Source: an uncultured Pelagibacteraceae bacterium (lineage in GTDB: Bacteria > Pseudomonadota > Alphaproteobacteria > Pelagibacterales > Pelagibacteraceae). From it: a DNA stretch of 64,000 bases. The stretch covers positions 248,001 to 312,000 of the forward strand of contig CACGJO010000001.1 in the NCBI GenBank assembly GCA_902573425.1, in the 5' to 3' direction. The notes beneath the pieces were generated by a model that was not told the origin of the DNA, ran no database searches, and was given only the letters and a program-made list of their open reading frames with translations. Of the stretch, positions 1 to 64,000 are shown piece after piece (within the stretch, counting starts at the first letter, position 1; the number at the start of each line of letters is the position of its first letter). The translations under genes and the position numbers were made by a program.

Positions 1-1
1 C

Positions 2-1294
2 AAAGCTGTAGAAAATGTAATTGAAAATCTAAAGAAAACATCAAAAAAAGTAAAAGCTAATGAAGAAGTTGCGCAAGTAGGAACTATATCTGCTAACGGA
101 GAAAAAGAGATAGGGGATATGATTTCTAAAGCTATGCAAAAAGTAGGTAATGAGGGTGTCATTACAGTAGAAGAAGCTAAAGGAATTGAAACTGAACTTG
201 ATGTTGTTGAGGGAATGCAATTTGACCGAGGATATTTGTCACCATACTTTGTTACAAATACAGATAAAATGACAACAGAATTGGAAAATCCACTTGTTTT
301 ACTTCACGAGAAAAAATTAACAAACCTTCAACCGATGGTTCCTCTTTTAGAGTCTGTGGTTCAAGCAAACAGGCCTTTAATGATAATTTCTGAAGACGTA
401 GAAGGTGAAGCACTAGCAACACTTGTGGTTAATAAGTTGAGAGGTGGCCTAAAGGTTGTTGCGGTAAAAGCTCCAGGTTTTGGTGACAGAAGAAAAGAGA
501 TGCTTGAAGATATAGCAATTCTCACAGGTGGTTCTGTAATATCAGAGGATCTAGGTACAAAACTTGAAAATGTTAAGATAAATAATTTAGGTTCATGCAA
601 GAAAGTAAAAATTGACAAAGAAAACAGTACGCTTGTTGCAGGGACTGGTAAGAAAGCTGACATTGAAGCAAGATGTAATCAAATAAGAAAACAAATTGAA
701 GAAACTACATCAGATTATGATAAGGAAAAACTTCAAGAAAGATTAGCTAAATTAGCTGGTGGTGTTGCTGTGATAAAAGTTGGCGGTGCAACAGAAGTTG
801 AGGTTAAAGAAAGAAAAGATAGAGTAGAAGATGCATTAAATGCTACAAGAGCAGCAGTAGAAGAAGGAGTTGTTGTTGGTGGTGGTTGTGCTCTTCTTTA
901 TGCTTCACAAGAATTAGATAAAGTAAAAGTTAAAGGTGATGACCAAAAAGCAGGTGTTGATATTATTAAAAAAGCACTTCAAGCACCTGTTAGACAAATT
1001 ACAGCTAATGCTGGGGTTGATGGTTCTGTAGTAGTTGGAAAACTGTTGGAAGGAAAAAAAGTAACACAGGGATTTGACGCTCAAGATGAACAATATGTAG
1101 ATATGTTTTCTAAAGGTATTATAGATCCAATGAAAGTTGTCAGATCTGCTTTGCAAGACGCTGCTTCAATCGCTGGTCTTTTAATTACAACTGAAGCTAT
1201 GATAGCTGATAAGCCAGAAGAAAAAGATTCTGGTCCTGCTATGCCTCCTGGTGGAATGGGTGGTATGGGAGGAATGGGTGGCATGGGAATGTAG
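2..1294 (+). CDS. groEL: Chaperonin GroEL, 3' part (5' end outside the window)
   Basis: This is the 60-kDa chaperonin that forms the double-ring folding chamber with GroES in the cytoplasm. The reading frame is open from base 2, and about 430 of the usual ~545 residues are present. The internal ATG at 119 is not the start, because the GroEL sequence continues upstream of it. Visible family features are the apical-domain substrate-binding region, the GDRRKEML stretch, the VVGGGCALL segment near the equatorial nucleotide site, and the Gly-Met repeat tail ending GGMGM. A strong terminator follows directly. groES would be expected upstream but is not in view. Identity is certain; only the N-terminus is missing. 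Confidence 0.98.
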
Positions 1295-1319
1295 GACCCA
1301 AATATCTCAAAAAAAATTT

Positions 1320-1350
1320 AAAAGGCGGGTTTTTACTCGCCTTTTTTTTT
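1320..1350 (+). terminator. Rho-independent terminator of groEL
   Basis: An 8-bp stem (AAAAGGCG at 1320-1327 with CGCCTTTT at 1338-1345) has a ten-base loop and runs into a T tract ending at 1350. It lies 25 bases after the groEL stop and separates groEL from a convergent gene. It is one of only three clear intrinsic terminators in the window. Confidence 0.9.
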
Positions 1351-1367
1351 GCCTATAGAAAATTAAT

Positions 1368-2120
1368 TTAAACAAAATTATTTTTTTGACAATATACGAA
1401 AAATTCAAACACCCCATGTTTTTTTGATTTTTCACAATAAATTTTAGAATTACTATAATTTAAATTATAAGCCTTAAGTCTTTTTTCAAAATTCCAATAG
1501 TTGTGACCCGTGTATTGCGAAGAAAAATCATCTAAATCTGTTCCTTCGTGAATAAAAATGAAATTTTTAATTTTATTTGTTATTTTGAAAAATTTATCAA
1601 TATCTTGATGATTTAAATATATTAAACATCCAGATGATATAAATAACGTGTCTATATCATTTTGATATTTTTCTATAGCATCCCACTTGCCATTTATAAC
1701 CCAGCTATTAGGAAAATTTTTTTTTAGAACATCGCAGCAATATTTGTTTCCTTCAATAAACATTAGATCGAACTTTTTGTCTTTGAAGTATGGTCCCATA
1801 CCAGACATAAAATCACAGACTTTTTTATTTTCAAAAAGATAATTAAAGTCAGTGAATACTTTATCAACGATTTTTGAGAAACGGTTATGATGTAAATGAG
1901 CGTAATGCCAATAAAGCGATCTTTTACTAAGCCAGTAAGTTTGATTAAACTCCGGTGTATTTGGCTTATTATAGTTAGCATCAGTATCAAAACACAGCAG
2001 ATAATACTTATAAAATAATTTATAAAATAATTTTATTTTGAAAAGGTGTTTATAAATAAATAAAGGTAATGGAAAATGAGTATGTTGAAATCTTAATATT
2101 TTTTTTAAGAAATTTATCAT
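1368..2120 (-). CDS. Putative SAM-dependent methyltransferase-like protein at the end of the his cluster
   Basis: This 250-residue protein has no family I can name with certainty. The segment VCDFMSGMGPYF around residue 103 resembles a class I methyltransferase glycine-rich loop. A following acidic strand (LMFIEGN) and an IDTLFISSGCLIYL strand fit that fold, so a small-molecule or sugar methyltransferase is an inference. The N-terminal ~45 residues are rich in Phe, Leu, Lys and Tyr and could lie at the membrane. The start ATG overlaps the hisG stop by 4 bases, so it is probably translated with the his genes. It is unusually rich in Phe, Tyr, Asn and Lys compared with its neighbours. No link to histidine synthesis is evident. 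Confidence 0.6.
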   Translation of the reverse strand: MINFLKKILRFQHTHFPLPLFIYKHLFKIKLFYKLFYKYYLLCFDTDANYNKPNTPEFNQTYWLSKRSLYWHYAHLHHNRFSKIVDKVFTDFNYLFENKKVCDFMSGMGPYFKDKKFDLMFIEGNKYCCDVLKKNFPNSWVINGKWDAIEKYQNDIDTLFISSGCLIYLNHQDIDKFFKITNKIKNFIFIHEGTDLDDFSSQYTGHNYWNFEKRLKAYNLNYSNSKIYCEKSKKHGVFEFFVYCQKNNFV

Positions 2121-2800
2121 AGAATTTTAAAAAATTTAAAAAAAGTTTTTAGTTTTGCAGCTTTTTTTTTTGAATAAAATATACAAGCTTGTGACCTTAA
2201 AATTAAACCGTCTTTTAGAATTCTAAGGTTGTTATCTCTTAAAGTTTTTCCAGTCGAAGTGATATCAGTAATAATTTCTGCAGAACCAATAAAAGGATAA
2301 GTTTCTGTTGCTCCAAGACTTGGAACCAATTTGTATTGGGTAACACCTTTTGAAACTAAAAAATTATTAGTTAAATTTGGGTACTTTGTTGCAACTCTCA
2401 ATCTAGTGTTTTTTTTATCCCTAAAATCGAAAGATACTTCTTCTAAATCCGCAACTGTTTGTACATCAATCCAATCATCAGGGACGGCAATAACAACACT
2501 GGCTGAACCAAAATCTAATTTTTTCTTAACTTCAATTTTTTGTTTCAAGTTAAGAGCGGACTCATTTAAAAGATCCAAACCTGAAATCCCCATATCGAGG
2601 GTGCCATCACCAATTCTTTGGATAATTTCTTTTGCGTGCAAATAAATAACTTTAATATTGGGAAAATTTTTCACTTCAGCAAAATAGTTTCTATCTCCTC
2701 CATTTATAGTTAGTTTTAAATTATTTCTATCAAGAAAGTTTACTGAGCCCTCTTTTAGTCTGCCCTTACTTGGCAACCCTATAGTTATTAAATTTTTCAT
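2117..2800 (-). CDS. hisG: ATP phosphoribosyltransferase, short form (HisG-S)
   Basis: HisG catalyses the first step of histidine synthesis, joining ATP and PRPP to give phosphoribosyl-ATP. At 227 residues it is the short form, which lacks the C-terminal regulatory domain and needs HisZ for activity. The N-terminal IGLPSKGRLKE and the segment DMGISGLDLL are family features. The PRPP-binding region ITDITSTGKTLR lies near residue 175. The start overlaps the hisZ stop by 4 bases (ATGA), which fits coupled synthesis of the two subunits. No other his-operon genes follow, so the pathway is scattered. Confidence 0.95.
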   Translation of the reverse strand: MKNLITIGLPSKGRLKEGSVNFLDRNNLKLTINGGDRNYFAEVKNFPNIKVIYLHAKEIIQRIGDGTLDMGISGLDLLNESALNLKQKIEVKKKLDFGSASVVIAVPDDWIDVQTVADLEEVSFDFRDKKNTRLRVATKYPNLTNNFLVSKGVTQYKLVPSLGATETYPFIGSAEIITDITSTGKTLRDNNLRILKDGLILRSQACIFYSKKKAAKLKTFFKFFKIL

Positions 2801-3846
2801 ATCTTTAAATTATTTAAATTAATTGCAGCACCTACTGCTGAAATATTTTTTTTAGATCCAAGACTCTTTAACAAACCATCGTATCTACCACCTCTTGCTA
2901 TCTCTTTTTTTGAAGAATTATATATCTCAAATACTACTCCAGAATAGTACTCGATATCTCTACCGAAATTTGTAGAAAAAATCATTTTAGAATTTAACTT
3001 TGACAAGTTTTTCAAACTCGAAAGGTCTTTAAAAACATTATTGTTTAATTGATTTTTGTTAATAAAATTATTTAATGTTTTTTCTAATTTATTTAATGGA
3101 CAATTAATTTTTAAAAAATCTTTAATAATTTTTGCTGTTTTTTTATTTTCTTTAAATAACCTTGGATCTTTTATCTTCCTATCAAATCTTGATATAATTT
3201 CTGAAACTTTTCGGTTTGCAACTTCTTTGTTCTGATCAATATTCTTCATTTCAAAAAACTTTTTCTTATCTAATTCGACTGTAGAAGGATCGACGTCAGA
3301 ATTTGTTTCCAGCCTATTAAGTAAATCTTCAAAATATTTCGGTCGCCAAAAGTGTCTTTTTAATCTCATTCTCCATCTTTCAGGTATTTTTAAAGAGTCG
3401 ATTAATTGTTTGAATAAACTTACATCACCAACTTTAATCGATATATTTTTAATTTTTATTTTATTAATCGAATTAGTTATTGTTTTTAGAACCTTTAAAT
3501 CATCGACAGATTTATTTTTTGAACCAAAGATCTCTAAACCCAATTGATAGTTGATGACCTTGTTTAAACTTTGCGACCTTCTATAAGCTTGACCTGAATA
3601 ATATATTTTTGAATTTGCTTTAGAATTATCTTTTAAATATTTAATACATGCAGCAACGGTTAAATCTGGTCTTAAACACATGCTTTTTCCAGCATCGTCT
3701 TCAAAAGTAAGCATTATCTTCCTAAAATTCTCCCCGGATCTTTCAATAATATAATTTGAATCTAGAAGTACGTCTGGTTCTGATAAAACAAAACCATCTT
3801 TTTTAAATACTTTTATTATATTTTCAGAGTAATTTTTTGATTTCAT
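2797..3846 (-). CDS. hisZ: ATP phosphoribosyltransferase regulatory subunit HisZ
   Basis: HisZ is a HisRS-like paralogue that does not charge tRNA. It forms a hetero-octamer with short HisG and carries histidine feedback control. At 349 residues it shows class II synthetase-like motifs: SMCLRPDLTVAACIKYL, YYSGQAYRR, DIEYYSGVVFEIY and the final ARGGRYDGLLKSLG. It starts 23 bases inside the end of hisS, so the true synthetase and its paralogue sit in tandem, followed by hisG. The middle section (about residues 170-270) is Lys-rich and poorly conserved. The assignment rests on the short hisG next door and the motif pattern. Confidence 0.9.
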   Translation of the reverse strand: MKSKNYSENIIKVFKKDGFVLSEPDVLLDSNYIIERSGENFRKIMLTFEDDAGKSMCLRPDLTVAACIKYLKDNSKANSKIYYSGQAYRRSQSLNKVINYQLGLEIFGSKNKSVDDLKVLKTITNSINKIKIKNISIKVGDVSLFKQLIDSLKIPERWRMRLKRHFWRPKYFEDLLNRLETNSDVDPSTVELDKKKFFEMKNIDQNKEVANRKVSEIISRFDRKIKDPRLFKENKKTAKIIKDFLKINCPLNKLEKTLNNFINKNQLNNNVFKDLSSLKNLSKLNSKMIFSTNFGRDIEYYSGVVFEIYNSSKKEIARGGRYDGLLKSLGSKKNISAVGAAINLNNLKI

Positions 3847-5158
3847 TTGCTAGTTCCTCAATTTTAATTGAACTCTCGTTTCCACTTTCTAAATTTTTTA
3901 AAGTTACTTTTCCTGATTTTATCTCATTATCACCATACAAAATAACAGCTGGGGATCCTAGCTTATTAGCGTATTCCATTTGTTTTTTTAACTTGCCCTC
4001 CCCTGGATAAATCTCTGAACTGATATTCAATTCTCTAAGTTTATTTAGTATGCCTACGTATTCCTTAATTTTATATTTATCAAAAACGCATATAATAACT
4101 GGTCGTGTAGACTTTATTTTAAAATCTTTTTTCTGCATCAAAGCAAATACAAGTCTATCTAGACCAATTGATATTCCTGTTGCGGGACAATCTAAATTTC
4201 CAAAATTACTTACGAGATTATCATATCTCCCCCCTCCACCTATTGATCCAAATTGAATGGACTGTCCTTTAGAATTTTTAACTTGAAAATTTAAATTAAC
4301 TTCAAAAATGGGTCCAGTGTAATACTCCAGCCCTCTTATAACTGATGGATCAAATTTGTAATTCTTAAAATTGTAAGCTTCGAATACTTTTAGAATTTCT
4401 AAAATATCTTCGCTATCAGGAATTTTGTCCTTCAAAGTAGATTCGATTGTTTTGATCTGGTCGTTATTAAGTTTTGCTCCCTTTGTATAATCTCCTGACT
4501 TATCTTTTCGACCCTCTCCAAGAAGTTTTTTTGCCTCTTCCCAACCAAGTCTATCAATTTTATCTAGAGCCCTCAGTGTAGTAGAAACTTGATCTTTTGA
4601 TGTAATTTTTAATTTTTCAAATAATTTATCTGTTAATTTTCTAGAAGAAATTTTTACTGTATAATCTTTTTTGTTTAAACCACACTTTTCTAATATCTCA
4701 GAAATTAATACGCAAAGCTCTGCGTCTGCTTGTAAATTTTTTGTTCCGACATAATCCGCATCAAATTGTAAAAATTCTCTAAATCTTCCAGGTCCAGGTT
4801 TTTCATTTCTCCAAACTGAACCTAATTGATAACGTTTAAATGGTTTTGGTATTTCAAGGTAATTTTTTGCAACATATCTTGCTAAAGGAGCGGTAAGATC
4901 ATAACGAAGTGACATCCATTTATTTTCGTCTTTAAAAGAAAACACTCCAGCATCTGGTCTTTCTTTGTCAGGTAAAAATTTGCCAATACTATCCGTATAC
5001 TCAAAACTAGGTGTTTCGAGATATTGAAAACCGTATTTAATCATAACTTCTTTAATATTAGAAATTACATAATCACGGATTAATAATTCTTTTTCTTTTC
5101 TATCAACAAAACCCAATGGTAATTCCTTAGAAGGTTTTGTTATTTTATCTTTTACCAT
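3824..5158 (-). CDS. hisS: Histidyl-tRNA synthetase
   Basis: HisRS charges tRNA-His in the cytoplasm. The 444-residue protein has class II motif 2 (VWRNEKPGPGRFREF), the histidine-binding loop RGLEYYTGPIFEV and the GSIGGGGRYDNL segment, plus a C-terminal anticodon-binding domain. The start at 5158 is chosen because any longer frame would read through the tRNA-His gene, and HisRS homology begins about 12 residues in. Only four bases (AAAA) separate the tRNA's CCA end from this ATG, so there is no room for a ribosome-binding site outside the tRNA. A TTG at codon 13 preceded by AAGGA is a less likely alternative start. Sequence type agrees with alphaproteobacterial HisRS. Confidence 0.96.
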   Translation of the reverse strand: MVKDKITKPSKELPLGFVDRKEKELLIRDYVISNIKEVMIKYGFQYLETPSFEYTDSIGKFLPDKERPDAGVFSFKDENKWMSLRYDLTAPLARYVAKNYLEIPKPFKRYQLGSVWRNEKPGPGRFREFLQFDADYVGTKNLQADAELCVLISEILEKCGLNKKDYTVKISSRKLTDKLFEKLKITSKDQVSTTLRALDKIDRLGWEEAKKLLGEGRKDKSGDYTKGAKLNNDQIKTIESTLKDKIPDSEDILEILKVFEAYNFKNYKFDPSVIRGLEYYTGPIFEVNLNFQVKNSKGQSIQFGSIGGGGRYDNLVSNFGNLDCPATGISIGLDRLVFALMQKKDFKIKSTRPVIICVFDKYKIKEYVGILNKLRELNISSEIYPGEGKLKKQMEYANKLGSPAVILYGDNEIKSGKVTLKNLESGNESSIKIEELANEIKKLL

Positions 5159-5162
5159 TTTT

Positions 5163-5239
5163 TGGTACAGCAGGGTGGATTCGAACCACCGACCCCTAGT
5201 TCCACAAACTAGTGCTCTAACCAACTGAGCTACTGCTGC
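5163..5239 (-). tRNA. tRNA-His (anticodon GTG), atypical identity ends
   Basis: A 77-nt cloverleaf reads on the minus strand. The acceptor is GCAGCAG with CTGCTGT, the anticodon loop is TTGTGGA between CTAGT and ACTAG, the T-arm is GGTGG-TTCGAAT-CCACC, and CCA is encoded. The discriminator base is A73 and the base before the 5' end is T, so the usual G-1:C73 pair of histidine tRNAs is missing. The first pair is G-U. A known group of alphaproteobacteria shares this loss together with a co-evolved HisRS. hisS starts 4 nt downstream. Confidence 0.95.
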
Positions 5240-5249
5240 ATAACTCCTT

Positions 5250-5255
5250 TTTATA
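5250..5255 (-). promoter_or_regulatory. Possible -10 element for tRNA-His/hisS
   Basis: TATAAA on the minus strand lies 10 bases before the tRNA-His 5' end, a suitable distance for a short 5' leader. I see no convincing -35 box 16-18 bases upstream, so confidence is limited. Confidence 0.35.
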
Positions 5256-5280
5256 TTAATTGTTTATAAATTTGTATTTT

Positions 5281-5479
5281 AAATATGTAGTGATTTAGCT
5301 AAGCAATAGCCTAGCGTGCACTCTGTGAGAGTGTTTGAGTGAAATAACGATGTATTCTCTTTTCAACATTTGTAGCTCTTTTAACAAATTAAAAATTAAT
5401 TTCAACCCCTGATTATTGGGACAACAACCTAAATCTAGGTAACCATTGCCCCAATTTTCGAATTTGCTGGTAATAAGAT
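5281..5479. other. Structured intergenic region, possible small RNA
   Basis: About 240 bases without a gene lie between the cold-shock gene and tRNA-His, unusually long for this genome. Several inverted repeats are visible: TTAGCTAA (5295-5302), CACTCT/AGAGTG near 5320-5334, ACCTA/TAGGT with a 4-base loop near 5427-5441, and ATTGGG/CCCAAT closing around it (5415-5420 with 5450-5455). This is consistent with a small RNA or a long structured leader or trailer. I cannot match it to tmRNA or SRP RNA; 6S RNA is a candidate to test. The strand is unclear. Confidence 0.35.
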
Positions 5480-5689
5480 TTAAGATGTTTTCTGTAGATT
5501 TACCGCGGCAGGTCCTTTTTCTCCGTTCTCTACATCAAAAGTAAGCTCATCACCTTCGTTTAAATATTTTAAACCAGCTGCTCTTACTGCTGAAGAATGA
5601 ACGAAAACGTCCTTTTCCTTATCTTCTCTTTCAATAAAACCATAACCTTTAGTTCCATTGAACCACTTTACTTTGCCTTTTAGACTCAT
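5480..5689 (-). CDS. Cold-shock domain protein (CspA family)
   Basis: This small single-stranded nucleic-acid-binding protein acts as an RNA chaperone. At 69 residues it is the usual Csp length. RNP-1 (KGYGFIER) and RNP-2 (VFVHSSAV) are intact. The start at 5689 ([10 protein letters not shown]) is preferred over a frame reaching upstream, because it matches the family N-terminus and has AGGAAAG just before it. The upstream leader is about 55 bases from the predicted promoter and holds a perfect inverted repeat, which could be a temperature-responsive or regulatory element. Which Csp paralogue it is cannot be told. Confidence 0.95.
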
Positions 5690-5720
5690 TTTTCTTTCCT
5701 TATACTTAGTTAACTTAACA

Positions 5721-5737
5721 TTAGTAAAATTTACTAA
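5721..5737. repeat. Inverted repeat in the csp leader
   Basis: TTAGTAA-AAT-TTACTAA is a perfect 7-bp inverted repeat 31-48 bases before the csp start codon. It could be an operator or form a leader hairpin. I do not recognise a known binding protein. Confidence 0.5.
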
Positions 5738-5744
5738 TATTGCC

Positions 5745-5773
5745 CTTAAACAGATTAATAGATTAAATGTCAA
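5745..5773 (-). promoter_or_regulatory. Predicted sigma-70 promoter of the csp gene
   Basis: A consensus -35 TTGACA lies at 5768-5773 on the minus strand. A -10-like TTTAAG lies at 5745-5750 after a 17-base spacer. The -35 box is perfect and the -10 box is weak. Confidence 0.55.
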
Positions 5774-5783
5774 GCAAATGATT

Positions 5784-5832
5784 GGGTTTTAATAAAAAAA
5801 ACCCTTGTATTACCAATTTGCTACAGCAAATT
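5784..5832 (-). terminator. Hairpins and T tract at the 3' end of accA
   Basis: AATTTGC/GCAAATT (5815-5832) spans the accA stop codon. It is followed on the minus strand by GGG plus eight Ts and a second inverted repeat GGGTTTT/AAAACCC (5784-5804). The T run is about 14 bases from the first stem, so this is a weak or composite terminator rather than a textbook one. Confidence 0.4.
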
Positions 5833-6930
5833 ACTTAGTATTACTAATAAGGTAAGGATAAATGCCGATCCTATTACCAAGCTTTTTCTTTTTTGTAATA
5901 ATCTAATTATTTTTGACGTTGTAGGTTCAACAAATGCCAAATTGTTATCAATCGTATCTTTAGCTTTTTTAAATCCCTGATCTCTACCTACTTTAAGAAA
6001 TTTTGTCTTTCTATGATTTAAAATTTGATCTCCGGATAAACTTTCAAAATTTTCAAGATATTTTAAAATTATATTTTTAATTTTTTCCGCTGTTTCTTTA
6101 TGATCTCTATGGGCACCACCAAGTGGTTCTTCTACAACCTCGTCAACTATACCTAATTTTAAAAGTTGTTGTGCAGTTAATTTCATAGCTTCTGCAGCTT
6201 CCAGAGATTTGCTTGGGTCTCTCCACAATATAGATGCACAGCCTTCAGGTGATATAACAGAATAGATTGAGTGCTCTAACATTATTACTTTATTCGATGA
6301 AGCTAGTGCAATTGCGCCTCCAGACCCGCCCTCACCTATTATTATAGAAATATTTGGTACCTTAAGGGACATACAACACTCAATAGAGTTTGCAATGGCT
6401 ATTGCTTGCCCCCTTTGCTCAGCACCTATTCCTGGGTATGCACCAGGTGTATCAATTAAAGAAATAACTGGAATTCTGAATCGATCAGCAAGTTTCATAA
6501 GTCTGATACATTTTCTATAGCCCTCGGGTCTCATCATACCAAAATTGCTTTCCATTCTACTATTAAGATCCAAACCTTTTTCCTGTCCTAAAACCAAAAC
6601 AGATTTATTGTTTATGAGTCCAAAACCAGCAATTATTGATTTATCATCTGAAAATAACCTATCTCCTGAGATTAAAGTAAAATCTGAAAATATTTCATTG
6701 ATATAAAATTTAGCTCTTGGTCTATCTTCGTGCCTTGCAACCAAAGTTTTTTGCCAACTGTTGAGTTTTGAGTAAGTTGTTTTTAATTTTGAATTAATTT
6801 CTTCCTGAATTTTCTCAATTTTAGCAGTATCAACCTGGGATATGCCGTCTTTATCAAAAGGATTCTTAGATTTTTCTAAATTTTCCTCAAGAGATTTTAT
6901 TTCTTTCTCAAATTCAAGATAATTTCTCAT
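5821..6930 (-). CDS. accA: Acetyl-CoA carboxylase carboxyltransferase alpha subunit with a C-terminal membrane tail
   Basis: AccA pairs with AccD to move CO2 from carboxybiotin to acetyl-CoA, giving malonyl-CoA for fatty acid synthesis. The core is standard: RMESNFGMMRPEGYRK, the SLIDTPGAYPG segment, GEGGSGGAIAL, SPEGCASILW and LGGAHRD. AccA is usually about 320 residues; this one has 369. The extra ~45 residues end in a basic stretch (LLQKRK) and a hydrophobic helix of about 18 residues reaching the C-terminus, like a tail anchor. The stop codon sits in a hairpin. accD lies 33 kb away in this window. Function is certain; membrane attachment is inference. Confidence 0.96.
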   Translation of the reverse strand: MRNYLEFEKEIKSLEENLEKSKNPFDKDGISQVDTAKIEKIQEEINSKLKTTYSKLNSWQKTLVARHEDRPRAKFYINEIFSDFTLISGDRLFSDDKSIIAGFGLINNKSVLVLGQEKGLDLNSRMESNFGMMRPEGYRKCIRLMKLADRFRIPVISLIDTPGAYPGIGAEQRGQAIAIANSIECCMSLKVPNISIIIGEGGSGGAIALASSNKVIMLEHSIYSVISPEGCASILWRDPSKSLEAAEAMKLTAQQLLKLGIVDEVVEEPLGGAHRDHKETAEKIKNIILKYLENFESLSGDQILNHRKTKFLKVGRDQGFKKAKDTIDNNLAFVEPTTSKIIRLLQKRKSLVIGSAFILTLLVILSNLL

Positions 6931-7030
6931 AAAGTTTAATTGATCAAATAATATTATTAATCCTATTAAATTTCAAATGTGTCAATAAATTCTTGATAAA
7001 ATGGCCAATTTCTAGTGTATTGTAAATATA

Positions 7031-9175
7031 ATGAAAAAAGTAACCATAAATGATTTGAAGATTGATGAAAATCTTATCAAATTTATCAATGATGAAGCCA
7101 TTCCTGGAACCGGCTTGGATTCAGATCATTTCTGGAAAGAATTTAGTAATGTAGTTCATGAATTAACACCTCAAAATAAAAATTTAATCAAAAAAAGAGA
7201 AGAAATACAAAAAAAAATTGACGACTGGCATTTGTCTAACAAGGGTAGCGCATTAGATAAAAATAAATATACCGAATTCTTAAAATCTATTAATTACATT
7301 GTAGAAGAAAAAGATAATTTCAAGATCAATACGTCAAACGTTGATGAAGAGATTTCTTCTATAGCGGGACCTCAATTAGTTGTTCCAGTTGATAATGCTA
7401 GATATGCTTTGAACGCAGCGAATGCAAGATGGGGAAGTTTGTACGATGCAATTTATGGGACAGATGTTATATCTGAAAATAAAGCTGAAACTTGGGATAA
7501 ACAAAGAGCAATCGAAGTTATAAATTATGTTAGAGAATTTTTCGATAAAATAATTTCAATTGAAAACACTAGTTGGAAAAATATAGCTAAAATTAAAATT
7601 GAAAATAATAATTTGATTTTTTTAGTAGAGGACAAAAAGTGCAATCTTAAAAATAAAAATCAATTTGTAGGCTTTAGTGGTGAAAAAAATAACCCAAAAT
7701 CTATTTTATTTAAAAATAACAACTTACATATTGATGTAATAATTGATGAAAACAGTAAGATTGGAAAAACTGATAAAGCAGGAATTTCAGATATAATTGT
7801 GGAGTCGGCCATATCAACTATTGTTGATAACGAGGACTCAGTAGCCGCCGTAGACTCTGCTGATAAAGTAAAATGCTATAGAAACTGGCTTGGTTTGATG
7901 AAAGGAGATTTAAAAACTGAGGTGAATAAAAATGGAAAAACATTTGTAAGAAAATTAAATTCTGACAGAATTTACACAGGTCCAGAAGGGTCAAAAATTA
8001 CTTTGCATGGTAGAGCTTTATTACTTAATAGAAATGTAGGTCATTTAATGACAAATCCAGCAATATTATTAAAAGATGGATCTGAAATACCTGAAGGTAT
8101 TATGGATGCTTTCATATCTACTTTATGTGCTATGCATGACTTTAAATTAAAGAATAACTCTAGAAAAGAATCGGTTTACATTGTTAAACCGAAAATGCAT
8201 GGCCCTGAAGAAGTTGAATTTACTAACAATTTATTTTCAAAAGTAGAAGATGCTTTAAAAATAAAAAAATATTCAATTAAAGTCGGAATAATGGATGAGG
8301 AAAGAAGGACAACTGTAAATTTAAAAGAATGTATAAGAAAAGTTAAGGAAAGAGTTGTTTTTATAAATACTGGATTTTTAGATAGAACTGGGGATGAAAT
8401 GCATACATCCTTTGAAGCTGGTCCAATGATTTTTAAAGGCGATATGAAAAAATCTAAATGGTTAAATACTTATGAAGATTGGAATGTGGATATTGGTTTA
8501 GCATGTGGTTTTTCTGGTAAGGCCCAAATAGGAAAAGGTATGTGGGCTATGCCAGATAAAATGTCAGATATGATGAAGCAAAAAATTAATCATCCAAAAT
8601 CTGGTGCGAACTGTGCTTGGGTACCGTCTCCAACAGCAGCCACCCTTCATGCAACACATTATCATTACTTTGATGTTTTTAAAAAACAGGATGAATTAAA
8701 AAATAAGAAGAGAGCAAAGTTAGAAAACTTACTCGAAATACCAAAGGCTGATAGACCTAATTGGTCTTTGGATGATATAAATAAAGAGCTTGAAAACAAT
8801 GTACAAGGGATTTTGGGCTATGTGGTAAGATGGATTGACCAGGGCGTAGGTTGTTCAAAAGTACCTGATATAAATAATATTGGTTTGATGGAGGATAGAG
8901 CTACTCTAAGAATTTCATCCCAACATATAGCAAATTGGTTGCATCATAATATATGTTCTAAAGACCAAGTCATGAAAGTATTAAAAAAAATGGCTAAAAT
9001 AGTCGATGAACAAAACAGTTCAGATAAAAAATATGAGCCAATGTCTATAAATTTTGAAAAATCTAAAGCTTTTATAACAGCTTGTGATTTAATTTTTAAG
9101 GGAAGAATCCAACCATCTGGATACACAGAGCCTTTACTCCACAAAAGAAGATTAGAAAAAAAATCTATTCACTAG
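7031..9175 (+). CDS. glcB: Malate synthase G
   Basis: GlcB condenses glyoxylate and acetyl-CoA to malate, allowing growth on glycolate and two-carbon compounds. At 714 residues it has the G-isoform length. Motifs seen include NTGFLDRTGDEMHTSFEAGP, GMWAMPD and GVGCSKVPDI near residue 615. In some described SAR11 strains a glycine riboswitch precedes this gene. The 100 bases upstream here are A+T-rich and show no glycine-aptamer consensus, so regulation may differ. An isocitrate lyase is not in the window. The 3' end overlaps convergent recR by 11 bases, leaving no terminator. Confidence 0.97.
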   Translation: MKKVTINDLKIDENLIKFINDEAIPGTGLDSDHFWKEFSNVVHELTPQNKNLIKKREEIQKKIDDWHLSNKGSALDKNKYTEFLKSINYIVEEKDNFKINTSNVDEEISSIAGPQLVVPVDNARYALNAANARWGSLYDAIYGTDVISENKAETWDKQRAIEVINYVREFFDKIISIENTSWKNIAKIKIENNNLIFLVEDKKCNLKNKNQFVGFSGEKNNPKSILFKNNNLHIDVIIDENSKIGKTDKAGISDIIVESAISTIVDNEDSVAAVDSADKVKCYRNWLGLMKGDLKTEVNKNGKTFVRKLNSDRIYTGPEGSKITLHGRALLLNRNVGHLMTNPAILLKDGSEIPEGIMDAFISTLCAMHDFKLKNNSRKESVYIVKPKMHGPEEVEFTNNLFSKVEDALKIKKYSIKVGIMDEERRTTVNLKECIRKVKERVVFINTGFLDRTGDEMHTSFEAGPMIFKGDMKKSKWLNTYEDWNVDIGLACGFSGKAQIGKGMWAMPDKMSDMMKQKINHPKSGANCAWVPSPTAATLHATHYHYFDVFKKQDELKNKKRAKLENLLEIPKADRPNWSLDDINKELENNVQGILGYVVRWIDQGVGCSKVPDINNIGLMEDRATLRISSQHIANWLHHNICSKDQVMKVLKKMAKIVDEQNSSDKKYEPMSINFEKSKAFITACDLIFKGRIQPSGYTEPLLHKRRLEKKSIH

Positions 9176-9773
9176 ATACTGGTACTCTGTTTTTAAATGC
9201 AGAGACCAATGTGCCATCATCTAATTGTTCTATTTCCCCTCCAACAGGTAATCCTTGACCTAATTTAGAAATTTTAATTTCACTATTTTTAATTTCATCC
9301 TCAATATAATGTGCTGTTGTTTGACCTTCGACAGTTGCACTGGTTGCAATTATTACCTCTTTTAATTTATTTTTTTCTATTCTTTTAAGTAAAGAATCTA
9401 TTAAAAGATTTTTTTGACCATTATTATCATTATTATTTAATGTTCCACCTAATATATGGAAATATCCTTTGAAAATATTTGATGACTCTATTGCCCACAT
9501 ATCAGCTAAATTTTCTACAACACAAATTTTATCATAACCATTAATATTTTTTTCACATGTGCACTGTGTATCTTTCATTTTTAAATTTCCACATTCGTTA
9601 CAACGGACTACATTTTTATAAACGCTAGCTAAAGATTTTGCTAATGGTTTGATCATATTTTCTTTATTAGTTATTAGTTTTAGAATTATTCGCTTAGCTG
9701 ACTTCGGACCCAAACCAGGAAGTTTTGAGAACTGTTTAATTAATTCGTCTATTTCTTGATTATTATTTTCCAT
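9165..9773 (-). CDS. recR: Recombination protein RecR
   Basis: RecR forms a ring clamp that works with RecO and RecF to load RecA at gaps. The 202-residue protein shows the helix-hairpin-helix (LPGLGPKSAKRI, about residue 17), a four-cysteine zinc site (CNECGNLKMKDTQC, about 57-70) and a Toprim domain starting ICVVENLADMWAIE. It is downstream of dnaX and ebfC with a 0-base gap, which is a very common bacterial arrangement. Its end overlaps glcB. Confidence 0.97.
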   Translation of the reverse strand: MENNNQEIDELIKQFSKLPGLGPKSAKRIILKLITNKENMIKPLAKSLASVYKNVVRCNECGNLKMKDTQCTCEKNINGYDKICVVENLADMWAIESSNIFKGYFHILGGTLNNNDNNGQKNLLIDSLLKRIEKNKLKEVIIATSATVEGQTTAHYIEDEIKNSEIKISKLGQGLPVGGEIEQLDDGTLVSAFKNRVPVSSE

Positions 9774-10094
9774 TTAAAAAGGCATTTTAAAATCTGGAGG
9801 TAGATTTGGTATTCCAGTCACTTTACTTATTTCTGATGAGGTTTTTTTTTTGAGTTTATCTTTTGCATCATTATAAGCCGCAACAATTAAATCATAAATA
9901 ATTTCTTTTTTTTCGTTTTTGGCATTTTCGTGGACAAAAATAGACTTCATTTCATAGTCCCCTTTTAGAACTACCTTCACTAGTTCACCACCGGACACTC
10001 CCTCTACCTCTATTTTTTTTAAATTTTCTTGTACTTCTTTCATTTTTTCTTGAATATTTTTTGCCTGAGATAACATATCTGAAAAACTATTCAT
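9774..10094 (-). CDS. ebfC: YbaB/EbfC nucleoid-associated protein
   Basis: This small dimeric DNA-binding protein of about 106 residues belongs to the YbaB/EbfC family. The pattern of an N-terminal coiled helix (MLSQAKNIQEKMKEVQ) followed by a beta meander (GGELVKVVLKGDYEMKSI) and the C-terminal GIPNLPPDFKMPF is typical. I chose the ATG at 10094, which overlaps the dnaX stop by 8 bases, over a GTG three codons upstream. It sits between dnaX and recR as in most bacteria. Its exact role in replication or repair is not settled for the family. Confidence 0.93.
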   Translation of the reverse strand: MNSFSDMLSQAKNIQEKMKEVQENLKKIEVEGVSGGELVKVVLKGDYEMKSIFVHENAKNEKKEIIYDLIVAAYNDAKDKLKKKTSSEISKVTGIPNLPPDFKMPF

Positions 10095-11751
10095 TTGTTT
10101 CACTCACATCAATTAATTCGGAATCTGGGAAAAATTTTAAAACTTCTTTATAAACTTCACTATTCTTTTCTTCCTCTAGTTTATTTTGTTGTTTTTCAAT
10201 TTTTTGTTCATGAAAAGTCTTTAGATTATTATCTTTGCTCAAAGTTATAATCCATCTTTGTCCAGTCCATTCATTTAAGCAATAGGATAGTTTTTTGATA
10301 AAATTTTTATTTAAATTTTCATTAAAACTTATTTCAATTTTGCCTTGTTCAAATTTAGACAATTTAACGTTTCTTTCTAAATCAAATTTAAGTTCCATTT
10401 CTTTTTTCTTTTCAGCAAGATCTATTAAGCTGGAAAAAGATCTTATCTCTATATTTTGATCTTTTAATTCATTTTTATCTTGCTTTTTTATTTGATCTGT
10501 ACTTTTCATTTGCTCTTTAACAAAATTCACTGGTTTGGCTTCTTCAGTTTTTTCTTCGTTTACTTTGCCTTTTAAATTTGAAAGTTCATTTTGTTTATCT
10601 ACAGGAATTTGTTCATCGGTATATTCCTCAAAATTTTTGATATGAATAAGTTGCATCACAAACATTTTAAGAGCTATGTCTTCATTTGAAACAAGTTTTA
10701 AATCTTCAATAGTTTTTAAAGACAGTTGCCAAAAAAGACCTAGATCTTGCATATTTAAATCTTTGGAGATTTTGTCAATTAATTTTATTTCCCCCTCTGA
10801 AAGAAATAAATCTTTTTCAATAGGTCCAAGATTTGCTCTTCTGCCAAACAAATAAAGTAATTCTAGAAAATCATTTAAAAAGTTTTTTGCATCTAATCCT
10901 CCATCGCTCAATTCTTTAAGTTGTTCTAGTGCTCCTCTTTCATTTCCTTCAAAAATACAGCTGATCAAATTGATAATTTTGGATTTATCAGCTATTCCAA
11001 GCATTTTTCTTACATCAGTTTCTTGAATGATATTATTCTGATCGAGTGTTTGAAAAATCAGTGCCCTATCTAATAGTGATACGGCATCCCTAACTGAACC
11101 TTCTGACGCTCGAGCTAATAATTTTAATGCATCCTCAGATATTTTTCCTTTTTCGATATCTGATATTTTTTTTAAATGCTTAAAAATTTGCTCTAAATTT
11201 ACTCTTCTAAGATCAAATCTCTGACATCTTGATAAAATTGTTACGGGTATTTTTCGAGCTTCTGTAGTTGCTAGGATAAATTTTAATTTTTCCGGCGGTT
11301 CCTCTAAAGTCTTTAAAAGACCATTAAAGGCTTGTTTAGACAACATATGAACCTCGTCTATAATAAATATTTTAAATTTTGCACTCGTAGGATTATATTT
11401 AGCATTTTCAATTAGCTCTCTTACATCATCTATTCCAGTTTTAGATGCTGCATCCATCTCAAGAACATCAATATGATTTGAATTTTCAATTTCTCGACAG
11501 TGGCAAGTTTCTTTTTCACCACACATTTCCCCTGTTTCAAAGTTTTTAGTACAATTCAATGCTTTTGCAATTAATCTGGCAGTTGTTGTTTTTCCAACAC
11601 CTCTAATACCAGTTAAAAGATAAGCATTAGGTGTTTTGTTAATTTTTATTGCGTTAGAAATTGTCTGTGCAATTATTTCTTGGCCAATTAAATCTTTAAA
11701 AATCCTTGGCCTATATTTTAACGCTAAAATTTTTGAATTATTTTTTTCCAT
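10087..11751 (-). CDS. dnaX: DNA polymerase III subunits gamma/tau
   Basis: DnaX is the ATPase motor of the clamp loader and links polymerases at the fork. The N-terminus (residues ~1-370) has Walker A (GIRGVGKTTTARL), a zinc-binding cysteine cluster (CGEKETCHC), the Walker B-like IFIIDEVHML and the SRC motif ILSRCQRF. The C-terminal part is charged and Lys/Glu-rich, as in the tau extension. At 554 residues it is somewhat short. The ATG is four bases after the SRP RNA 3' end, so no separate leader or ribosome-binding site exists; the stretch before ATG reads CTCCTTAT. The start is secure from family alignment (KILALKYRPRIF). Confidence 0.97.
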   Translation of the reverse strand: MEKNNSKILALKYRPRIFKDLIGQEIIAQTISNAIKINKTPNAYLLTGIRGVGKTTTARLIAKALNCTKNFETGEMCGEKETCHCREIENSNHIDVLEMDAASKTGIDDVRELIENAKYNPTSAKFKIFIIDEVHMLSKQAFNGLLKTLEEPPEKLKFILATTEARKIPVTILSRCQRFDLRRVNLEQIFKHLKKISDIEKGKISEDALKLLARASEGSVRDAVSLLDRALIFQTLDQNNIIQETDVRKMLGIADKSKIINLISCIFEGNERGALEQLKELSDGGLDAKNFLNDFLELLYLFGRRANLGPIEKDLFLSEGEIKLIDKISKDLNMQDLGLFWQLSLKTIEDLKLVSNEDIALKMFVMQLIHIKNFEEYTDEQIPVDKQNELSNLKGKVNEEKTEEAKPVNFVKEQMKSTDQIKKQDKNELKDQNIEIRSFSSLIDLAEKKKEMELKFDLERNVKLSKFEQGKIEISFNENLNKNFIKKLSYCLNEWTGQRWIITLSKDNNLKTFHEQKIEKQQNKLEEEKNSEVYKEVLKFFPDSELIDVSETNE

Positions 11752-11755
11752 ATAA

Positions 11756-11844
11756 GGAGACCAAACAACCCGCTTTCAAAAGTTCGTGCTGCTGTTGTTA
11801 CACCCTGACACGTTAAACGTATCAAAACCGCCTGAATGGCCCCC
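11756..11844 (-). ncRNA. ffs: Signal recognition particle RNA (small bacterial 4.5S type)
   Basis: The 89-nt minus-strand RNA starts with GGGGGCCA, which pairs with TGGTCTCC at its 3' end. The tip carries TCAGG and AGCAG, the conserved internal loop bound by Ffh, around a ten-base apical segment containing TAAC instead of the usual GGAA. A CGTG/CACG stem supports it. It lies directly upstream of dnaX, a common place for ffs in alphaproteobacteria. A strong promoter is correctly spaced. It was recognised from motifs and pairing only. Confidence 0.85.
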
Positions 11845-11849
11845 AAATT

Positions 11850-11879
11850 ATTATACCAATATAGAATTGAATTCTACAA
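11850..11879 (-). promoter_or_regulatory. Promoter of the SRP RNA/dnaX unit
   Basis: A perfect -10 TATAAT (11850-11855) preceded by TGG (extended -10) is combined with TTGTAG (11874-11879) at an 18-base spacing. The -10 box ends six bases before the first G of the SRP RNA, exactly where transcription should begin. It lies between the pheA stop and ffs. Confidence 0.8.
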
Positions 11880-11902
11880 GTGTGGAATCTCTAATTTGTG
11901 GA

Positions 11903-12748
11903 CTATTTTTTTTGTCTAAATTTAGAGGCTTCATAAACTCCAAGAATATCCAAGCTTTCAGTGTGAAAACCTAGTTCCTCAAGAGCTTTTTGTACTTTTG
12001 TATCTTCGATATGACCTTCTAAATCTAAGTAAAAATTTGTTTGGTCGAATGTGTTTTTAACTGAGAAGCTTTCAAGTTTTGTCATATTTACTTGATTAGT
12101 AGCGAATCCACCAAGACATTTGTAAAGTGCTGCTGGAATACTTTTTAACCTAAAAATACAGCTAGTAATGTATTTTTTATTTTTTTCAAAAGATGGTTGC
12201 TGAACGCTTTTCCCCATTATAATAAATCTTGTAACATTATTAGTTTCATCCTCAATATTTTTTAGAAGTACTTTAAGATTATAAATTTTTGCTGAAAGCA
12301 CTGAAGCAATTGCAGCAATTGAATTATCTTTTCCACTAGATAATTCTTTTGCTGATCCAGCAGTATCTGCTGAAATAATAGTCTTAAACTTATGCTTTTG
12401 AATTATTTTTTGACACTGATCTATAGCTTGTGCATGACTTCTGACATATTTTATATCTTTAATCTCAGTATTTTCTTTTACTAAGAGATTATGTTCGACC
12501 TTCTGATAATGTTCTGCATAAATTTGTAATTTATATTTGGGTAATAAATAATGAATATCAGCTACTCTACCTGCTAGAGAATTTTCTATAGGGATAACTA
12601 TTCTATAACTATCATCTTGATGAGCAGTTTTAAATGTTTCTTCAAAAGTTGGACAAGTTTTTATATCAGCTCCTGGGAAAAGCACCTCACATGCTATGTG
12701 TGAGTAAGCACCCAGTTCTCCCTGAAAAGCTACTTTAAGTTTAGACAT
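11903..12748 (-). CDS. pheA: Prephenate dehydratase
   Basis: This enzyme converts prephenate to phenylpyruvate in phenylalanine synthesis. At 281 residues it is a stand-alone dehydratase without a chorismate mutase domain. The N-terminal catalytic domain starts VAFQGELGAYSH and includes the NNVTRFIIMG motif (about residue 165). It is followed by an ACT domain (KLESFSVKNTFDQTNFYLD) that would bind phenylalanine for feedback control. The ESRP motif known from E. coli reads ESFS here; the significance is unclear. The start lies 1 base after the kdsB stop, so the two genes are coupled although their pathways are unrelated. Confidence 0.94.
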   Translation of the reverse strand: MSKLKVAFQGELGAYSHIACEVLFPGADIKTCPTFEETFKTAHQDDSYRIVIPIENSLAGRVADIHYLLPKYKLQIYAEHYQKVEHNLLVKENTEIKDIKYVRSHAQAIDQCQKIIQKHKFKTIISADTAGSAKELSSGKDNSIAAIASVLSAKIYNLKVLLKNIEDETNNVTRFIIMGKSVQQPSFEKNKKYITSCIFRLKSIPAALYKCLGGFATNQVNMTKLESFSVKNTFDQTNFYLDLEGHIEDTKVQKALEELGFHTESLDILGVYEASKFRQKK

Positions 12749-12749
12749 T

Positions 12750-13484
12750 TTATTTCTCCATTAAATTTTTAATCTCCTCTAAGTCAGCTTCTGTGTCAAC
12801 ACTTAGCGGGTCTGAATCTGTATAAAGTACGTCAATCTTCATATTGTTTTCAAGTGCTCTCATTTGCTCAAGATTTCTACTTAATTCTAAATTACTTCTT
12901 TTTAAATTAATATATTTGTTTAATGCATTTTTGGTAAACCCATAAATACCAATATGATGATAAACAAATAATTTTTTATCTGATACGGGATCTCTTACAA
13001 AATCAATTGCCTTAGACAGTTCAGAATTTTTAATATCATCTTTTGTAATTACTTTTACGATATTTTTATTTTCGTTCTCGCTGTCATCTTTAATACTAGA
13101 GGCTAGGGTTGCCATGTCACAAGAACCTTTTGCTAGATGTTCATTTAATTTGAAAATTGTGGAAGGTTTTAAGCTTGGCATATCTCCTTGTAAATTTATA
13201 ATTATGCTGGGTTTTTCAGAGAAAAAATTTTTATATGCTTCGAAAACTCTATCAGTTCCTGTCTCATGATTTTGTAACGACAAATAAGCATCATAATTAT
13301 TTTTTTTTATTAGCTGAAAAATATCTTTGTCAGGAGTAGCCACTAATACTTTTCCAACACCTGAGTTCTTGGCTAAATCACATACATGAAGAATCATTTC
13401 TTTTTTGTTAATCAATTTTAAGGGTTTATTAGGAAGTCTTTTTGCTTTTAAACGTGAAGGTATTATTACAACTGTATTACTCAT
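12750..13484 (-). CDS. kdsB: 3-deoxy-manno-octulosonate cytidylyltransferase (CMP-KDO synthetase)
   Basis: KdsB activates KDO with CTP for the lipopolysaccharide inner core. The 244-residue protein begins with the nucleotide-binding signature IIPSRLKAKRLPNKPL and contains NLQGDMPSL, the YHHIGIYGF segment and a C-terminal DPLSVDTEADLEEI. kdsD, lptB and lptC occur 17-20 kb downstream, so KDO-containing LPS synthesis is likely functional. It is divergent from cycM, with about 100 bases between the two start codons. Confidence 0.95.
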   Translation of the reverse strand: MSNTVVIIPSRLKAKRLPNKPLKLINKKEMILHVCDLAKNSGVGKVLVATPDKDIFQLIKKNNYDAYLSLQNHETGTDRVFEAYKNFFSEKPSIIINLQGDMPSLKPSTIFKLNEHLAKGSCDMATLASSIKDDSENENKNIVKVITKDDIKNSELSKAIDFVRDPVSDKKLFVYHHIGIYGFTKNALNKYINLKRSNLELSRNLEQMRALENNMKIDVLYTDSDPLSVDTEADLEEIKNLMEK

Positions 13485-13580
13485 AAATATTTATGCGGCT
13501 CAAAGACGCAATATCAACTAAATTACTTTAAGTTTTTTTTGTTAACTCGTGATATATCTACCATATTAATTATCAAATTT

Positions 13581-14114
13581 ATGAATGGTTTTGAAATAAA
13601 TAAAATTATTGCAGCACTTATTTTCACTGTATTAGTTGTTTTTGGAATAGGAAAAATTTCTGACATAATATTTAACGTTGAAAAACCATCTCAAGCCGCT
13701 TATGTGGTTGAAGCCCCAACAATCCAAACTACAACTTCTGCTTCTTCTGATTCTGGAAGTGTTGACATAAAAGCTTTGTTAGCAATGGGAACATTAGAAC
13801 ATGGCAAAAAAGTATTTAAAAAATGTACTGCATGTCACGTTGTTGCAAAAGGTGGAAAGAATAAAATTGGACCAGTTCTTTACGGAGTTCTGGGCAGACA
13901 ATCAGCGGCGATATCAGATTACAAATATTCAAAAGCACTCGTAGCTCACGGAAAAAAATGGTCATACGGTGAAATGAATGCTTATCTATTAAAACCTCAG
14001 GCTCATATAAAAGGAACTAAGATGGCTTTCGCTGGTTTAAAAAGTGAAAAAGATAGAGCCTCAGTAATTCTTTATATGAATACTTTTAGCGATAACCCGC
14101 TTCCAAAGCCTTAA
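13581..14114 (+). CDS. cycM: Membrane-anchored class I cytochrome c (CycM type)
   Basis: This periplasm-facing electron carrier of about 177 residues would pass electrons from the bc1 complex to a terminal oxidase. An uncleaved N-terminal membrane helix (about residues 7-27) is followed by a linker and the haem-binding CTACH. The distal Met ligand is in GTKMAFAGL, and SEKDRASVILYM closes the c-fold. I start it at the ATG at 13581; a longer TTG-started frame has no support. The stop lies one base from the convergent argF stop. The name follows the CycM family of alphaproteobacteria. Confidence 0.9.
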   Translation: MNGFEINKIIAALIFTVLVVFGIGKISDIIFNVEKPSQAAYVVEAPTIQTTTSASSDSGSVDIKALLAMGTLEHGKKVFKKCTACHVVAKGGKNKIGPVLYGVLGRQSAAISDYKYSKALVAHGKKWSYGEMNAYLLKPQAHIKGTKMAFAGLKSEKDRASVILYMNTFSDNPLPKP

Positions 14115-14115
14115 T

Positions 14116-15039
14116 CTATTTTATACACCACTCTATAATACTCTTCTGGGCATGAATTCTATTAAATGCTTGCAACCAAACAACAGATTGTTTTCCATCC
14201 ATTACTTCACTTGTTACTTCTTCTTCTCTACTAGCAGGAAGACAGTGCATAAAAATAGCATCAGATTTTGCAGCTTTCATCAATTTTTTATTCACTTGAT
14301 ATTTTTTTAAAATTTTCTTTTTTTTCTTTTTATCGCCCTTATCTCCCATTGAAATCCATTTATCCGTCATTACACAATCTGCGTTAGATGCTGCCTCTAA
14401 AATATCTTCTGTAATTAAAAGTTTAGTTTTATTTTTTTTTGCTAGTTTAATCGCATTGCTACTTGGTTGATATTTTTTTGGGCAAGCAATATTTAAATTA
14501 AAGTCAAATTTTGAGGCCGCCTCCATAAAAGAAACAGAGACGTTATTTCCATCACCAATCCAGGCTATAGTTTTATTTTTAATATTACCTTTTAATTCTT
14601 CAAATGTGAGTATATCTGACATAACTTGGCAAGGATGGCCCTCATTAGTTAATCCATTTATAATTGGGATATCCAAATATTTTTTAAACTCATTCACATT
14701 TTTGTGTGAGTCTGTTCTGATCATTAAAATATCAGCATATTGAGATAAAACTTTTGCTGTGTCTTTAATTGTTTCATCTCCCTTCCCATAATGAATCTCA
14801 TCTTGATTAAGAATAATTGAAGAACCTCCTAATTGTTTTACAGCAAGATCAAAAGATATTCTTGTTCTAGTAGAAGTTTTTTCAAAAATCATAATCATGT
14901 TCTTTCCCTGAAGTGGTTGATAATTATCAGGTTGAGATGCAGATTTTTTTCCTCTTTCAGATTTTTTTTTCTTTGCACTATCGATGATCGATCTTAATTC
15001 ATCTTTATTAAGGTCTGAAATATTTATAAAATGATTCAT
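14116..15039 (-). CDS. argF: Ornithine carbamoyltransferase
   Basis: ArgF makes citrulline from ornithine and carbamoyl phosphate in arginine synthesis. The 307-residue protein has the carbamoyl-phosphate motif STRTRISFDLA (about residue 55), a histidine-containing GHPCQVMSD, the ornithine-loop segment VMTDKWISMGD and the catalytic HCLPASREEEV near residue 265. The start overlaps the argD stop by four bases (ATGA). A Lys-rich insertion (KKKKKILKKYQ) follows the SMG loop, typical of the A+T-driven lysine richness here. Confidence 0.96.
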   Translation of the reverse strand: MNHFINISDLNKDELRSIIDSAKKKKSERGKKSASQPDNYQPLQGKNMIMIFEKTSTRTRISFDLAVKQLGGSSIILNQDEIHYGKGDETIKDTAKVLSQYADILMIRTDSHKNVNEFKKYLDIPIINGLTNEGHPCQVMSDILTFEELKGNIKNKTIAWIGDGNNVSVSFMEAASKFDFNLNIACPKKYQPSSNAIKLAKKNKTKLLITEDILEAASNADCVMTDKWISMGDKGDKKKKKKILKKYQVNKKLMKAAKSDAIFMHCLPASREEEVTSEVMDGKQSVVWLQAFNRIHAQKSIIEWCIK

Positions 15040-16208
15040 ATACTATCCATTTCATTACAAACTTTTCTTATTATTTTAATTGCAATATCTATTTCGTTTT
15101 TTTTAACATTTAAAGGCGGCAGGATTCTGACTACGTTTTCACCTGCTCTCATTGTAAGTAATTTGTTGTCTTCTAATTTTTTAATAAATTTATTTTGATC
15201 CTCATGGAGCTGCAGACCAATTAATAATCCTATCCCTCTAACTTCTTTGATAATATTTGGGTATTCGTTTTTAATGTCATTTAGTTCTTCCATAAAATAT
15301 TTTGAAGATTTTTGTACATTTGTTAAAAAACCTTTTTTAAAAATTTGATCTAAAACTGCATTACCAACGCTCATTGCTAAGGGATTTCCTCCAAAAGTAC
15401 TTCCGTGTGATCCAGGTGTCATACCTTTTGCAACTTTTTTATTCATCAAAACAGCCCCGATTGGAAAACCACCGCCAATGCCTTTTGCGATTGGTACTAT
15501 ATCTGGTTTGATTTTTGCATATTCAAAGGCAAAAAATTTACCGGATCTGCCGATACCACATTGAACTTCGTCTAAAATTAATAAAATTTTCTTTTTATTA
15601 CAGAGTTTTCTAAGTTCTCTTAAACACCAGTCTGGAATAACTTTTATTCCTGACTCCCCCATTGCAGTTTCTACCATTATTGCTGCAGTCTTCTTGGTAA
15701 TAGATTTTTTAAGAGCTTTGTGGTCACCAAAATTAAAATGATCAAAACCAGGAACTTTTGGCTCAAATCCCTCGGTCATTTTTTTTGATCCACTTGCAAA
15801 TATAGTTGCTAGCGTTCTGCCGTGGAAAGAATTTTTAATACAAAGTATTCTATTTTTTTGAGGTTTGCCGATTTTATAAAAATATCTTCTAGCTGCCTTT
15901 ATTGCTAATTCGGTTGCTTCAGCACCACTATTTTGAAAAATAACATAATCAGCAAAGGTTTTTTGTCTTAATCTTTTAGCTAATTTTTCACCTTCTGGAA
16001 TTATGAAAGCATTCGAAACATGCCAAACTTTTTTTGATTGTTTATTTATAGCTTTTGTTAAGTAGCTGTTTGCATGACCAAGAGAATTTACAGCTATTCC
16101 TTGAACAAAATCTAAATATTTTTGACCTTTGCTCGAGTATAAAAAGCTTCCTTTTCCTCTACTGAAAGCAATTTTTCTTCTATTATAATTTTTTGCTAGT
16201 GCGCTCAT
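15036..16208 (-). CDS. argD: Acetylornithine aminotransferase
   Basis: ArgD is a PLP-dependent class III aminotransferase that converts N-acetylglutamate semialdehyde to N-acetylornithine; family members may also act in lysine synthesis. The 390-residue sequence shows FQNSGAEATELAIKAAR, SFHGRTLATI, LILDEVQCGIGRSG and the PLP lysine in IAKGIGGGFPIGA (about residue 240). It is followed by argF with a 4-base overlap and preceded by an ABC-2 permease gene at a gap of one base. Confidence 0.96.
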   Translation of the reverse strand: MSALAKNYNRRKIAFSRGKGSFLYSSKGQKYLDFVQGIAVNSLGHANSYLTKAINKQSKKVWHVSNAFIIPEGEKLAKRLRQKTFADYVIFQNSGAEATELAIKAARRYFYKIGKPQKNRILCIKNSFHGRTLATIFASGSKKMTEGFEPKVPGFDHFNFGDHKALKKSITKKTAAIMVETAMGESGIKVIPDWCLRELRKLCNKKKILLILDEVQCGIGRSGKFFAFEYAKIKPDIVPIAKGIGGGFPIGAVLMNKKVAKGMTPGSHGSTFGGNPLAMSVGNAVLDQIFKKGFLTNVQKSSKYFMEELNDIKNEYPNIIKEVRGIGLLIGLQLHEDQNKFIKKLEDNKLLTMRAGENVVRILPPLNVKKNEIDIAIKIIRKVCNEMDSI

Positions 16209-16209
16209 T

Positions 16210-17022
16210 TTAAGATCTTATTTTATACCCCTTTTTATAAAGCAAATAAGACACATACCAAAGAACAATTGCTAAGATCGTTAAATATAATGATCCAACA
16301 AATATTGATCCGTCTGATTTCTCAAGGAAGCCATATCTAAATCCATCAATCATGTAAAAAAATGGATTACATTTACTTATTGTTTGAAGAAAAACTGGCA
16401 GGTTATCAATGGTATAAAAAGTTCCTGATAAAAATGACAATGGTATGATTAAGAAATTTGTTACTGTCGCCATATGATCAAATTTTTCTGCCCAAAGTCC
16501 TGCTATGACACCTACCGACCCGAGTATAAAAGATGAAATGAAAGTGTAGAAAATCACCGCAGAAAAACTTTTAATTTCTATATCAACTAAAAAATAGAAT
16601 ACAATTAGAGACACTAGTCCTATCATGAAACTTCTCGTTGTAGCCGCAAGAGCTACCGCAATAGTTACTTCAGATGGTGAGAGAGGTGCATATAAAATAT
16701 CCACAATATTTCCTTGAATTTTTCCAATCATGAAGCTTGAAGAAGAATGCGAGAAAGCTTGTTGTATTATTTGCATTGCAATCAATCCAGGCGCGAGGAA
16801 AGTTATAAATGGATAACCAAGCATATCTGATCTGCCATCTCCGATTGCAACTGCTAAAACTCCAAGGAATAACAAAGAAGATATTATTGGGGATAAAAGT
16901 GTTTGAATCCAAACTATAAGAAATCTTAAAACTTCTTTTTTATAAAGTGTCCAAAAACCTATCCAATTTATTAGGCCAAATCTTCTAGCGCCAAATTTAT
17001 ATTTTGTTCTCATTTCAACCAT
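16210..17022 (-). CDS. ABC-2 family transporter permease
   Basis: This is a 270-residue integral membrane protein with about six predicted helices and the ABC-2 signature region near the end (SFLSGTFYTIDNLPVFLQ). Members export polysaccharides, lipids or drugs together with a separate ATPase. No ABC ATPase is adjacent here, so the partner must be elsewhere and the substrate cannot be named. The ATG at 17022 is used; an in-frame ATG at 17013 is equally possible. It lies one base upstream of argD. Confidence 0.85.
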   Translation of the reverse strand: MVEMRTKYKFGARRFGLINWIGFWTLYKKEVLRFLIVWIQTLLSPIISSLLFLGVLAVAIGDGRSDMLGYPFITFLAPGLIAMQIIQQAFSHSSSSFMIGKIQGNIVDILYAPLSPSEVTIAVALAATTRSFMIGLVSLIVFYFLVDIEIKSFSAVIFYTFISSFILGSVGVIAGLWAEKFDHMATVTNFLIIPLSFLSGTFYTIDNLPVFLQTISKCNPFFYMIDGFRYGFLEKSDGSIFVGSLYLTILAIVLWYVSYLLYKKGYKIRS

Positions 17023-17157
17023 ACGTAGTCTTATAACTCCAAAAAAAAATTTCTGTGAAAAACTTTTTTTATAAACAGATTTTGAGACTTATTTGTTTCA
17101 ACACTACTAGATTTTGTAATAGCTTAAAACTATAAAACAAGATGTAGTTTTCTAAAT

Positions 17158-17658
17158 ATGAGTTATTGGGACGAAACACGCGAAGCAAAATTAAAAGAGT
17201 TATGGGAAAAAGGCCATACAGCTAGTCAGATAGCTGAAGCTTTAGGCGGAACCACTAGAAACGCAGTTATTGGTAAAGCCCATAGGTTAAAGCTTGCTGG
17301 CCGTGTTCAATCTACAAAAACGCAAAAGCAAAATAAACCTGCTACGAGTGTTCAAAGTAAAGAGGAGAGAAATATAAGTAGAAGAAGTAGGTTCAAATCC
17401 TTACTTCTTGATAAAAACTTTGAGCCAGAAAATCCAAAAAAATTGGAAGAATTAGATGATAAAAATTGTAGATGGCCCATAGGTCACCCGGATGAAGAAA
17501 ATTTCTATTTTTGTGGAAGATCACCAATTGAGGGTTTTTCATATTGCAAACTCCATGTTTTATACGCATTTCAGACCAGAGATCAAAAGGACGAATTGAT
17601 AGATAAAGAGGATGATATTCCTGACTTCATAGAGAAGAAAGTTAAAGCTTCTAAGTAA
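17158..17658 (+). CDS. gcrA: GcrA cell-cycle regulator
   Basis: GcrA is an alphaproteobacterial transcription cofactor that binds sigma-70 RNA polymerase and often GANTC-methylated promoters. The 166-residue protein opens with the conserved SYWDETREAKLKELW helix-turn-helix region (KGHTASQIAEALGGTTRNAVIGK). It ends with the sigma-interacting Cys-rich block CRWPIGHPDEENFYFCG and YCKLH. A linker with lysines and serines separates them. Whether a CcrM methylase exists in this genome cannot be seen. It is a strong marker for an alphaproteobacterial origin. Confidence 0.97.
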   Translation: MSYWDETREAKLKELWEKGHTASQIAEALGGTTRNAVIGKAHRLKLAGRVQSTKTQKQNKPATSVQSKEERNISRRSRFKSLLLDKNFEPENPKKLEELDDKNCRWPIGHPDEENFYFCGRSPIEGFSYCKLHVLYAFQTRDQKDELIDKEDDIPDFIEKKVKASK

Positions 17659-17660
17659 TC

Positions 17661-17694
17661 CTTTAATAAAACCTTAACAATACTTTAATATAAT
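17661..17694 (+). promoter_or_regulatory. Pho-box-like array and -10 box before the arsenate genes
   Basis: Three 7-mers, CTTTAAT (17661), CCTTAAC (17672) and CTTTAAT (17683), repeat with an exact 11-base period, the spacing of PhoB half sites. A TATAAT (17689-17694) starts 10 bases after the second repeat, the layout expected for PhoB-activated promoters. AGGAG lies 7 bases before the next ATG. The half sites resemble those upstream of pstC, pstS and plcP in this window. Confidence 0.6.
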
Positions 17695-17710
17695 AATTAG
17701 GAGAAAAAAT

Positions 17711-17938
17711 ATGAATGAAATTACTATAAAATATCTTAAATGGACAAGTACGTTTTTAACCTTGTTTGGAATATTAGCATTCTATTTAGATTACTATCCT
17801 TACAGCATGATACCTCACGGACTTGGTATTATTGGATGGACAGTTGTAGGAACCATAACAAAGGATAAACCGCTACTTACAAACTTTGCATTGCAAATAC
17901 CTATAATGTTTGCGGGTATAATAAAATATTCGATATAG
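17711..17938 (+). CDS. Small membrane protein of unknown function, first gene of the arsenate unit
   Basis: This 75-residue protein has about three hydrophobic segments (residues ~10-26, ~33-48, ~58-73) and I do not recognise its family. It has a good ribosome-binding site (AGGAG). It sits between a Pho-box-like promoter and arsC, with only four bases before arsC, so it is most likely co-expressed with arsenate detoxification. A role as a small transporter accessory or channel partner is possible but not shown. The coding call rests on the ribosome-binding site, the tight spacing and the clean membrane pattern. Confidence 0.75.
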   Translation: MNEITIKYLKWTSTFLTLFGILAFYLDYYPYSMIPHGLGIIGWTVVGTITKDKPLLTNFALQIPIMFAGIIKYSI

Positions 17939-17942
17939 ATTT

Positions 17943-18377
17943 ATGAGGAATATTTTGTTTGTTTGCACAGGCAATTCAGCAAGAAGTATTCTTGCAGAAG
18001 CTTTGGTCAATAAAAATTATAGTTTAAAATTTAAAGCTTTTAGCGCAGGTAGCAATCCTACAGGGAAAATAAACCCTAATATAAAAAAATATTTAGAAAA
18101 AAAAAATTTCGATATATCAAATTATTCTTCAAAGAATTTTGACCAGTTTTTAAAAAATAAAATAAAAATTCATCAAGTTATAACAGTTTGTAACAATGCC
18201 CATAATGAGGTCTGTCCGGTCTGGCCTGAAAAAAAAGATATAATTCATTGGGATATTGAAGACCCAGTTGAAAAAATTAAATCTGCTACTTCTGATACAG
18301 AGATTGAAAAAGTAATTGATGAAACTTATGAAATATTATCTAATAAGATTAAAGAATGGGTCGCAAATGAAGAATAA
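17943..18377 (+). CDS. arsC: Arsenate reductase, low-molecular-weight phosphatase type
   Basis: ArsC reduces arsenate to arsenite using a redox cysteine cascade. The 144-residue protein has the P-loop CTGNSARS (Cys about 8) and the second-cysteine segment CNNAHNEVCPVWP (about residues 83-95), followed by HWDIEDP. These are typical of the thioredoxin-linked ArsC family rather than the glutaredoxin type. The next gene, an aquaporin, overlaps its end by 11 bases and is a plausible arsenite exit route. A small membrane gene and a Pho-box-like promoter lie upstream, linking it to phosphate stress, when arsenate enters by phosphate transport. Confidence 0.93.
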   Translation: MRNILFVCTGNSARSILAEALVNKNYSLKFKAFSAGSNPTGKINPNIKKYLEKKNFDISNYSSKNFDQFLKNKIKIHQVITVCNNAHNEVCPVWPEKKDIIHWDIEDPVEKIKSATSDTEIEKVIDETYEILSNKIKEWVANEE

Positions 18378-19011
18378 AATATTTGTTGGTGAATTTATAG
18401 GAAGTGCCTTGTTGGTGATGGCAATAGTAGGCTCGGGTATTATGGCAGAGAGTCTTACAAATGATACTGCTGTGATGTTGTTAGCTAATGCAGTTGCAAC
18501 CGGTGCGGCTTTATATTTTTTGATTGTATCAATATCTGATATTTCAGGAGCACACTTTAATCCTTTTGTAACTCTTGCAATGTACCTCTCAAAAAGAATT
18601 AAATCCCAACTGCTACCAGTTTATTTTACTGCACAAATTTTAGGTTGTTTAACTGGTGTAATGTTAGCAAATTTTTTCTTTGATTATTCCTTAATCGAAT
18701 TATCTTCTAAAAGTAGATCTGGAATAAATGTTTTTGTATCAGAAATAATAGCAACTTTTGGATTAATTTTTATAATATTTCGAACAATAAAAGGAGGTAA
18801 AGTCCTTGTAGCTACATCAGTAGCAACTTTTATTACCGCAGGTTATTGGTTTACATCATCTACTTCATTTGCAAATCCTGCGGTTGCGATAGCGCGAACT
18901 TTTACCAATACTTTTACTGGAATAAATTATCTTAATACACCGTTTTTTATAATTGCTGAGTTAATCGGTACTATACTTGCAATATATATTTTGAGGAAAT
19001 TAAAGAACTAA
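18367..19011 (+). CDS. aqpS: MIP/aquaglyceroporin family channel (AqpS-like)
   Basis: This 214-residue channel of the major intrinsic protein family has the two half-helix motifs HFNPFVTLAM (NPF in place of NPA, about residue 60) and FANPAVAIAR (about 178), and six hydrophobic helices. The start at 18367 is chosen because the family N-terminus (KIFVGEFIGSALLVM) begins there; it lies inside the last codons of arsC. Aquaglyceroporins beside ArsC conduct arsenite out of the cell in some bacteria, which fits this context. Water or glycerol flux is the alternative. The stop shares the tetramer CTAA with the convergent phoB stop. Confidence 0.9.
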   Translation: MKNKIFVGEFIGSALLVMAIVGSGIMAESLTNDTAVMLLANAVATGAALYFLIVSISDISGAHFNPFVTLAMYLSKRIKSQLLPVYFTAQILGCLTGVMLANFFFDYSLIELSSKSRSGINVFVSEIIATFGLIFIIFRTIKGGKVLVATSVATFITAGYWFTSSTSFANPAVAIARTFTNTFTGINYLNTPFFIIAELIGTILAIYILRKLKN

Positions 19012-19691
19012 TTGTCTAAAGAATAACCGGCTGCCCTTACAGTTCTTATTAAATCTTTTGTACCTTCAAGATTAATCGCTTGTCTAAGTCTTCTTATGTG
19101 AACATCAACTGTTCTGCTTGTAACGTTAATATTATCCCCCCAAACATTGGTTAACAATTGTTCTCTGGAATAAACTCTTTTTGGGTTCTTAATAAAAAAG
19201 TCTATAAGTTTGTACTCTATTGGTCCTAAATCTATTTGTTTATTTCCTCTATAAACTTTTCTTGTAATTCTATCTATTTTTAAATTGTCGAATGTAATTA
19301 CATCCTGCGCGACTGATGGTTTTGATCTTCTCAGCAAAGCTTTTATTCTTGCTAATAGTTCAGGGAAACTAAAAGGTTTAGTAATATAATCGTCAGCACC
19401 AATATTCAGTGCTTTGACTTTATCTTCTTCTTCACCTTTTGCTGTAAGCATTATAATAGGAATATTTTTATATTTTTCATTTTTCTTAAGTAGCTTACAA
19501 ATTTCGACTCCGGATAAATCAGGCAACATCCAGTCCATCAAAACTAAATCTGGATTTGTATCTTTAATTGCTTTGAAACCATCTTCTCCATTAGTTGAAG
19601 AGTTTACTTTAAAACCTTCTTTGCTTAAGTTGTATTCTACAAGTGTTACTATTGATTGTTCGTCTTCAACTATATGAATATTTGCATTCAT
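19008..19691 (-). CDS. phoB: Phosphate regulon response regulator PhoB
   Basis: PhoB is a two-component response regulator with an N-terminal receiver domain (phosphoacceptor Asp in LVLMDWMLPD, about residue 55; Lys in ITKPFSFPELLARI) and a winged-helix DNA-binding domain (TSRTVDVHIRRLR recognition helix). Its length (227) is normal. It is the last gene of the pst-phoU set, with a 4-base overlap to phoU. It would bind the 11-base-period arrays seen upstream of pstS, pstC, plcP and the arsenate unit. The end overlaps convergent aqpS by four bases. Confidence 0.96.
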   Translation of the reverse strand: MNANIHIVEDEQSIVTLVEYNLSKEGFKVNSSTNGEDGFKAIKDTNPDLVLMDWMLPDLSGVEICKLLKKNEKYKNIPIIMLTAKGEEEDKVKALNIGADDYITKPFSFPELLARIKALLRRSKPSVAQDVITFDNLKIDRITRKVYRGNKQIDLGPIEYKLIDFFIKNPKRVYSREQLLTNVWGDNINVTSRTVDVHIRRLRQAINLEGTKDLIRTVRAAGYSLDN

Positions 19692-20389
19692 TTATCTTTT
19701 ACAAATTCTTTTCCTTTTGGCCTTGCGCCTTCTAAATATTCACCCTCAATCAAATAATAAAGTGACTCAGCTATATTTGTAACGTGATCACCAGCCCTCT
19801 CAATATTTTTAGTAACAAAGAGTAAATGTGTAGCTAATTCTAAATTTTTTTTATTTTTTCCTAAAAAGTTTGCTACCTCATTCATGGCAATATGAGTTAA
19901 ATCATCTACTTGTTCATCATTTCTCCATACGTCAACGGCCTTATCTTTAGATTTTGTTATATAAGCATCTAAAACATTATTGAGCTGTTTTTGTACAAGT
20001 TCACCTAATCTTTTTAAACTGCCAGTTAATTCTTGCGGTAGATCTATAGGAAGTGGCTCAATTTTTTTGGCAACGCTTTTAGCTAAATCTCCGATCCTTT
20101 CTAAATCATGAGATATTTTAAGTGAGGATATAGTTGTTCTCAAATCAATAGCCATGGGTGCTCTTTTAACTAAAACAGTTGAAATTTGGTCATCTATTTT
20201 TGCTCGAAGCTCATTTATTTGAACATCATTTTTTATGATATTTTCCGCCGCCTCTTTATCAATTTTTACAATTGCTTGAATAGTATCTGACAATTGACTT
20301 TCGGTTAGACTTCCCATTTTCACAAGATCATCGTTTAAACTTTGCATCTCTTCTTCGTAAGATTTTACTATTCTTTTTTCTTCAGACAT
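19688..20389 (-). CDS. phoU: Phosphate signalling protein PhoU
   Basis: PhoU is a peripheral helical protein that couples Pst transporter state to PhoR. The 233-residue sequence has the two PhoU three-helix repeats, with acidic metal-binding motifs in each half (HDLERIGDLAKS about residue 93 and KNIERAGDHVTN about 192). It lies exactly between pstB (0-base gap) and phoB (4-base overlap). No unusual features. Confidence 0.96.
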   Translation of the reverse strand: MSEEKRIVKSYEEEMQSLNDDLVKMGSLTESQLSDTIQAIVKIDKEAAENIIKNDVQINELRAKIDDQISTVLVKRAPMAIDLRTTISSLKISHDLERIGDLAKSVAKKIEPLPIDLPQELTGSLKRLGELVQKQLNNVLDAYITKSKDKAVDVWRNDEQVDDLTHIAMNEVANFLGKNKKNLELATHLLFVTKNIERAGDHVTNIAESLYYLIEGEYLEGARPKGKEFVKDK

Positions 20390-21157
20390 CTAACCAAACC
20401 TTCCTGTAATATAATCTTGTGTCATCTTGTTATTAGGATTTTTGAACATCTTATCAGTAGTATCGACTTCAATCAAATTGCCTAAATGAAAAAAGCCAGT
20501 TCTTTGTGAGACCCTTACTGCTTGAGCCATAGAGTGAGTTACGATTACTATGGTAAAAGTTTTTTTAAGCTCCTCCATAAGTTCTTCTATTTTTGCTGTA
20601 GCAATTGGATCTAATGCAGAACATGGTTCATCCATTAGAATTACTTCTGGATTAACAGATATAGCACGGGCGATGCAAAGTCTCTGTTGTTGTCCTCCTG
20701 ATAAAGAAGTGCCTGGTTCATCTAAACGATCTTTAACCTCTTCCCAAAGTGCAGATTTTTTTAAACTTGTTTGAACAATCTGATCCAATTTATCTTTATG
20801 ATCAGCTAAACCATGAATTTGTGGACCATAAGCTACATTATCATAAATACTTTTTGGAAAAGGATTTGGCTTTTGGAAAACCATACCTATTCTTTCCCTT
20901 AGTCTTACTACATCAATTTGTTTATTATTTATTTCTTGTCCATCAATTTTTATTGAACCAGAAATTTTGCATGTTTCAATTACGTCGTTCATTCTATTAA
21001 TACATCTTATATATGTTGATTTACCACAACCCGAAGGTCCTATTAAGGCAGTAACTTCTCTATTATAAATTTCTAAATTAACATTTTTTAGCGCTTGTTT
21101 TTGCCCATAAAAAACATTTAATTTTTCAGTTTTTATTTTAACTTTATTATTTGTCAT
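20390..21157 (-). CDS. pstB: Phosphate ABC transporter ATP-binding protein PstB
   Basis: This ATPase of the high-affinity phosphate importer has Walker [13 protein letters not shown] (about residue 38), the Q loop VFQKPNPFP, the signature [14 protein letters not shown] and Walker [14 protein letters not shown] chose the ATG at 21157, which overlaps the pstA stop as ATGA; an ATG two codons upstream is possible. The length (255) is typical. It is part of the order pstS-pstC-pstA-pstB-phoU-phoB. Confidence 0.97.
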
Positions 21158-22416
21158 GACCATCTTCTTTCAAATTTTTGTCTTAAATATACTGCAAAAG
21201 CATTCATTGTAATTAAAAATGTAAGCAAAATCATTATTGTTGCCGAAGTTTTTTCAACAAAACCTCTTTCTGCTTGTTCTGACCAAAGATAGACCTGAAC
21301 GGGTAATGATGCTGAGGGATCAACGGGACTAGAAGGTAAGTCCACAACAAATGCGACCATTCCAATTAAAATTAAAGGAGCAGTTTCACCTAAAGCTTGA
21401 GCTAAACCTATTATTGTTCCTGAAAGTGTTCCTGGAATAGCAAGCGGAACAACATGGTGTGTAACTGATTGAACTTTAGATGCACCAACAGCTAAAGCAC
21501 CTTCTCTAATAGATGGTGGCACTGCTTTTAAAGATGCTCTGCAAGGAATAATTATTCTAGGCAAAGTCATTAAAGCTAGAGTAATACCTGCAACTAACGG
21601 TGTTGAACGAGGGAAATCAAAAGTACCTAGTAAAATACCCAATCCAAGTAATCCAAAGACAATAGATGGGACTGCTGCAAGATTATTTATATTGATTTCA
21701 ATAAAATCTGTTATTCGATTTTTAGGTGCAAATTCTTCTAAGTAAATAGATGCAAGTATCGCAATAGGAAATGATAAAAGCAAAGTTACTATGATTGTAA
21801 AAAACGAACCTAACAATGAACCTCCGACACCTGCTAATTCTGGATCTCTAGAGTCGCCGTTTGTAAATAAAAATGTATTAAAAGTTTTTTGAATTTTATT
21901 ATCCTCAACAAGTTTGTCATAAATCAAAAGCTGAAAGTCAGAGATTCTTCTCCTCTCTTCGGGTAAGTGCCTTGGATAATTTCCCTTGTTTAATTGATCT
22001 ATATCATCTGAAGCTGTGAGTTCGATTATAGCTGTTTTATTTAAAAATCCTTTATTTTCGATAATGAAATTCTTTATTTCAATTTCATAATCAGGGCTAA
22101 ATATTCTTATCAAGTCCTTTTCTTCTTTAAGCCCATTTGTTTTGTAAACATTTAACAAGCTTTCAATGGATAAATCATAAAAGTCTGTGTCTTGAATCTC
22201 TTTATTTGTTGGGTTGTTTTTAAGTTCAAGTTTTTCTGTATTGAAATCTACCTCTACAGATATTGTTGTTCTAGAAAATGCACCTTTTCCTTTTGAGAAA
22301 ATAACATTTACTAAAAAGAGAACAAATAAGATTGCTAAAATTACAGAGGTAAGACCATAAAATTTAAATCTTTTTTCAGCTCTGTATCTTTTTTTTAATA
22401 ATTCTTCTTTACTCAT
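21154..22416 (-). CDS. pstA: Phosphate ABC transporter permease PstA (long form)
   Basis: PstA is a transmembrane subunit of the phosphate importer. At about 420 residues it is the long form with a large extracytoplasmic segment between the first helix and the permease domain. The start at 22416 has AGGGA upstream and overlaps the pstC stop by eight bases, so it is preferred over an ATG eight codons earlier. The EAA-like loop [20 protein letters not shown] marks the ATPase contact. Its neighbours are pstC before and pstB after. Confidence 0.95.
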
Positions 22417-23812
22417 ATTTTTCCCTATATTTTTTAACAAACCTTAGAGCAATGTAGTTTAGAATTAATGTTGCAAAAAATAGTGTTAAACCTAAAGCAA
22501 AAGCAGATTGTGTTTTTGGACTATCAAACTCTTGGTCTCCAATTAAAATCATAACTATTTGTGTGGTAATCGTTGTGGTCGACTCTAAAGGATTGATTGT
22601 AAGTCTTGCTGCTAGTCCAGCTGCCATAACTACGATCATTGTCTCGCCAATTGCTCTTGATACAGCGAGTAAAACCGAACCTACAATTCCTGGTAACGCG
22701 GCAGGTATAACTACTTTTTTTATTGTCTCTGACTTAGTTGCACCAACTGCGTAAGAGCCATCTCTCAAAGATTGAGGTACTGCATTTATTACATCATCTG
22801 ATAAAGAGGAAACGTACGGAATTATCATTACACCCATTACTAAACCAGCCGCTAAAGCACTTTCAGAAGATACTTCGAGACCAAACCTTTCGCCGAATTC
22901 CCTGAAGAAAGGACCAACGGTTAATGCAGCAAAGAATCCGTAAACTACGGTAGGTATTCCAGCTAATATTTCTATGATTGGTTTAGAATATTTTCTAACT
23001 TTTTTACTTGCATATTCTGCTAAATATATTCCTGAAAAAAGACCTATCGGAACAGCAACTATCATTGCAATAAAAGCTATAAATGCTGTACCAGCAAATA
23101 AGGGTACTGATCCAAAGGCATCTTTAAGTTCATTATATTCTTCTGGAGTAATAGTAGAGGCATCCCTAACAAACGCTCTTTGTGGGCTCCATGAAGTTCC
23201 AAACAAAAAGTCGAATATATTAATTGTGGTAAAAAATTTAATACTCTCAAATAAAAGTGAAAAAATAATACCAATTGTCGTAAGTATTGCGACTAAAGAA
23301 CATGTAAAAAGGACTGCTTTAAAAATTTTTTCAACATCTTCTCTAGCTTTATTATTATTTATTAATTTCTTATAAGAATAAAGGGTAGTAACTATCACAA
23401 TACTAATGAGGATCACTATTTTCGAGCCCTCAGCGATAGATAAAAAAGATTTATAATTTTCGGCTCCTCGTCTAATTTCCTCTGAAAGAGTTCCAGTAAA
23501 ATTACCTAAGTAAAGCGCCTTTATTTGCTGATAAATTAGATTTAATTCGTCAGAATTAAATTCTTTTAAATTACTTGAGGTAATATTGTTAATTATAAAA
23601 GCCTTAATTATTGTGGGTTCAAATACTGTCCAAAATGCTAAAATTAATACAGCTGGAATTGCACACCATAGGGCTAAATAATAGCCATAGTAATCAGGCA
23701 AAGCATTCATTCTAATTTTGTTTGCTGCTGTAATATTTATGATCTTTTTTCTACCGAAAAAAAAACAGGAAGTACTAAATAAAACTATAAGTAAAAGAAT
23801 TGCTAAATTCAT
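22409..23812 (-). CDS. pstC: Phosphate ABC transporter permease PstC (long form)
   Basis: PstC is the second permease subunit. The 467-residue protein has extra N-terminal membrane segments before the permease core, as in other long alphaproteobacterial PstC proteins. The core loop YAVGATKSETIKKVVIPAALPG contacts PstB. The start codon lies only 14 bases after a three-unit Pho-box-like array. This means either an almost leaderless message or that transcription from pstS matters; an internal ATG at residue 35 (MNALPDYYG) is a second possible start. A strong terminator lies between pstS and this gene. Confidence 0.93.
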   Translation of the reverse strand: MNLAILLLIVLFSTSCFFFGRKKIINITAANKIRMNALPDYYGYYLALWCAIPAVLILAFWTVFEPTIIKAFIINNITSSNLKEFNSDELNLIYQQIKALYLGNFTGTLSEEIRRGAENYKSFLSIAEGSKIVILISIVIVTTLYSYKKLINNNKAREDVEKIFKAVLFTCSLVAILTTIGIIFSLLFESIKFFTTINIFDFLFGTSWSPQRAFVRDASTITPEEYNELKDAFGSVPLFAGTAFIAFIAMIVAVPIGLFSGIYLAEYASKKVRKYSKPIIEILAGIPTVVYGFFAALTVGPFFREFGERFGLEVSSESALAAGLVMGVMIIPYVSSLSDDVINAVPQSLRDGSYAVGATKSETIKKVVIPAALPGIVGSVLLAVSRAIGETMIVVMAAGLAARLTINPLESTTTITTQIVMILIGDQEFDSPKTQSAFALGLTLFFATLILNYIALRFVKKYREKYE

Positions 23813-23826
23813 CGCAGAAAGACGGT

Positions 23827-23855
23827 ATTACAAAACTGTTACAATTTTATTACAA
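23827..23855 (-). promoter_or_regulatory. Three-unit Pho-box-like array upstream of pstC
   Basis: On the minus strand TTGTAAT (23849-23855), TTGTAAC (23838-23844) and TTGTAAT (23827-23833) repeat with an exact 11-base period. This matches the direct-repeat geometry of PhoB sites. It lies after the pstS terminator, so pstCAB-phoUB may have its own phosphate-controlled promoter. Confidence 0.75.
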
Positions 23856-23887
23856 AACAAAACTTTGAATTGAATTTATGAGTAAAT

Positions 23888-23918
23888 AAAAAAGGCCAGG
23901 GAAAACCTGGCCTTTTTT
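23888..23918 (-). terminator. Strong terminator between pstS and pstC
   Basis: A 13-bp stem (AAAAAAGGCCAGG with CCTGGCCTTTTTT) has a 5-base loop and ends in Ts in either direction. It lies 10 bases after the pstS stop. It would let pstS be made in excess over the transporter genes, which is the usual stoichiometry for a binding protein. Confidence 0.93.
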
Positions 23919-23928
23919 GAGGGAACAA

Positions 23929-24954
23929 TTACTTAATTTTAATTGTTGTAAGATCCGTTGCAGCGGTTCTTACTGTTTTGTATTTGTCTGAAGCCAAAGG
24001 TACTAGGCCAATATCTGTTAAATATCCTCTAGATCCCATTGATTTTTTAGAAGTAAATTCCTTCATAAATTCTTGTATGCCCGGAACAACTCCAATATGT
24101 GCTTTTTTCACATAGAAAAACAATGGTCTAGCTATTGGGTAAGAGTAATCCTGTATACCTTCTAAGCTTGGTTGAACTCCATTGATACCTGCAGCTTTAA
24201 TTTTGTCTTTGTTAGCTACTAAATAGCTGTAACCAAAAAAACCAAAAGCTGACGGGTTTGCAGCAAGTTTTTGTACAATAAGTGTATCGTTTTCACCTGC
24301 TTCAACTGCGTAACCATCTTCTCTCATTTTAGCGCATTCTTTTTTAGCTTTTTTTCCATCAGCTTCGTAAAGAGATTTTGCTGTTTTTGTGCATCCTTTA
24401 CCCATGACTAATGAATTCCAAGCATCTCTAGTTCCAGATGTTGGCGGTGCTATTAAGATTTCAATTTTTTCAGATGGTAGACCTTTGTCAATATCGCTCC
24501 ATTTTTTATATGGATTTTCAACTAATTTACCGTCTATATCTACTTTAGCAGCTAAAGCTCTCCAAAGTTGCTCTTTTGTAAAATTAGCGTCTTTTGCTTT
24601 GACTGAATGAGAGAAAGTTATCCCGTCATTTCCTACAACTATTTCGACGATATCTTTAACTCCATTTTTTTCACACAATGCTTTTTCTTTTGATTTAATA
24701 GCTCTTGAAGCATTTGTGATATCTGGATGTCCAGTTCCTACACCAGCGCAGAATAATTTCATTCCACCACCAGTTCCAGTACTTTCAATAACTGGAGTTT
24801 TAAATTTACCACCCTTTCCGAATTTCTCAGCAACAACTGTTGCGTACGGATAAACTGTAGATGAACCTACAATTTTGATTTGATCTCTTGCTTGAGCTGT
24901 TGATGTAAAAATCATAGCAGCAAAAGCTAAAAGAATTATTTTTATTTTTTTCAT
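23929..24954 (-). CDS. pstS: Phosphate-binding protein PstS
   Basis: PstS is the periplasmic high-affinity phosphate receptor. The 341-residue protein has a signal peptide ending STAQA at about residue 22, the phosphate-loop IVGSSTVYPYA, ESTGTGGGMKLF and the APPTSGTRDAWNSL segment. The start at 24954 has AAGGA upstream and gives a proper signal peptide; a start eight codons earlier is less likely. It is flanked by an upstream three-unit Pho-box-like array and a downstream terminator. It is probably one of the most abundant proteins under phosphate limitation. Confidence 0.96.
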   Translation of the reverse strand: MKKIKIILLAFAAMIFTSTAQARDQIKIVGSSTVYPYATVVAEKFGKGGKFKTPVIESTGTGGGMKLFCAGVGTGHPDITNASRAIKSKEKALCEKNGVKDIVEIVVGNDGITFSHSVKAKDANFTKEQLWRALAAKVDIDGKLVENPYKKWSDIDKGLPSEKIEILIAPPTSGTRDAWNSLVMGKGCTKTAKSLYEADGKKAKKECAKMREDGYAVEAGENDTLIVQKLAANPSAFGFFGYSYLVANKDKIKAAGINGVQPSLEGIQDYSYPIARPLFFYVKKAHIGVVPGIQEFMKEFTSKKSMGSRGYLTDIGLVPLASDKYKTVRTAATDLTTIKIK

Positions 24955-25011
24955 ATTTTTTCCTTTTTTATTGTTCACATGGTCAATCTATTAAAAAAGG
25001 ATTTAAAAATT

Positions 25012-25040
25012 GTTTCAGGAATATGAAAGTTTTGTTACAA
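25012..25040 (-). promoter_or_regulatory. Three-unit Pho-box-like array upstream of pstS
   Basis: On the minus strand TTGTAAC (25034-25040), CTTTCAT (25023-25029) and CTGAAAC (25012-25018) lie exactly 11 bases apart. The first two units match the known PhoB half-site pattern best. A TTAAAT at 25001-25006 is a possible -10 box. It sits in the 112-base gap between phoR and pstS. Confidence 0.65.
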
Positions 25041-25066
25041 GACTAACTTTTTAGTTGTGTGAGTAT

Positions 25067-26257
25067 TTAAATTGCGGGAAATTTAAGGATAAATTCGGTA
25101 CCAACACCCTCTTCGCTTTTAATATCCATATCAGCTCTGTGTTGATTTATAATGTGTTTTACAATTGCTAGGCCGAGTCCAGTACCACCTACATCTTTAC
25201 TTTTAGAGGGATTTACCCTGAAAAATCTTTCAGTGACTCTGTGTATATATTCTTTTGGAATACCAATTCCCTGATCTTTGATTGAAACGATTACGAACTC
25301 TTCATTGTTTTCAACTTTAACAAATATTTTTTTACCTTTTTTGCTATATTTTGCAGCATTATCGATCAAATTAGAAAACACTTCTGTTAATCTATCTTGT
25401 TCTCCTAAAATCTCATATTCATTATCTGGGGCTTTTAATTCAGCCTGTATTTCATTTTTTTTGAGTATCTCGTTATTCATTTCAATAACTGAAGATATAA
25501 TTTTTTTAATATCTACCTTTTTTTCAGGTCTAATATGCTCTTGTAATTCTATTTTAGATAAAGAGAGTAGATCTCTAACGATATTCTCCATTCTAACCGT
25601 CTGTTGAAAAAGTATAGGTAAAAATTTCTTTTGGCTTTCAAAATCATTTGATGCGTGTCCTTTATTTATCGTTTCTAGGCCTAATTTTATGCTTTGAAGA
25701 GGTGTTCTTAATTCATGAGATACGTTTGCAACAAAGTCAGATCTTAGCCTTTGCGTCTTAATAATTTCTGTTAAATCTTTTAGAAAAATTACTACTGAAT
25801 TTTGATTATTTAAAATTATGTAGGAAGAAAAGAACTGAAAAGTTGGATTGTTAAGTTCAATATCAATTTTTTTATTTTTTTTTGTTGATAAGACAACATC
25901 AATATTTTGCAAAATTTCAGGAACCCTTAAAACTGTAGCTATATGTTTACCTTGAAGTTTTTTTCCAAATTTTTTTGTAGCTGCTGTGTTTAAAAATTTT
26001 ATATTTTTAAATTTATCAATCTCAAATAAAACATCATCTATTTGATTAAAAGTATTACTCGATAATCCTTTTTCATTACCATTTAATTCTTCTTCTTCCA
26101 AAATTTCTTCTTCTTTTTCAATTTCTTCTGATTTTAGTTTGTCTTTTTGTCTATTTATTTCTGATTTTGCGGCTATACCTGCTCCGATACTTTTAAAAGA
26201 TACGAATATAACAAATATAGCAAGACCTGCGCCTATTAATATAAAGAGTAAATCCAT
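25067..26257 (-). CDS. phoR: Phosphate regulon sensor histidine kinase PhoR
   Basis: PhoR phosphorylates PhoB when phosphate is scarce. The 396-residue protein has one N-terminal membrane helix (about residues 4-26), a Glu/Lys-rich linker, a PAS-like segment, the HisKA motif VANVSHELRTPL (His about 181) and the HATPase motifs NLIDNAAKYS, GIGIPKE and GGTGLGLAIV. It has no large periplasmic domain, which is normal for PhoR acting through PstB and PhoU. A TATAAT lies just six bases before its ATG, but it is also 48 bases after agt on the same strand and may be co-transcribed with plcP-agt. Confidence 0.94.
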   Translation of the reverse strand: MDLLFILIGAGLAIFVIFVSFKSIGAGIAAKSEINRQKDKLKSEEIEKEEEILEEEELNGNEKGLSSNTFNQIDDVLFEIDKFKNIKFLNTAATKKFGKKLQGKHIATVLRVPEILQNIDVVLSTKKNKKIDIELNNPTFQFFSSYIILNNQNSVVIFLKDLTEIIKTQRLRSDFVANVSHELRTPLQSIKLGLETINKGHASNDFESQKKFLPILFQQTVRMENIVRDLLSLSKIELQEHIRPEKKVDIKKIISSVIEMNNEILKKNEIQAELKAPDNEYEILGEQDRLTEVFSNLIDNAAKYSKKGKKIFVKVENNEEFVIVSIKDQGIGIPKEYIHRVTERFFRVNPSKSKDVGGTGLGLAIVKHIINQHRADMDIKSEEGVGTEFILKFPAI

Positions 26258-26304
26258 TAATTAATTATAGTTGAAGTAAGGTTAATTTAAAGGGGAGATA
26301 TGTC

Positions 26305-27339
26305 CTAGTTTACTGTAGTGTTATTGATAAATATCTCTGCACATCTCTTCCAAGTAAATTGTTTAGCAAATTCTTTACAGTTGTCTCTATCTGCTTTTAA
26401 AGCTGTCAAAGCCGCTTTTTTTAAATCTTTATCAAGACAACCAATTGATTTTCCATTAGCTAATTTAAAAATATCCATTGTACCTGGGCAATCAGCGTAA
26501 CCTGCTACGGGTGTTCCTGCCATCAAAGACTCTATACATACAATTCCAAATGTTTCCGTTTTTGATGGAAAAACAAAAACGTCAGCTGATGCAAAATAAG
26601 AAGCTAATTCACCGTTCGTTTTTTGACCAACAAACTTAGCATCGGGATACTCTTTTGTGAGTTTTTTTAAATGGGGGCCTGTACCAACTAATATTTTTTT
26701 ACCTGGTAAATCAAGGTCTAAAAAATCTTTAATATTTTTTTCCAATGCGATCCTTCCTACATAAACAAAAATTGGTTTGTTGTAATTTAATGTCATTTTC
26801 TTTGGTTCTCCTAAATGATCTGCCCCTCTTGTCCAAACAACCATTTTGTCATTAATTACCCCTATATCGCTTAATTCTTTTTTCATCGACTCTGTAGTGA
26901 CTAATACCCTTTCAGCTTTATTGTGAAAGTTACTTAAAAATTTTTGGGATATTTTTTCGGGTATTATAGGGAGATATAATTTTAGATATTTATCAAATCT
27001 AGTGTGAAAACTTGTAGTAAATTTTATCTTATTTCTACCTAAATATCTTCTAGCTGATAGTCCTAAAGGTCCCTCTGTAGCAATATGTATTCTAAACTGT
27101 TCATTATTATTTTGTGCTTCGATCATTTCTTTTTTAATTAATTTACCAACCTTCCATACATTTATGGCTAATTTGATTTCATTATATTTGGGCATTGGAA
27201 CTGTGAAAAATTGAGTAGGTTTAATGTAGCTAACTTTGTGACCCATTTTTTTTAATTCAATTTCTAATCTTGAATAAGATCTGGTCACACCATTTAAAAC
27301 ATGTTCCGGACAAGCATCCGTAACAATTAATATTCTCAT
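26305..27339 (-). CDS. agt: Family 4 glycosyltransferase, likely glycolipid synthase of phosphate-stress lipid remodelling
   Basis: This 344-residue GT-B enzyme has the N-terminal MRILIVTDACPEHVLNGV and the C-terminal sugar-nucleotide motif with two glutamates, SKTETFGIVCIESLMAG (about residue 265). It is six bases downstream of plcP. In marine bacteria, PlcP-Agt pairs convert phospholipid into diacylglycerol and then into mono- or diglycosyl lipid when phosphate is low, and context makes that role the best reading. The sugar donor (UDP-glucose, UDP-glucuronate or another) cannot be told. phoR follows on the same strand. Confidence 0.85.
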   Translation of the reverse strand: MRILIVTDACPEHVLNGVTRSYSRLEIELKKMGHKVSYIKPTQFFTVPMPKYNEIKLAINVWKVGKLIKKEMIEAQNNNEQFRIHIATEGPLGLSARRYLGRNKIKFTTSFHTRFDKYLKLYLPIIPEKISQKFLSNFHNKAERVLVTTESMKKELSDIGVINDKMVVWTRGADHLGEPKKMTLNYNKPIFVYVGRIALEKNIKDFLDLDLPGKKILVGTGPHLKKLTKEYPDAKFVGQKTNGELASYFASADVFVFPSKTETFGIVCIESLMAGTPVAGYADCPGTMDIFKLANGKSIGCLDKDLKKAALTALKADRDNCKEFAKQFTWKRCAEIFINNTTVN

Positions 27340-27344
27340 AAATG

Positions 27345-28157
27345 TTAAACTACCTCTTTAAGCTGAGTTCTGTAATTTACTACTTCTTGTCTAATTTCAT
27401 CCCACTTAATAATTTCCATTTTTCCATCTAGATGCTCTACAAGAGCAGTGCAGTTCTCTACCCAATCACCACAATTTAAATAGTTCACTCCATCAAAATT
27501 TTGATTTGAAGCTTTATGAATATGTCCACAAATAATTCCGTCGACATTTTTCTTTTTACCGTAGCTTGATACAGTTTTTTCATAATCACCTATATATTTA
27601 ACTGCATTCTTTACTTTATTTTTTAAAAATTTTGCAAGCGACCACTTCTCCTTGCCAAAAATGTTTCTAATAAAATTTACTAAATTATTTAATCTTAATA
27701 AGAAATTATAAGCGATGGCACCCACTTTAGATAACCAGGGTGCATATTTCATAACACCATCCCACTGGTCTCCATGAATTACCACATATTTTTTTTTATC
27801 AACTGTTTCATGTATACATTTGTTTATTAACTCAACATCACCAAAATTTATTGGAACAAACTTTCTAAAAATCTCATCGTGGTTTCCTGTAATATATTTT
27901 ACTTTTGTACCGTGTCTTGCCTTTCTAAGAGTTTTTTGAATGACATCATTGTGTTCTTGTGGCCAAAAAAAACTTTTTTTGAGAGCCCAAATATCGAAGA
28001 TGTCTCCCACCAAATAAAGATTTTCTGATCTTGTGTGTTTATAAAATTCTAAGAGTTTATTTGCTTGGCAACCAACTGTTCCTAGATGAACATCTGAGAT
28101 GAATATACTTTTAAATGTAAGTATTTTTCCTTCGGCGCTAGATTTTATTTGTTTCAT
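27345..28157 (-). CDS. plcP: PlcP-type metallophosphoesterase (phospholipase C for lipid remodelling)
   Basis: This 270-residue calcineurin-like phosphoesterase has the five metal-binding motifs: ISDVHLG (about residue 21), GDIFDIW, GNHDE (about 96), HGDQWDG and GHIHKA (about 215). The family is often labelled UDP-2,3-diacylglucosamine hydrolase (LpxH-like). Members next to Agt glycosyltransferases remove the phosphorylated head group from phospholipids under phosphate starvation. The upstream Pho-box-like array and the adjacent Pho genes support PlcP over LpxH. Agt follows after five bases. Confidence 0.85.
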   Translation of the reverse strand: MKQIKSSAEGKILTFKSIFISDVHLGTVGCQANKLLEFYKHTRSENLYLVGDIFDIWALKKSFFWPQEHNDVIQKTLRKARHGTKVKYITGNHDEIFRKFVPINFGDVELINKCIHETVDKKKYVVIHGDQWDGVMKYAPWLSKVGAIAYNFLLRLNNLVNFIRNIFGKEKWSLAKFLKNKVKNAVKYIGDYEKTVSSYGKKKNVDGIICGHIHKASNQNFDGVNYLNCGDWVENCTALVEHLDGKMEIIKWDEIRQEVVNYRTQLKEVV

Positions 28158-28198
28158 TTTATAAAACGAATCTCTTCTTTTAGTTGAATCATAAATAT

Positions 28199-28216
28199 GT
28201 TACAGAAATGTTAAAA
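28199..28216 (-). promoter_or_regulatory. Pho-box-like repeats upstream of plcP
   Basis: On the minus strand TTTTAAC (28210-28216) and CTGTAAC (28199-28205) lie 11 bases apart. A -10-like TATGAT follows at 28188-28193. They occupy the 60-base gap between plcP and the divergent diacylglycerol-kinase-like gene, whose ATG is two bases away, so the site could affect both. Confidence 0.55.
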
Positions 28217-28217
28217 A

Positions 28218-29117
28218 ATGATTAAAAAATTAAAATTTTCCATCATTTTTAATGCTAACGCAGCAGGTGGAAGAAAATTAAAGCTTATCAACAAAGTAAT
28301 AGAGCTTCTTAAAATAGATCATTCGGTAGAGTTATTTAAAACCAGCTCTGAAAAAGATGCTGAAAAAGTTTTTAGTGAATTATCAAAAAATAACACAGAT
28401 AGAGTCGTAATTGCAGGTGGTGATGGTTCAGTATGTTTTGGAATAAATCAGATCATAAATAAGTACAAAGACATTGATAAGCCTATTATCGGTTACATAC
28501 CTGCAGGAACAGCAAATATACTTCAGATTGAAACACAAATAGAAAAAAAAGCTAAAGAAATTTATAAAGTACTTGTTTCAGAAAACACCAAAAAAATTAA
28601 TCTTGCAAAAATTAATGATAAATATTTCTTTCTTATGGCTGGGATTGGTTTTGACTCAGAGATTGTGCATTCAATAGACTCTCAAATTAAAAAATATTTA
28701 GGTAAGATAATTTTTGCGCTTAAAGGTCTGCAACATTTTATATTTCTAAAAAATAAAAAGATGAAAGTTAATGTCGATGGAAAAATAATTAAAGCCGATT
28801 GGGTACTTGTAACAAATTCAAAATATTATGCAGGACCACACTCTATTACGAAAAAAACAAATATTTTTGATAATAAAGTTATTGCTTATATATTTGAAGA
28901 TCTTTCAAGAATTAAAATTTTATATTACCTTTGGCTAATATTATCAAAAGGAGATTTAAGTAGAGCAAAAAGTATTATTACTAAAGAGCTTGATAAGTTA
29001 GAAATTGATAAACTTGAAAATAAAGTTCTCTCACAAATAGATGGTGAGGACTTTGGTTTTGAAGACAAATTAATAATTAGAAAAAGTGATAAATCTTTTA
29101 ACTTGTTAGTACCCTAG
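28218..29117 (+). CDS. Diacylglycerol kinase-like lipid kinase
   Basis: This 299-residue protein of the diacylglycerol/sphingosine kinase catalytic family has the nucleotide motif IAGGDGSVCFGINQI (about residue 62) and YIPAGTANI (about 96). Such enzymes phosphorylate diacylglycerol or related lipids. It is divergent from plcP, whose product would be diacylglycerol. A likely role is recycling that diacylglycerol into phosphatidic acid when phosphate returns, or balancing the pool for Agt. It shares the stop tetramer CTAG with the convergent downstream gene. Confidence 0.87.
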   Translation: MIKKLKFSIIFNANAAGGRKLKLINKVIELLKIDHSVELFKTSSEKDAEKVFSELSKNNTDRVVIAGGDGSVCFGINQIINKYKDIDKPIIGYIPAGTANILQIETQIEKKAKEIYKVLVSENTKKINLAKINDKYFFLMAGIGFDSEIVHSIDSQIKKYLGKIIFALKGLQHFIFLKNKKMKVNVDGKIIKADWVLVTNSKYYAGPHSITKKTNIFDNKVIAYIFEDLSRIKILYYLWLILSKGDLSRAKSIITKELDKLEIDKLENKVLSQIDGEDFGFEDKLIIRKSDKSFNLLVP

Positions 29118-30058
29118 ACTTTTGCGAATTCTCCACCTGATCGGTAACGCCACAACCATTTTTCCATTTCTTTTTCAATTTCAGATGGCTTAATGTTTAA
29201 ATCTTCAAGGGTTAAGTGATCACCTGATACTACATTATCTTTTTCAGAAAGAATTATGCATTGATCTTTTGTTATTACTGGATCAATTGGCAGTAAGCTT
29301 AATAAGGATCCTTGTATTTTTGCAAGCGTCATTGGTACATCAGCAACTATTCTTTTTTTTCCAATTACTTTTAAAATTAATTTAATCATATCACCAAAAC
29401 TGATAACTCTACCGCCACCCAATTCATAAATTTTGCCTTCATTATTTTTCGTCTCTATTGCCTTTAAAATTGCTTTTGCCACATCGTTCACAAAAATTGG
29501 TTCAAATTTATAACTGGTGTTAACAACTGGTATAATCGGAGACAAACTTAGTTTAGCAAATAAATTTGTAAAATTATCTTCATTTCCTATTACAACACTC
29601 GGTCTAATTATTACTGTTTTATCAAAATTATTTAATGCTTTTTCTTCTCCTAGAAATTTAGATTGTTGGTATTTAGACTTAGAGTCTTTGTTCGCGCCTA
29701 TTGCTGAAACATGTACAAATTTTTTTACATCTGATTTTTTACATAACTTTGCAATACTTTCGGGAATTTCAGCATGGACTGTATTAAATTTTTGTTTTCT
29801 GTTTTCAAATAATATGCCGCAAAGATTTATGACTACGTCTGAGTTTTCAATTGCATTTTTAATCTCATCGAAATTATTTTGACCAAATTTGATTATCTCT
29901 ATGGCTCCTGGAGGCGCTTGAGTCTTTAAATACGTTTTTGTAAAGGGATTACGTGTTGGAATAATGCATCTGAAGTTCTTTCTGGTCAAATTTCTGACAA
30001 GATAACGTCCTATAAAACCACCACCGCCTAGAATTGTTGCTATTGGGTAATTGTTCAT
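29114..30058 (-). CDS. NDUFA9-like atypical short-chain dehydrogenase
   Basis: This 314-residue NAD(P)-binding Rossmann protein has GGGGFIGRYLVRNL at its N-terminus. It resembles the atypical SDR family of the complex I assembly subunit NDUFA9, which is common in alphaproteobacteria. The segment VHVSAIGAN followed by YQQSKFLGEE keeps a Tyr-x3-Lys-like spacing. Its role (complex I stability, ubiquinone-related) is inferred from the family only. It is convergent with the lipid kinase gene and divergent from rnd, with 18 bases between start codons. Confidence 0.85.
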   Translation of the reverse strand: MNNYPIATILGGGGFIGRYLVRNLTRKNFRCIIPTRNPFTKTYLKTQAPPGAIEIIKFGQNNFDEIKNAIENSDVVINLCGILFENRKQKFNTVHAEIPESIAKLCKKSDVKKFVHVSAIGANKDSKSKYQQSKFLGEEKALNNFDKTVIIRPSVVIGNEDNFTNLFAKLSLSPIIPVVNTSYKFEPIFVNDVAKAILKAIETKNNEGKIYELGGGRVISFGDMIKLILKVIGKKRIVADVPMTLAKIQGSLLSLLPIDPVITKDQCIILSEKDNVVSGDHLTLEDLNIKPSEIEKEMEKWLWRYRSGGEFAKV

Positions 30059-30076
30059 GGTAATTAGAATAAGTAT

Positions 30077-30700
30077 ATGAAGATTAATAAATTTTCAAAC
30101 GATTTGCCTAAAGAAATTGTCTCACAGATAAAAGATAGTATTGCTATAGATACTGAAGCTACCGGATTAAAAATACCTGAAAGAGACAAATTAAGTTTAA
30201 TACAAATTTGTGATGCAAAAGGAGAAGTCTACGTAATTCAGCCTGATAGAAAAACATATAAAGCACCAAATTTAGTCTCGATTTTAGAAAACGATAAAAT
30301 TTTAAAAATTGGTCACTTTTTAAGATTTGATAAAAGCGCATTAGAATTTTTCCTTAAGTGCAAAATTAAAAATATATTTGATACTAAAATTGCTAGTAAA
30401 GTTGTTCGAACTTACACAGATCAACATGGTCTTAAAAACTTAGTTTTTGAATTTTGTAATAAAAATTTAGATAAAAGAGCTAGTAGCAGCGATTGGAATA
30501 AAGATATAAACGAATTTAGTACCAAACAATTAGAGTACGCAGCAAACGATGTAATATTTCTTCATAAAATAAAAGCAGAATTAGAAAAAATGCTGATCAG
30601 AGAAAAGAGAATGGATTTATATGAGAGCTGTATTAAATTTTTAGATACGAGAATTAAATTAGACCAATCTGGATTTAAATTTGATATTTTTGAACATTAA
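30077..30700 (+). CDS. rnd: Ribonuclease D-like 3'-5' exonuclease (short form)
   Basis: This 207-residue DEDDy exonuclease has AIDTEATGL (Exo I, about residue 22), GHFLRFDKSALE (Exo II) and the Exo III block YAANDVIFLHKI (about 155). It has only the catalytic domain; the HRDC domains of longer RNase D are missing, as in other short alphaproteobacterial forms. It probably matures tRNA 3' ends. Its last base is the first base of the kdsD start (TAATG overlap), opening a long plus-strand run. Confidence 0.92.
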   Translation: MKINKFSNDLPKEIVSQIKDSIAIDTEATGLKIPERDKLSLIQICDAKGEVYVIQPDRKTYKAPNLVSILENDKILKIGHFLRFDKSALEFFLKCKIKNIFDTKIASKVVRTYTDQHGLKNLVFEFCNKNLDKRASSSDWNKDINEFSTKQLEYAANDVIFLHKIKAELEKMLIREKRMDLYESCIKFLDTRIKLDQSGFKFDIFEH

Positions 30701-31659
30701 TGAGTAAAAAAAATTACATAAAAATTGGAAAAAAATCAGCAGCAGTTCAAATTTCTGAATTGAAAAAAATCAATAAAGTTTTCAACTCATCATTTGCTAA
30801 GGCAGTTGATGTACTTGCAACTTGTAAAGGTAAAGTAATTTGTGCAGGTGTTGGTAAATCTGGTTTAATAGCAAGAAAAGTATCTGCAACATTATCAAGT
30901 ATTGGTGTTTCAAGTTTTTTTTGTGATCCAGGTACAGCAAGACATGGTGACATGGGTCAGATTGAAAAAAAAGATGTCCTTTTAATTTTTTCTTATTCAG
31001 GAAATTCAGAAGAACTAGCTGACATGCTCAACTATGCAAATAGATTCTCAATTAAAGTAATAGGTATTGCAAGTTTGAAAGACAGTATTTTATTAAAAGC
31101 AAGTGATATAAAATTATTATTACCAAAAGTAAAAGAGGCAGATATTTCATCAATTGTTCCAACATCAAGTACAACTATGACTTTAGTATTAGGCGATTCA
31201 TTGTGTGCTGCAATTCAATACAAGAAAAAATTTTCTAAAGAGATTTTTAAAAGGTACCATAAAGGAGGCAGTCTTGGAAAAAACCTTCTTTTAGTTAAAG
31301 ATATTATGATAAGCGGAAAAAAAATTCCAACTATAGATAAAAATAAAACTATTGGTGATGCAGCAAAAGTTATAAGCGCTAAAAAACTAGGATTAGTTTT
31401 AGTTATGAGAAAAAATAAATTAATATCAATTGCTACTGATGGGGATTGTAGACGCGGTTTAGCAAAATTTTCAAAAAACGATAAAATTGAAAAAATTGCA
31501 AATAGAAATCCATTTAAAATAAATGAGGATACAACTGCATACAAAGCGCTCTCTATAATGAACCAAAAAAAAATTACATCACTTATTGTTTCTTCCAGGT
31601 CAGGGAAAATAAAAGGTATTTGTCATATTCATCATCTACTTTCACATGGTATTAAATAA
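30700..31659 (+). CDS. kdsD: Arabinose-5-phosphate isomerase (KdsD/KpsF)
   Basis: KdsD converts ribulose-5-phosphate to arabinose-5-phosphate, the first step toward KDO. The 319-residue protein has a SIS domain (GVGKSGLIARKVSATLSS about residue 50; FSYSGNSEEL about 105) and two C-terminal CBS repeats. The catalytic loop reads RHGDMGQI where the family usually has LHGDLGM, with Thr in place of the usual Glu just before it. lptC overlaps its 3' end by 14 bases. kdsB lies 17 kb upstream. Confidence 0.93.
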   Translation: MSKKNYIKIGKKSAAVQISELKKINKVFNSSFAKAVDVLATCKGKVICAGVGKSGLIARKVSATLSSIGVSSFFCDPGTARHGDMGQIEKKDVLLIFSYSGNSEELADMLNYANRFSIKVIGIASLKDSILLKASDIKLLLPKVKEADISSIVPTSSTTMTLVLGDSLCAAIQYKKKFSKEIFKRYHKGGSLGKNLLLVKDIMISGKKIPTIDKNKTIGDAAKVISAKKLGLVLVMRKNKLISIATDGDCRRGLAKFSKNDKIEKIANRNPFKINEDTTAYKALSIMNQKKITSLIVSSRSGKIKGICHIHHLLSHGIK

Positions 31660-32248
31660 ATCAAAAATAAAGAGAAAAAACCTAATACAGATTTCTTTAG
31701 TATTTTTTGGTTTATTGATAATTTTTTTTACATATTTTTACAGCGGAGATAAAGAATCCTCATTAGATAAAGTTGAAGAAAAAGAAACTCAAAAAAATGT
31801 TATTGAAAAAGAAGGTTTTAACACATTCGAAAATATTACATATGAAGGTAAAGACTCGAATAATAATAATTTTATATTAAATTCAGAGTATGCAGAATTT
31901 GCTACCAATAAATCAAATATTATTTATATGAAAAAAATAATTTGTAGATTTTTTTTTAAAGATGGAACAGTTTTAAAAATTATAAGCGACAAAGGTATAT
32001 ACGATAATATCTCAAATGATATGGAATTTGAGGAAAATGTTGAAATGTACTATTTGGAAAATAAATTATTCTCTGATAAAGCAAATTTTGTAAATTCTGA
32101 AAATTATTTTATTGTTCAAGGTAACGTAATTGGAGAGGGTCCGTTAGGAAATGTTGCTGCTGATAAGCTAAATGTTGATTTAATTCAAAAAAAAATGAAG
32201 ATTAGTATGTACAATGAAAGTAAAGTTAATATAAAAGTAAATTATTAA
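31646..32248 (+). CDS. lptC: LPS export protein LptC
   Basis: LptC anchors the periplasmic lipopolysaccharide bridge to LptBFG. The 200-residue protein has one N-terminal membrane helix (about residues 15-32) and a beta-rich periplasmic domain (ITYEGKDSNNNNFILNSEYAEF, then FFKDGTVLKIISDKGIYDN), as in the LptC/OstA superfamily. Alphaproteobacteria usually have lptA between lptC and lptB; here lptB begins on the next base. Sequence conservation is low, so the call rests on architecture and context. Confidence 0.82.
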   Translation: MVLNKSKIKRKNLIQISLVFFGLLIIFFTYFYSGDKESSLDKVEEKETQKNVIEKEGFNTFENITYEGKDSNNNNFILNSEYAEFATNKSNIIYMKKIICRFFFKDGTVLKIISDKGIYDNISNDMEFEENVEMYYLENKLFSDKANFVNSENYFIVQGNVIGEGPLGNVAADKLNVDLIQKKMKISMYNESKVNIKVNY

Positions 32249-33004
32249 ATGAAAAAAAGTTTTAGAATAATTAAATTTAAAAAAAATAAACCAGTTTTAC
32301 AGGTCAAAAATTTAAGTAAATCTTTTGATGGTAGACCAATTTTAAAAAAAATAAATTTAGAGTTATACCCAGGTGAGATAGTTGGTTTAATTGGTCCAAA
32401 TGGATCTGGAAAATCTACACTTTATGGTTCGATAATTGGTCAACATAAAGTTGAAAGTGGTTCAATCTTTTTAAGTCAAAAAGATATTACATCAAAACCA
32501 ATTCATGAAAGAGCAAAATTAGGAATTGCTTATTTAAGTCAGTATAGAAGTGTATTTAATATGACAGTGCTAGATAATCTTTTAGGAATTTGCCAAATAT
32601 CAATAAAAGAAACTGATAAGCAAAAGTTGATGGTAGAAAAATTGCTTACAGAGTTTAACTTGCAACATCTTAGAAATATAAACGCAAATTCTCTTTCTGG
32701 GGGAGAGGTGAGGCGATTACAAATTGCTAGAACATTAATTAATGAGCCTAAAGTAATATTGTTAGACGAACCAATGGCAGCTTTAGATCCAATTATTGTT
32801 CAAGATATTCAAAAATTTATATTGAAATTACAATCTTATGGATGTGGGGTAATTGTGACTGATCACCAAGTACAGAATCTTTTTGAAATAGTAGACAGGG
32901 CCATGGTCATTGGTGAACAGACTATAATCGCCTCTGGAAAGCCAAAAGATATATTGAAATCTGAAAAAGCTAGAGAAATATATTTTGGTTCTTATGAAAA
33001 TTAA
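32249..33004 (+). CDS. lptB: LPS export ATPase LptB
   Basis: This ABC ATPase powers lipopolysaccharide extraction with LptFG. The 251-residue protein has Walker A GPNGSGKST (about residue 50), the Q-loop region YLSQYRSVFNMTV, the signature LSGGEVRRLQIART and Walker B VILLDEPMAALDP. It lies directly after lptC and five bases before aroA. lptF and lptG are not in the window. Confidence 0.95.
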   Translation: MKKSFRIIKFKKNKPVLQVKNLSKSFDGRPILKKINLELYPGEIVGLIGPNGSGKSTLYGSIIGQHKVESGSIFLSQKDITSKPIHERAKLGIAYLSQYRSVFNMTVLDNLLGICQISIKETDKQKLMVEKLLTEFNLQHLRNINANSLSGGEVRRLQIARTLINEPKVILLDEPMAALDPIIVQDIQKFILKLQSYGCGVIVTDHQVQNLFEIVDRAMVIGEQTIIASGKPKDILKSEKAREIYFGSYEN

Positions 33005-33009
33005 AAAGC

Positions 33010-34356
33010 ATGGCGGTTAAAAAGTACTCTGTAATATTAAATAAAAAAATTAAAGAATTTAATAAAGTTATTGAACCTGATTCTGACAAATCAATTTCTA
33101 TTAGAGCTTTTTTAATTGGCTCAATAAGCCAAGGTATTTCTAAAATATCAAATGTTCTTTTAAGTGAAGATGTTTTCTCAACAATAGAATGTCTAAAAAA
33201 ATTAAATTGCAAAATAATAAAGGAAGGAAAAAGTAGATATAAAATCTTTGGTAAGGGGCTCGGATCATATTATGCAAAAAAAAATATCCTTTTAGATTTG
33301 GGTAATAGTGGTACAGGTCTTCGGCTAATAAGTTCAATAATATCTACAACGCCAAATATTGAAGTAAATCTTACCGGAGACAGTTCATTAAAAAAAAGAA
33401 ATATGTCCAAACTCATCGCCCTTTTAAGTGAATTTGGGGCAGAAGTTTTTCCAAAAAATACAGTTCGTCTTCCATTCAAATTGAGATCCTCAAATTTCCC
33501 GGTTGGAATAAAATATATTGCAGGAAGTTCAGCGCAGCTTAAAAGTGCTGCAATACTAGCTGCATTAAATTCGTTCGGAACTACGACGGTCTTACAAAAG
33601 TATAAGACACGAGACCATACAGAAAATTTACTTACTAAAAATTCAAAAAGTATATTATTCAAAAATAAAAAAGATGTAATAAAAATTTCTGGTAAAAAAA
33701 CACTAGATCCATTTAATATTAAAGTACCTTCTGACCCTTCCTCTGCAGCTTTTTTTACTGCAATATGTTTATTGAATCAAAATTCGAGCCTTAAAATTAA
33801 AAATGTTTGTGTAAATCCAAAAAGACTAGGATTCTACAATATTTTAAAAAAAAACGGAGCTCAAATAAAAATTAGTAATAGAAAAAAAATTAACAACGAG
33901 TATGTAGGCGATATCTTGATAAAAAGTAGTAAAATTAATTTTTTAAGAACTAATTTCTCACATTACCTGACTGCAACGGATGAATATCCCATAATGTTTG
34001 TAATAGCTGCTTTTCTAAAAGGCACTTCAAAGTTTACTGGCATTGGCGAGCTTGCTAATAAGGAGTCAAATAGAATTATCGAGATGAAAAAAATTTTAGT
34101 GAAACTTGGAGTCAAATGTAAGTCCTCAAGTAACTCAATCACAATTAACGGGGGAAAAAGTTTTATAAAAAGAAATAATTTTTTAAAGATTAATTCGTTG
34201 AATGATCACAGAATAGCAATGTCTTGTGTAGTGCTAGCACTATGTGCTGGTTTAAAAATAATCATAAGCGGGTTTGAGACTGTGAATACTTCTTCTCCAT
34301 CTTTTCTAAAAATAGTGAAAAAACTCGGCGGAAAATATGAAATTAAAAAAAAATAA
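33010..34356 (+). CDS. aroA: 3-phosphoshikimate 1-carboxyvinyltransferase (EPSP synthase)
   Basis: AroA joins shikimate-3-phosphate and PEP in the aromatic pathway. The 448-residue protein keeps DKSIS near the start, LGNSGTGLRL (about residue 97), SSAQLKSA, the RDHTENLL block, DPSSAAFF, TDEYPIM and NDHRIAMS. Two usually strict positions differ: DKSISHRA reads DKSISIRA, and KESDR reads KESNR. It is followed by cmk with a 20-base overlap, a frequent aroA-cmk-rpsA order. The enzyme is almost certainly active, but its sequence is fast-evolving. Confidence 0.93.
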   Translation: MAVKKYSVILNKKIKEFNKVIEPDSDKSISIRAFLIGSISQGISKISNVLLSEDVFSTIECLKKLNCKIIKEGKSRYKIFGKGLGSYYAKKNILLDLGNSGTGLRLISSIISTTPNIEVNLTGDSSLKKRNMSKLIALLSEFGAEVFPKNTVRLPFKLRSSNFPVGIKYIAGSSAQLKSAAILAALNSFGTTTVLQKYKTRDHTENLLTKNSKSILFKNKKDVIKISGKKTLDPFNIKVPSDPSSAAFFTAICLLNQNSSLKIKNVCVNPKRLGFYNILKKNGAQIKISNRKKINNEYVGDILIKSSKINFLRTNFSHYLTATDEYPIMFVIAAFLKGTSKFTGIGELANKESNRIIEMKKILVKLGVKCKSSSNSITINGGKSFIKRNNFLKINSLNDHRIAMSCVVLALCAGLKIIISGFETVNTSSPSFLKIVKKLGGKYEIKKK

Positions 34357-34999
34357 TAAATTTTTAGTAGCTGCAGACGGTGCTGCAGCAAGCGGTAAAA
34401 CAACAGGTTCTAGAATTATATCTAGAAAATATGGATTAAAATTTTTATCATCAGGTCTACTTTATAGGTATGCAGCTCAACAACTTTTAAAATATAATCC
34501 AAAAAACAAAATTAAATTTTTAAAATTGAAGTTTAAAAAATTAAACTATAATAAAATAAATAAAATTAATCTTCATTCATCGAAGATTTCTGAATATACC
34601 TCCATTATCGCAAAACAAAAAAAAATAAGAAGTATACTAAAAAAGTTTCAACAAGATTTTGCATCAAAACATAAAAAAGTTTGTATTGAAGGGAGGGATA
34701 TTGGAACAGTAATTTTGCCCAAAGCAGACTTAAAATTTTTTTTTATTTGTAACTTAAAAATTGCTGCAAAAAGAAGATTTAAAGAATTAAAGAAAAAAAA
34801 TAAATTTTTAAAATTTAAAAATGTTAAAAAAGAGCTTCAAAATCGTAATTTAAGAGATGTTTCAAGAAAAAACAGCCCTTTACTAAAAAGCCCTGATGCG
34901 GTAATTGTGGACACCGGAAAAACAAGAAATATTACTATGATGATTAACAAAATGAGTAAACATATGGATAGAAAGATTTTAGAGAAGTATGGAAATTAA
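34337..34999 (+). CDS. cmk: Cytidylate kinase
   Basis: Cmk phosphorylates CMP and dCMP. The 220-residue protein has a P-loop DGAAASGKTT (about residue 15), the EGRDIGTVILPKAD block (about 117) and RNLRDVSR. The substrate-binding D-T-G-x-x-Y-R motif reads SSGLLYR here, a notable change. The N-terminus overlaps aroA by 20 bases and the end overlaps rpsA by 11, so the three are translated as a unit. It is very lysine-rich. Confidence 0.9.
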   Translation: MKLKKNNKFLVAADGAAASGKTTGSRIISRKYGLKFLSSGLLYRYAAQQLLKYNPKNKIKFLKLKFKKLNYNKINKINLHSSKISEYTSIIAKQKKIRSILKKFQQDFASKHKKVCIEGRDIGTVILPKADLKFFFICNLKIAAKRRFKELKKKNKFLKFKNVKKELQNRNLRDVSRKNSPLLKSPDAVIVDTGKTRNITMMINKMSKHMDRKILEKYGN

Positions 35000-36746
35000 A
35001 ACTGAAGCGTCTAAAAACCCTGGTGTTAAAGAATTTGAAGCACTATTAAAAGAAGATTTAAAAAAAAGAGATTTAAAAGAAGGCAATATCATCAAAGCTA
35101 CTATTAGCGAAATTGGAAAAAAATTCGTATTTGTAGATTTAAAAGCAAAATCTGAAGGCATAATTCCAATTGAAGAATTTAAAATTTCTAAAGAATTCCA
35201 AGATTTAAAAGTTGGTTCTAAAGTAGATGTATATTTAGAAAGAATTGAGTCATTCAAATCTGGAGAAATTGTTGTTAGTCGTGAAAAAGCTAGACGAATG
35301 AGCACATGGAAAAAAATGGAAAAAGCTTTTGAGACACAGGAAGAAGTTGAGGGAATAATTACAAGTAAAGTAAAAGGCGGCATGGTAGTTAATATTAATT
35401 CTTGTTTGTGTTTTTTACCAGGATCACAAATTTCAACAACTCCTTTAAAAAATTTTGAAATAGATAAGTTAATGAATAAACCGCTTAAGTTTATTGTGGT
35501 TAAGTGTGATAAAGCTAGAGGAAACCTGGTAGTTTCCAGAAGAGCAATTCTAGAAAAGAGTCGAAATGAAGGTCTAGAAAAAATTCTATCTAAAATTAAA
35601 GTTGGCGATATTGTTGAAGGTAAGTGTAAAGCAATTCTGGATTGGGGGGCTTTCATAGATTTAGATGGTGCGGATGGACTTTGTCACGTAACAGATCTTG
35701 CATACTCGAGGGTAAAGAAAACCTCAGACCTTTTGTCTGTAGGTCAAACCATGAAATTTAAGGTAATTAAGATTGATCCTGAAACAAAAAGGATCAGTTT
35801 AGGAATTAAGCAAATGTTTGCTGATCCTTATGAAGATTTAGATAAAAAATATAAAGTTGGTGATATATGTAAAGCTGTAGTGACGAAGTGTGTAGAATAC
35901 GGAGTTTTTGCAAAAATATCCGAAAATTTAGAAGGATTAATCCACTCATCTGAGTTGAGTTATACAAAAAAAAATGTTCAACCAAGTAAAATTTTGTCTC
36001 CCTCGCAAGAGATCAAGGTTCGTATAATTGAAATAGATACCTCTAAAAGAAGAATATCATTAAGTTACAGACAGACTTTAGAAAACCCTTGGGATATTGT
36101 TACAAAAAAATCTCCAGTTGGATCGACAGTAAATTGCAAGGTGAACAATATTACAGATTTTGGCTTATTTGTTACAATTGAAAGTTCAGACCTAATAGGT
36201 ATGATTCACTTTAAGGACCTTGCTTGGAGTGAAAACGAGCAAAACTTAAAAAAATTCAAAAAAAACGATTCTCTTAAAGCTAAAGTATTAGAAATAGATA
36301 AAGAGAAAGAAAAAATTAGATTGGGACTTAAACAATTAGAAAAATCCCCTTTTGACTATTTCAAAGACGAAAATTTAAAAATAGGAAGTATAATAACGGT
36401 TTCTGTAAAAGAAATTTTGCCGAAAAAAGGTATTCGAGTTGTGATTGGAAATAATGAAAATTTAATTACTACGATTAAAAAAAGTGATTTAGCTTTAAAC
36501 GTGCAAGATCAGCGAGAAACGATTTTTCAGCCAGGGAATAGATTAGATTGCGCAATAATTGATTTAAAGCCTGAACAAAGCAAAGTGGTCCTTTCTGTAA
36601 AAGAAAAAGAGCGAATTGAAAATGAGGAAGCGATTAAAAAATTTGGTAAAGAAGGAAAATCAAGTGGCCAGTCTTTAAAATCAATTTTTGGTAAAGTTCT
36701 TGGTTCAAAGAAAAAAGACAAAAAGAAGGACAAAGAAGATAAATAA
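34989..36746 (+). CDS. rpsA: 30S ribosomal protein S1
   Basis: S1 helps mRNAs bind the ribosome. The 585-residue protein has six S1/OB repeats, for example GNIIKATISEIGKKFVFVDL, GDIVEGKCKAILDWGAFIDL, GDICKAVVTKCVEYGVFAKI and GSTVNCKVNNITDFGLFVTI, and a Lys-rich C-terminal tail. The length is close to the E. coli form. It starts inside cmk and its stop overlaps ihfB (TAATG). Active S1 matters here because many genes in the window lack a clear Shine-Dalgarno sequence. Confidence 0.97.
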   Translation: MEIKTEASKNPGVKEFEALLKEDLKKRDLKEGNIIKATISEIGKKFVFVDLKAKSEGIIPIEEFKISKEFQDLKVGSKVDVYLERIESFKSGEIVVSREKARRMSTWKKMEKAFETQEEVEGIITSKVKGGMVVNINSCLCFLPGSQISTTPLKNFEIDKLMNKPLKFIVVKCDKARGNLVVSRRAILEKSRNEGLEKILSKIKVGDIVEGKCKAILDWGAFIDLDGADGLCHVTDLAYSRVKKTSDLLSVGQTMKFKVIKIDPETKRISLGIKQMFADPYEDLDKKYKVGDICKAVVTKCVEYGVFAKISENLEGLIHSSELSYTKKNVQPSKILSPSQEIKVRIIEIDTSKRRISLSYRQTLENPWDIVTKKSPVGSTVNCKVNNITDFGLFVTIESSDLIGMIHFKDLAWSENEQNLKKFKKNDSLKAKVLEIDKEKEKIRLGLKQLEKSPFDYFKDENLKIGSIITVSVKEILPKKGIRVVIGNNENLITTIKKSDLALNVQDQRETIFQPGNRLDCAIIDLKPEQSKVVLSVKEKERIENEEAIKKFGKEGKSSGQSLKSIFGKVLGSKKKDKKKDKEDK

Positions 36747-37042
36747 TGGTGAGATCGGAGATAATTTCAAAATTATCTAAAAGAATTCATCATAAGCTTA
36801 AAAGAAAAGATCTCGAAAATATTTTTCAAATTATACTAGACACCATTATTCAAGGAATTGAGAATAATAAAAGTACAGAACTAAGAGATTTTGGTAGGTT
36901 CTCTGTAAAAGAATTAAAAGATAAAATTGCAATAAATCCGCGCACAGGTGATAAATTTAGATCTTCTAAAAAAAAATCTGTATCTTTCAAGATGTCTGCG
37001 GAGTTAAGAAAAAGAGTAAACGAAGATAGGGTAAAAAATTGA
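36746..37042 (+). CDS. ihfB: Integration host factor beta subunit
   Basis: This DNA-bending protein of the HU/IHF family has 98 residues. The helical dimer core is followed by the beta-arm motif INPRTGDKFRSS and the C-terminal SVSFKMSAELRKRVN. The position right after rpsA is the usual place for ihfB and separates it from HU. The stop TGA overlaps the TTG start of pyrF. Confidence 0.94.
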   Translation: MVRSEIISKLSKRIHHKLKRKDLENIFQIILDTIIQGIENNKSTELRDFGRFSVKELKDKIAINPRTGDKFRSSKKKSVSFKMSAELRKRVNEDRVKN

Positions 37043-37695
37043 AAAAGAATATTTTTGTAGCTTTAGATTTCTCAAATTTCGAGAAAGCTTTAGATGTTGC
37101 AAATCAAGTAAAAAATGATGCTGCTGGGCTAAAAATCACCAATGAATTATTTGCCATTTGTGGAAAAGAAGGACTAAAAAAACTTGCAGGATTTGGTCTT
37201 GAAATATTTTTAGATTTAAAGATTCATGACGTTCCGAATACAGTTAAGAAAACTGTTGCGAGTATCGCTTCATTAAAAACCACGAAATATTTAACGGTTC
37301 ACACCAGTGGAGGTTTGAATATGCTTATGGCAGCAAAGGAGGCTTCGGGAAATTTAGAATTGTTAGGTGTAACAGTACTGACCTCTCAATCTGCATCTCA
37401 AGAACAGGTTAAACATTTAGCAGACCTGGGTATAAAATCTGGGCTTAGTGGTATAGTTGCCTCAGCACAGGAATATTCATCTCTAAGGTCTTTGTCAAAA
37501 AACTTAAAGATTTTTTGTCCTGGAATTCGAGGTCTTGAAGATAAAAAAGATGACCAAAAAAGAGTTATGAGTTACTCAGAGTTTTATAAAATTTCAAAAA
37601 ATGATGATAAAGCATTTACAGTAATAGGAAGACCAATCTATGAAAGTGGAGATGCTAGTCAAAACATTAAAAAAATTATACAGTCAGCTAAATAA
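37039..37695 (+). CDS. pyrF: Orotidine 5'-phosphate decarboxylase, TTG start
   Basis: PyrF decarboxylates OMP to UMP. The 218-residue TIM barrel has FVALDF at its start, the catalytic FLDLKIHDVPNTV (about residue 57), VTVLTS, the CPGIR loop and FTVIGRPIYES. The start codon is TTG, and it overlaps the ihfB stop (TTGA). This is the only position matching the family N-terminus and suggests low, coupled initiation. trpF, often the next gene in alphaproteobacteria, is missing here. Confidence 0.93.
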   Translation: MKKNIFVALDFSNFEKALDVANQVKNDAAGLKITNELFAICGKEGLKKLAGFGLEIFLDLKIHDVPNTVKKTVASIASLKTTKYLTVHTSGGLNMLMAAKEASGNLELLGVTVLTSQSASQEQVKHLADLGIKSGLSGIVASAQEYSSLRSLSKNLKIFCPGIRGLEDKKDDQKRVMSYSEFYKISKNDDKAFTVIGRPIYESGDASQNIKKIIQSAK

Positions 37696-37716
37696 TAATA
37701 TAAACACATTTTAATA

Positions 37717-38952
37717 ATGAAAGTTAAAAAAGGGATACCCTTAATTGATCAACACGATAAAAATGGTTTCTACGGTGGAAAATTTGGTGGTAACTACGTA
37801 GCTGAGACATTGAAAAAACCTATAGATGATTTATCAGAATTATTCGAGAAATGCAGAAAAGATAAAAAGTTTCTAAAAGAAAGAGATGATTTATATGAAA
37901 ATTATGTTGGATCACCTACAAGGTTTTTCAAATTACAAAATCTTACAGATCATTTAGGTGGTGCGCAGATTTATGCAAAAATGGTTTCAGATGCCAATGG
38001 AGGGGCCCATAAAATCTATAACGCTATTACGCACGCGATGTTGTGCAAAAAAGCAAAAAAAAAGTATATTTGCACAGACACTGGGGCTGGTTATAACGGA
38101 AAAATGTTTTCTATGGTCGCAAAGAAATTTGGTCTTGGATGTAAGGTCTTCATGGGAACTAGAGATATCGAAAGACAAAAACCAAACTGCGATGCAATAA
38201 GAAAAAATGGTGCAGAGATCGTTCCGGTTACTTCGGGTAGTAAAACTTTAGTAGATGCTGTTAGTGAATGTATAAGATATTGGGTATCAAATTGCGACAA
38301 AGTTCATATGGGTATTGGTAGTTTAGTGGGCCCAAATATATTTGTTAAAATTTGTGGGTGGAGTACAGCGCAAATTTCCAGAGAATTAAAAGTCCAATTA
38401 GAAGATGAGTTTGGGGAAATTCCAAACAAATTAAAATTAATTAATTGTGTTGGCGGGGGATCAAGCGCATATGGTTTTTGGAGCGAGTTTTTTGATTATA
38501 ATAAAAAACACATAGAACTTATTGGTGTCGAGGCCGGTGGACCAAAAAATAGTAAACTTCATGCTGCACCTTTGAGCAAAAATTCAAAAATTGGAATTCT
38601 TCATGGAGCAGCAGCTTATTGTGTGCAAGACAATGATGGACAAATAAGTGAGACAGAAAGTTGTTCGAGCGGACTAGATTATCCGTCATGTTCACCGATA
38701 CATTGTTTTTTAAAAGACGTTGGAAGAGCAAGGTATACTGTTGCAACCGATGAAGAGGCTTTTTCTGCATATAAACTTGTTACTGAACTTGAGGAAATTT
38801 CCCCAAGCTTAGAACCTGCACATTCTTTTGCTGAGGCAATTAAAATTGCTCCAAAACTCGATGAGTCAAATATTATAATAGTTAATAGTTGTGGAGATAG
38901 TCTTAAAGACAAGGATATTATAAAAAAACGTCTAGGTAACTATATAAGATGA
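37717..38952 (+). CDS. trpB: Tryptophan synthase beta chain-like protein with altered active site
   Basis: The 411-residue protein aligns over its full length with TrpB, including the PLP lysine in GGAHK and DIERQ, TSGSKTL, NCVGGGSSAYG, GVEAGG and GLDYPS. Using Salmonella numbering counted from these anchors, catalytic Glu109 is Asp (DTGAG), Gln114-His115 are Tyr-Asn, Lys167 is Val (TLVDA) and Ser377 is probably Cys (NSCGD). The REDLNHT block before GAHK is also replaced. TrpB normally makes tryptophan from indole and serine; these changes may alter the reaction or its coupling. trpA follows with a 4-base overlap. Confidence 0.85.
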   Translation: MKVKKGIPLIDQHDKNGFYGGKFGGNYVAETLKKPIDDLSELFEKCRKDKKFLKERDDLYENYVGSPTRFFKLQNLTDHLGGAQIYAKMVSDANGGAHKIYNAITHAMLCKKAKKKYICTDTGAGYNGKMFSMVAKKFGLGCKVFMGTRDIERQKPNCDAIRKNGAEIVPVTSGSKTLVDAVSECIRYWVSNCDKVHMGIGSLVGPNIFVKICGWSTAQISRELKVQLEDEFGEIPNKLKLINCVGGGSSAYGFWSEFFDYNKKHIELIGVEAGGPKNSKLHAAPLSKNSKIGILHGAAAYCVQDNDGQISETESCSSGLDYPSCSPIHCFLKDVGRARYTVATDEEAFSAYKLVTELEEISPSLEPAHSFAEAIKIAPKLDESNIIIVNSCGDSLKDKDIIKKRLGNYIR

Positions 38953-39749
38953 AGTCTCAAATTAGTTTAGCTTTTGAAAAATGTAAAAGAGAAAATAGGC
39001 CTGCTCTATTAACCTATACCGTTGCGGGTGATAATTCCAAAAAAAAGTCATTAGAAATTTTAAAATCTATATCCCAACATGCAGATATTTTAGAGATCGG
39101 TTTTCCTTTTAATGCACCAACTGCAGATGGTCCACAAATTCAAAACAGTACTTACAGAGCCTTAAAGAATGGATTTAAGCTTAAAGATGCTTTTCAAATT
39201 GTCAAAAATTACAAAAAAATGAGAAATGCAAAACCCTGTATTCTTATGGGATATTATCAAATGGTTTATCATTATGGAGAAAAAAAGTTTATAAAAAAAT
39301 GTAAACAAGTAGGTGTCAATGGTTTGATAATTGTAGATCTTCCTTGGCCAGATAATAAAAAATTTTCAAAATTATGCAAAAAAAATTCAATTACTTTTGT
39401 TCAACTTATATCGCCTACAACATCAAAAGAAAGAATGAAAAAAATTATTAGAGATTCTCACGATCTAAATTATTTGATAAGTATGTTATCAACCACGGGA
39501 GGAAAATTAAAAGTTTCTCCAAAGAGAATTTTAAAAAATTATTTCAAAATTAAAAGAATCAATAAATCAAAAAATATGGTAATTGGATTTGGTATCACTA
39601 ATAAAACCATTGGTACTTTAAAAAAAGCTGATGGTTTAGTAGTCGGAAGCGCATTGTGCAAAGGAATTAGCGATTCTATTAAAAATCGTCAAAATCCTGT
39701 CATAAAATTAAATAAAATGGTAGAAGTTTTGAAAAATAAAATTATATGA
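38949..39749 (+). CDS. trpA: Tryptophan synthase alpha chain, diverged loops
   Basis: TrpA cleaves indole-3-glycerol phosphate and passes indole to TrpB. The 266-residue barrel keeps catalytic Glu49 (EIGFPF) and Asp60 (ADGP), a tyrosine at the position of Tyr175 (NYLIS), TTG in loop 6 and VVGSA at the phosphate site. Position 56, normally the Asp that salt-bridges to TrpB Lys167, is Ala (FNAPTADG). The usual PDLP reads VDLP. The catalytic residues argue it is active, while the inter-subunit contact looks rebuilt. It overlaps trpB and accD by four bases each. Confidence 0.88.
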   Translation: MKSQISLAFEKCKRENRPALLTYTVAGDNSKKKSLEILKSISQHADILEIGFPFNAPTADGPQIQNSTYRALKNGFKLKDAFQIVKNYKKMRNAKPCILMGYYQMVYHYGEKKFIKKCKQVGVNGLIIVDLPWPDNKKFSKLCKKNSITFVQLISPTTSKERMKKIIRDSHDLNYLISMLSTTGGKLKVSPKRILKNYFKIKRINKSKNMVIGFGITNKTIGTLKKADGLVVGSALCKGISDSIKNRQNPVIKLNKMVEVLKNKII

Positions 39750-40711
39750 ATTGGATAAAAGATAAAATTAAAAAGTTTGGTGACTCATTAAAAAAATACA
39801 CCAGAAGAAGACCTTCTAAAAATGAGCAAGAAAATGCGGATTGGATAAACTGTCCATCATGCAAAAAATTGCAATATAAAAAAGATTTAGAGGGCTTACA
39901 TTTTATATGCTCTTGTAACTATCACTTTGATTATCCAGCTAAACTAAGGCTAAAAAATTTATTTGATAATTCTTTTTATGAAGAAATTCCGTGTCCACCA
40001 GCAGACTCTGATCCATTAAATTTTAAAATAAATAATAAACCATACATCTCAAAAAGAAAAAAATATGAAGAAGCTACAGGACTTGACTCCGCGTTTGCAT
40101 GCGCTTCAGGTAAAATAAATGGTTTAACAGCTGTAGTAGTCTGTTCTGAGTGGAAATTTGGTGGTAGCGCAATGACACCAAAAGAGAGTGAACATTTTAT
40201 TTCAGCAGCTGTAAAAGCAATTGAAATTAAAGCTGATATTTTTATTTCTATTTTGCAAAGTGGAGGTATGGCTGTAACTGGTGGTACAGTTGCGCTGGCT
40301 GCAGGTATGACGAAGACGACCATAGCTTACGCTGAATTAAAGAAAGCAGGAATTTTAACAATTGGTGTAGCTTGTTCTAAATTAAGTGGAGGAACTTATG
40401 TTATGTGGAATAATCATGATATTTTATGTGTTGAGTCACCCGGTTCACATGACATTTTATTTAGTGGAAAAAGAGTTACTGCAAATCTTAAATCTGGCGA
40501 ACAATTGCCTGAAGATTTTGGACAAGGATCGTCACTTGAAGCTTTGGTTGATATAATTTTTTCAAGTAGATTAGAAATTAAAGATGGTATTATAAAAATT
40601 GCAAGAGTCTTGTTGAAAAAACCAAAAATTAAATCTATAGCTGATAGTCCAAGTGAAACTATAGATGAGAGCATCGAAAAAACTTTATCAGAAACTTCAA
40701 AAGCAGTATAG
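39746..40711 (+). CDS. accD: Acetyl-CoA carboxylase carboxyltransferase beta subunit, diverged
   Basis: AccD is the partner of AccA in malonyl-CoA synthesis. The 321-residue protein has the expected N-terminus (WIKDKIKKFG), zinc ribbon and crotonase-like fold. The zinc site is CPSC (36-39) then CSC (55-57), a CxC in place of the usual CxxC. Hallmarks also differ: SGGARMQE reads SGGMAVTG, and the GFAGPRV block reads LFSGKRV. The oxyanion glycines remain. The order trpB-trpA-accD-folC is the standard alphaproteobacterial context. AccA elsewhere in the window is orthodox in its core. Confidence 0.87.
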   Translation: MNWIKDKIKKFGDSLKKYTRRRPSKNEQENADWINCPSCKKLQYKKDLEGLHFICSCNYHFDYPAKLRLKNLFDNSFYEEIPCPPADSDPLNFKINNKPYISKRKKYEEATGLDSAFACASGKINGLTAVVVCSEWKFGGSAMTPKESEHFISAAVKAIEIKADIFISILQSGGMAVTGGTVALAAGMTKTTIAYAELKKAGILTIGVACSKLSGGTYVMWNNHDILCVESPGSHDILFSGKRVTANLKSGEQLPEDFGQGSSLEALVDIIFSSRLEIKDGIIKIARVLLKKPKIKSIADSPSETIDESIEKTLSETSKAV

Positions 40712-41921
40712 CAAAAGAATTAATTTAGATCTTAAAAGGATCAAGAAAGTTTTGTCTATACTTCATGATCCTCAAGATAAACTTAACAATGTAATCAATG
40801 TTATAGGTAGCGATGGTAAAAATAGTTTCTTAACATCATTAAAATACTTTCTTGAGGCAGATGATAAAAAAGTAAATACTTTTACCAGTCCTCATTTGTA
40901 CGATGTAAGATCAAGAATTTGGTTGGGGAATCGGTTTATTTCACTCGCTGAAATAAAAAAATATAAGAAAATTATTGAAAAAACAAAACAAAGGCTCACT
41001 TTATTTGAATTACTTACTTGTATATATGTTTTGGCTGCAACTAAAACAGATTCCAACTCCTTTAATCTAGTTGAGGCTGGATTATTTTTTAGAAAGGACA
41101 GTACAAATCTATGGCAATCCCCTTTAGCTCAAATCTGTACACAAATAAATAAGCAACATACTGAATGGATTAAGCCGAAAAGTATAAAAGAAATATGTAA
41201 ACAAAAAGTAGGTTATTTAAGTGAAAATACTACTATTTATACTGGTAAGCAAAAACCAAAAACTTCAAGAATAATAAAAAAAATTTTACAAAAGAACTCA
41301 AGTAATAAAAAATATTATGGTTCGTGGAGTATTATAACTAAAAATAATAAAAAATTTTATAAGGATCAAAAAAATTTAATCCCACTGAATTCCAAAAATA
41401 TTCATTCTGATGGTTTATGGGAAAATGTTGGTTTGGCCATTAAAGTAGCTATTGATCTAGGAATAAATGTAAAAAAAATAAAGCAAACAATTAAAAAAAT
41501 TAGATTTGAAGGTCGTTGTCAATTTGTAAGAGGTAAATTGACAAAAAAACTCTATAAAACTGAAAAGTTATTAATTGATACTTGTCATAGTGACGAGTCT
41601 ACCAAAAATTTAGCAAGGTATTTGAGAAAATTTAAATTACCTGTTTATGGTATATGTGGAATTTTAAAAAATAAAAATCCCGACAAATTAATAAAAAATT
41701 TTAAAGGAATTTTCACAAAGATAGTCACTTTTAAAATTCCAGAAGAATCAAGTGCTTTAAGCTCATTTGATTTAAAAAAAATTTCCGTAAAGCAAGGTTT
41801 TAAAACGGTTGAAGCTAAAAATATTAAAGATGCAATAAAGATACTCTCGTCCAAAGAAAAAAAAATTATTGTACTTTGGGGTAGTACATACGGTGCGGGA
41901 AACGCTTTGAGTTTAAATTAA
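40665..41921 (+). CDS. folC: Folylpolyglutamate synthase family protein (FolC), degenerate motifs
   Basis: This is a 418-residue Mur-ligase-fold protein in the usual folC place after accD. FolC adds glutamates to folate and may also act as dihydrofolate synthase. The P-loop, usually GTNGKGS, reads GSDGKNS (residues 48-54), and the VEAGLFFRKDSTN segment replaces GLGGRLDATN. The LTTIGLDH region keeps only QHTEW, and DxAHNP reads DTCHSDES. TSPHL is intact. It starts 47 bases inside accD, which matches the family N-terminus (INLDLKRIKKVL). Activity may be reduced or changed; no second folC is in the window. Confidence 0.8.
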   Translation: MRASKKLYQKLQKQYSKRINLDLKRIKKVLSILHDPQDKLNNVINVIGSDGKNSFLTSLKYFLEADDKKVNTFTSPHLYDVRSRIWLGNRFISLAEIKKYKKIIEKTKQRLTLFELLTCIYVLAATKTDSNSFNLVEAGLFFRKDSTNLWQSPLAQICTQINKQHTEWIKPKSIKEICKQKVGYLSENTTIYTGKQKPKTSRIIKKILQKNSSNKKYYGSWSIITKNNKKFYKDQKNLIPLNSKNIHSDGLWENVGLAIKVAIDLGINVKKIKQTIKKIRFEGRCQFVRGKLTKKLYKTEKLLIDTCHSDESTKNLARYLRKFKLPVYGICGILKNKNPDKLIKNFKGIFTKIVTFKIPEESSALSSFDLKKISVKQGFKTVEAKNIKDAIKILSSKEKKIIVLWGSTYGAGNALSLN

Positions 41922-42238
41922 AGATGTTTGTTTATAAATGCTTCAATATTTGACTGATCAGTTCCGCCAACAAGTGTGTCAACGTGCGAACCATCTTTAT
42001 ATAAAAAGAGAGTTGGAATAGAACGAATAGCATTAGCAGTTGCAAAATTTGGCTGTGAATCTACATCGTGATTTGCTATCACAATTTTATCTGCCATTTT
42101 CTCTGAGATTGTTTCTAAAATTGGATTTATAGCTTTACAGGGCCCACACCAGTCAGCGGTAAATTTAATTAATGTCAACTTACCCTTTGATGCTATTAAT
42201 TCTTTATAATTTTCATCTGTGCTTTTAACTAATGCCAT
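41918..42238 (-). CDS. trxA: Thioredoxin
   Basis: This 106-residue thioredoxin has the active site WCGPC (about residues 31-35) and the cis-proline segment RSIPTLFLYKDG. It provides reducing power to, for example, MsrA and thioredoxin-linked ArsC, both in this window. It is convergent with folC and shares the stop tetramer TTAA. A normal, conserved sequence. Confidence 0.97.
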   Translation of the reverse strand: MALVKSTDENYKELIASKGKLTLIKFTADWCGPCKAINPILETISEKMADKIVIANHDVDSQPNFATANAIRSIPTLFLYKDGSHVDTLVGGTDQSNIEAFINKHL

Positions 42239-42272
42239 ATATGTTAGATAATGTTTTTTTTTTTAATGTCAA

Positions 42273-43691
42273 CTACGCACTAGAGTAAAATTTTTCTAAC
42301 TCTTCAACGTAGACGTTAATCTCCTCCAACATTTTAAGCTTTTCTGTATCTTTATTTTTTTCAAACTTTGCCCTTAAATCATCAATCTCCTTATAAGTTC
42401 TTGGAATTGTGTTCCATTTTTTTTCATCTTCTGTAGAAAGAACTCTTTTTACAATTGTGCTGTGAATTTCATCATAATCCTCTTTTGGTAAAAGGTCTGG
42501 TTTTTCTTGATAAAGCAATTTTTTTCCAAAATAGTGAAAGCGTTTATCTTTAAATTTATTTAAGTACGACAATTTTTTATTCCAGTCTGCTTCGTGAAAA
42601 CCGCTTAATATACGGTTATCCTCTGGTGGTGGAAAATTATATAAGCTCTCCTCTTCACAAATATCCTCTTGCGATTTAGTTTCTGTTTTTTCTTGAGCTT
42701 CATCTCGTAATATTAATTCTACCTTGTCAGCAAACTTTTTGTTCTTTTTAATAATTTCTGCTCTTTCCTTTAATTTGTTTATCCCTATCATTTTATATTC
42801 TTCAAAATGATCTATATATGATGGATTCATTACAATTGGATGTTTGTTGTGACGGCATGTTCTTAAAATCTTTGGTGGTTTTTTCAACTCCTCTTTTAAA
42901 ACCTGTATTGGCATATCTATATAAATATTCGGATCATGCTTTAAATCAAATGTCTTTGGCCATTGATATACTGGATGCTGACAAACAAAAGTTTGAACAA
43001 ATGGAACTACTTTGCCATAGTAAAATTCATTTGAACAAAAAAGTTTTTCATTTTTAATTATTTTGAGACTCTCTTCTTTATTAGATGTTAAGAGGCTGCT
43101 TTTCCAAACGCTAGGAGATTTTTTTTTTATTATTCTTGCAATTTCTAAGGTTGCGCTGCAATCACCCACAGCTGTATGAGCCGCATGATCTATGCCATTT
43201 AGTGGAGCCATAGTATCAAGTTTGTACTCTAGGTTCCCTTTTTTATTAGTAGCATTTTTTAAAGTATTTGGGTAATAGAGATTTGCTGCTCTAGCTAAAT
43301 TAAGTAAATCTCCCTCGTTATTACCATTTGTTGTTGAATTAAATGGATATTCTAAATTTTGAAACAAAGTATTTCTTAAAAAAATTTGATCAAACTCAAT
43401 ATTATTCCAGCCAATAAATGTAACTTTACCCCAACCTTTTAATTTTTCAACAAACTGTCTAATCATTTCATAATGAGAAAGATTTGTTGTTTTTAGTTTT
43501 TTTGGTGATGTATTAGTAACGATAAGAGCCATCGCTTCAGGTATAATTCCTGGTGATAGCCTTGATCTGGATTCGAACCTGTCTAATTCATTAAGATCGT
43601 CGTCTGTTAGTATTGCTCCAATTTCAATGATTTGTCCCCACTGTTTATTTGATGAACTAGTTTCGAAATCATAAAATACAAAATTTGACAT
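42273..43691 (-). CDS. sbcB: Exodeoxyribonuclease I
   Basis: ExoI digests single-stranded DNA 3'-5' in mismatch repair and recombination. The 472-residue protein has the DEDD Exo I motif FYDFETSS at residues 6-13, the segment FIGWNNIEFDQIFLRNTLF (Exo II) and HTAVGDCSATLEIARI (Exo III). The SH3-like and C-terminal helical parts follow. It is 14 bases downstream of rmuC, another DNA-processing gene. Confidence 0.93.
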   Translation of the reverse strand: MSNFVFYDFETSSSNKQWGQIIEIGAILTDDDLNELDRFESRSRLSPGIIPEAMALIVTNTSPKKLKTTNLSHYEMIRQFVEKLKGWGKVTFIGWNNIEFDQIFLRNTLFQNLEYPFNSTTNGNNEGDLLNLARAANLYYPNTLKNATNKKGNLEYKLDTMAPLNGIDHAAHTAVGDCSATLEIARIIKKKSPSVWKSSLLTSNKEESLKIIKNEKLFCSNEFYYGKVVPFVQTFVCQHPVYQWPKTFDLKHDPNIYIDMPIQVLKEELKKPPKILRTCRHNKHPIVMNPSYIDHFEEYKMIGINKLKERAEIIKKNKKFADKVELILRDEAQEKTETKSQEDICEEESLYNFPPPEDNRILSGFHEADWNKKLSYLNKFKDKRFHYFGKKLLYQEKPDLLPKEDYDEIHSTIVKRVLSTEDEKKWNTIPRTYKEIDDLRAKFEKNKDTEKLKMLEEINVYVEELEKFYSSA

Positions 43692-43705
43692 TATAAGAAA
43701 TTTAT

Positions 43706-44737
43706 TTACTTGAAAACTTTAATTTTATCAGAATTTTCTTCGACTGTCTCTTTTACTGTTCCAGGATCTTTAATATTATTCAGAGTATTCATTATGGATC
43801 GAGCATCTCTACCAAAACTATCGGTTGAGGTCATGGCTTGATCTAGCTTTTTTCTTAAATCAATAATACCATCAAAATGTTTTTCAAATCTTCTCGAGAT
43901 TAGTTTTAGATCACTATAAATTTGTGTCGCATGCTTTTGAACTTTGAGAGTCTGAAACCCTAAATGATATGACTGCAAAAGTGCTGATAATGTATTAGGA
44001 CCAGCTATTGTAACTTTGTATTTAGATCTGAGTTCCTCAAGCAAAAGTTCTTTAGTTTTTGGGTCTCTGTAACTTGAAAGTTCAGCAAATAATCCTTCGG
44101 TTGGAGCATACACAATTGCAAAATCAGTTGTTTTTGGTGGCGCAATATATTTTGAACTTACAGATTTAGCTTTGTTTCTAAAAGCTGATGCTAAATCTTT
44201 TCTAGCTTCCGCTAATGCTTCTTTATCTTTAGCTTGGTAAGCATTGTCTATCTCTTTAAATTTTTCTATTGGCCAATGGCTATCGACCGGTACAAGAACA
44301 TCTTGAAGTTTAATTGCGAATTCTACGGTGTCTCCAGTTTCCTCAGGTTTCATTTTTACATTTTCGATAAATTGAGTTGCTGGCAATAGATCTTTCAATA
44401 ATGAGGCTAAAGAGAATTCTGCAAGAACTCCGTATTGTTTAACGCCGGCAAGAATTCTGCTAAAATTATCTTGGCTTTTATTTAAAGCTTCTACTTGTTT
44501 GTTGAATACCCCAACCTTCTCGTCTACTCGTGTTAAAGCACCAGTCATATCTTTTGCAATATCCTTGGACATGTGTCCAAAAGATTGACTGAAACTATCT
44601 TTAAAAGAATTGAATTCATTTTTAAATGTCAGAGCAGGATCTTCTGTTTTTTGTTGTTTGTTACGCAATAAGAAAAGTATTGTGATAATATTTAAAATCA
44701 ATAAAACAACCACAAGTGTAATAAGTAATATATCCAT
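43706..44737 (-). CDS. rmuC: RmuC family DNA recombination protein
   Basis: RmuC limits inversions and DNA rearrangements and carries a predicted nuclease-like core. The 343-residue protein has an N-terminal membrane helix (about residues 2-24), a coiled coil, and the core starting GVLAEFSLASLLKDLL with VPVDSHWPIE and DFAIVYAPTEGLFAEL. E. coli RmuC is about 475 residues, so this is a compact version. It is followed by sbcB. Confidence 0.93.
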   Translation of the reverse strand: MDILLITLVVVLLILNIITILFLLRNKQQKTEDPALTFKNEFNSFKDSFSQSFGHMSKDIAKDMTGALTRVDEKVGVFNKQVEALNKSQDNFSRILAGVKQYGVLAEFSLASLLKDLLPATQFIENVKMKPEETGDTVEFAIKLQDVLVPVDSHWPIEKFKEIDNAYQAKDKEALAEARKDLASAFRNKAKSVSSKYIAPPKTTDFAIVYAPTEGLFAELSSYRDPKTKELLLEELRSKYKVTIAGPNTLSALLQSYHLGFQTLKVQKHATQIYSDLKLISRRFEKHFDGIIDLRKKLDQAMTSTDSFGRDARSIMNTLNNIKDPGTVKETVEENSDKIKVFK

Positions 44738-44796
44738 TAATTTATATATACGGTGTATTTGCCAAATTACAAATTTTAATTTAAATAATGTAAATC

Positions 44797-45414
44797 ATGA
44801 GATTTTTTGCATATTTTTTGTTCGCGTTTTTAGTTTTTACTACCACCAACTCAAAAGAATTCCGAATCGATTTCAGTGATGAAGGTATGAAATTATTAAA
44901 AAAAAGAGGATTTGGAAAAAAGACAATTTACACTAATGGTAAAGACGATAAAGGCTGGTATTTAAAAGCTGAAGCTAATGATACCGCTACTGGTCTTGGC
45001 ATGGAAATAGACAAAAATCTACTCGAGGAAATGCCTTTTTTAAATATTACATTTAAAATTGAAAAAGATTTTACAAATATTGATCAAAAGACTAAAGATG
45101 GTCATGATTGGGCAGCTAGAGTTATGGTTGGTCATGGAAAAAAAATTGGCGCTAAATTAGTAAGTTTGGCTCATTCATCATTTTTAGCGGAGGGTTTTCT
45201 TCAACAAAGTCCTTGGACAAAAGGAAGCAGAGATTATGTTATTTCAAATGACAAAAGTGGTGAATGGCATACAAGAAAGATAAATATAAAGGATTTGCTT
45301 GAGGAAACTCATGGAATTTCTTTTACAAACTTTATTGCTATATTTTCTGACTCTAATAACTCAAAACAAAAAATTATTGCATATTACCGAGATATCTATT
45401 TTAGTAGTGAGTAA
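44797..45414 (+). CDS. DUF3047 family secreted protein
   Basis: This 205-residue protein has a signal peptide (about residues 1-19, ending TTNS). It has a beta-rich domain matching the DUF3047 pattern (WYLKAEANDTATGLGMEI, AARVMVGHG and a final YYRDIYFSS). Function is unknown for the family. The stop overlaps the start of a TauD-like dioxygenase by one base (TAATG), and further small envelope genes follow, so it probably works at the cell envelope with them. Confidence 0.75.
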   Translation: MRFFAYFLFAFLVFTTTNSKEFRIDFSDEGMKLLKKRGFGKKTIYTNGKDDKGWYLKAEANDTATGLGMEIDKNLLEEMPFLNITFKIEKDFTNIDQKTKDGHDWAARVMVGHGKKIGAKLVSLAHSSFLAEGFLQQSPWTKGSRDYVISNDKSGEWHTRKINIKDLLEETHGISFTNFIAIFSDSNNSKQKIIAYYRDIYFSSE

Positions 45415-46211
45415 TGAACATAAAAGTAGAGTCATTTAAAAACAATGTTGGCGCATCAATTTCTTGCGATCTTAAGTTGGTAGACTCAAAAATTATTGTT
45501 CAAATTAAAGAAACACTTAATAAGTATGGTTTTGTTTGCTTCAGAAATCAAAATTTAGAACCAGGAGAATATTTAAAATTTGCAGAACAATTGGGTAAAA
45601 TTAAAGAATACCCGATGTTAAAAGACTTAGAAAACTATAGAGGCATTACCGTTGTTGAAAGAAAAGAAGGTGATAAAGGAAAGTCTTATGGTGAAGGGTG
45701 GCACACAGATAGTAGTTATTTAGAAAAAACACCAAAATACACTTGTCTCATGGGTAAAATAGTTAAAAGAGATCAAGGTCAAACACTTTTCGCCTCACAA
45801 TTATCATCCTATGAAGCTTTAGATCAAGAAACTAAGGATAAAATTCAAAATCTTGTAGGTATATTTAGTTCAGCAGGACCGATATCTGTAACAAGGCTTG
45901 AGCGAGAAGCTGAAAGAGGAACTGGAAAGTCAAAAGATTTTATAGCTGAACATCCAATTGTAAAAAAAGTCGGGACTAGAAAAGCACTTTATCTAAGTCC
46001 AGGTCATACAATTGCCATAAAAAACTTAAGTGAGGAGAGTTCTAAAAAACTTTTAAAATTTTTATTCAACCACCAAACGAAAAAAGAGTTTCAAAATAGC
46101 TTTTTTTGGGAAAAAAATACTATTGTTATTTGGGATAACCATTCTGTCATTCACTCTGCTACCCCTTTTCAAGGAAGAAGAATGATGCATAGAATTATTT
46201 TAGACGCATAA
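45414..46211 (+). CDS. TauD/TfdA family Fe(II)/2-oxoglutarate dioxygenase
   Basis: This 265-residue enzyme has the iron ligands in GWHTDSSYLEKTP (HxD, about residue 98) and IWDNHSVIHSATPF (distal His about 246), and the 2-oxoglutarate arginine in MMHRI. Members hydroxylate taurine, carnitine-pathway compounds, aromatics or other small molecules, and the substrate cannot be read from sequence. The preceding gene is a DUF3047 protein with a 1-base overlap. Confidence 0.87.
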   Translation: MNIKVESFKNNVGASISCDLKLVDSKIIVQIKETLNKYGFVCFRNQNLEPGEYLKFAEQLGKIKEYPMLKDLENYRGITVVERKEGDKGKSYGEGWHTDSSYLEKTPKYTCLMGKIVKRDQGQTLFASQLSSYEALDQETKDKIQNLVGIFSSAGPISVTRLEREAERGTGKSKDFIAEHPIVKKVGTRKALYLSPGHTIAIKNLSEESSKKLLKFLFNHQTKKEFQNSFFWEKNTIVIWDNHSVIHSATPFQGRRMMHRIILDA

Positions 46212-46265
46212 AAAAAACAAAATTCGGCCCCTCTTAAAACAAAAATAATATTTAAATCTTTAAAT

Positions 46266-46478
46266 ATGAAAAATATTATAATCGTTTTAATATGTGGATT
46301 GTTTCTAGCAAACTGTAGTAACCGTTACGTTTTGGGCACAAAGTGTACAAATCCCGATAAGTTAACTGGTGCTTACGAAAAATCATTCATATGGTCTGTA
46401 GATAGAACTATGAATGATGACGCTTTTGGAAAAAGAATTTCAAAAGAAAACTGTCCTAAAGAAGCTAAAAAATCTTAA
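46266..46478 (+). CDS. Small putative lipoprotein
   Basis: This 70-residue protein has a short signal sequence and a lipobox LANC, so residues 17 onward would be a lipid-anchored periplasmic peptide with two further cysteines. No family recognised. It lies in the DUF3047/TauD/metallo-hydrolase group on the same strand. Confidence 0.6.
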   Translation: MKNIIIVLICGLFLANCSNRYVLGTKCTNPDKLTGAYEKSFIWSVDRTMNDDAFGKRISKENCPKEAKKS

Positions 46479-46498
46479 TTAAGCACAGTTTTTAAAAG

Positions 46499-46600
46499 AT
46501 GATAACTATTGGTCTTTTACTGCTTGGATGTGTCGCATTTCTGGTGTCTTTTTTAATCGTGAATTTCAAATCAAAACACGATAAAGAAGACACCGAATGA
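46499..46600 (+). CDS. 33-residue single-pass membrane microprotein
   Basis: The frame MITIGLLLLGCVAFLVSFL continues to a charged tail (KSKHDKEDTE). It is one hydrophobic helix of about 20 residues followed by a soluble end. Its stop overlaps the start of the next gene as ATGA, which is the main support that it is translated. There is no strong ribosome-binding site. Function unknown. Confidence 0.5.
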   Translation: MITIGLLLLGCVAFLVSFLIVNFKSKHDKEDTE

Positions 46601-47679
46601 TAAAATATTACCTATTTATACTTCTCTTTTTTTCTTTTAATAGTTTAAGCGCAATGGATAAAAAACCATACCATCATATTTATAAAGATGGAAAACTACA
46701 TGCTTTTAGAAACTTGGAGGGAGGTCCAAAAAGAGATCCCAATTTTAAGTGGGATTGGAAAGTTTTTAGAGAAGAAAAAAAGAAACTTAAAATTGATTAT
46801 CCACCTGAACACGTTATTGATAAACAATTAGTTTTAAAAAATCTTGATAAACATAAATCCGACTCGTATGTTATGTGGCTTGATCACGCGAGCTTCATAA
46901 TTAAGCTTGGGGACACCACAATTATTACCGATCCTGTTTTTGAAAAAAATTATGGACCTATGATATTTGGTCCCAAAAAATTTATAGATTCTCCGTTAAC
47001 TCTTAAAGAAATTCCTAAAATAAATTTATTTTTATTAACTCATAATCATTATGATCATATGAGTATACGTACAATAAAAAATTTTCCTTATAAGAATGCC
47101 AAAGTCCTTGTCCCTCTAAAACTTGGAAAATATTTCACCAGAAATGGATATAAGAAAGATACTGTAAGAGAAATGGATTGGTTTGATAAAGTTAAAATTA
47201 ATGATGAAATCTCAGTTACAATGCTTCCAAGCCAACATTGGTCAAAGAGATGGATTTGGGGAGATGGAAATAATAATAGAACTCTTTGGGGGAGTTTTTT
47301 AATCGAATACAAAGGTAAAAAAATCTTTTTTGCATGTGATACCGGACCAGCACCTTTTTATAAAGATTTAGGTAAAAAATATGGTCCGATTGATTTGGGG
47401 TTTGGAAATTTGGGCGCCTACAATTTCTATCCAATTGTTCCTGTCAAAGATAAATCTACAGCTCATGCAAATCCTGAAGAGCTTTTGTCATTAATGAAAG
47501 ATTTAAGGGTAAAAAAGGTTATTGGAATGCATTGGGGTACGGCAATCTTGAGTTTAGAACCAATCTGGGAGCCTCCAGTAAGATTTAAAGCTAATGCTGA
47601 AAAATTTGGATATAAAAAAGAGGATGCCGTTATATTTAAAATTGGTGAAATTAAAAAACTAGACGATCTTATTAACTAG
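46597..47679 (+). CDS. Secreted metallo-beta-lactamase-fold hydrolase (NAPE-PLD-like)
   Basis: This 360-residue protein has a signal peptide (about residues 1-20) and the MBL metal motif LTHNHYDHMS (about residue 148). Further ligands lie in LPSQHWSKR and FACDTG, and the late histidine is in IGMHWG. The sequence type resembles N-acylphosphatidylethanolamine phospholipase D-like and UlaG-like enzymes. A periplasmic or envelope-lipid role is possible, and the nearby cfa gene fits a lipid theme, but the substrate is unknown. It overlaps the convergent coiled-coil gene by eight bases. Confidence 0.83.
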   Translation: MIKYYLFILLFFSFNSLSAMDKKPYHHIYKDGKLHAFRNLEGGPKRDPNFKWDWKVFREEKKKLKIDYPPEHVIDKQLVLKNLDKHKSDSYVMWLDHASFIIKLGDTTIITDPVFEKNYGPMIFGPKKFIDSPLTLKEIPKINLFLLTHNHYDHMSIRTIKNFPYKNAKVLVPLKLGKYFTRNGYKKDTVREMDWFDKVKINDEISVTMLPSQHWSKRWIWGDGNNNRTLWGSFLIEYKGKKIFFACDTGPAPFYKDLGKKYGPIDLGFGNLGAYNFYPIVPVKDKSTAHANPEELLSLMKDLRVKKVIGMHWGTAILSLEPIWEPPVRFKANAEKFGYKKEDAVIFKIGEIKKLDDLIN

Positions 47680-48761
47680 CTTTTTTTAGTTGTTGTCTGA
47701 TTCTTTCTAAATATAAAATAAGACTGTCCGTTAAATCATCTCCAAATTTAAATATAGCAGATCTACTGTACTCTCTTGTTTCACTTTTAATTTTATCTTC
47801 AACTATAATTTCTTTTTTTGAGTCTTGATCTTTTACATAAATTAAAATTAAAAAATTTTCGTTTTGCTCTTGATCTTCTCTAATAATAATTTCTGATTGT
47901 TCGTAAACCAAATTTATAACTCTTATTAGGTCAGCATTTTTCGGCAAATATCTTTTATTAATTTGATAAACAAGTGAATTACAACTTCTTGAGAAACTCT
48001 CTAAACTAGTTTCTATTAACTCTCTTTTTTCAATATATTCTTTTTCCTTTTGTCTAATTTCTGTAACTGAAGCTTGGTCTGATAAAGTTACGCCTAGTTC
48101 TTCTACCCTTTTTCTTAAACGTTCATTTCTAAGAGCCTTGTATTTTTCTCTAACCTGGTCAATTCTTTGTTGAAAATCTTTATAGTCTTCTTTTTCTATG
48201 TTTAATGTATATTTTTCAATAGCTTTAATTTCTTCTAATTCCCGTTTTCTAAAACTTTCAAGAATTTTTTCAAGTTTTACTTCCTCTAAAAACTTTCTTT
48301 GCTTTTCTTTTTCTTTTTCTCTAATTGCTTTTTGTTCTTCTTTTAAAAAATTTCTTAATTCTACAGCCCTAACCTTTGCTAATGCTTTTTCTTCATTAAT
48401 TTCTTTTTCTAAAAGAGTTTTTCTTAAATTAGATTGGGCTTTTTTCTTACTTTCATTTTCTTTTTTCAGCTTTTTTTCTATTTGATATTTTCTTGTTTTA
48501 TAAATTTGTACTTTTTTTAAAAAAGGTGATGTAATTTTTTTAAAAAATGAGCCAAAATTAAATTTAAACTTAGGTTTTATGGATTTAAATATTCCTTTAG
48601 ATAATATCTGTTTTGAGGAGATCTTATTAGAATAGGATCTTTTTTTTGGATTTTCTTTTTTTGCTTATAATTTTTCTTTTTTTATAGGTTTTTTTAATAA
48701 TTCTTTTTTTTAATTTTTTGACCTTTTTTTTTGATTTTTTAAATTTTTTTTTTTTTCTCAT
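47672..48761 (-). pseudogene. Lys/Glu-rich coiled-coil protein, frameshifted at an A8 run
   Basis: Two minus-strand frames together make a coherent protein of about 362 residues. Frame one runs from ATG 48761 (MRKKKKFKKSKKKVKK) to a stop at 48627. The second frame is open from about 48664 to the stop at 47672 with no ATG, GTG or TTG before 47947. The join falls in eight As at 48640-48647; one A fewer would fuse them. The protein has a highly basic N-terminus, a long helical Lys/Glu coiled coil (about residues 100-260) and a less charged C-terminal domain. I recognise no family. It could be a recent mutation or be rescued by polymerase slippage. Confidence 0.6.
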
Positions 48762-48787
48762 CTGCTATTTTGAGTAATAGCATTTTC

Positions 48788-49985
48788 TTAAGAGTATATA
48801 TAGCCTCTTGTTCTTGGAGCAATGTTTATATCTTTATCAAGTAGTATCTGAAAATTACATTGATCAGTCCATCTAAATGCGTATTCACATGAGCTCAAAT
48901 AAAATAGCCAAAGTCTGTAGAATTTTTCACTATAACTTTTTAATACTACATCCTTATTTTTAACAAATCTTTTTTTCCATTCCTCTAAGGTAGATGCATA
49001 GTGTATACCTGGTAAGACCTCTAAATCTCCTAATACTAGTTTCGAATTTTCAATTGCAGGCATTAATTCGCTAAAAGATGGTGTGTATCCTGAGGGAAAT
49101 ATAAAAGTTGTTATCCAGGCTTGTGGATCTCTAGGTCCATCCACGCTTCCTATTGTATGCACCAATGCTTTTCCTTGAGGTTCAAGGATATCGTATATTT
49201 TTTTAAAATATGTTTTGTAAAATTTTCTCGTGACGTGCTCAAGCATTCCTTTTGATATAACTTTGGTATACTTATTTTTTGTATCCCTATAATCCTCAAT
49301 ACGAAATTGACAAAGATTGTCCAATTTTTTTTCTCGACAAATCCTTTTAGAAAATTCTAGTTGAACTTTTGATAAAGTTATTCCATCAACTCTTGCTCTG
49401 GTTTTTTCAGCAATAGCGCATGCTAAACCACCAAATCCTGATCCAATATCTAAAACTGTATCTTTGTCAGTAATATTTAATTTTTTTATCATGTGGTTGA
49501 TCATTGACTCTTGGCTGTCTTCAAGAGACATATCCTTTTGTGGCCAATAACCACAACTATATTGAAAATGTTTAGTATCTATAAACATTTTATAAAAGTC
49601 TGCAGACCCAATATCATAATGTGCTGCAACAGCTGCTCTACTACTTTTTCTGGTATTAAAGTTTGTTAAATATCTCCAAGTGCCTCTAATTTTATTTATA
49701 GTTTTAGAAAATCTACTGATATCTTTCCTTCCTATATTTTTCAAAGCTATATCTAATATATCTGAAATAGTTCCGTTTTCGATTACAATATCTCCATCAG
49801 TATAACCTTTGCCAAAATAAAAATCTGGAAACAAAAGCATCTTATATTCAATTGATTTATTTTTTAATTTAAATTTGACAGGAATTTTTTTTTATTGGTT
49901 TTCCTATGATGTAGTTTTTTTTATCCGAAGTTTCTAAAATAAAACCATCTTTTTTAATAATACTGTTTAAAAAAATTTTTAACAT
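48788..49985 (-). pseudogene. cfa: Cyclopropane-fatty-acyl-phospholipid synthase, frameshifted at an A9 run
   Basis: Cfa uses SAM to add a methylene bridge to unsaturated phospholipid acyl chains. The long part (350 residues from 49840) has LDIGSGFGGLACAIAE (SAM site), FRIEDYRD, KGMLEHV and a normal C-terminus. The N-terminus is in another frame from ATG 49985, which overlaps the preceding stop as TAATG, and reads into nine As at 49885-49893. Removing one A gives a continuous ~398-residue Cfa of usual length with the expected FGKGYTDGD region. It could be broken, rescued by slippage, or translated from ATG 49840 without about 48 N-terminal residues. Confidence 0.8.
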
Positions 49986-50875
49986 TATGCGGCAATATTT
50001 TTATTTGTTAACGCACCAAGTTCCTTTAATTTTTTAATTAGTTTTTCTTTTTTGTCATCGCTTAATAATACCTGGGGCGGTAATAAATTTGAAAAAATTT
50101 TATTTTCTAGGCTCTTAATAGTATGAAGCGCTGAAATTAAATTTCCTGTTTCATCAAAAGCTGATCTTAATGCCTTGAGTTTTGAGTCACTCGACGAGTC
50201 CCCGCTCTTATTAAAATCATCAAAAACTTTTTTTGCAATTTTTCCTGTAAAATTTGTTGTTGCTGATATACACCCAGCCGCTCCAACTTTTAATCCGTCT
50301 AATAATTTTTTCTCACTGCCTACAAACATTGAAAAATTCTCCATTTTAAAATTTTCCCAAAGATTTCCAGTGCTATCTTTCATGCCAATTATATTTTCAG
50401 GGAAAGATTCTTTTAGTTTTGTTGTTATATCCGGAGTAAAGCTGTAGCCACTTAATGTAGAAAAATTATAAAGAATAATTTTAGAGTCTGGAACTTCTCT
50501 TATTATATTTTTATAAAAATTAAATACACCACTGTCGCTATTTTTATAATAAGCAACATTCATAATTAAAAAATTACTAAAACCCAACCCTATTGAGTGT
50601 TTCATAATTTCGGTCGTATCTTTTAAGCTATTAGTCGATGTTCCAATCAAGATTTTTTCTGAAAAACTTTCTTTTGACAGTGCACTTATAAAATTTTTCT
50701 TTTCATCAACTGAAATTAATTGTCCGCATCCTGTGCTGCCAAAGAAAGCTGACCCTACTCCCTGATTATCAAGATTAAGCTTTGCGTGGTTAATAGTTTC
50801 TTTAATATCGAGGCTCAAATCTGCTTTTAAAACAGACATTGATGCAGCAAATACGCCTTTAAAAATTTCTGACAT
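49985..50875 (-). CDS. DapA/N-acetylneuraminate lyase family aldolase
   Basis: This 296-residue class I aldolase has the Schiff-base lysine in IGMKDSTGN (about residue 165) and the catalytic Tyr in ILYNFSTLSG (about 136). The GSTGCGQLISVDEKK segment stands where dihydrodipicolinate synthase has its GTTGE motif. This variation and the neighbours suggest a paralogue of DapA acting on another 2-keto acid rather than lysine synthesis, but that is inference. The stop overlaps the cfa start by one base. Confidence 0.85.
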   Translation of the reverse strand: MSEIFKGVFAASMSVLKADLSLDIKETINHAKLNLDNQGVGSAFFGSTGCGQLISVDEKKNFISALSKESFSEKILIGTSTNSLKDTTEIMKHSIGLGFSNFLIMNVAYYKNSDSGVFNFYKNIIREVPDSKIILYNFSTLSGYSFTPDITTKLKESFPENIIGMKDSTGNLWENFKMENFSMFVGSEKKLLDGLKVGAAGCISATTNFTGKIAKKVFDDFNKSGDSSSDSKLKALRSAFDETGNLISALHTIKSLENKIFSNLLPPQVLLSDDKKEKLIKKLKELGALTNKNIAA

Positions 50876-50921
50876 GTTTTTACCTAAATTTATATATAAA
50901 CGTACTATAAATTAAAAAAGA

Positions 50922-51842
50922 ATGAAAATTCTTATTATTCAACAAAGATACGGAATCGGGGATATGGTAATTTTTTTACCTTATATTCATGCAATTTCAA
51001 AAAAATTTAATACCAAGATAAGTTTATTGGCCAAAGACACGTCTAAGGCTAAACAAATAATGGGAGATGACGGCCATATTGATGAGATTATTACTTTAAA
51101 TAGCGAGAAAGATGGATTGAGCGGTATTTTTAAACTTTCCAATGAATTAAAAAAAGGAAGCTTTGATAAAGTATTTATTTTCAATAGTTCGTTAAGATAT
51201 TATTTAGTTGCAAAACTCTCAGGGATAAAATCAATTTATCAATACCCTTTATTTAGATCTAAAGATAATATTGTGCATAGTGCAAAAATTTTTACTGAAA
51301 ATATTACTGGAAATATTGTTTCAACAGAACCAAACTTAAAAATTAAAAATACGATTGATAATTTTAATAAGGATTTTAAACATATCTGTCTTGGTATATC
51401 AGCATCTGGCCCAACAAAAAGGTGGAATATAAATAATTATATTAAACTTTGTGAGGAATTATCAAAAATTAAAAAGTGTAAATTTTACGTTGCTGGTGGA
51501 AAAAATGATATCAAGTTAATTGATGAGTTTAAAAAATCAGAGATTGGTAAAAATTGCCAGTCATTTGAGGACTTGAGTATTAAAGAAACTTTACCAATTA
51601 TTAAGAATTGTGATTGTTATATAGGAAGTGATACAGGCTTCGCTCATTTATCTGTCGCCCTAGGAGTAAAAGCTTTGACTTTATTTATGGACTCCCCAGT
51701 TATGGCTTATGGGAAATATTCTGCAAGAATGTCTGTGATAGAACCGGAAGGCGAAAAAAATACTACTTCACATGATACCTTAGGATCTGAACGAATATCA
51801 TTTGAAAAAACTCTCCTCAAAGCAAAAGAAATCTTAGTTTAA
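50922..51842 (+). CDS. Family 9 glycosyltransferase (heptosyltransferase-like)
   Basis: This 306-residue GT-B protein starts MKILIIQQRYGIGDMV and has the ADP-heptose-type motifs GISASGPTKRW (about residue 158) and IGSDTGFAHLSVALG (about 235). It would add a heptose or similar sugar to the lipopolysaccharide core or another surface glycan. It fits the KDO and Lpt genes elsewhere in the window. It shares the stop tetramer TTAA with the convergent J-domain gene. Confidence 0.87.
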   Translation: MKILIIQQRYGIGDMVIFLPYIHAISKKFNTKISLLAKDTSKAKQIMGDDGHIDEIITLNSEKDGLSGIFKLSNELKKGSFDKVFIFNSSLRYYLVAKLSGIKSIYQYPLFRSKDNIVHSAKIFTENITGNIVSTEPNLKIKNTIDNFNKDFKHICLGISASGPTKRWNINNYIKLCEELSKIKKCKFYVAGGKNDIKLIDEFKKSEIGKNCQSFEDLSIKETLPIIKNCDCYIGSDTGFAHLSVALGVKALTLFMDSPVMAYGKYSARMSVIEPEGEKNTTSHDTLGSERISFEKTLLKAKEILV

Positions 51843-52351
51843 CTAAAATCATTTTTTAAAATAGTTTCTTTTGCCTCTGAAACCATCTGTGCTAATTTAG
51901 TTGTATCAGTATCGTTACGATCAGGATGAAGTTTTGACATTATTTTTTTGTATTTAGATAGTACTTCATCTTTTGAACATCCTTTTTTGCACCCAAGTAT
52001 ATTGTATGCATCGTCCAAAGAAATGCTTGAGGAAGCTTTTGAATAATTAGCACCAGATGAAAAAGAATACCTTCCTGTTTGTCGAAGATAATTTATTAAT
52101 CTCCACAATTGAAATAGTTGAAAAAGTCCCCCTATACCCTTTAATTTAATTAGAGGAACCAAAAGTAACAAAATGGGAATACTAAATGCATACCTTCCAA
52201 CAAAAAATAGGGCGATAGCAAAAATAATTCCTATTGTGAAAATAACAAATCGAATACCTTTTGCGATTTTTTTGCTACTTGCTTTAGCAAAAAAATTCAA
52301 TAAAAGGTATAAAGAAACTAAAGCTATTCCAATGAGTAAAAAATAATTCAT
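51839..52351 (-). CDS. Membrane-bound J-domain protein
   Basis: This 170-residue protein has two or three N-terminal hydrophobic helices (about residues 2-22, 34-50 and 52-66) and a C-terminal J domain with HPD (LHPDRNDTD, about residue 142) preceded by the KYKKIMSK helix. The layout, membrane first and J domain last, resembles TIM14/DjlC-like co-chaperones of DnaK. It is divergent from the protease gene by nine bases and convergent with the GT9 gene. Confidence 0.85.
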   Translation of the reverse strand: MNYFLLIGIALVSLYLLLNFFAKASSKKIAKGIRFVIFTIGIIFAIALFFVGRYAFSIPILLLLVPLIKLKGIGGLFQLFQLWRLINYLRQTGRYSFSSGANYSKASSSISLDDAYNILGCKKGCSKDEVLSKYKKIMSKLHPDRNDTDTTKLAQMVSEAKETILKNDFS

Positions 52352-52360
52352 AATTTATAT

Positions 52361-54430
52361 ATGAAAATACCACAATTAAGGAAGCAAACTGAAAAGAAAA
52401 ATTGTCATGGATACTCATGGGAAGATGATTATTCCTGGATACATCAAGATAATTGCCTTGAAATCTTAAGAGATACAAAAAAATTAAACCCTGAAGTTAG
52501 AAAATATCTTGAAGAAGAGAATTCATACACTAAAGAAATTATGAGGGATACTGAAAATCTACAAAAAAAAGTTTTTAAGGAAATAGAAGGAAGAATCAAA
52601 TTAGATGATGAAAGTCTTCCCTTTAAAGATAAAAAATATGAATACTGGACAAAGACTACAAAAGAAGGGAACTACTCCAAAAAATTAAGAAAAAAAATTG
52701 GTAGTGATAAAGTTGAATGTTATTTTGATGGAGATCTTGAGGCGAAAGGAAAAAAGTTTTTTAGTACCGGAGATTTAGCAGTCTCAAATAACGATGAATT
52801 TTTAGCTTTTTCGGTTGATGATAAAGGTGGAGAGTATTTTACAATATTTGTTAGAAGAATAGCGGACAATAAAATAATTGAGAAGATTGAAGACACGGCT
52901 GGCGGAATTGTATGGTCATATGATGATAAATCTTTTTTTTATAGAAAACATGATAGTCAAAAAAGACCAAGACAAATTTTACAACACAGATTGGGCTCGC
53001 CAAGCACTGAGGATATTTTAATTTTTGAGGAAAAAGATGAAAGATTTACGTGTTCCATAGATACAACTTCTTGTGAAAAATATTATACGATTGAAACAAG
53101 TGAGCATACCACGAGTGAAACATACTATTTTCATAAAGACGAAAAAAAATTTGAACCAAAATTAGTTTTAAAAAGAGAAGATGGAATTCTTTACAGTTTA
53201 GATAGTTTTGATGGCTTCTGGTATATACATACAAATAAAGATGCTGAAGATTTTAAAATTTTAAGATGTCCTAACAATAAAATGAATGATTGGAAAGATT
53301 TTGTACCAGCTAAAAGTGGAACGTTAATAGGTGGATTAACTTTTTTAAATAAATGGATAATTAGGTCAGAAATCTCGAACGCCTTATCAAAAGTTTATGT
53401 AAGAAACATTGAAACAGGTACAGAAGAAGAATTAATTTTTAGTGACGAAAAAGTAATTTCACCGGGAATTTCACTTATGCAAAAAGATAAAAATACTGAT
53501 TTGATAAGGATTGGTTATGAATCTCCTAAAACTCCCTCTCGAACTTACGAATATAATATTAGAACAAAAGAAAAAAAAATTGTTAAAGAACAAATAGTTC
53601 CCTCTGGACATAATAGAGATGACTATGTTGTGGAACGTCTTGAGTGTGATAGTCATGATGGTCAGAAAATTCCAATGACCATTACTTATCACAAAAAAAC
53701 AAAAATAGATGGTAGTGCACATGTTTTGTTATATGGGTATGGGAGTTATGGAAGTTCCATGTGGCCTGCTTTCTCAACATCAAAATTTTCTTTAATAGAT
53801 AGAGATATAATTTGGGTAACTTGTCATATTCGTGGCGGTATGGAACGTGGAATGAAATGGTGGCGTGATGGAAAAATGATGAATAAAAAAAATACTTTTA
53901 AAGATTTTATAAGTTGTGCCAATTTCCTAATAGAAAAAAAATATACAAGCGAAAAAAAAATAATTGCGTTTGGTGGAAGCGCAGGAGGTCTTCTTGTAGG
54001 AAATGTAGTTAATCAAATTCCACATTTACTTCTTGGCGCCATAATGGCTGTTCCGTTCGTTGATAATCTTACAACAAACATGGATCACTCGTTACCCTTA
54101 ACAGTTGGAGAACTTAGAGAGTTTGGTGACGCAAAAAATAATAAAGATCATTTCGAATACATACGTTCATATGCTCCTTATGATAATATTGAAAAAAAAG
54201 ACTATCCAAATATTTTAATTACCACTTCATTATCTGACTCGAGAGTTCTGTTTGACGAACCGGCAAAGTTCTGCGCTAAACTTCGTACTAAAACTACTGG
54301 AAATAATCTATTATTGCTTAAAACTGAAATGGAAGCTGGCCATGGCAGCAGAACAGGTAGAAAAAATATTATCGAAGATATAGCTTTTGATTACGCATTT
54401 GCACTTAAAATATCAGGAAAACTCAGCTAG
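52361..54430 (+). CDS. ptrB: Oligopeptidase B (protease II), prolyl oligopeptidase family
   Basis: This 689-residue serine peptidase cuts short peptides after Lys or Arg. The N-terminal beta-propeller (about residues 70-400) is followed by an alpha/beta-hydrolase domain. The nucleophile is in FGGSAGGLLVG (Ser about 540), the Asp in SLSDSRVLFDEP (about 625) and the His in MEAGHGSRTGR (about 660). The HIRGGMERG and WWRDGKMMNKKNTF blocks are characteristic. It is probably used to degrade imported or leftover peptides. The stop forms CTAG with a convergent lipoprotein gene. Confidence 0.93.
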   Translation: MKIPQLRKQTEKKNCHGYSWEDDYSWIHQDNCLEILRDTKKLNPEVRKYLEEENSYTKEIMRDTENLQKKVFKEIEGRIKLDDESLPFKDKKYEYWTKTTKEGNYSKKLRKKIGSDKVECYFDGDLEAKGKKFFSTGDLAVSNNDEFLAFSVDDKGGEYFTIFVRRIADNKIIEKIEDTAGGIVWSYDDKSFFYRKHDSQKRPRQILQHRLGSPSTEDILIFEEKDERFTCSIDTTSCEKYYTIETSEHTTSETYYFHKDEKKFEPKLVLKREDGILYSLDSFDGFWYIHTNKDAEDFKILRCPNNKMNDWKDFVPAKSGTLIGGLTFLNKWIIRSEISNALSKVYVRNIETGTEEELIFSDEKVISPGISLMQKDKNTDLIRIGYESPKTPSRTYEYNIRTKEKKIVKEQIVPSGHNRDDYVVERLECDSHDGQKIPMTITYHKKTKIDGSAHVLLYGYGSYGSSMWPAFSTSKFSLIDRDIIWVTCHIRGGMERGMKWWRDGKMMNKKNTFKDFISCANFLIEKKYTSEKKIIAFGGSAGGLLVGNVVNQIPHLLLGAIMAVPFVDNLTTNMDHSLPLTVGELREFGDAKNNKDHFEYIRSYAPYDNIEKKDYPNILITTSLSDSRVLFDEPAKFCAKLRTKTTGNNLLLLKTEMEAGHGSRTGRKNIIEDIAFDYAFALKISGKLS

Positions 54431-54723
54431 AAACAATTTTTGCTATTAAAAGCAACTACTATATTTTTTTGATCTATTTCAAACCTTCTCTCACATTTAA
54501 TTTTAAACTTTGATTCATAGTAAATTAATATTTTATTTTTGTTATTCAATAACTCTACAGAATCAGGTTTTCCAAACTCTATTTTTAATTCCGACTCAGT
54601 TTTCTTTAAAAATTTACTGAGTTTTTTTGTTTCTTTTTCTGAGGCTTTATCAACCTTGTCTGTAACTGTTTTACAACCTGAGATTAGAAAAAATATAAAA
54701 ATTACACTTAAAAAAAATTTCAT
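54427..54723 (-). CDS. Small putative lipoprotein
   Basis: This 98-residue protein has the lipobox LISGC (Cys 17) after a short signal peptide. A helical Lys/Glu segment (about residues 20-45) follows, then a C-terminal beta-rich part with two cysteines (residues ~77 and 97). The FGKPDSVELLNNKNKILIYY pattern resembles SmpA/OmlA-like small outer membrane lipoproteins, but the match is weak. It is convergent with ptrB. Confidence 0.65.
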   Translation of the reverse strand: MKFFLSVIFIFFLISGCKTVTDKVDKASEKETKKLSKFLKKTESELKIEFGKPDSVELLNNKNKILIYYESKFKIKCERRFEIDQKNIVVAFNSKNCF

Positions 54724-54743
54724 TTCTGCTTTTCAGTTTTTGC

Positions 54744-54756
54744 ATTGCTTTGCAAT
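54744..54756. repeat. Inverted repeat between two divergent genes
   Basis: ATTGC-TTT-GCAAT is a perfect 5-bp inverted repeat about 20 bases before the lipoprotein start, in the 159-base gap leading to the purine permease gene. It may be an operator. The rest of the gap is A+T-rich and shows no purine-riboswitch consensus that I can see. Confidence 0.3.
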
Positions 54757-54882
54757 CAATTGTTCAAATATAACAAAATAAGTTATAAACAACATACAAC
54801 TTTAAATTTAAACTAAACTTATTTTGAACTTTTTAAATCTCTGAAAAGCATTATAAATTAACAAAAAAACAGGAGAAAATCT

Positions 54883-56241
54883 ATGATGGACAAATATTTT
54901 GAGTATAGAAAACATAAGACCAATTTTAAAACAGAAGTAATTGCCGGCGTAACCACTTTTTTAACAATGGCTTATATAATGTTTTTAAATCCTTTTATTC
55001 TTTCCGGTGAATTTGCAGGAACCGAAAAGGGTTTTTTTGATTTCGGAGGAGTGTTCACTGCAACAATAGTCGCTACAGCGATTGCATGTTTCATAATGGC
55101 ATTCTACGGTAAAACTTGGCCAGTAGGATTGGCACCAGGCATGGGTATCAATGCCTTTATTGCTTTTGGAGTTGTTGGTGGAATGAAATATACTCCAGCA
55201 GAAGCGCTTGCAACAGTTTTAGTTGCAGGTATTTTTTTCTTAGCAATTTCATTAACACCGATTAGAGCATGGATTATTAACTCTATACCAAAAAGTTTAA
55301 AACTTGGTATAGGAGCTGGTATAGGTCTCTTTCTTGCTATTATTGGTTTAGAAATAATGGGCGTTGTCGGAGATCATCCTGTAACTTTAGTTACTCTTGG
55401 TGATATCAAAAATCCAATTGTTTTATTGGGTTGTCTTGCTTTTGTTGCAATGATTGTTTTAGAAAAAATGAAAGTAAGAGGAAATATCATTATAGGTATT
55501 TTGTTTTTTAGTTTATTAGCTTGGTTACCTATGTGGGAGTGGACTGGTTCCACAATAAAAGACGGTGCATCTCTTGCTAGGTTTAACGGAATCTTTTCTG
55601 CACCCCCATCCATGAGTTATCTTTTTGATGCGTTTGAGGGTATTAGCACTGGAAAAGTTTTTGCAGCAAGTGGAATTACTGTAATATTTACTCTTTTCTT
55701 TATAGACTTTTTTGATACAGCAGGAACATTAACTTCTGTGGCAAATGTATCTGGAAAAGTAGATAGCAAAGGAAAAGTAAAAGACATTGAAAAAGCTATG
55801 TTGGCAGACAGTGTTGGAACAGTTGCTGGAAGTCTTGTAGGAACTTCAACAGTTACAAGTTATGTAGAGTCTGGAGCTGGGGTTAAGGCTGGTGGCAGAA
55901 CAGGAATGACATCGTTGGTAATTGGTGTTTTATTTCTTTTGTGCTTAGGATTTGCACCTCTTGCAACAAGCTTACCAAAAGAAATAGATGGTGCTGCACT
56001 TGTTTATGTTGCTGTTCTTTTTGTAAGAAATATTACAGATATTGAATGGAATGACATCGCAGAATCGGCTCCTGCAGTCCTTGCAATGATTACTATGCCT
56101 TTAACATATAGTATCAGCAATGGTATAGCTTTGGCATTTATAGCTTATGCTCTTATAAAATTATTTAGTGGTAATGCTGCTAAAACTCATCCAGCAATTT
56201 GGTTGGTTGCCGTTCTAAGTGTAATAAGTTTCTCAGTTTAA
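54883..56241 (+). CDS. NCS2-family purine permease (guanine/hypoxanthine type)
   Basis: This 452-residue transporter has about 12-14 membrane helices and matches the AzgA/PbuG branch: TEVIAGVTTFLTMAYIMFLNP at the start, GLAPGMGINAFIAF (about residue 83), FFDTAGTLTSVAN and STVTSYVESGAGVKAGGRTG. It would take up guanine, hypoxanthine or adenine. It has one of the best ribosome-binding sites in the window (AGGAG). A convergent phosphoribosyltransferase gene follows, so uptake and salvage are neighbours. Confidence 0.93.
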   Translation: MMDKYFEYRKHKTNFKTEVIAGVTTFLTMAYIMFLNPFILSGEFAGTEKGFFDFGGVFTATIVATAIACFIMAFYGKTWPVGLAPGMGINAFIAFGVVGGMKYTPAEALATVLVAGIFFLAISLTPIRAWIINSIPKSLKLGIGAGIGLFLAIIGLEIMGVVGDHPVTLVTLGDIKNPIVLLGCLAFVAMIVLEKMKVRGNIIIGILFFSLLAWLPMWEWTGSTIKDGASLARFNGIFSAPPSMSYLFDAFEGISTGKVFAASGITVIFTLFFIDFFDTAGTLTSVANVSGKVDSKGKVKDIEKAMLADSVGTVAGSLVGTSTVTSYVESGAGVKAGGRTGMTSLVIGVLFLLCLGFAPLATSLPKEIDGAALVYVAVLFVRNITDIEWNDIAESAPAVLAMITMPLTYSISNGIALAFIAYALIKLFSGNAAKTHPAIWLVAVLSVISFSV

Positions 56242-56258
56242 ATTTTTCAAAACTTAAA

Positions 56259-56291
56259 GGGGCTAGAATATTTTTCTAGCCCCTTTTTTTT
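56259..56291 (+). terminator. Terminator of the purine permease, overlapping the end of the PRTase gene
   Basis: A 9-bp stem, GGGGCTAGA (56259-56267) with TCTAGCCCC (56275-56283), has a 7-base loop and eight Ts. The 3' arm and T run also encode the last residues and stop (KKRG-stop) of the minus-strand gene, so coding and termination signals share the same bases. Confidence 0.92.
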
Positions 56292-56803
56292 ATATTGTTT
56301 TTTAATTCTTCTATCCTTATTTCTTCATACTTTTCAAATGGCTGAACAATCCATGGATTATCTTTTAATGTAACAGCACAAAAATCAGGATTGAAAGTCG
56401 ATTTAGCCTTTTTCCATAAAACCGCAGTTTTTATTGATTTGATTTTTCCTTTAAGTGGCGGGTATTTTCTGAGCCAATCTATACTTCTGTTTAAAGTAAT
56501 GCCAGTATCAGATAGGTCATCACATAGAAGTAGATTTCCTCCCATATTTTGAACGGTTGAGCTCATTTCTCTAGAGAAAGTTAATTCCCCTTGTTTATCC
56601 TCAATACCTTTTCCAGAATAAGACTCTACAGCTAAGTAGGCACACTTTATTTTAAAAACTCTACTTAAAACGTCGATAATGGGTGCTGCGCCTCTCATTA
56701 TTCCAATAAGAAGATCAGGTTTATATTTTTCATGAATTTGAATTGCCAATTTCTCCACAATAGAATTATATTCGTCCCAAGAGATGAAAAGTTTTTCTGC
56801 CAT
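56276..56803 (-). CDS. Purine phosphoribosyltransferase family protein
   Basis: This 175-residue type I phosphoribosyltransferase has the PRPP motif LLLCDDLSDTGITLNR (about residue 98) and the pyrophosphate-loop IGIMRGAAP. It would convert guanine, xanthine or hypoxanthine to nucleotides. The adjacent convergent purine permease supports purine salvage. The exact base preference (Gpt- or Hpt-like) cannot be told. The terminator of the permease gene lies inside its last codons. Confidence 0.87.
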   Translation of the reverse strand: MAEKLFISWDEYNSIVEKLAIQIHEKYKPDLLIGIMRGAAPIIDVLSRVFKIKCAYLAVESYSGKGIEDKQGELTFSREMSSTVQNMGGNLLLCDDLSDTGITLNRSIDWLRKYPPLKGKIKSIKTAVLWKKAKSTFNPDFCAVTLKDNPWIVQPFEKYEEIRIEELKNNIKKRG

Positions 56804-56846
56804 ATAAAAAATTAAATCATTTTATTGTAGAAGTAAATGAAGGAAT

Positions 56847-57464
56847 TTAATATTGAACTGGTTCATTATCTACTGAATACCACAAAGCCATAACTGCAAG
56901 AGTACAATAAGGAGAAAATTTTTTCTGTAACTTGCTAACAAAGGTTTTTGGAGGGAGGTATTTCTTTTTATAATTATTTGAAATTGCTCTAAGTAATCCT
57001 ATATCTTGTACTGGCCATATATTTGGTCTGTTATAGAAAAAAATTAAAACCATTTCAGCTGACCATCTTCCTATTTGTCTTAAGGATGATAAATAAATAA
57101 TAGCTTCTTCATCGGTCATTTTCTTTATCAATTTGGGGTTGAAAGATTTATCTAAAATTTTTTGTGCCAAACTTTTAATACCAATCGCTTTCATTTTACT
57201 TAATCCACATTTTTTTAGGTCTTGAATAGATAGCTTTTGGACAGTTTTTGGATTTATTTTATTTTTACATTTTTTTTCAAATTTTGAAAATACTGAGTCT
57301 GCTGCTGCTACTGATATTTGTTGAGAAATAATTGAACGTGTTAACGAATAAAAAAAATTATTCCTAGTGGTTAAATGACCTTTGTAAGATTTAATTAGTT
57401 TAGAAATTACTTTATCTTTCTTTATCAAATAGCTTCTAGATTTATTCCACCACTTAGGTTTCAT
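56847..57464 (-). CDS. HhH-GPD DNA glycosylase (3-methyladenine, AlkA-like)
   Basis: This 205-residue base-excision glycosylase has the helix-hairpin-helix and GPD region (LRQIGRWSAEMVLIFFYNRPNIWPVQDIG). The catalytic Asp is in VQDIG near residue 155, and SIISQQISVAAADSVF is near residue 44. It removes alkylated bases such as 3-methyladenine. It lacks the N-terminal domain of E. coli AlkA, like other short bacterial forms. It overlaps the upstream EamA gene by 11 bases. Confidence 0.9.
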   Translation of the reverse strand: MKPKWWNKSRSYLIKKDKVISKLIKSYKGHLTTRNNFFYSLTRSIISQQISVAAADSVFSKFEKKCKNKINPKTVQKLSIQDLKKCGLSKMKAIGIKSLAQKILDKSFNPKLIKKMTDEEAIIYLSSLRQIGRWSAEMVLIFFYNRPNIWPVQDIGLLRAISNNYKKKYLPPKTFVSKLQKKFSPYCTLAVMALWYSVDNEPVQY

Positions 57465-58338
57465 ATCTTGGTGGGACCACTTGTTTTTTGAGTATTTGCT
57501 CTCTTCTAAAAATTATGTATGTTCCAACAACTATAAATGCTGCACCAATTAATGTAGTTAGTTTTAGAGCCTCTCCAAATATGAAATATCCAGCAGAAGC
57601 AGCAAAAACGAGTGACAAGTATTTGATAGGAGTTACAAGACCTGTATCTGCCATTCTCAGAGACTGAGTTAGTAAAATATTTGCATATCCTCCTGCTAAA
57701 CCTAATACTACAAATAAAAAAGTCTCATATAAGGATGGCATTATCCAACCATTAACTATAGTTGCTAAGCCAATTAACATTGACAACAGTGAAAAATAAA
57801 AAGCTATTAAATAATTTGGTTCAGTTTTTGAAAGTGATTTAATAGATAAAGCAACCTGAGCAAAACCAAAAGCAAAAATTAAAGGCATAAAATAAAATAA
57901 ATTAAATTCATGAAAGGTTGGTTTAATAATAATTAATCCACCAATAATCCCAAGAATAATTGCTGAAATTCTAGTCATTCTTATTTTTTCACCAAGAAAA
58001 AGTGAAGATAAAATAGTTACAAAAACAGGACCCAAAAAAGTTAGTGATATACAATCGGCAAGCGGTACGTTTCTAATTCCAATAAACAAAGCAACAATTG
58101 CTATTGCACCCCATATTGCTCTCCAAGCATGTAATCCTGGCCTTTTTGTTTTATAAAAAGTAAAAACTTTCTTACGAGGAATTAATAGAATTATTGGGAT
58201 CATACCAAAAGCAAATCTCATAAAAAGAACTTGACCAAATGGTGCGTCTTTTAAATATTTTACAATTATATCCATGATACTGAAACAAGCGACACTAGCT
58301 ATCATGTAAATAATTGCTAATTGAGATTTTGAGAGCAT
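57454..58338 (-). CDS. EamA/DMT-family transporter
   Basis: This 294-residue membrane protein has ten hydrophobic helices arranged as two EamA repeats (each with a conserved end such as LGEKIRMTRISAIILGIIGG and FGEALKLTTLIGAAFIVVG). DMT transporters move metabolites such as amino acids, nucleotides or SAM. The substrate is not identifiable. The gene is head-to-head with msrA, 47 bases apart. Confidence 0.9.
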   Translation of the reverse strand: MLSKSQLAIIYMIASVACFSIMDIIVKYLKDAPFGQVLFMRFAFGMIPIILLIPRKKVFTFYKTKRPGLHAWRAIWGAIAIVALFIGIRNVPLADCISLTFLGPVFVTILSSLFLGEKIRMTRISAIILGIIGGLIIIKPTFHEFNLFYFMPLIFAFGFAQVALSIKSLSKTEPNYLIAFYFSLLSMLIGLATIVNGWIMPSLYETFLFVVLGLAGGYANILLTQSLRMADTGLVTPIKYLSLVFAASAGYFIFGEALKLTTLIGAAFIVVGTYIIFRREQILKKQVVPPRYET

Positions 58339-58385
58339 TTTACCACCTTTAAATTATTGAAATAACATATTAGAATTTTAAAAAA

Positions 58386-58838
58386 ATGAAAACTGCTTAT
58401 TTTAGTCTAGGTTGCTTTTGGTCCCCTCAATTGGAATTTGAAAAAGTTGAAGGGGTAAAAAAAGCTGAGGTTGGATATTGTGGAGGAGATGATCCGAACA
58501 CGACTTATGAAAAAGTTTGTTCTGGATCTACAAATCATGCTGAAACGGTCAAAGTAGATTATGATGAAAAATTAATCTCTTATGATGATTTAGTAAGATT
58601 TTTTTTTAAAATTCATGACCCTACACAACTAAATAAACAGGGACCAGATGTTGGAACCCAATATAGATCAGAAATTTTTTATACAGATGAAAACCAGAAG
58701 AAAATTGCAGAAAAAATTAAAAATGAGTTTAATAATAAGTTTAAAGGTAAAGTTGTTACGAAAGTATCAAAAGAGAAACTCTACCAACCTGCTGAGGAAT
58801 ATCATCAATACTATTTGAAAAGAAAGAATTTTATATGA
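58386..58838 (+). CDS. msrA: Peptide methionine sulfoxide reductase MsrA
   Basis: MsrA reduces the S-form of methionine sulfoxide in proteins. The 150-residue protein has the catalytic GCFW at residues 8-11, GYCGGDDPNTTYEKVCSG, HDPTQLNKQGPDVGTQYRS and the ending PAEEYHQYYL. It lacks the C-terminal resolving cysteine region of longer forms; a Cys at about 45 could resolve, with recycling by thioredoxin. The start of sseA overlaps its stop by four bases. Confidence 0.95.
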   Translation: MKTAYFSLGCFWSPQLEFEKVEGVKKAEVGYCGGDDPNTTYEKVCSGSTNHAETVKVDYDEKLISYDDLVRFFFKIHDPTQLNKQGPDVGTQYRSEIFYTDENQKKIAEKIKNEFNNKFKGKVVTKVSKEKLYQPAEEYHQYYLKRKNFI

Positions 58839-59674
58839 ATTTAGTATCTACTGATTGGCTTGATCAAAATTTAAATAAAGTAAAAATATTTGATGCAAGT
58901 TGGCATATGCCAACTTCTAAAAGAAATTCCAAAAAAGAATACGAACAAAAACATATTAAGGGTGCTATTTTCTGGGATGTCGATGAACACTCAGATAAGG
59001 ATTCGCCGTACCCACACATGATGTCAAATTCAGATTATTGGACAAGGATGCTTTGGTCTTTCGCAGTTAAAAACGAAGATCACATCGTTGTTTATGATTA
59101 TAGTGATACTTATAGTTCATGTAGATTATGGTTTGCCCTGAAATATTTTGGTCATAAAAAAGTTTCAGTTTTAGATGGCGGAATGAAAAAGTGGTTAGCT
59201 GAAAATAGATCTACAGATAATAAAATAGACGAAGATTTAGGAAAATTTAGTAATATAGATAAATTAAATCCAGAAAATAAATATAAAGTAAAAGAAAAAA
59301 CTGATTTGATAAAAAATAAAAAACAAATTGATGAAAACTTAAAAAAAAATCAGTTTCAAACAGTTGATGCTAGAAGTCGTGAAAGATTTGAAGGAAAAAT
59401 TGATGAGCCTAGATCGGGACTTAGAAGAGGCTGTATTGTTGGATCAAAAAATCTACCTTTCAAAGATTGTATAAATTCTGAAACAAACACTTTTAAGTCC
59501 AAAGATGAGTTAAGTAAGATTTTTATTGAAAATAATATAGATATTTCTAAGCCAATTGTTTTTACATGCGGCTCAGGAATGACTGCGTGTGTTTTAGGTA
59601 TGGCATATTCTATCATTAGTGGTAAAAGTGCAGTTGTTTATGATGGCTCTTGGTCAGAATATGGAAAAATATGA
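58835..59674 (+). CDS. sseA: Thiosulfate/3-mercaptopyruvate sulfurtransferase
   Basis: This 279-residue tandem rhodanese has an inactive N-terminal domain (HIKGAIFWDVDEHSD) and an active C-terminal one with the catalytic loop CGSGMTACV (about residue 247). That loop composition favours 3-mercaptopyruvate over thiosulfate. It is coupled to msrA before it and to an RND adaptor after it, both through ATGA overlaps. Confidence 0.92.
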   Translation: MNLVSTDWLDQNLNKVKIFDASWHMPTSKRNSKKEYEQKHIKGAIFWDVDEHSDKDSPYPHMMSNSDYWTRMLWSFAVKNEDHIVVYDYSDTYSSCRLWFALKYFGHKKVSVLDGGMKKWLAENRSTDNKIDEDLGKFSNIDKLNPENKYKVKEKTDLIKNKKQIDENLKKNQFQTVDARSRERFEGKIDEPRSGLRRGCIVGSKNLPFKDCINSETNTFKSKDELSKIFIENNIDISKPIVFTCGSGMTACVLGMAYSIISGKSAVVYDGSWSEYGKI

Positions 59675-60534
59675 AAAGATCTAAGAAAGTTACAATTGGA
59701 ATTTTAATATTCTTCGTAATAGTTGCTACCGTAATTGGAGGTAGAACTGCTATGGGGGTTTACTTTAAAAAGAAATTTGGAAAAAGACCGCCGCCAGGAG
59801 TAGTGGTTGAAATAGTTCAGGTAAAAGAATTTAGTAAAACAATTGAAAGTTATTGTACTGCTTTGAGCAGCAAAACAACTTCTTTTAAAATTAAAAAAAG
59901 TGAATTATTAGAACCATTAAAATTTAAAGCTGCAAAAAAAGGAGATATAATTGCAAAATTACAAGATAAAAATATTATTGCACCTTTTTCGGGCACTGTT
60001 GGTACACGAGGTATAAGTTCATCAATATTGGGCACGGACTCAATAATGCTTACGCTTGATGACTCTAAAAAGATATTATGCGATTTACAAATTCCTGAGA
60101 TTTTTGCTGCTAAATTAAAAAAAGGGTTAAGAGTCAATGCAAAATTTTTAGCATATAAAGATAAATTGTATAATGGTGTTATTCTTTCTCGTACTTCAAG
60201 GGTTGATGCACAAACTAGAAGTATATTAGCCAGAGCACAGATCAACAATAAAGACCTTGAAATTTTACCTGGATCTTTACTTGATATTGAGCTTCTTTAT
60301 GACGAAAAAGAAGCCATTTCAGTAGTTGATACTAGTATTATTTTCGAAGACGAAAAAAAATTCGTCTATAAAATTTTAGAAAATAATAAAATTCAAAAAA
60401 CAGAAGTAACTACAGGAATTCGAAAAGATGGAAACCTTGAAATCATTGAAGGCCTAAATACAGACGATAAAATAGTAAAAGAAGGTTTGGCAAGACTAGC
60501 GGACGGAATGATTGTAAGACCAATACTAAAATAA
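59671..60534 (+). CDS. RND efflux periplasmic adaptor, lacking the alpha-hairpin
   Basis: This 287-residue membrane-fusion protein has one N-terminal membrane helix (about residues 4-24). The two lipoyl half motifs join directly (GDIIAKLQDKNIIAPFSGTVG, about residues 90-110), where typical adaptors carry a coiled-coil hairpin of some 60 or more residues between them. Beta-barrel and membrane-proximal domains follow (TSRVDAQTRSILARAQ, EGLNTDDKIVKEG). The start at 59671 overlaps the sseA stop as ATGA. The pump gene follows after one base. Without the hairpin it may not reach a TolC-type channel in the usual way. Confidence 0.88.
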   Translation: MKRSKKVTIGILIFFVIVATVIGGRTAMGVYFKKKFGKRPPPGVVVEIVQVKEFSKTIESYCTALSSKTTSFKIKKSELLEPLKFKAAKKGDIIAKLQDKNIIAPFSGTVGTRGISSSILGTDSIMLTLDDSKKILCDLQIPEIFAAKLKKGLRVNAKFLAYKDKLYNGVILSRTSRVDAQTRSILARAQINNKDLEILPGSLLDIELLYDEKEAISVVDTSIIFEDEKKFVYKILENNKIQKTEVTTGIRKDGNLEIIEGLNTDDKIVKEGLARLADGMIVRPILK

Positions 60535-60535
60535 T

Positions 60536-63500
60536 ATGCACAATTTTTGTTTGCTAAATATTAAAAGGCCAGTTTTAAGTTCTGTATTCTCACTTTTATT
60601 AGTTGTGTTTGGTCTCTACACTTTCTTTGAAATAAGCACCAGAGAACTTCCAAAAAATCTTCAGCCTCCTGAAGTTGTAATATCAACAAAATATACGGGT
60701 GCAAGTCCATCTATAATTGCTTCAGAGATATCTGAACCAATTGAATTAGCGGTTGGTGGAGCAGAAGGTATCAGATCAATTGATACGATATCCGAAATTG
60801 GAAGAAGTACAATTAAAATAGAATTTTTTACCAGTATAGACATTGATGATGCCGCAAACGATATAAGAGAGAGAATTGCAAGAATCATAGATAATTTGCC
60901 TGAAGATAGCAAAGCTCCAGAGGTAAGAAAAGCTTCAGCTGGATTTTCAACTAGTATGTGGATCTCAGTTAGTAGTACTTCATGGAACTCATTAGATATA
61001 GGTGACTATGTAAAACGTAACTTAGTAGACGCATTCAGTTCAGTTCCAGGTACTGGAAGAGTAATTGTTGGAGGAATAAACGAAAAAGCTGTAAGAGTTT
61101 ATTTAAACCCAGTAAAACTTATAGCAAATGATTTGGATGTTAGAGAAGTTGAAAGCTCGATAAGAAAAAATAATATTGCAGTACCAGCAGGTACTATTGA
61201 AGCTAATAACGTTGATTTAACTCTTGATCTAGGAAAAACTTATACCAATATTAAATCAATTAAAAAACTTCCTATAAAAAAAATAAAAGGAAAGACGATA
61301 ACATTGGGCGATTTAGGTGAAGTTAAATATGGTCCCATATCTGAAAAGACTCTTTTCAAGGCTCAAAGCCCCGATGTATTGAATGAAAATACAGTTGGCA
61401 TTGGAATTTATGCTCGAACAAATGAAAGTACTGTAACGTTATCAAATAATATAAGAAAAAAAATTTTAGAGGTAAGAAAAACATTGCCTGAAGGTCTCAA
61501 ATTATCTGTGAGTTTCGATAGAGCAACTTATATCAAAGAAGCTATACAAATGTGCTATCAATCAATAATTTTAGCTTTGTTATTAGTTGTAGGAATTATT
61601 TATCTCTTTTTAGGAAATGTAAGAGCTACTATTGTACCAGCTGTCACACTACCTGTTAGTTTAATTGGAGCATGTCTTGGTTTATGGATTTTTGGACTGA
61701 CAATAAATGTATTTACTCTTCTGGCTATTATCTTAAGTGTAGCAATTGTAACTGATGACAGTGTAGTTATGACAGAGTCAATTTACCATAGAGTAGAACA
61801 AGGAGATACTCCACTGGTTGCTGCTGCAAATGGATCGAAGAATGTTATTTTTGCTATTTTATCAACTAGCATAATATTGCTAGCAACTTTTGCTCCTCTG
61901 CTATTTATTGGCGGAATAAGTGGGACTTTATTTAGAGAAATGGCAATAACTCTCTCTATTACAATTGTCATAAGTACATTTACCGCTCTATCTATTGCAC
62001 CGATGTTGGGTTCAAAGCTACTTAATAAAAAAAAATCTCAATCAAAAATCGTTACTCGATTTGAAAAAATATTTAAATCTTTTGAAGAATTCTACTCGGA
62101 TACCTTGAATTATTGGATAAAAAAACCAAAAACCATTGTTTGGTTTATGATTTTTGTTGTTGCTTTGGCAGGATTTCTTTTTAGTTTTACTCCCAAAACC
62201 TTATTAGAAAAAAATCCTGATAGAGGTGTTTATTTAGTTTTCGGCAAAACTGATGAGTCATCATCATTTGAATATACGGTCGATAAAGCTGAAAAAGTAG
62301 AAAGAAGGCTAATACCTTTGTTGCAGGATGAAAAAGAACCTTATCAAAAATTAATAATGAGAGTTCCGGGTTTTGGTAGATCTGCACAATCTTATAATAG
62401 TTTTATTATCATTGCTTTGCTGGATAATTGGAAAGATAGAAAAGATTCTGCACAAACAATTGTTAGAAAAGCTATAGGAAAAATTGTTACTGTGCCAGGA
62501 ACTATGGCTTTTCCTTTAACACCAAATTCAGTTCGTGTTAGCAATTACCAAAAGCCAGTTGTTGTTACAATGACAGGATCTTCATACGAAACTCTATATA
62601 AATGGCAAAATAATGTGATGAAAGAGCTTAGAAAAAATAGAGGACTAGCTGACATAACATCTGATTACACAAAAAATAAACCAGAGGTAAAACTTGTAAT
62701 AGATGAAAACAAAGCAAAAGATCTTGGGCTCTCCAATCAATCAATTGGAAAATCTATAGAAACTTTATTTTCAGGTAAAAGTGTTACAACTTTAAATGAG
62801 TCTGGGAAAGAATACCCAATAATTTTACAAGCTGATATAAAAGATAGAAGAAATACCGAGACCTTAAGTAAAATTTTTGTACGCTCAGAAACGACAGGCA
62901 AACTAATTTCGCTTGCAAATGTTGTTAGTTTTGAAGAAAGAGGATCACCAAAAATATTGACTAGATACCAAAGATCAAAATCAGTTACTTTAACTGCTAG
63001 GTTAGTTGGGGGCTATACCCTGAATGAAGCATTAAACTTTATTGAAAAAACTATAGATGAACAAGCTCCAACAGCTGGAATTTTTTATAAAGGGAAATCT
63101 TTAGATCTAAAAGAGGCTTCGAGTGAATTACTAATAATTTTTGGTTTAGCATTAGTTAGTGCTTATCTTGTTATGGCTGGTACTTTTAACGCTTGGAGGC
63201 AGCCTTTTGTAGTGATGTTAACTGTGCCTCTCGCTGCTTTAGGTGGACTTATATTTATTTTATTATTTGGAAGTACAATAAATATTTTTTCACAAATAGC
63301 GTTAATTGTATTGATTGGTATTGCTACAAAAAATAGTATTTTAATTGTTGATTGGGCAAATCAATTAAGAGTTAAAGGAAAAAGTGTTGAGGCAGCCATT
63401 GTTGAGTCTTGTAAGAGAAGATTTAGACCAATTATGATGACGAGTTTATCTACGCTTATCGCAATGGTTCCCTTGATTGTTGGCAATATTGGTCCGGGTG

Positions 63501-63667
63501 CAGGAGAAGGAATAAGGTTAGCAGTAGGATGTACAATATTTGGAGGTATGCTGATAAGTACTTTTCTTACTTTGTTTACAACACCTGTATTTTATTTATT
63601 ACTTTGTAAAAATTCTAAAAGAATGGATGAAGTAGAGATTCAGTTAAATAAAGAATTTAGTAAATAA
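60536..63667 (+). CDS. RND-family efflux transporter permease (AcrB-like)
   Basis: This 1043-residue proton-driven pump has the full RND plan: TM1, a large periplasmic loop, TM2-6, a second loop and TM8-12. The proton-relay aspartates are in VTDDSVVMTES (about residue 405), and the TM10 Lys is in GIATKNSILIVDWANQ (about 935). The sequence belongs to the hydrophobe/amphiphile class, but the substrate is unknown. The partner adaptor is immediately upstream; no outer-membrane factor is present. The end overlaps a convergent transglycosylase gene by 11 bases. Confidence 0.94.
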   Translation: MHNFCLLNIKRPVLSSVFSLLLVVFGLYTFFEISTRELPKNLQPPEVVISTKYTGASPSIIASEISEPIELAVGGAEGIRSIDTISEIGRSTIKIEFFTSIDIDDAANDIRERIARIIDNLPEDSKAPEVRKASAGFSTSMWISVSSTSWNSLDIGDYVKRNLVDAFSSVPGTGRVIVGGINEKAVRVYLNPVKLIANDLDVREVESSIRKNNIAVPAGTIEANNVDLTLDLGKTYTNIKSIKKLPIKKIKGKTITLGDLGEVKYGPISEKTLFKAQSPDVLNENTVGIGIYARTNESTVTLSNNIRKKILEVRKTLPEGLKLSVSFDRATYIKEAIQMCYQSIILALLLVVGIIYLFLGNVRATIVPAVTLPVSLIGACLGLWIFGLTINVFTLLAIILSVAIVTDDSVVMTESIYHRVEQGDTPLVAAANGSKNVIFAILSTSIILLATFAPLLFIGGISGTLFREMAITLSITIVISTFTALSIAPMLGSKLLNKKKSQSKIVTRFEKIFKSFEEFYSDTLNYWIKKPKTIVWFMIFVVALAGFLFSFTPKTLLEKNPDRGVYLVFGKTDESSSFEYTVDKAEKVERRLIPLLQDEKEPYQKLIMRVPGFGRSAQSYNSFIIIALLDNWKDRKDSAQTIVRKAIGKIVTVPGTMAFPLTPNSVRVSNYQKPVVVTMTGSSYETLYKWQNNVMKELRKNRGLADITSDYTKNKPEVKLVIDENKAKDLGLSNQSIGKSIETLFSGKSVTTLNESGKEYPIILQADIKDRRNTETLSKIFVRSETTGKLISLANVVSFEERGSPKILTRYQRSKSVTLTARLVGGYTLNEALNFIEKTIDEQAPTAGIFYKGKSLDLKEASSELLIIFGLALVSAYLVMAGTFNAWRQPFVVMLTVPLAALGGLIFILLFGSTINIFSQIALIVLIGIATKNSILIVDWANQLRVKGKSVEAAIVESCKRRFRPIMMTSLSTLIAMVPLIVGNIGPGAGEGIRLAVGCTIFGGMLISTFLTLFTTPVFYLLLCKNSKRMDEVEIQLNKEFSK

Positions 63668-64000
63668 TATATTTTTTTCTATTAAGTTGATCACGACAAG
63701 TTGTTAGTTGCTTTCGATATTTTGAGGCAAAATCCTTTGTTGATTTAGCATAGATGATAGCCTTTTGATCTTTGGAATAATTTTTATAGTCACCCCACCC
63801 TTTGTAATAAGCTAAGTATTGTCTATAAGCGTCATTCTTTGGTATCTTTAATAACTTGTGTGTTTTGTTTACATACCATCCAATAAAATCTACTGAGTCT
63901 TTAAATCTGGCTCTTGTAGCATACTTGTTTCCTGTTTCTCTTTTATATTGTTCCCAAGTTCCCTTCACCGCTTGGGAATAACCGAAAGAACTTGATTTAC
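63657..64000 (-). CDS. Lytic transglycosylase-like (SLT domain) protein, 5' end outside the window
   Basis: The frame is open to the right edge of the window. The first visible residues, SSSFGYSQAVKGTWEQYKR, followed by RFKDSVDFIGWYVNKT and QYLAYYKGWGDYKNYSK, fit the C-terminal half of SLT-type peptidoglycan lytic transglycosylases. The catalytic Glu would lie upstream of the window. The GTG at 63968 is internal, not the start. It would act on the cell wall in the periplasm. About 114 residues are visible. Confidence 0.78.
   Translation of the reverse strand, partial: KSSSFGYSQAVKGTWEQYKRETGNKYATRARFKDSVDFIGWYVNKTHKLLKIPKNDAYRQYLAYYKGWGDYKNYSKDQKAIIYAKSTKDFASKYRKQLTTCRDQLNRKKYIIY

Follow-up and report, generated by a model that had tools for sequence, protein, structure and literature searches.

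A predicted SAR11-wide tryptophan synthase with altered active-site residues and without the classic inter-subunit salt bridge, at a locus of apparent trpBA exchange

Tryptophan synthase serves in textbooks to illustrate substrate channelling and allostery between subunits, and a trpB-trpA pair that lacks both ends of the salt bridge between its subunits and has altered catalytic residues in its beta chain raises two questions: is it still a tryptophan synthase, and how are its chains coupled? We analysed such a pair from an uncultured Pelagibacteraceae bacterium of the SAR11 group, in a stretch of 64,000 nucleotides of forward strand (the window, to which all coordinates below refer), and compared it with its counterparts across the order.

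Both genes are intact, lie on the forward strand and overlap by 4 bases. On the basis of an intact frame, family models and predicted structure, trpB (37717..38952) encodes a SAR11 type-1 beta chain of 411 aa, while trpA (38949..39749) encodes an alpha chain of 266 aa that passes the curated trpA cut-off (205 bits vs. 102). The best single-function family for the window TrpB is TIGR00263, the trpB equivalog, against which it scores 363.3 bits, just under the cut-off of 392. TrpB2/TrpB-like proteins (TIGR01415) belong to the same superfamily, but the window TrpB scores far lower there (94.7 bits; cut-off 518.85) and is paired with trpA. The structure predicted for it has a confident pLDDT of 94.7, and comparison with solved TrpB chains gives a TM of about 0.9 or above; by this match, and by its grouping with canonical TrpBs in the tree, the protein is a TrpB in fold and descent. 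The left neighbour is pyrF (37039..37695, forward strand) and the right neighbour is accD (39746..40711, forward strand), itself strongly diverged.

Residues were numbered as in Salmonella, using alignments to solved TrpB and TrpA chains together with 196 distinct TrpB and 206 distinct TrpA sequences; the alignment was unambiguous around every residue cited. A sequence-only reading of the window, made by counting from conserved anchors, had proposed most of the substitutions, and the alignments bear these out: TrpB Lys167 is Val (window V179; 38251..38253, forward strand), TrpA Asp56 is Ala (39114..39116, forward strand), so that the paired loss of the bridge is real, TrpB Glu109 is Asp (D121; 38077..38079, forward strand), Gln114-His115 is Tyr-Asn (Y126-N127; 38092..38097, forward strand), and the block before GAHK is replaced. 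Further changes not listed in that reading are PHPYP (194-198) to P-N-I-F-V, Asn236 to Ser (S250) and GRGDKD to GDSLKD; TrpA Gly181 is also replaced, by Ser. Retained in TrpB are the PLP lysine Lys87 in (G)AHK (K99; 38011..38013, forward strand), the GGGS phosphate loop, Arg141 and Asp305, and in TrpA the catalytic acids Glu49 and Asp60, as first read, as well as Thr183 and Gly184. Cys in place of TrpB Ser377 (C392) was read correctly, but as a special change it falls away, since 29 of 31 canonical alphaproteobacterial TrpBs also have Cys377. Glu109, Lys167 and alpha Asp56, on the other hand, occur together in all 31 canonical alphaproteobacterial pairs compared, so the changes in the window lie far beyond chance.

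When the pair is set against its SAR11 relatives, these residues prove to be fixed at the sequence level across the group rather than special to the window genome. Position 109 is Asp in 146/146 TrpBs of types 1, 2 and 3 (Glu in 31/31 canonical sequences), position 167 is Val or Ile in the same 146, and all of them carry the closure pair Arg141-Asp305. Among named relatives the nearest are single-cell genomes of Pelagibacteraceae, for example AG-430-A02. The window type is spread over SAR11, Fonsibacter and HIMB058 among them, and some match to the window TrpB is found in 373 of the 398 genomes of the order. The pair thus appears, by sequence, to be a SAR11-wide tryptophan synthase and not peculiar to one genome. 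Loss of trpBA was considered for the 30 genomes with no TrpA or TrpB match; 26 of these also have no accD match, and an assembly gap is likelier, since the accD model finds even the diverged accD of the window. A weak second TrpB match (27-28% identity, in frames of 458-475 aa) was seen in some SAR11 genomes (G031, C1:93165-94199; G045, C8:29760-30794; G035, C10:36043-37077), possibly a TrpB-like or another PLP enzyme. In a TrpB tree, three deep non-canonical lineages of SAR11 TrpBA stand beside the canonical one, namely types 1/2/3 as one clade, type 4 and type 5 (support 100/100 for each), with mean TrpB identities of 25-35% between them.

Several lines of evidence bear on what the type-1 pair does in the cell. 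The window genome, 79.5% complete, also has trpE-trpG-trpD-trpC, on another contig, and a search for a second, canonical trpB (blastp, HMM) found no further TrpB- or TrpA-like frame in approximately 0.99 Mb of the assembly. Closed genomes that we take to be those of HTCC1062, HTCC7211 and HIMB114 carry the full residue signature, and a genome that is presumably IMCC9063 also has a trpBA pair. At an E-value of 0.001 the presumed HTCC7211 genome yields one TrpB match only, and in the presumed HTCC1062 genome there is a second, weak one outside the 0.8 Mb read. Artificial seawater supplied with pyruvate, glycine, a reduced sulfur source and vitamins supports growth of both HTCC1062 and HTCC7211, tryptophan not being among the listed additions (PMC5069961; PMC8437039). 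A 2008 survey (Kagan et al.) places SAR11 TrpB in a separate, divergent cluster of trpB_1 and argues that the HTCC1062 protein is functional because it is the only copy there (PMC2395257). Retention of trpEGDC, a sole trpBA and growth of strains of the same type with no added tryptophan together indicate that the cell's tryptophan is made by the type-1 pair; that 146 TrpBs strictly conserve the altered residues also counts in favour of a working enzyme. We therefore predict, from genome content and strain growth, that the window pair very probably functions as the tryptophan synthase of this SAR11 bacterium.

Several points weigh against this prediction. In the Salmonella enzyme, indole activation is held to depend essentially on Glu109, and substitutions at Gln114 destabilise the closed state and impair the enzyme (PMC9512447). 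In addition, trpF, which in SAR11 usually lies between pyrF and trpB, is absent both from this place and from the whole genome in 31/31 genomes of the window's genus, so that the pathway there needs another isomerase. In the window the usual trpF site corresponds to 37696-37716; the genus retains both trpEGDC and trpBA. One of the loci (L306) has a HisA frame, and HisA could have taken over the trpF step in this genus. The second TrpB match of the presumed HTCC1062 genome and the incompleteness of the window genome count on the same side.

The changes in the serine-carboxylate and indole sites (109, 114, 115, 194-198) and a TrpB score below the curated cut-off would also suit recruitment of TrpAB to a different amino acid, through another nucleophile or glycerol-phosphate substrate, with tryptophan coming from uptake or another enzyme. 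Such a switch would leave little reason for the retained trpEGDC or for Glu49 and Asp60 in TrpA, and it sits poorly with the presumed HTCC7211, whose single TrpB match accompanies growth with no added tryptophan; we consider it very improbable. The suggestion in the sequence-only reading that TrpB might perform another beta-replacement finds no support for the same reasons, together with the want of any other trpB or trpA in the approximately 0.99 Mb of assembly searched, and as the main job of TrpB it is unlikely.

As a tryptophan synthase, the enzyme would work as follows. TrpA would cleave indole-glycerol phosphate to indole, which would be passed on to TrpB, where Lys87-PLP would convert serine to the aminoacrylate. 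Indole attack would be assisted by Asp109, which has one carbon fewer than Glu109, in a pocket that appears rebuilt at positions 82-90, 114-115 and 194-198. With Arg141 and Asp305 retained, a pair that stabilises the closed state of the Salmonella enzyme (PMC9512447), closure of the beta domain probably still occurs.

How the two chains communicate is a separate matter, on which the covariation of beta-167 and alpha-56 bears. Among 190 loci with both chains, which are related sequences and not 190 independent events, the two positions are perfectly linked, with 31 Lys/Asp pairs, 11 Lys/Glu pairs, 148 uncharged pairs (aliphatic beta-167 with alpha-56 Thr, Ala or Cys) and no mixed states. The bridge is kept as Lys-Glu in type 4, but Asp305 is absent from its 11 sequences; types 1, 2, 3 and 5 have lost the bridge and kept Asp305. 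The tree requires two changes for the Lys167 losses, and we do not claim two independent losses, as a single clade is not rejected by the AU test (p 0.35). In the Salmonella enzyme, changes at alpha Asp56 lower TrpA activity within the complex (PMC6608616). In the window pair (Val/Ala), an uncharged contact would have taken the place of both ends of the Lys167-Asp56 salt bridge together, and subunit communication would be weaker or rerouted.

The joint disappearance of both bridge ends could also be taken to mean that the subunits are fully uncoupled, TrpB being free-standing and TrpA a free, indole-releasing lyase. Against this, the two genes always occur together, the types of the two chains correspond everywhere outside the type-1/2/3 clade, and the Arg141-Asp305 closure pair is kept in types 1-3; constant pairing and matching types suggest that the chains still fit each other, and full uncoupling is in our judgement unlikely. 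Of the two terms in the original description, 'uncoupled or re-wired', the latter is thus a fair reading, given the paired loss and the changed active site. Alpha-beta coupling in the window enzyme may be lost, but would more probably be weaker or carried by other contacts.

The pair also occupies a locus at which the deep TrpBA lineages appear to be interchangeable. In the loci read, pyrF, or pyrF and trpF, lies upstream of trpBA and accD downstream, whatever the type. The clearest case is the relative G013, whose DNA matches one flank of the window block over 4.7 kb at 94.3% identity and the opposite flank over 2.6 kb at 90.0% (blastn), whereas the proteins share only 28% (TrpB) and 32% (TrpA) identity with their window counterparts; blastn breakpoints and binned identity delimit the exchangeable block to 37686..39745, in effect exactly trpBA. 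The converse is seen in L086 and L091, with TrpBs 93% and 85% like that of the window next to pyrF at 63% and 35%. Many of these genomes are draft single-cell assemblies, and chimeric contigs could in principle place different TrpBA versions at one locus. Chimerism would have to account for the match of G013 to the window on both sides of the block, for TrpBs that remain 85-93% alike beside such divergent pyrF, and for the recurrence of type 5 in several genomes of three genera and of type 4 in a closed genome; an assembly artefact is accordingly extremely improbable. From these comparisons, the deep TrpBA lineages are read as replacing one another in place, as a two-gene block that would be exchanged horizontally at a fixed locus. 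Because trpC is present with every type, in most genomes of each type examined, all of them are likely to act in one and the same pathway.

One genome of the order (G039, locus L036) has a fully canonical trpF-trpB-trpA at this position. The closed genome with type 4 TrpBA, which carries Lys167 and alpha Glu56 (L282, G071), is one that we take to be HIMB5, and a cultured strain may thus be available for this type. Viral carriage was considered and set aside: no relatives of types 1-3, 4 or 5 were found in viral contigs, and phage records hold only TrpBs of less than 40% identity.

The neighbouring accD varies as well. Against its model the window AccD reaches 115 bits (cut-off 317), and the canonical AccD motif SGGARMQE is replaced in it by QSGGMAVTGG. 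In a comparison that took in window positions 39746-40711 and, among other loci, L005, L009, L016 and L282, the accD genes found here in SAR11 form at least 10 groups at 55% identity linkage, combined with different TrpBA types. Diversity of accD beside diversity of trpBA suggests a shared cause. A speculative possibility, to which we give limited credence, is that the trpBA-accD locus keeps essential enzymes diverse, with deep active-site versions of TrpBA repeatedly exchanged as a block and AccD exchanged separately. The driver would possibly be diffusible inhibitors or other marine enemies that target conserved active sites. If this were true, the odd residues of the window pair would represent selected alternative chemistry and coupling rather than drift.

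The concept of in-place xenologous gene displacement describes a gene that is replaced by a distant homologue while gene order is unchanged; the SAR11 case differs in that it is recurrent, draws on several deep lineages of two interacting proteins and adjoins an accD that varies too. With the canonical TrpB1/TrpA enzymes of Salmonella and Pyrococcus, to which it is about 40% identical, the window pair shares the fold, PLP lysine, GGGS loop, Arg141-Asp305, gene pairing and alpha Glu49, Asp60 and the loop-6 threonine Thr183; it differs from them in Asp109, Tyr114, Asn115, Val167, the rebuilt PHPYP and GRGDKD motifs and alpha Ala56. The divergence of SAR11 TrpB as a cluster has been known since 2008, and the trpB_1 cluster described then is the one to which the window TrpB belongs; by contrast, the passages of that survey consulted contain no residue account, linked salt-bridge loss, other deep types or in-place exchange (PMC2395257). 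A partial literature search turned up no earlier description of the changes at residue level, of the linked bridge ends or of the swapping of deeply different TrpBA blocks at one locus.

Taken at face value, an abundant ocean group would possess a natural and evidently working enzyme that has dispensed with Glu109, held to be essential for indole activation, and with both ends of the classic coupling salt bridge. The natural variants, including the Lys-Glu version, offer ready material on the roles of Glu109 and of the coupling bridge, and their in-place exchange raises the question of what selects for active-site diversity in essential genes.
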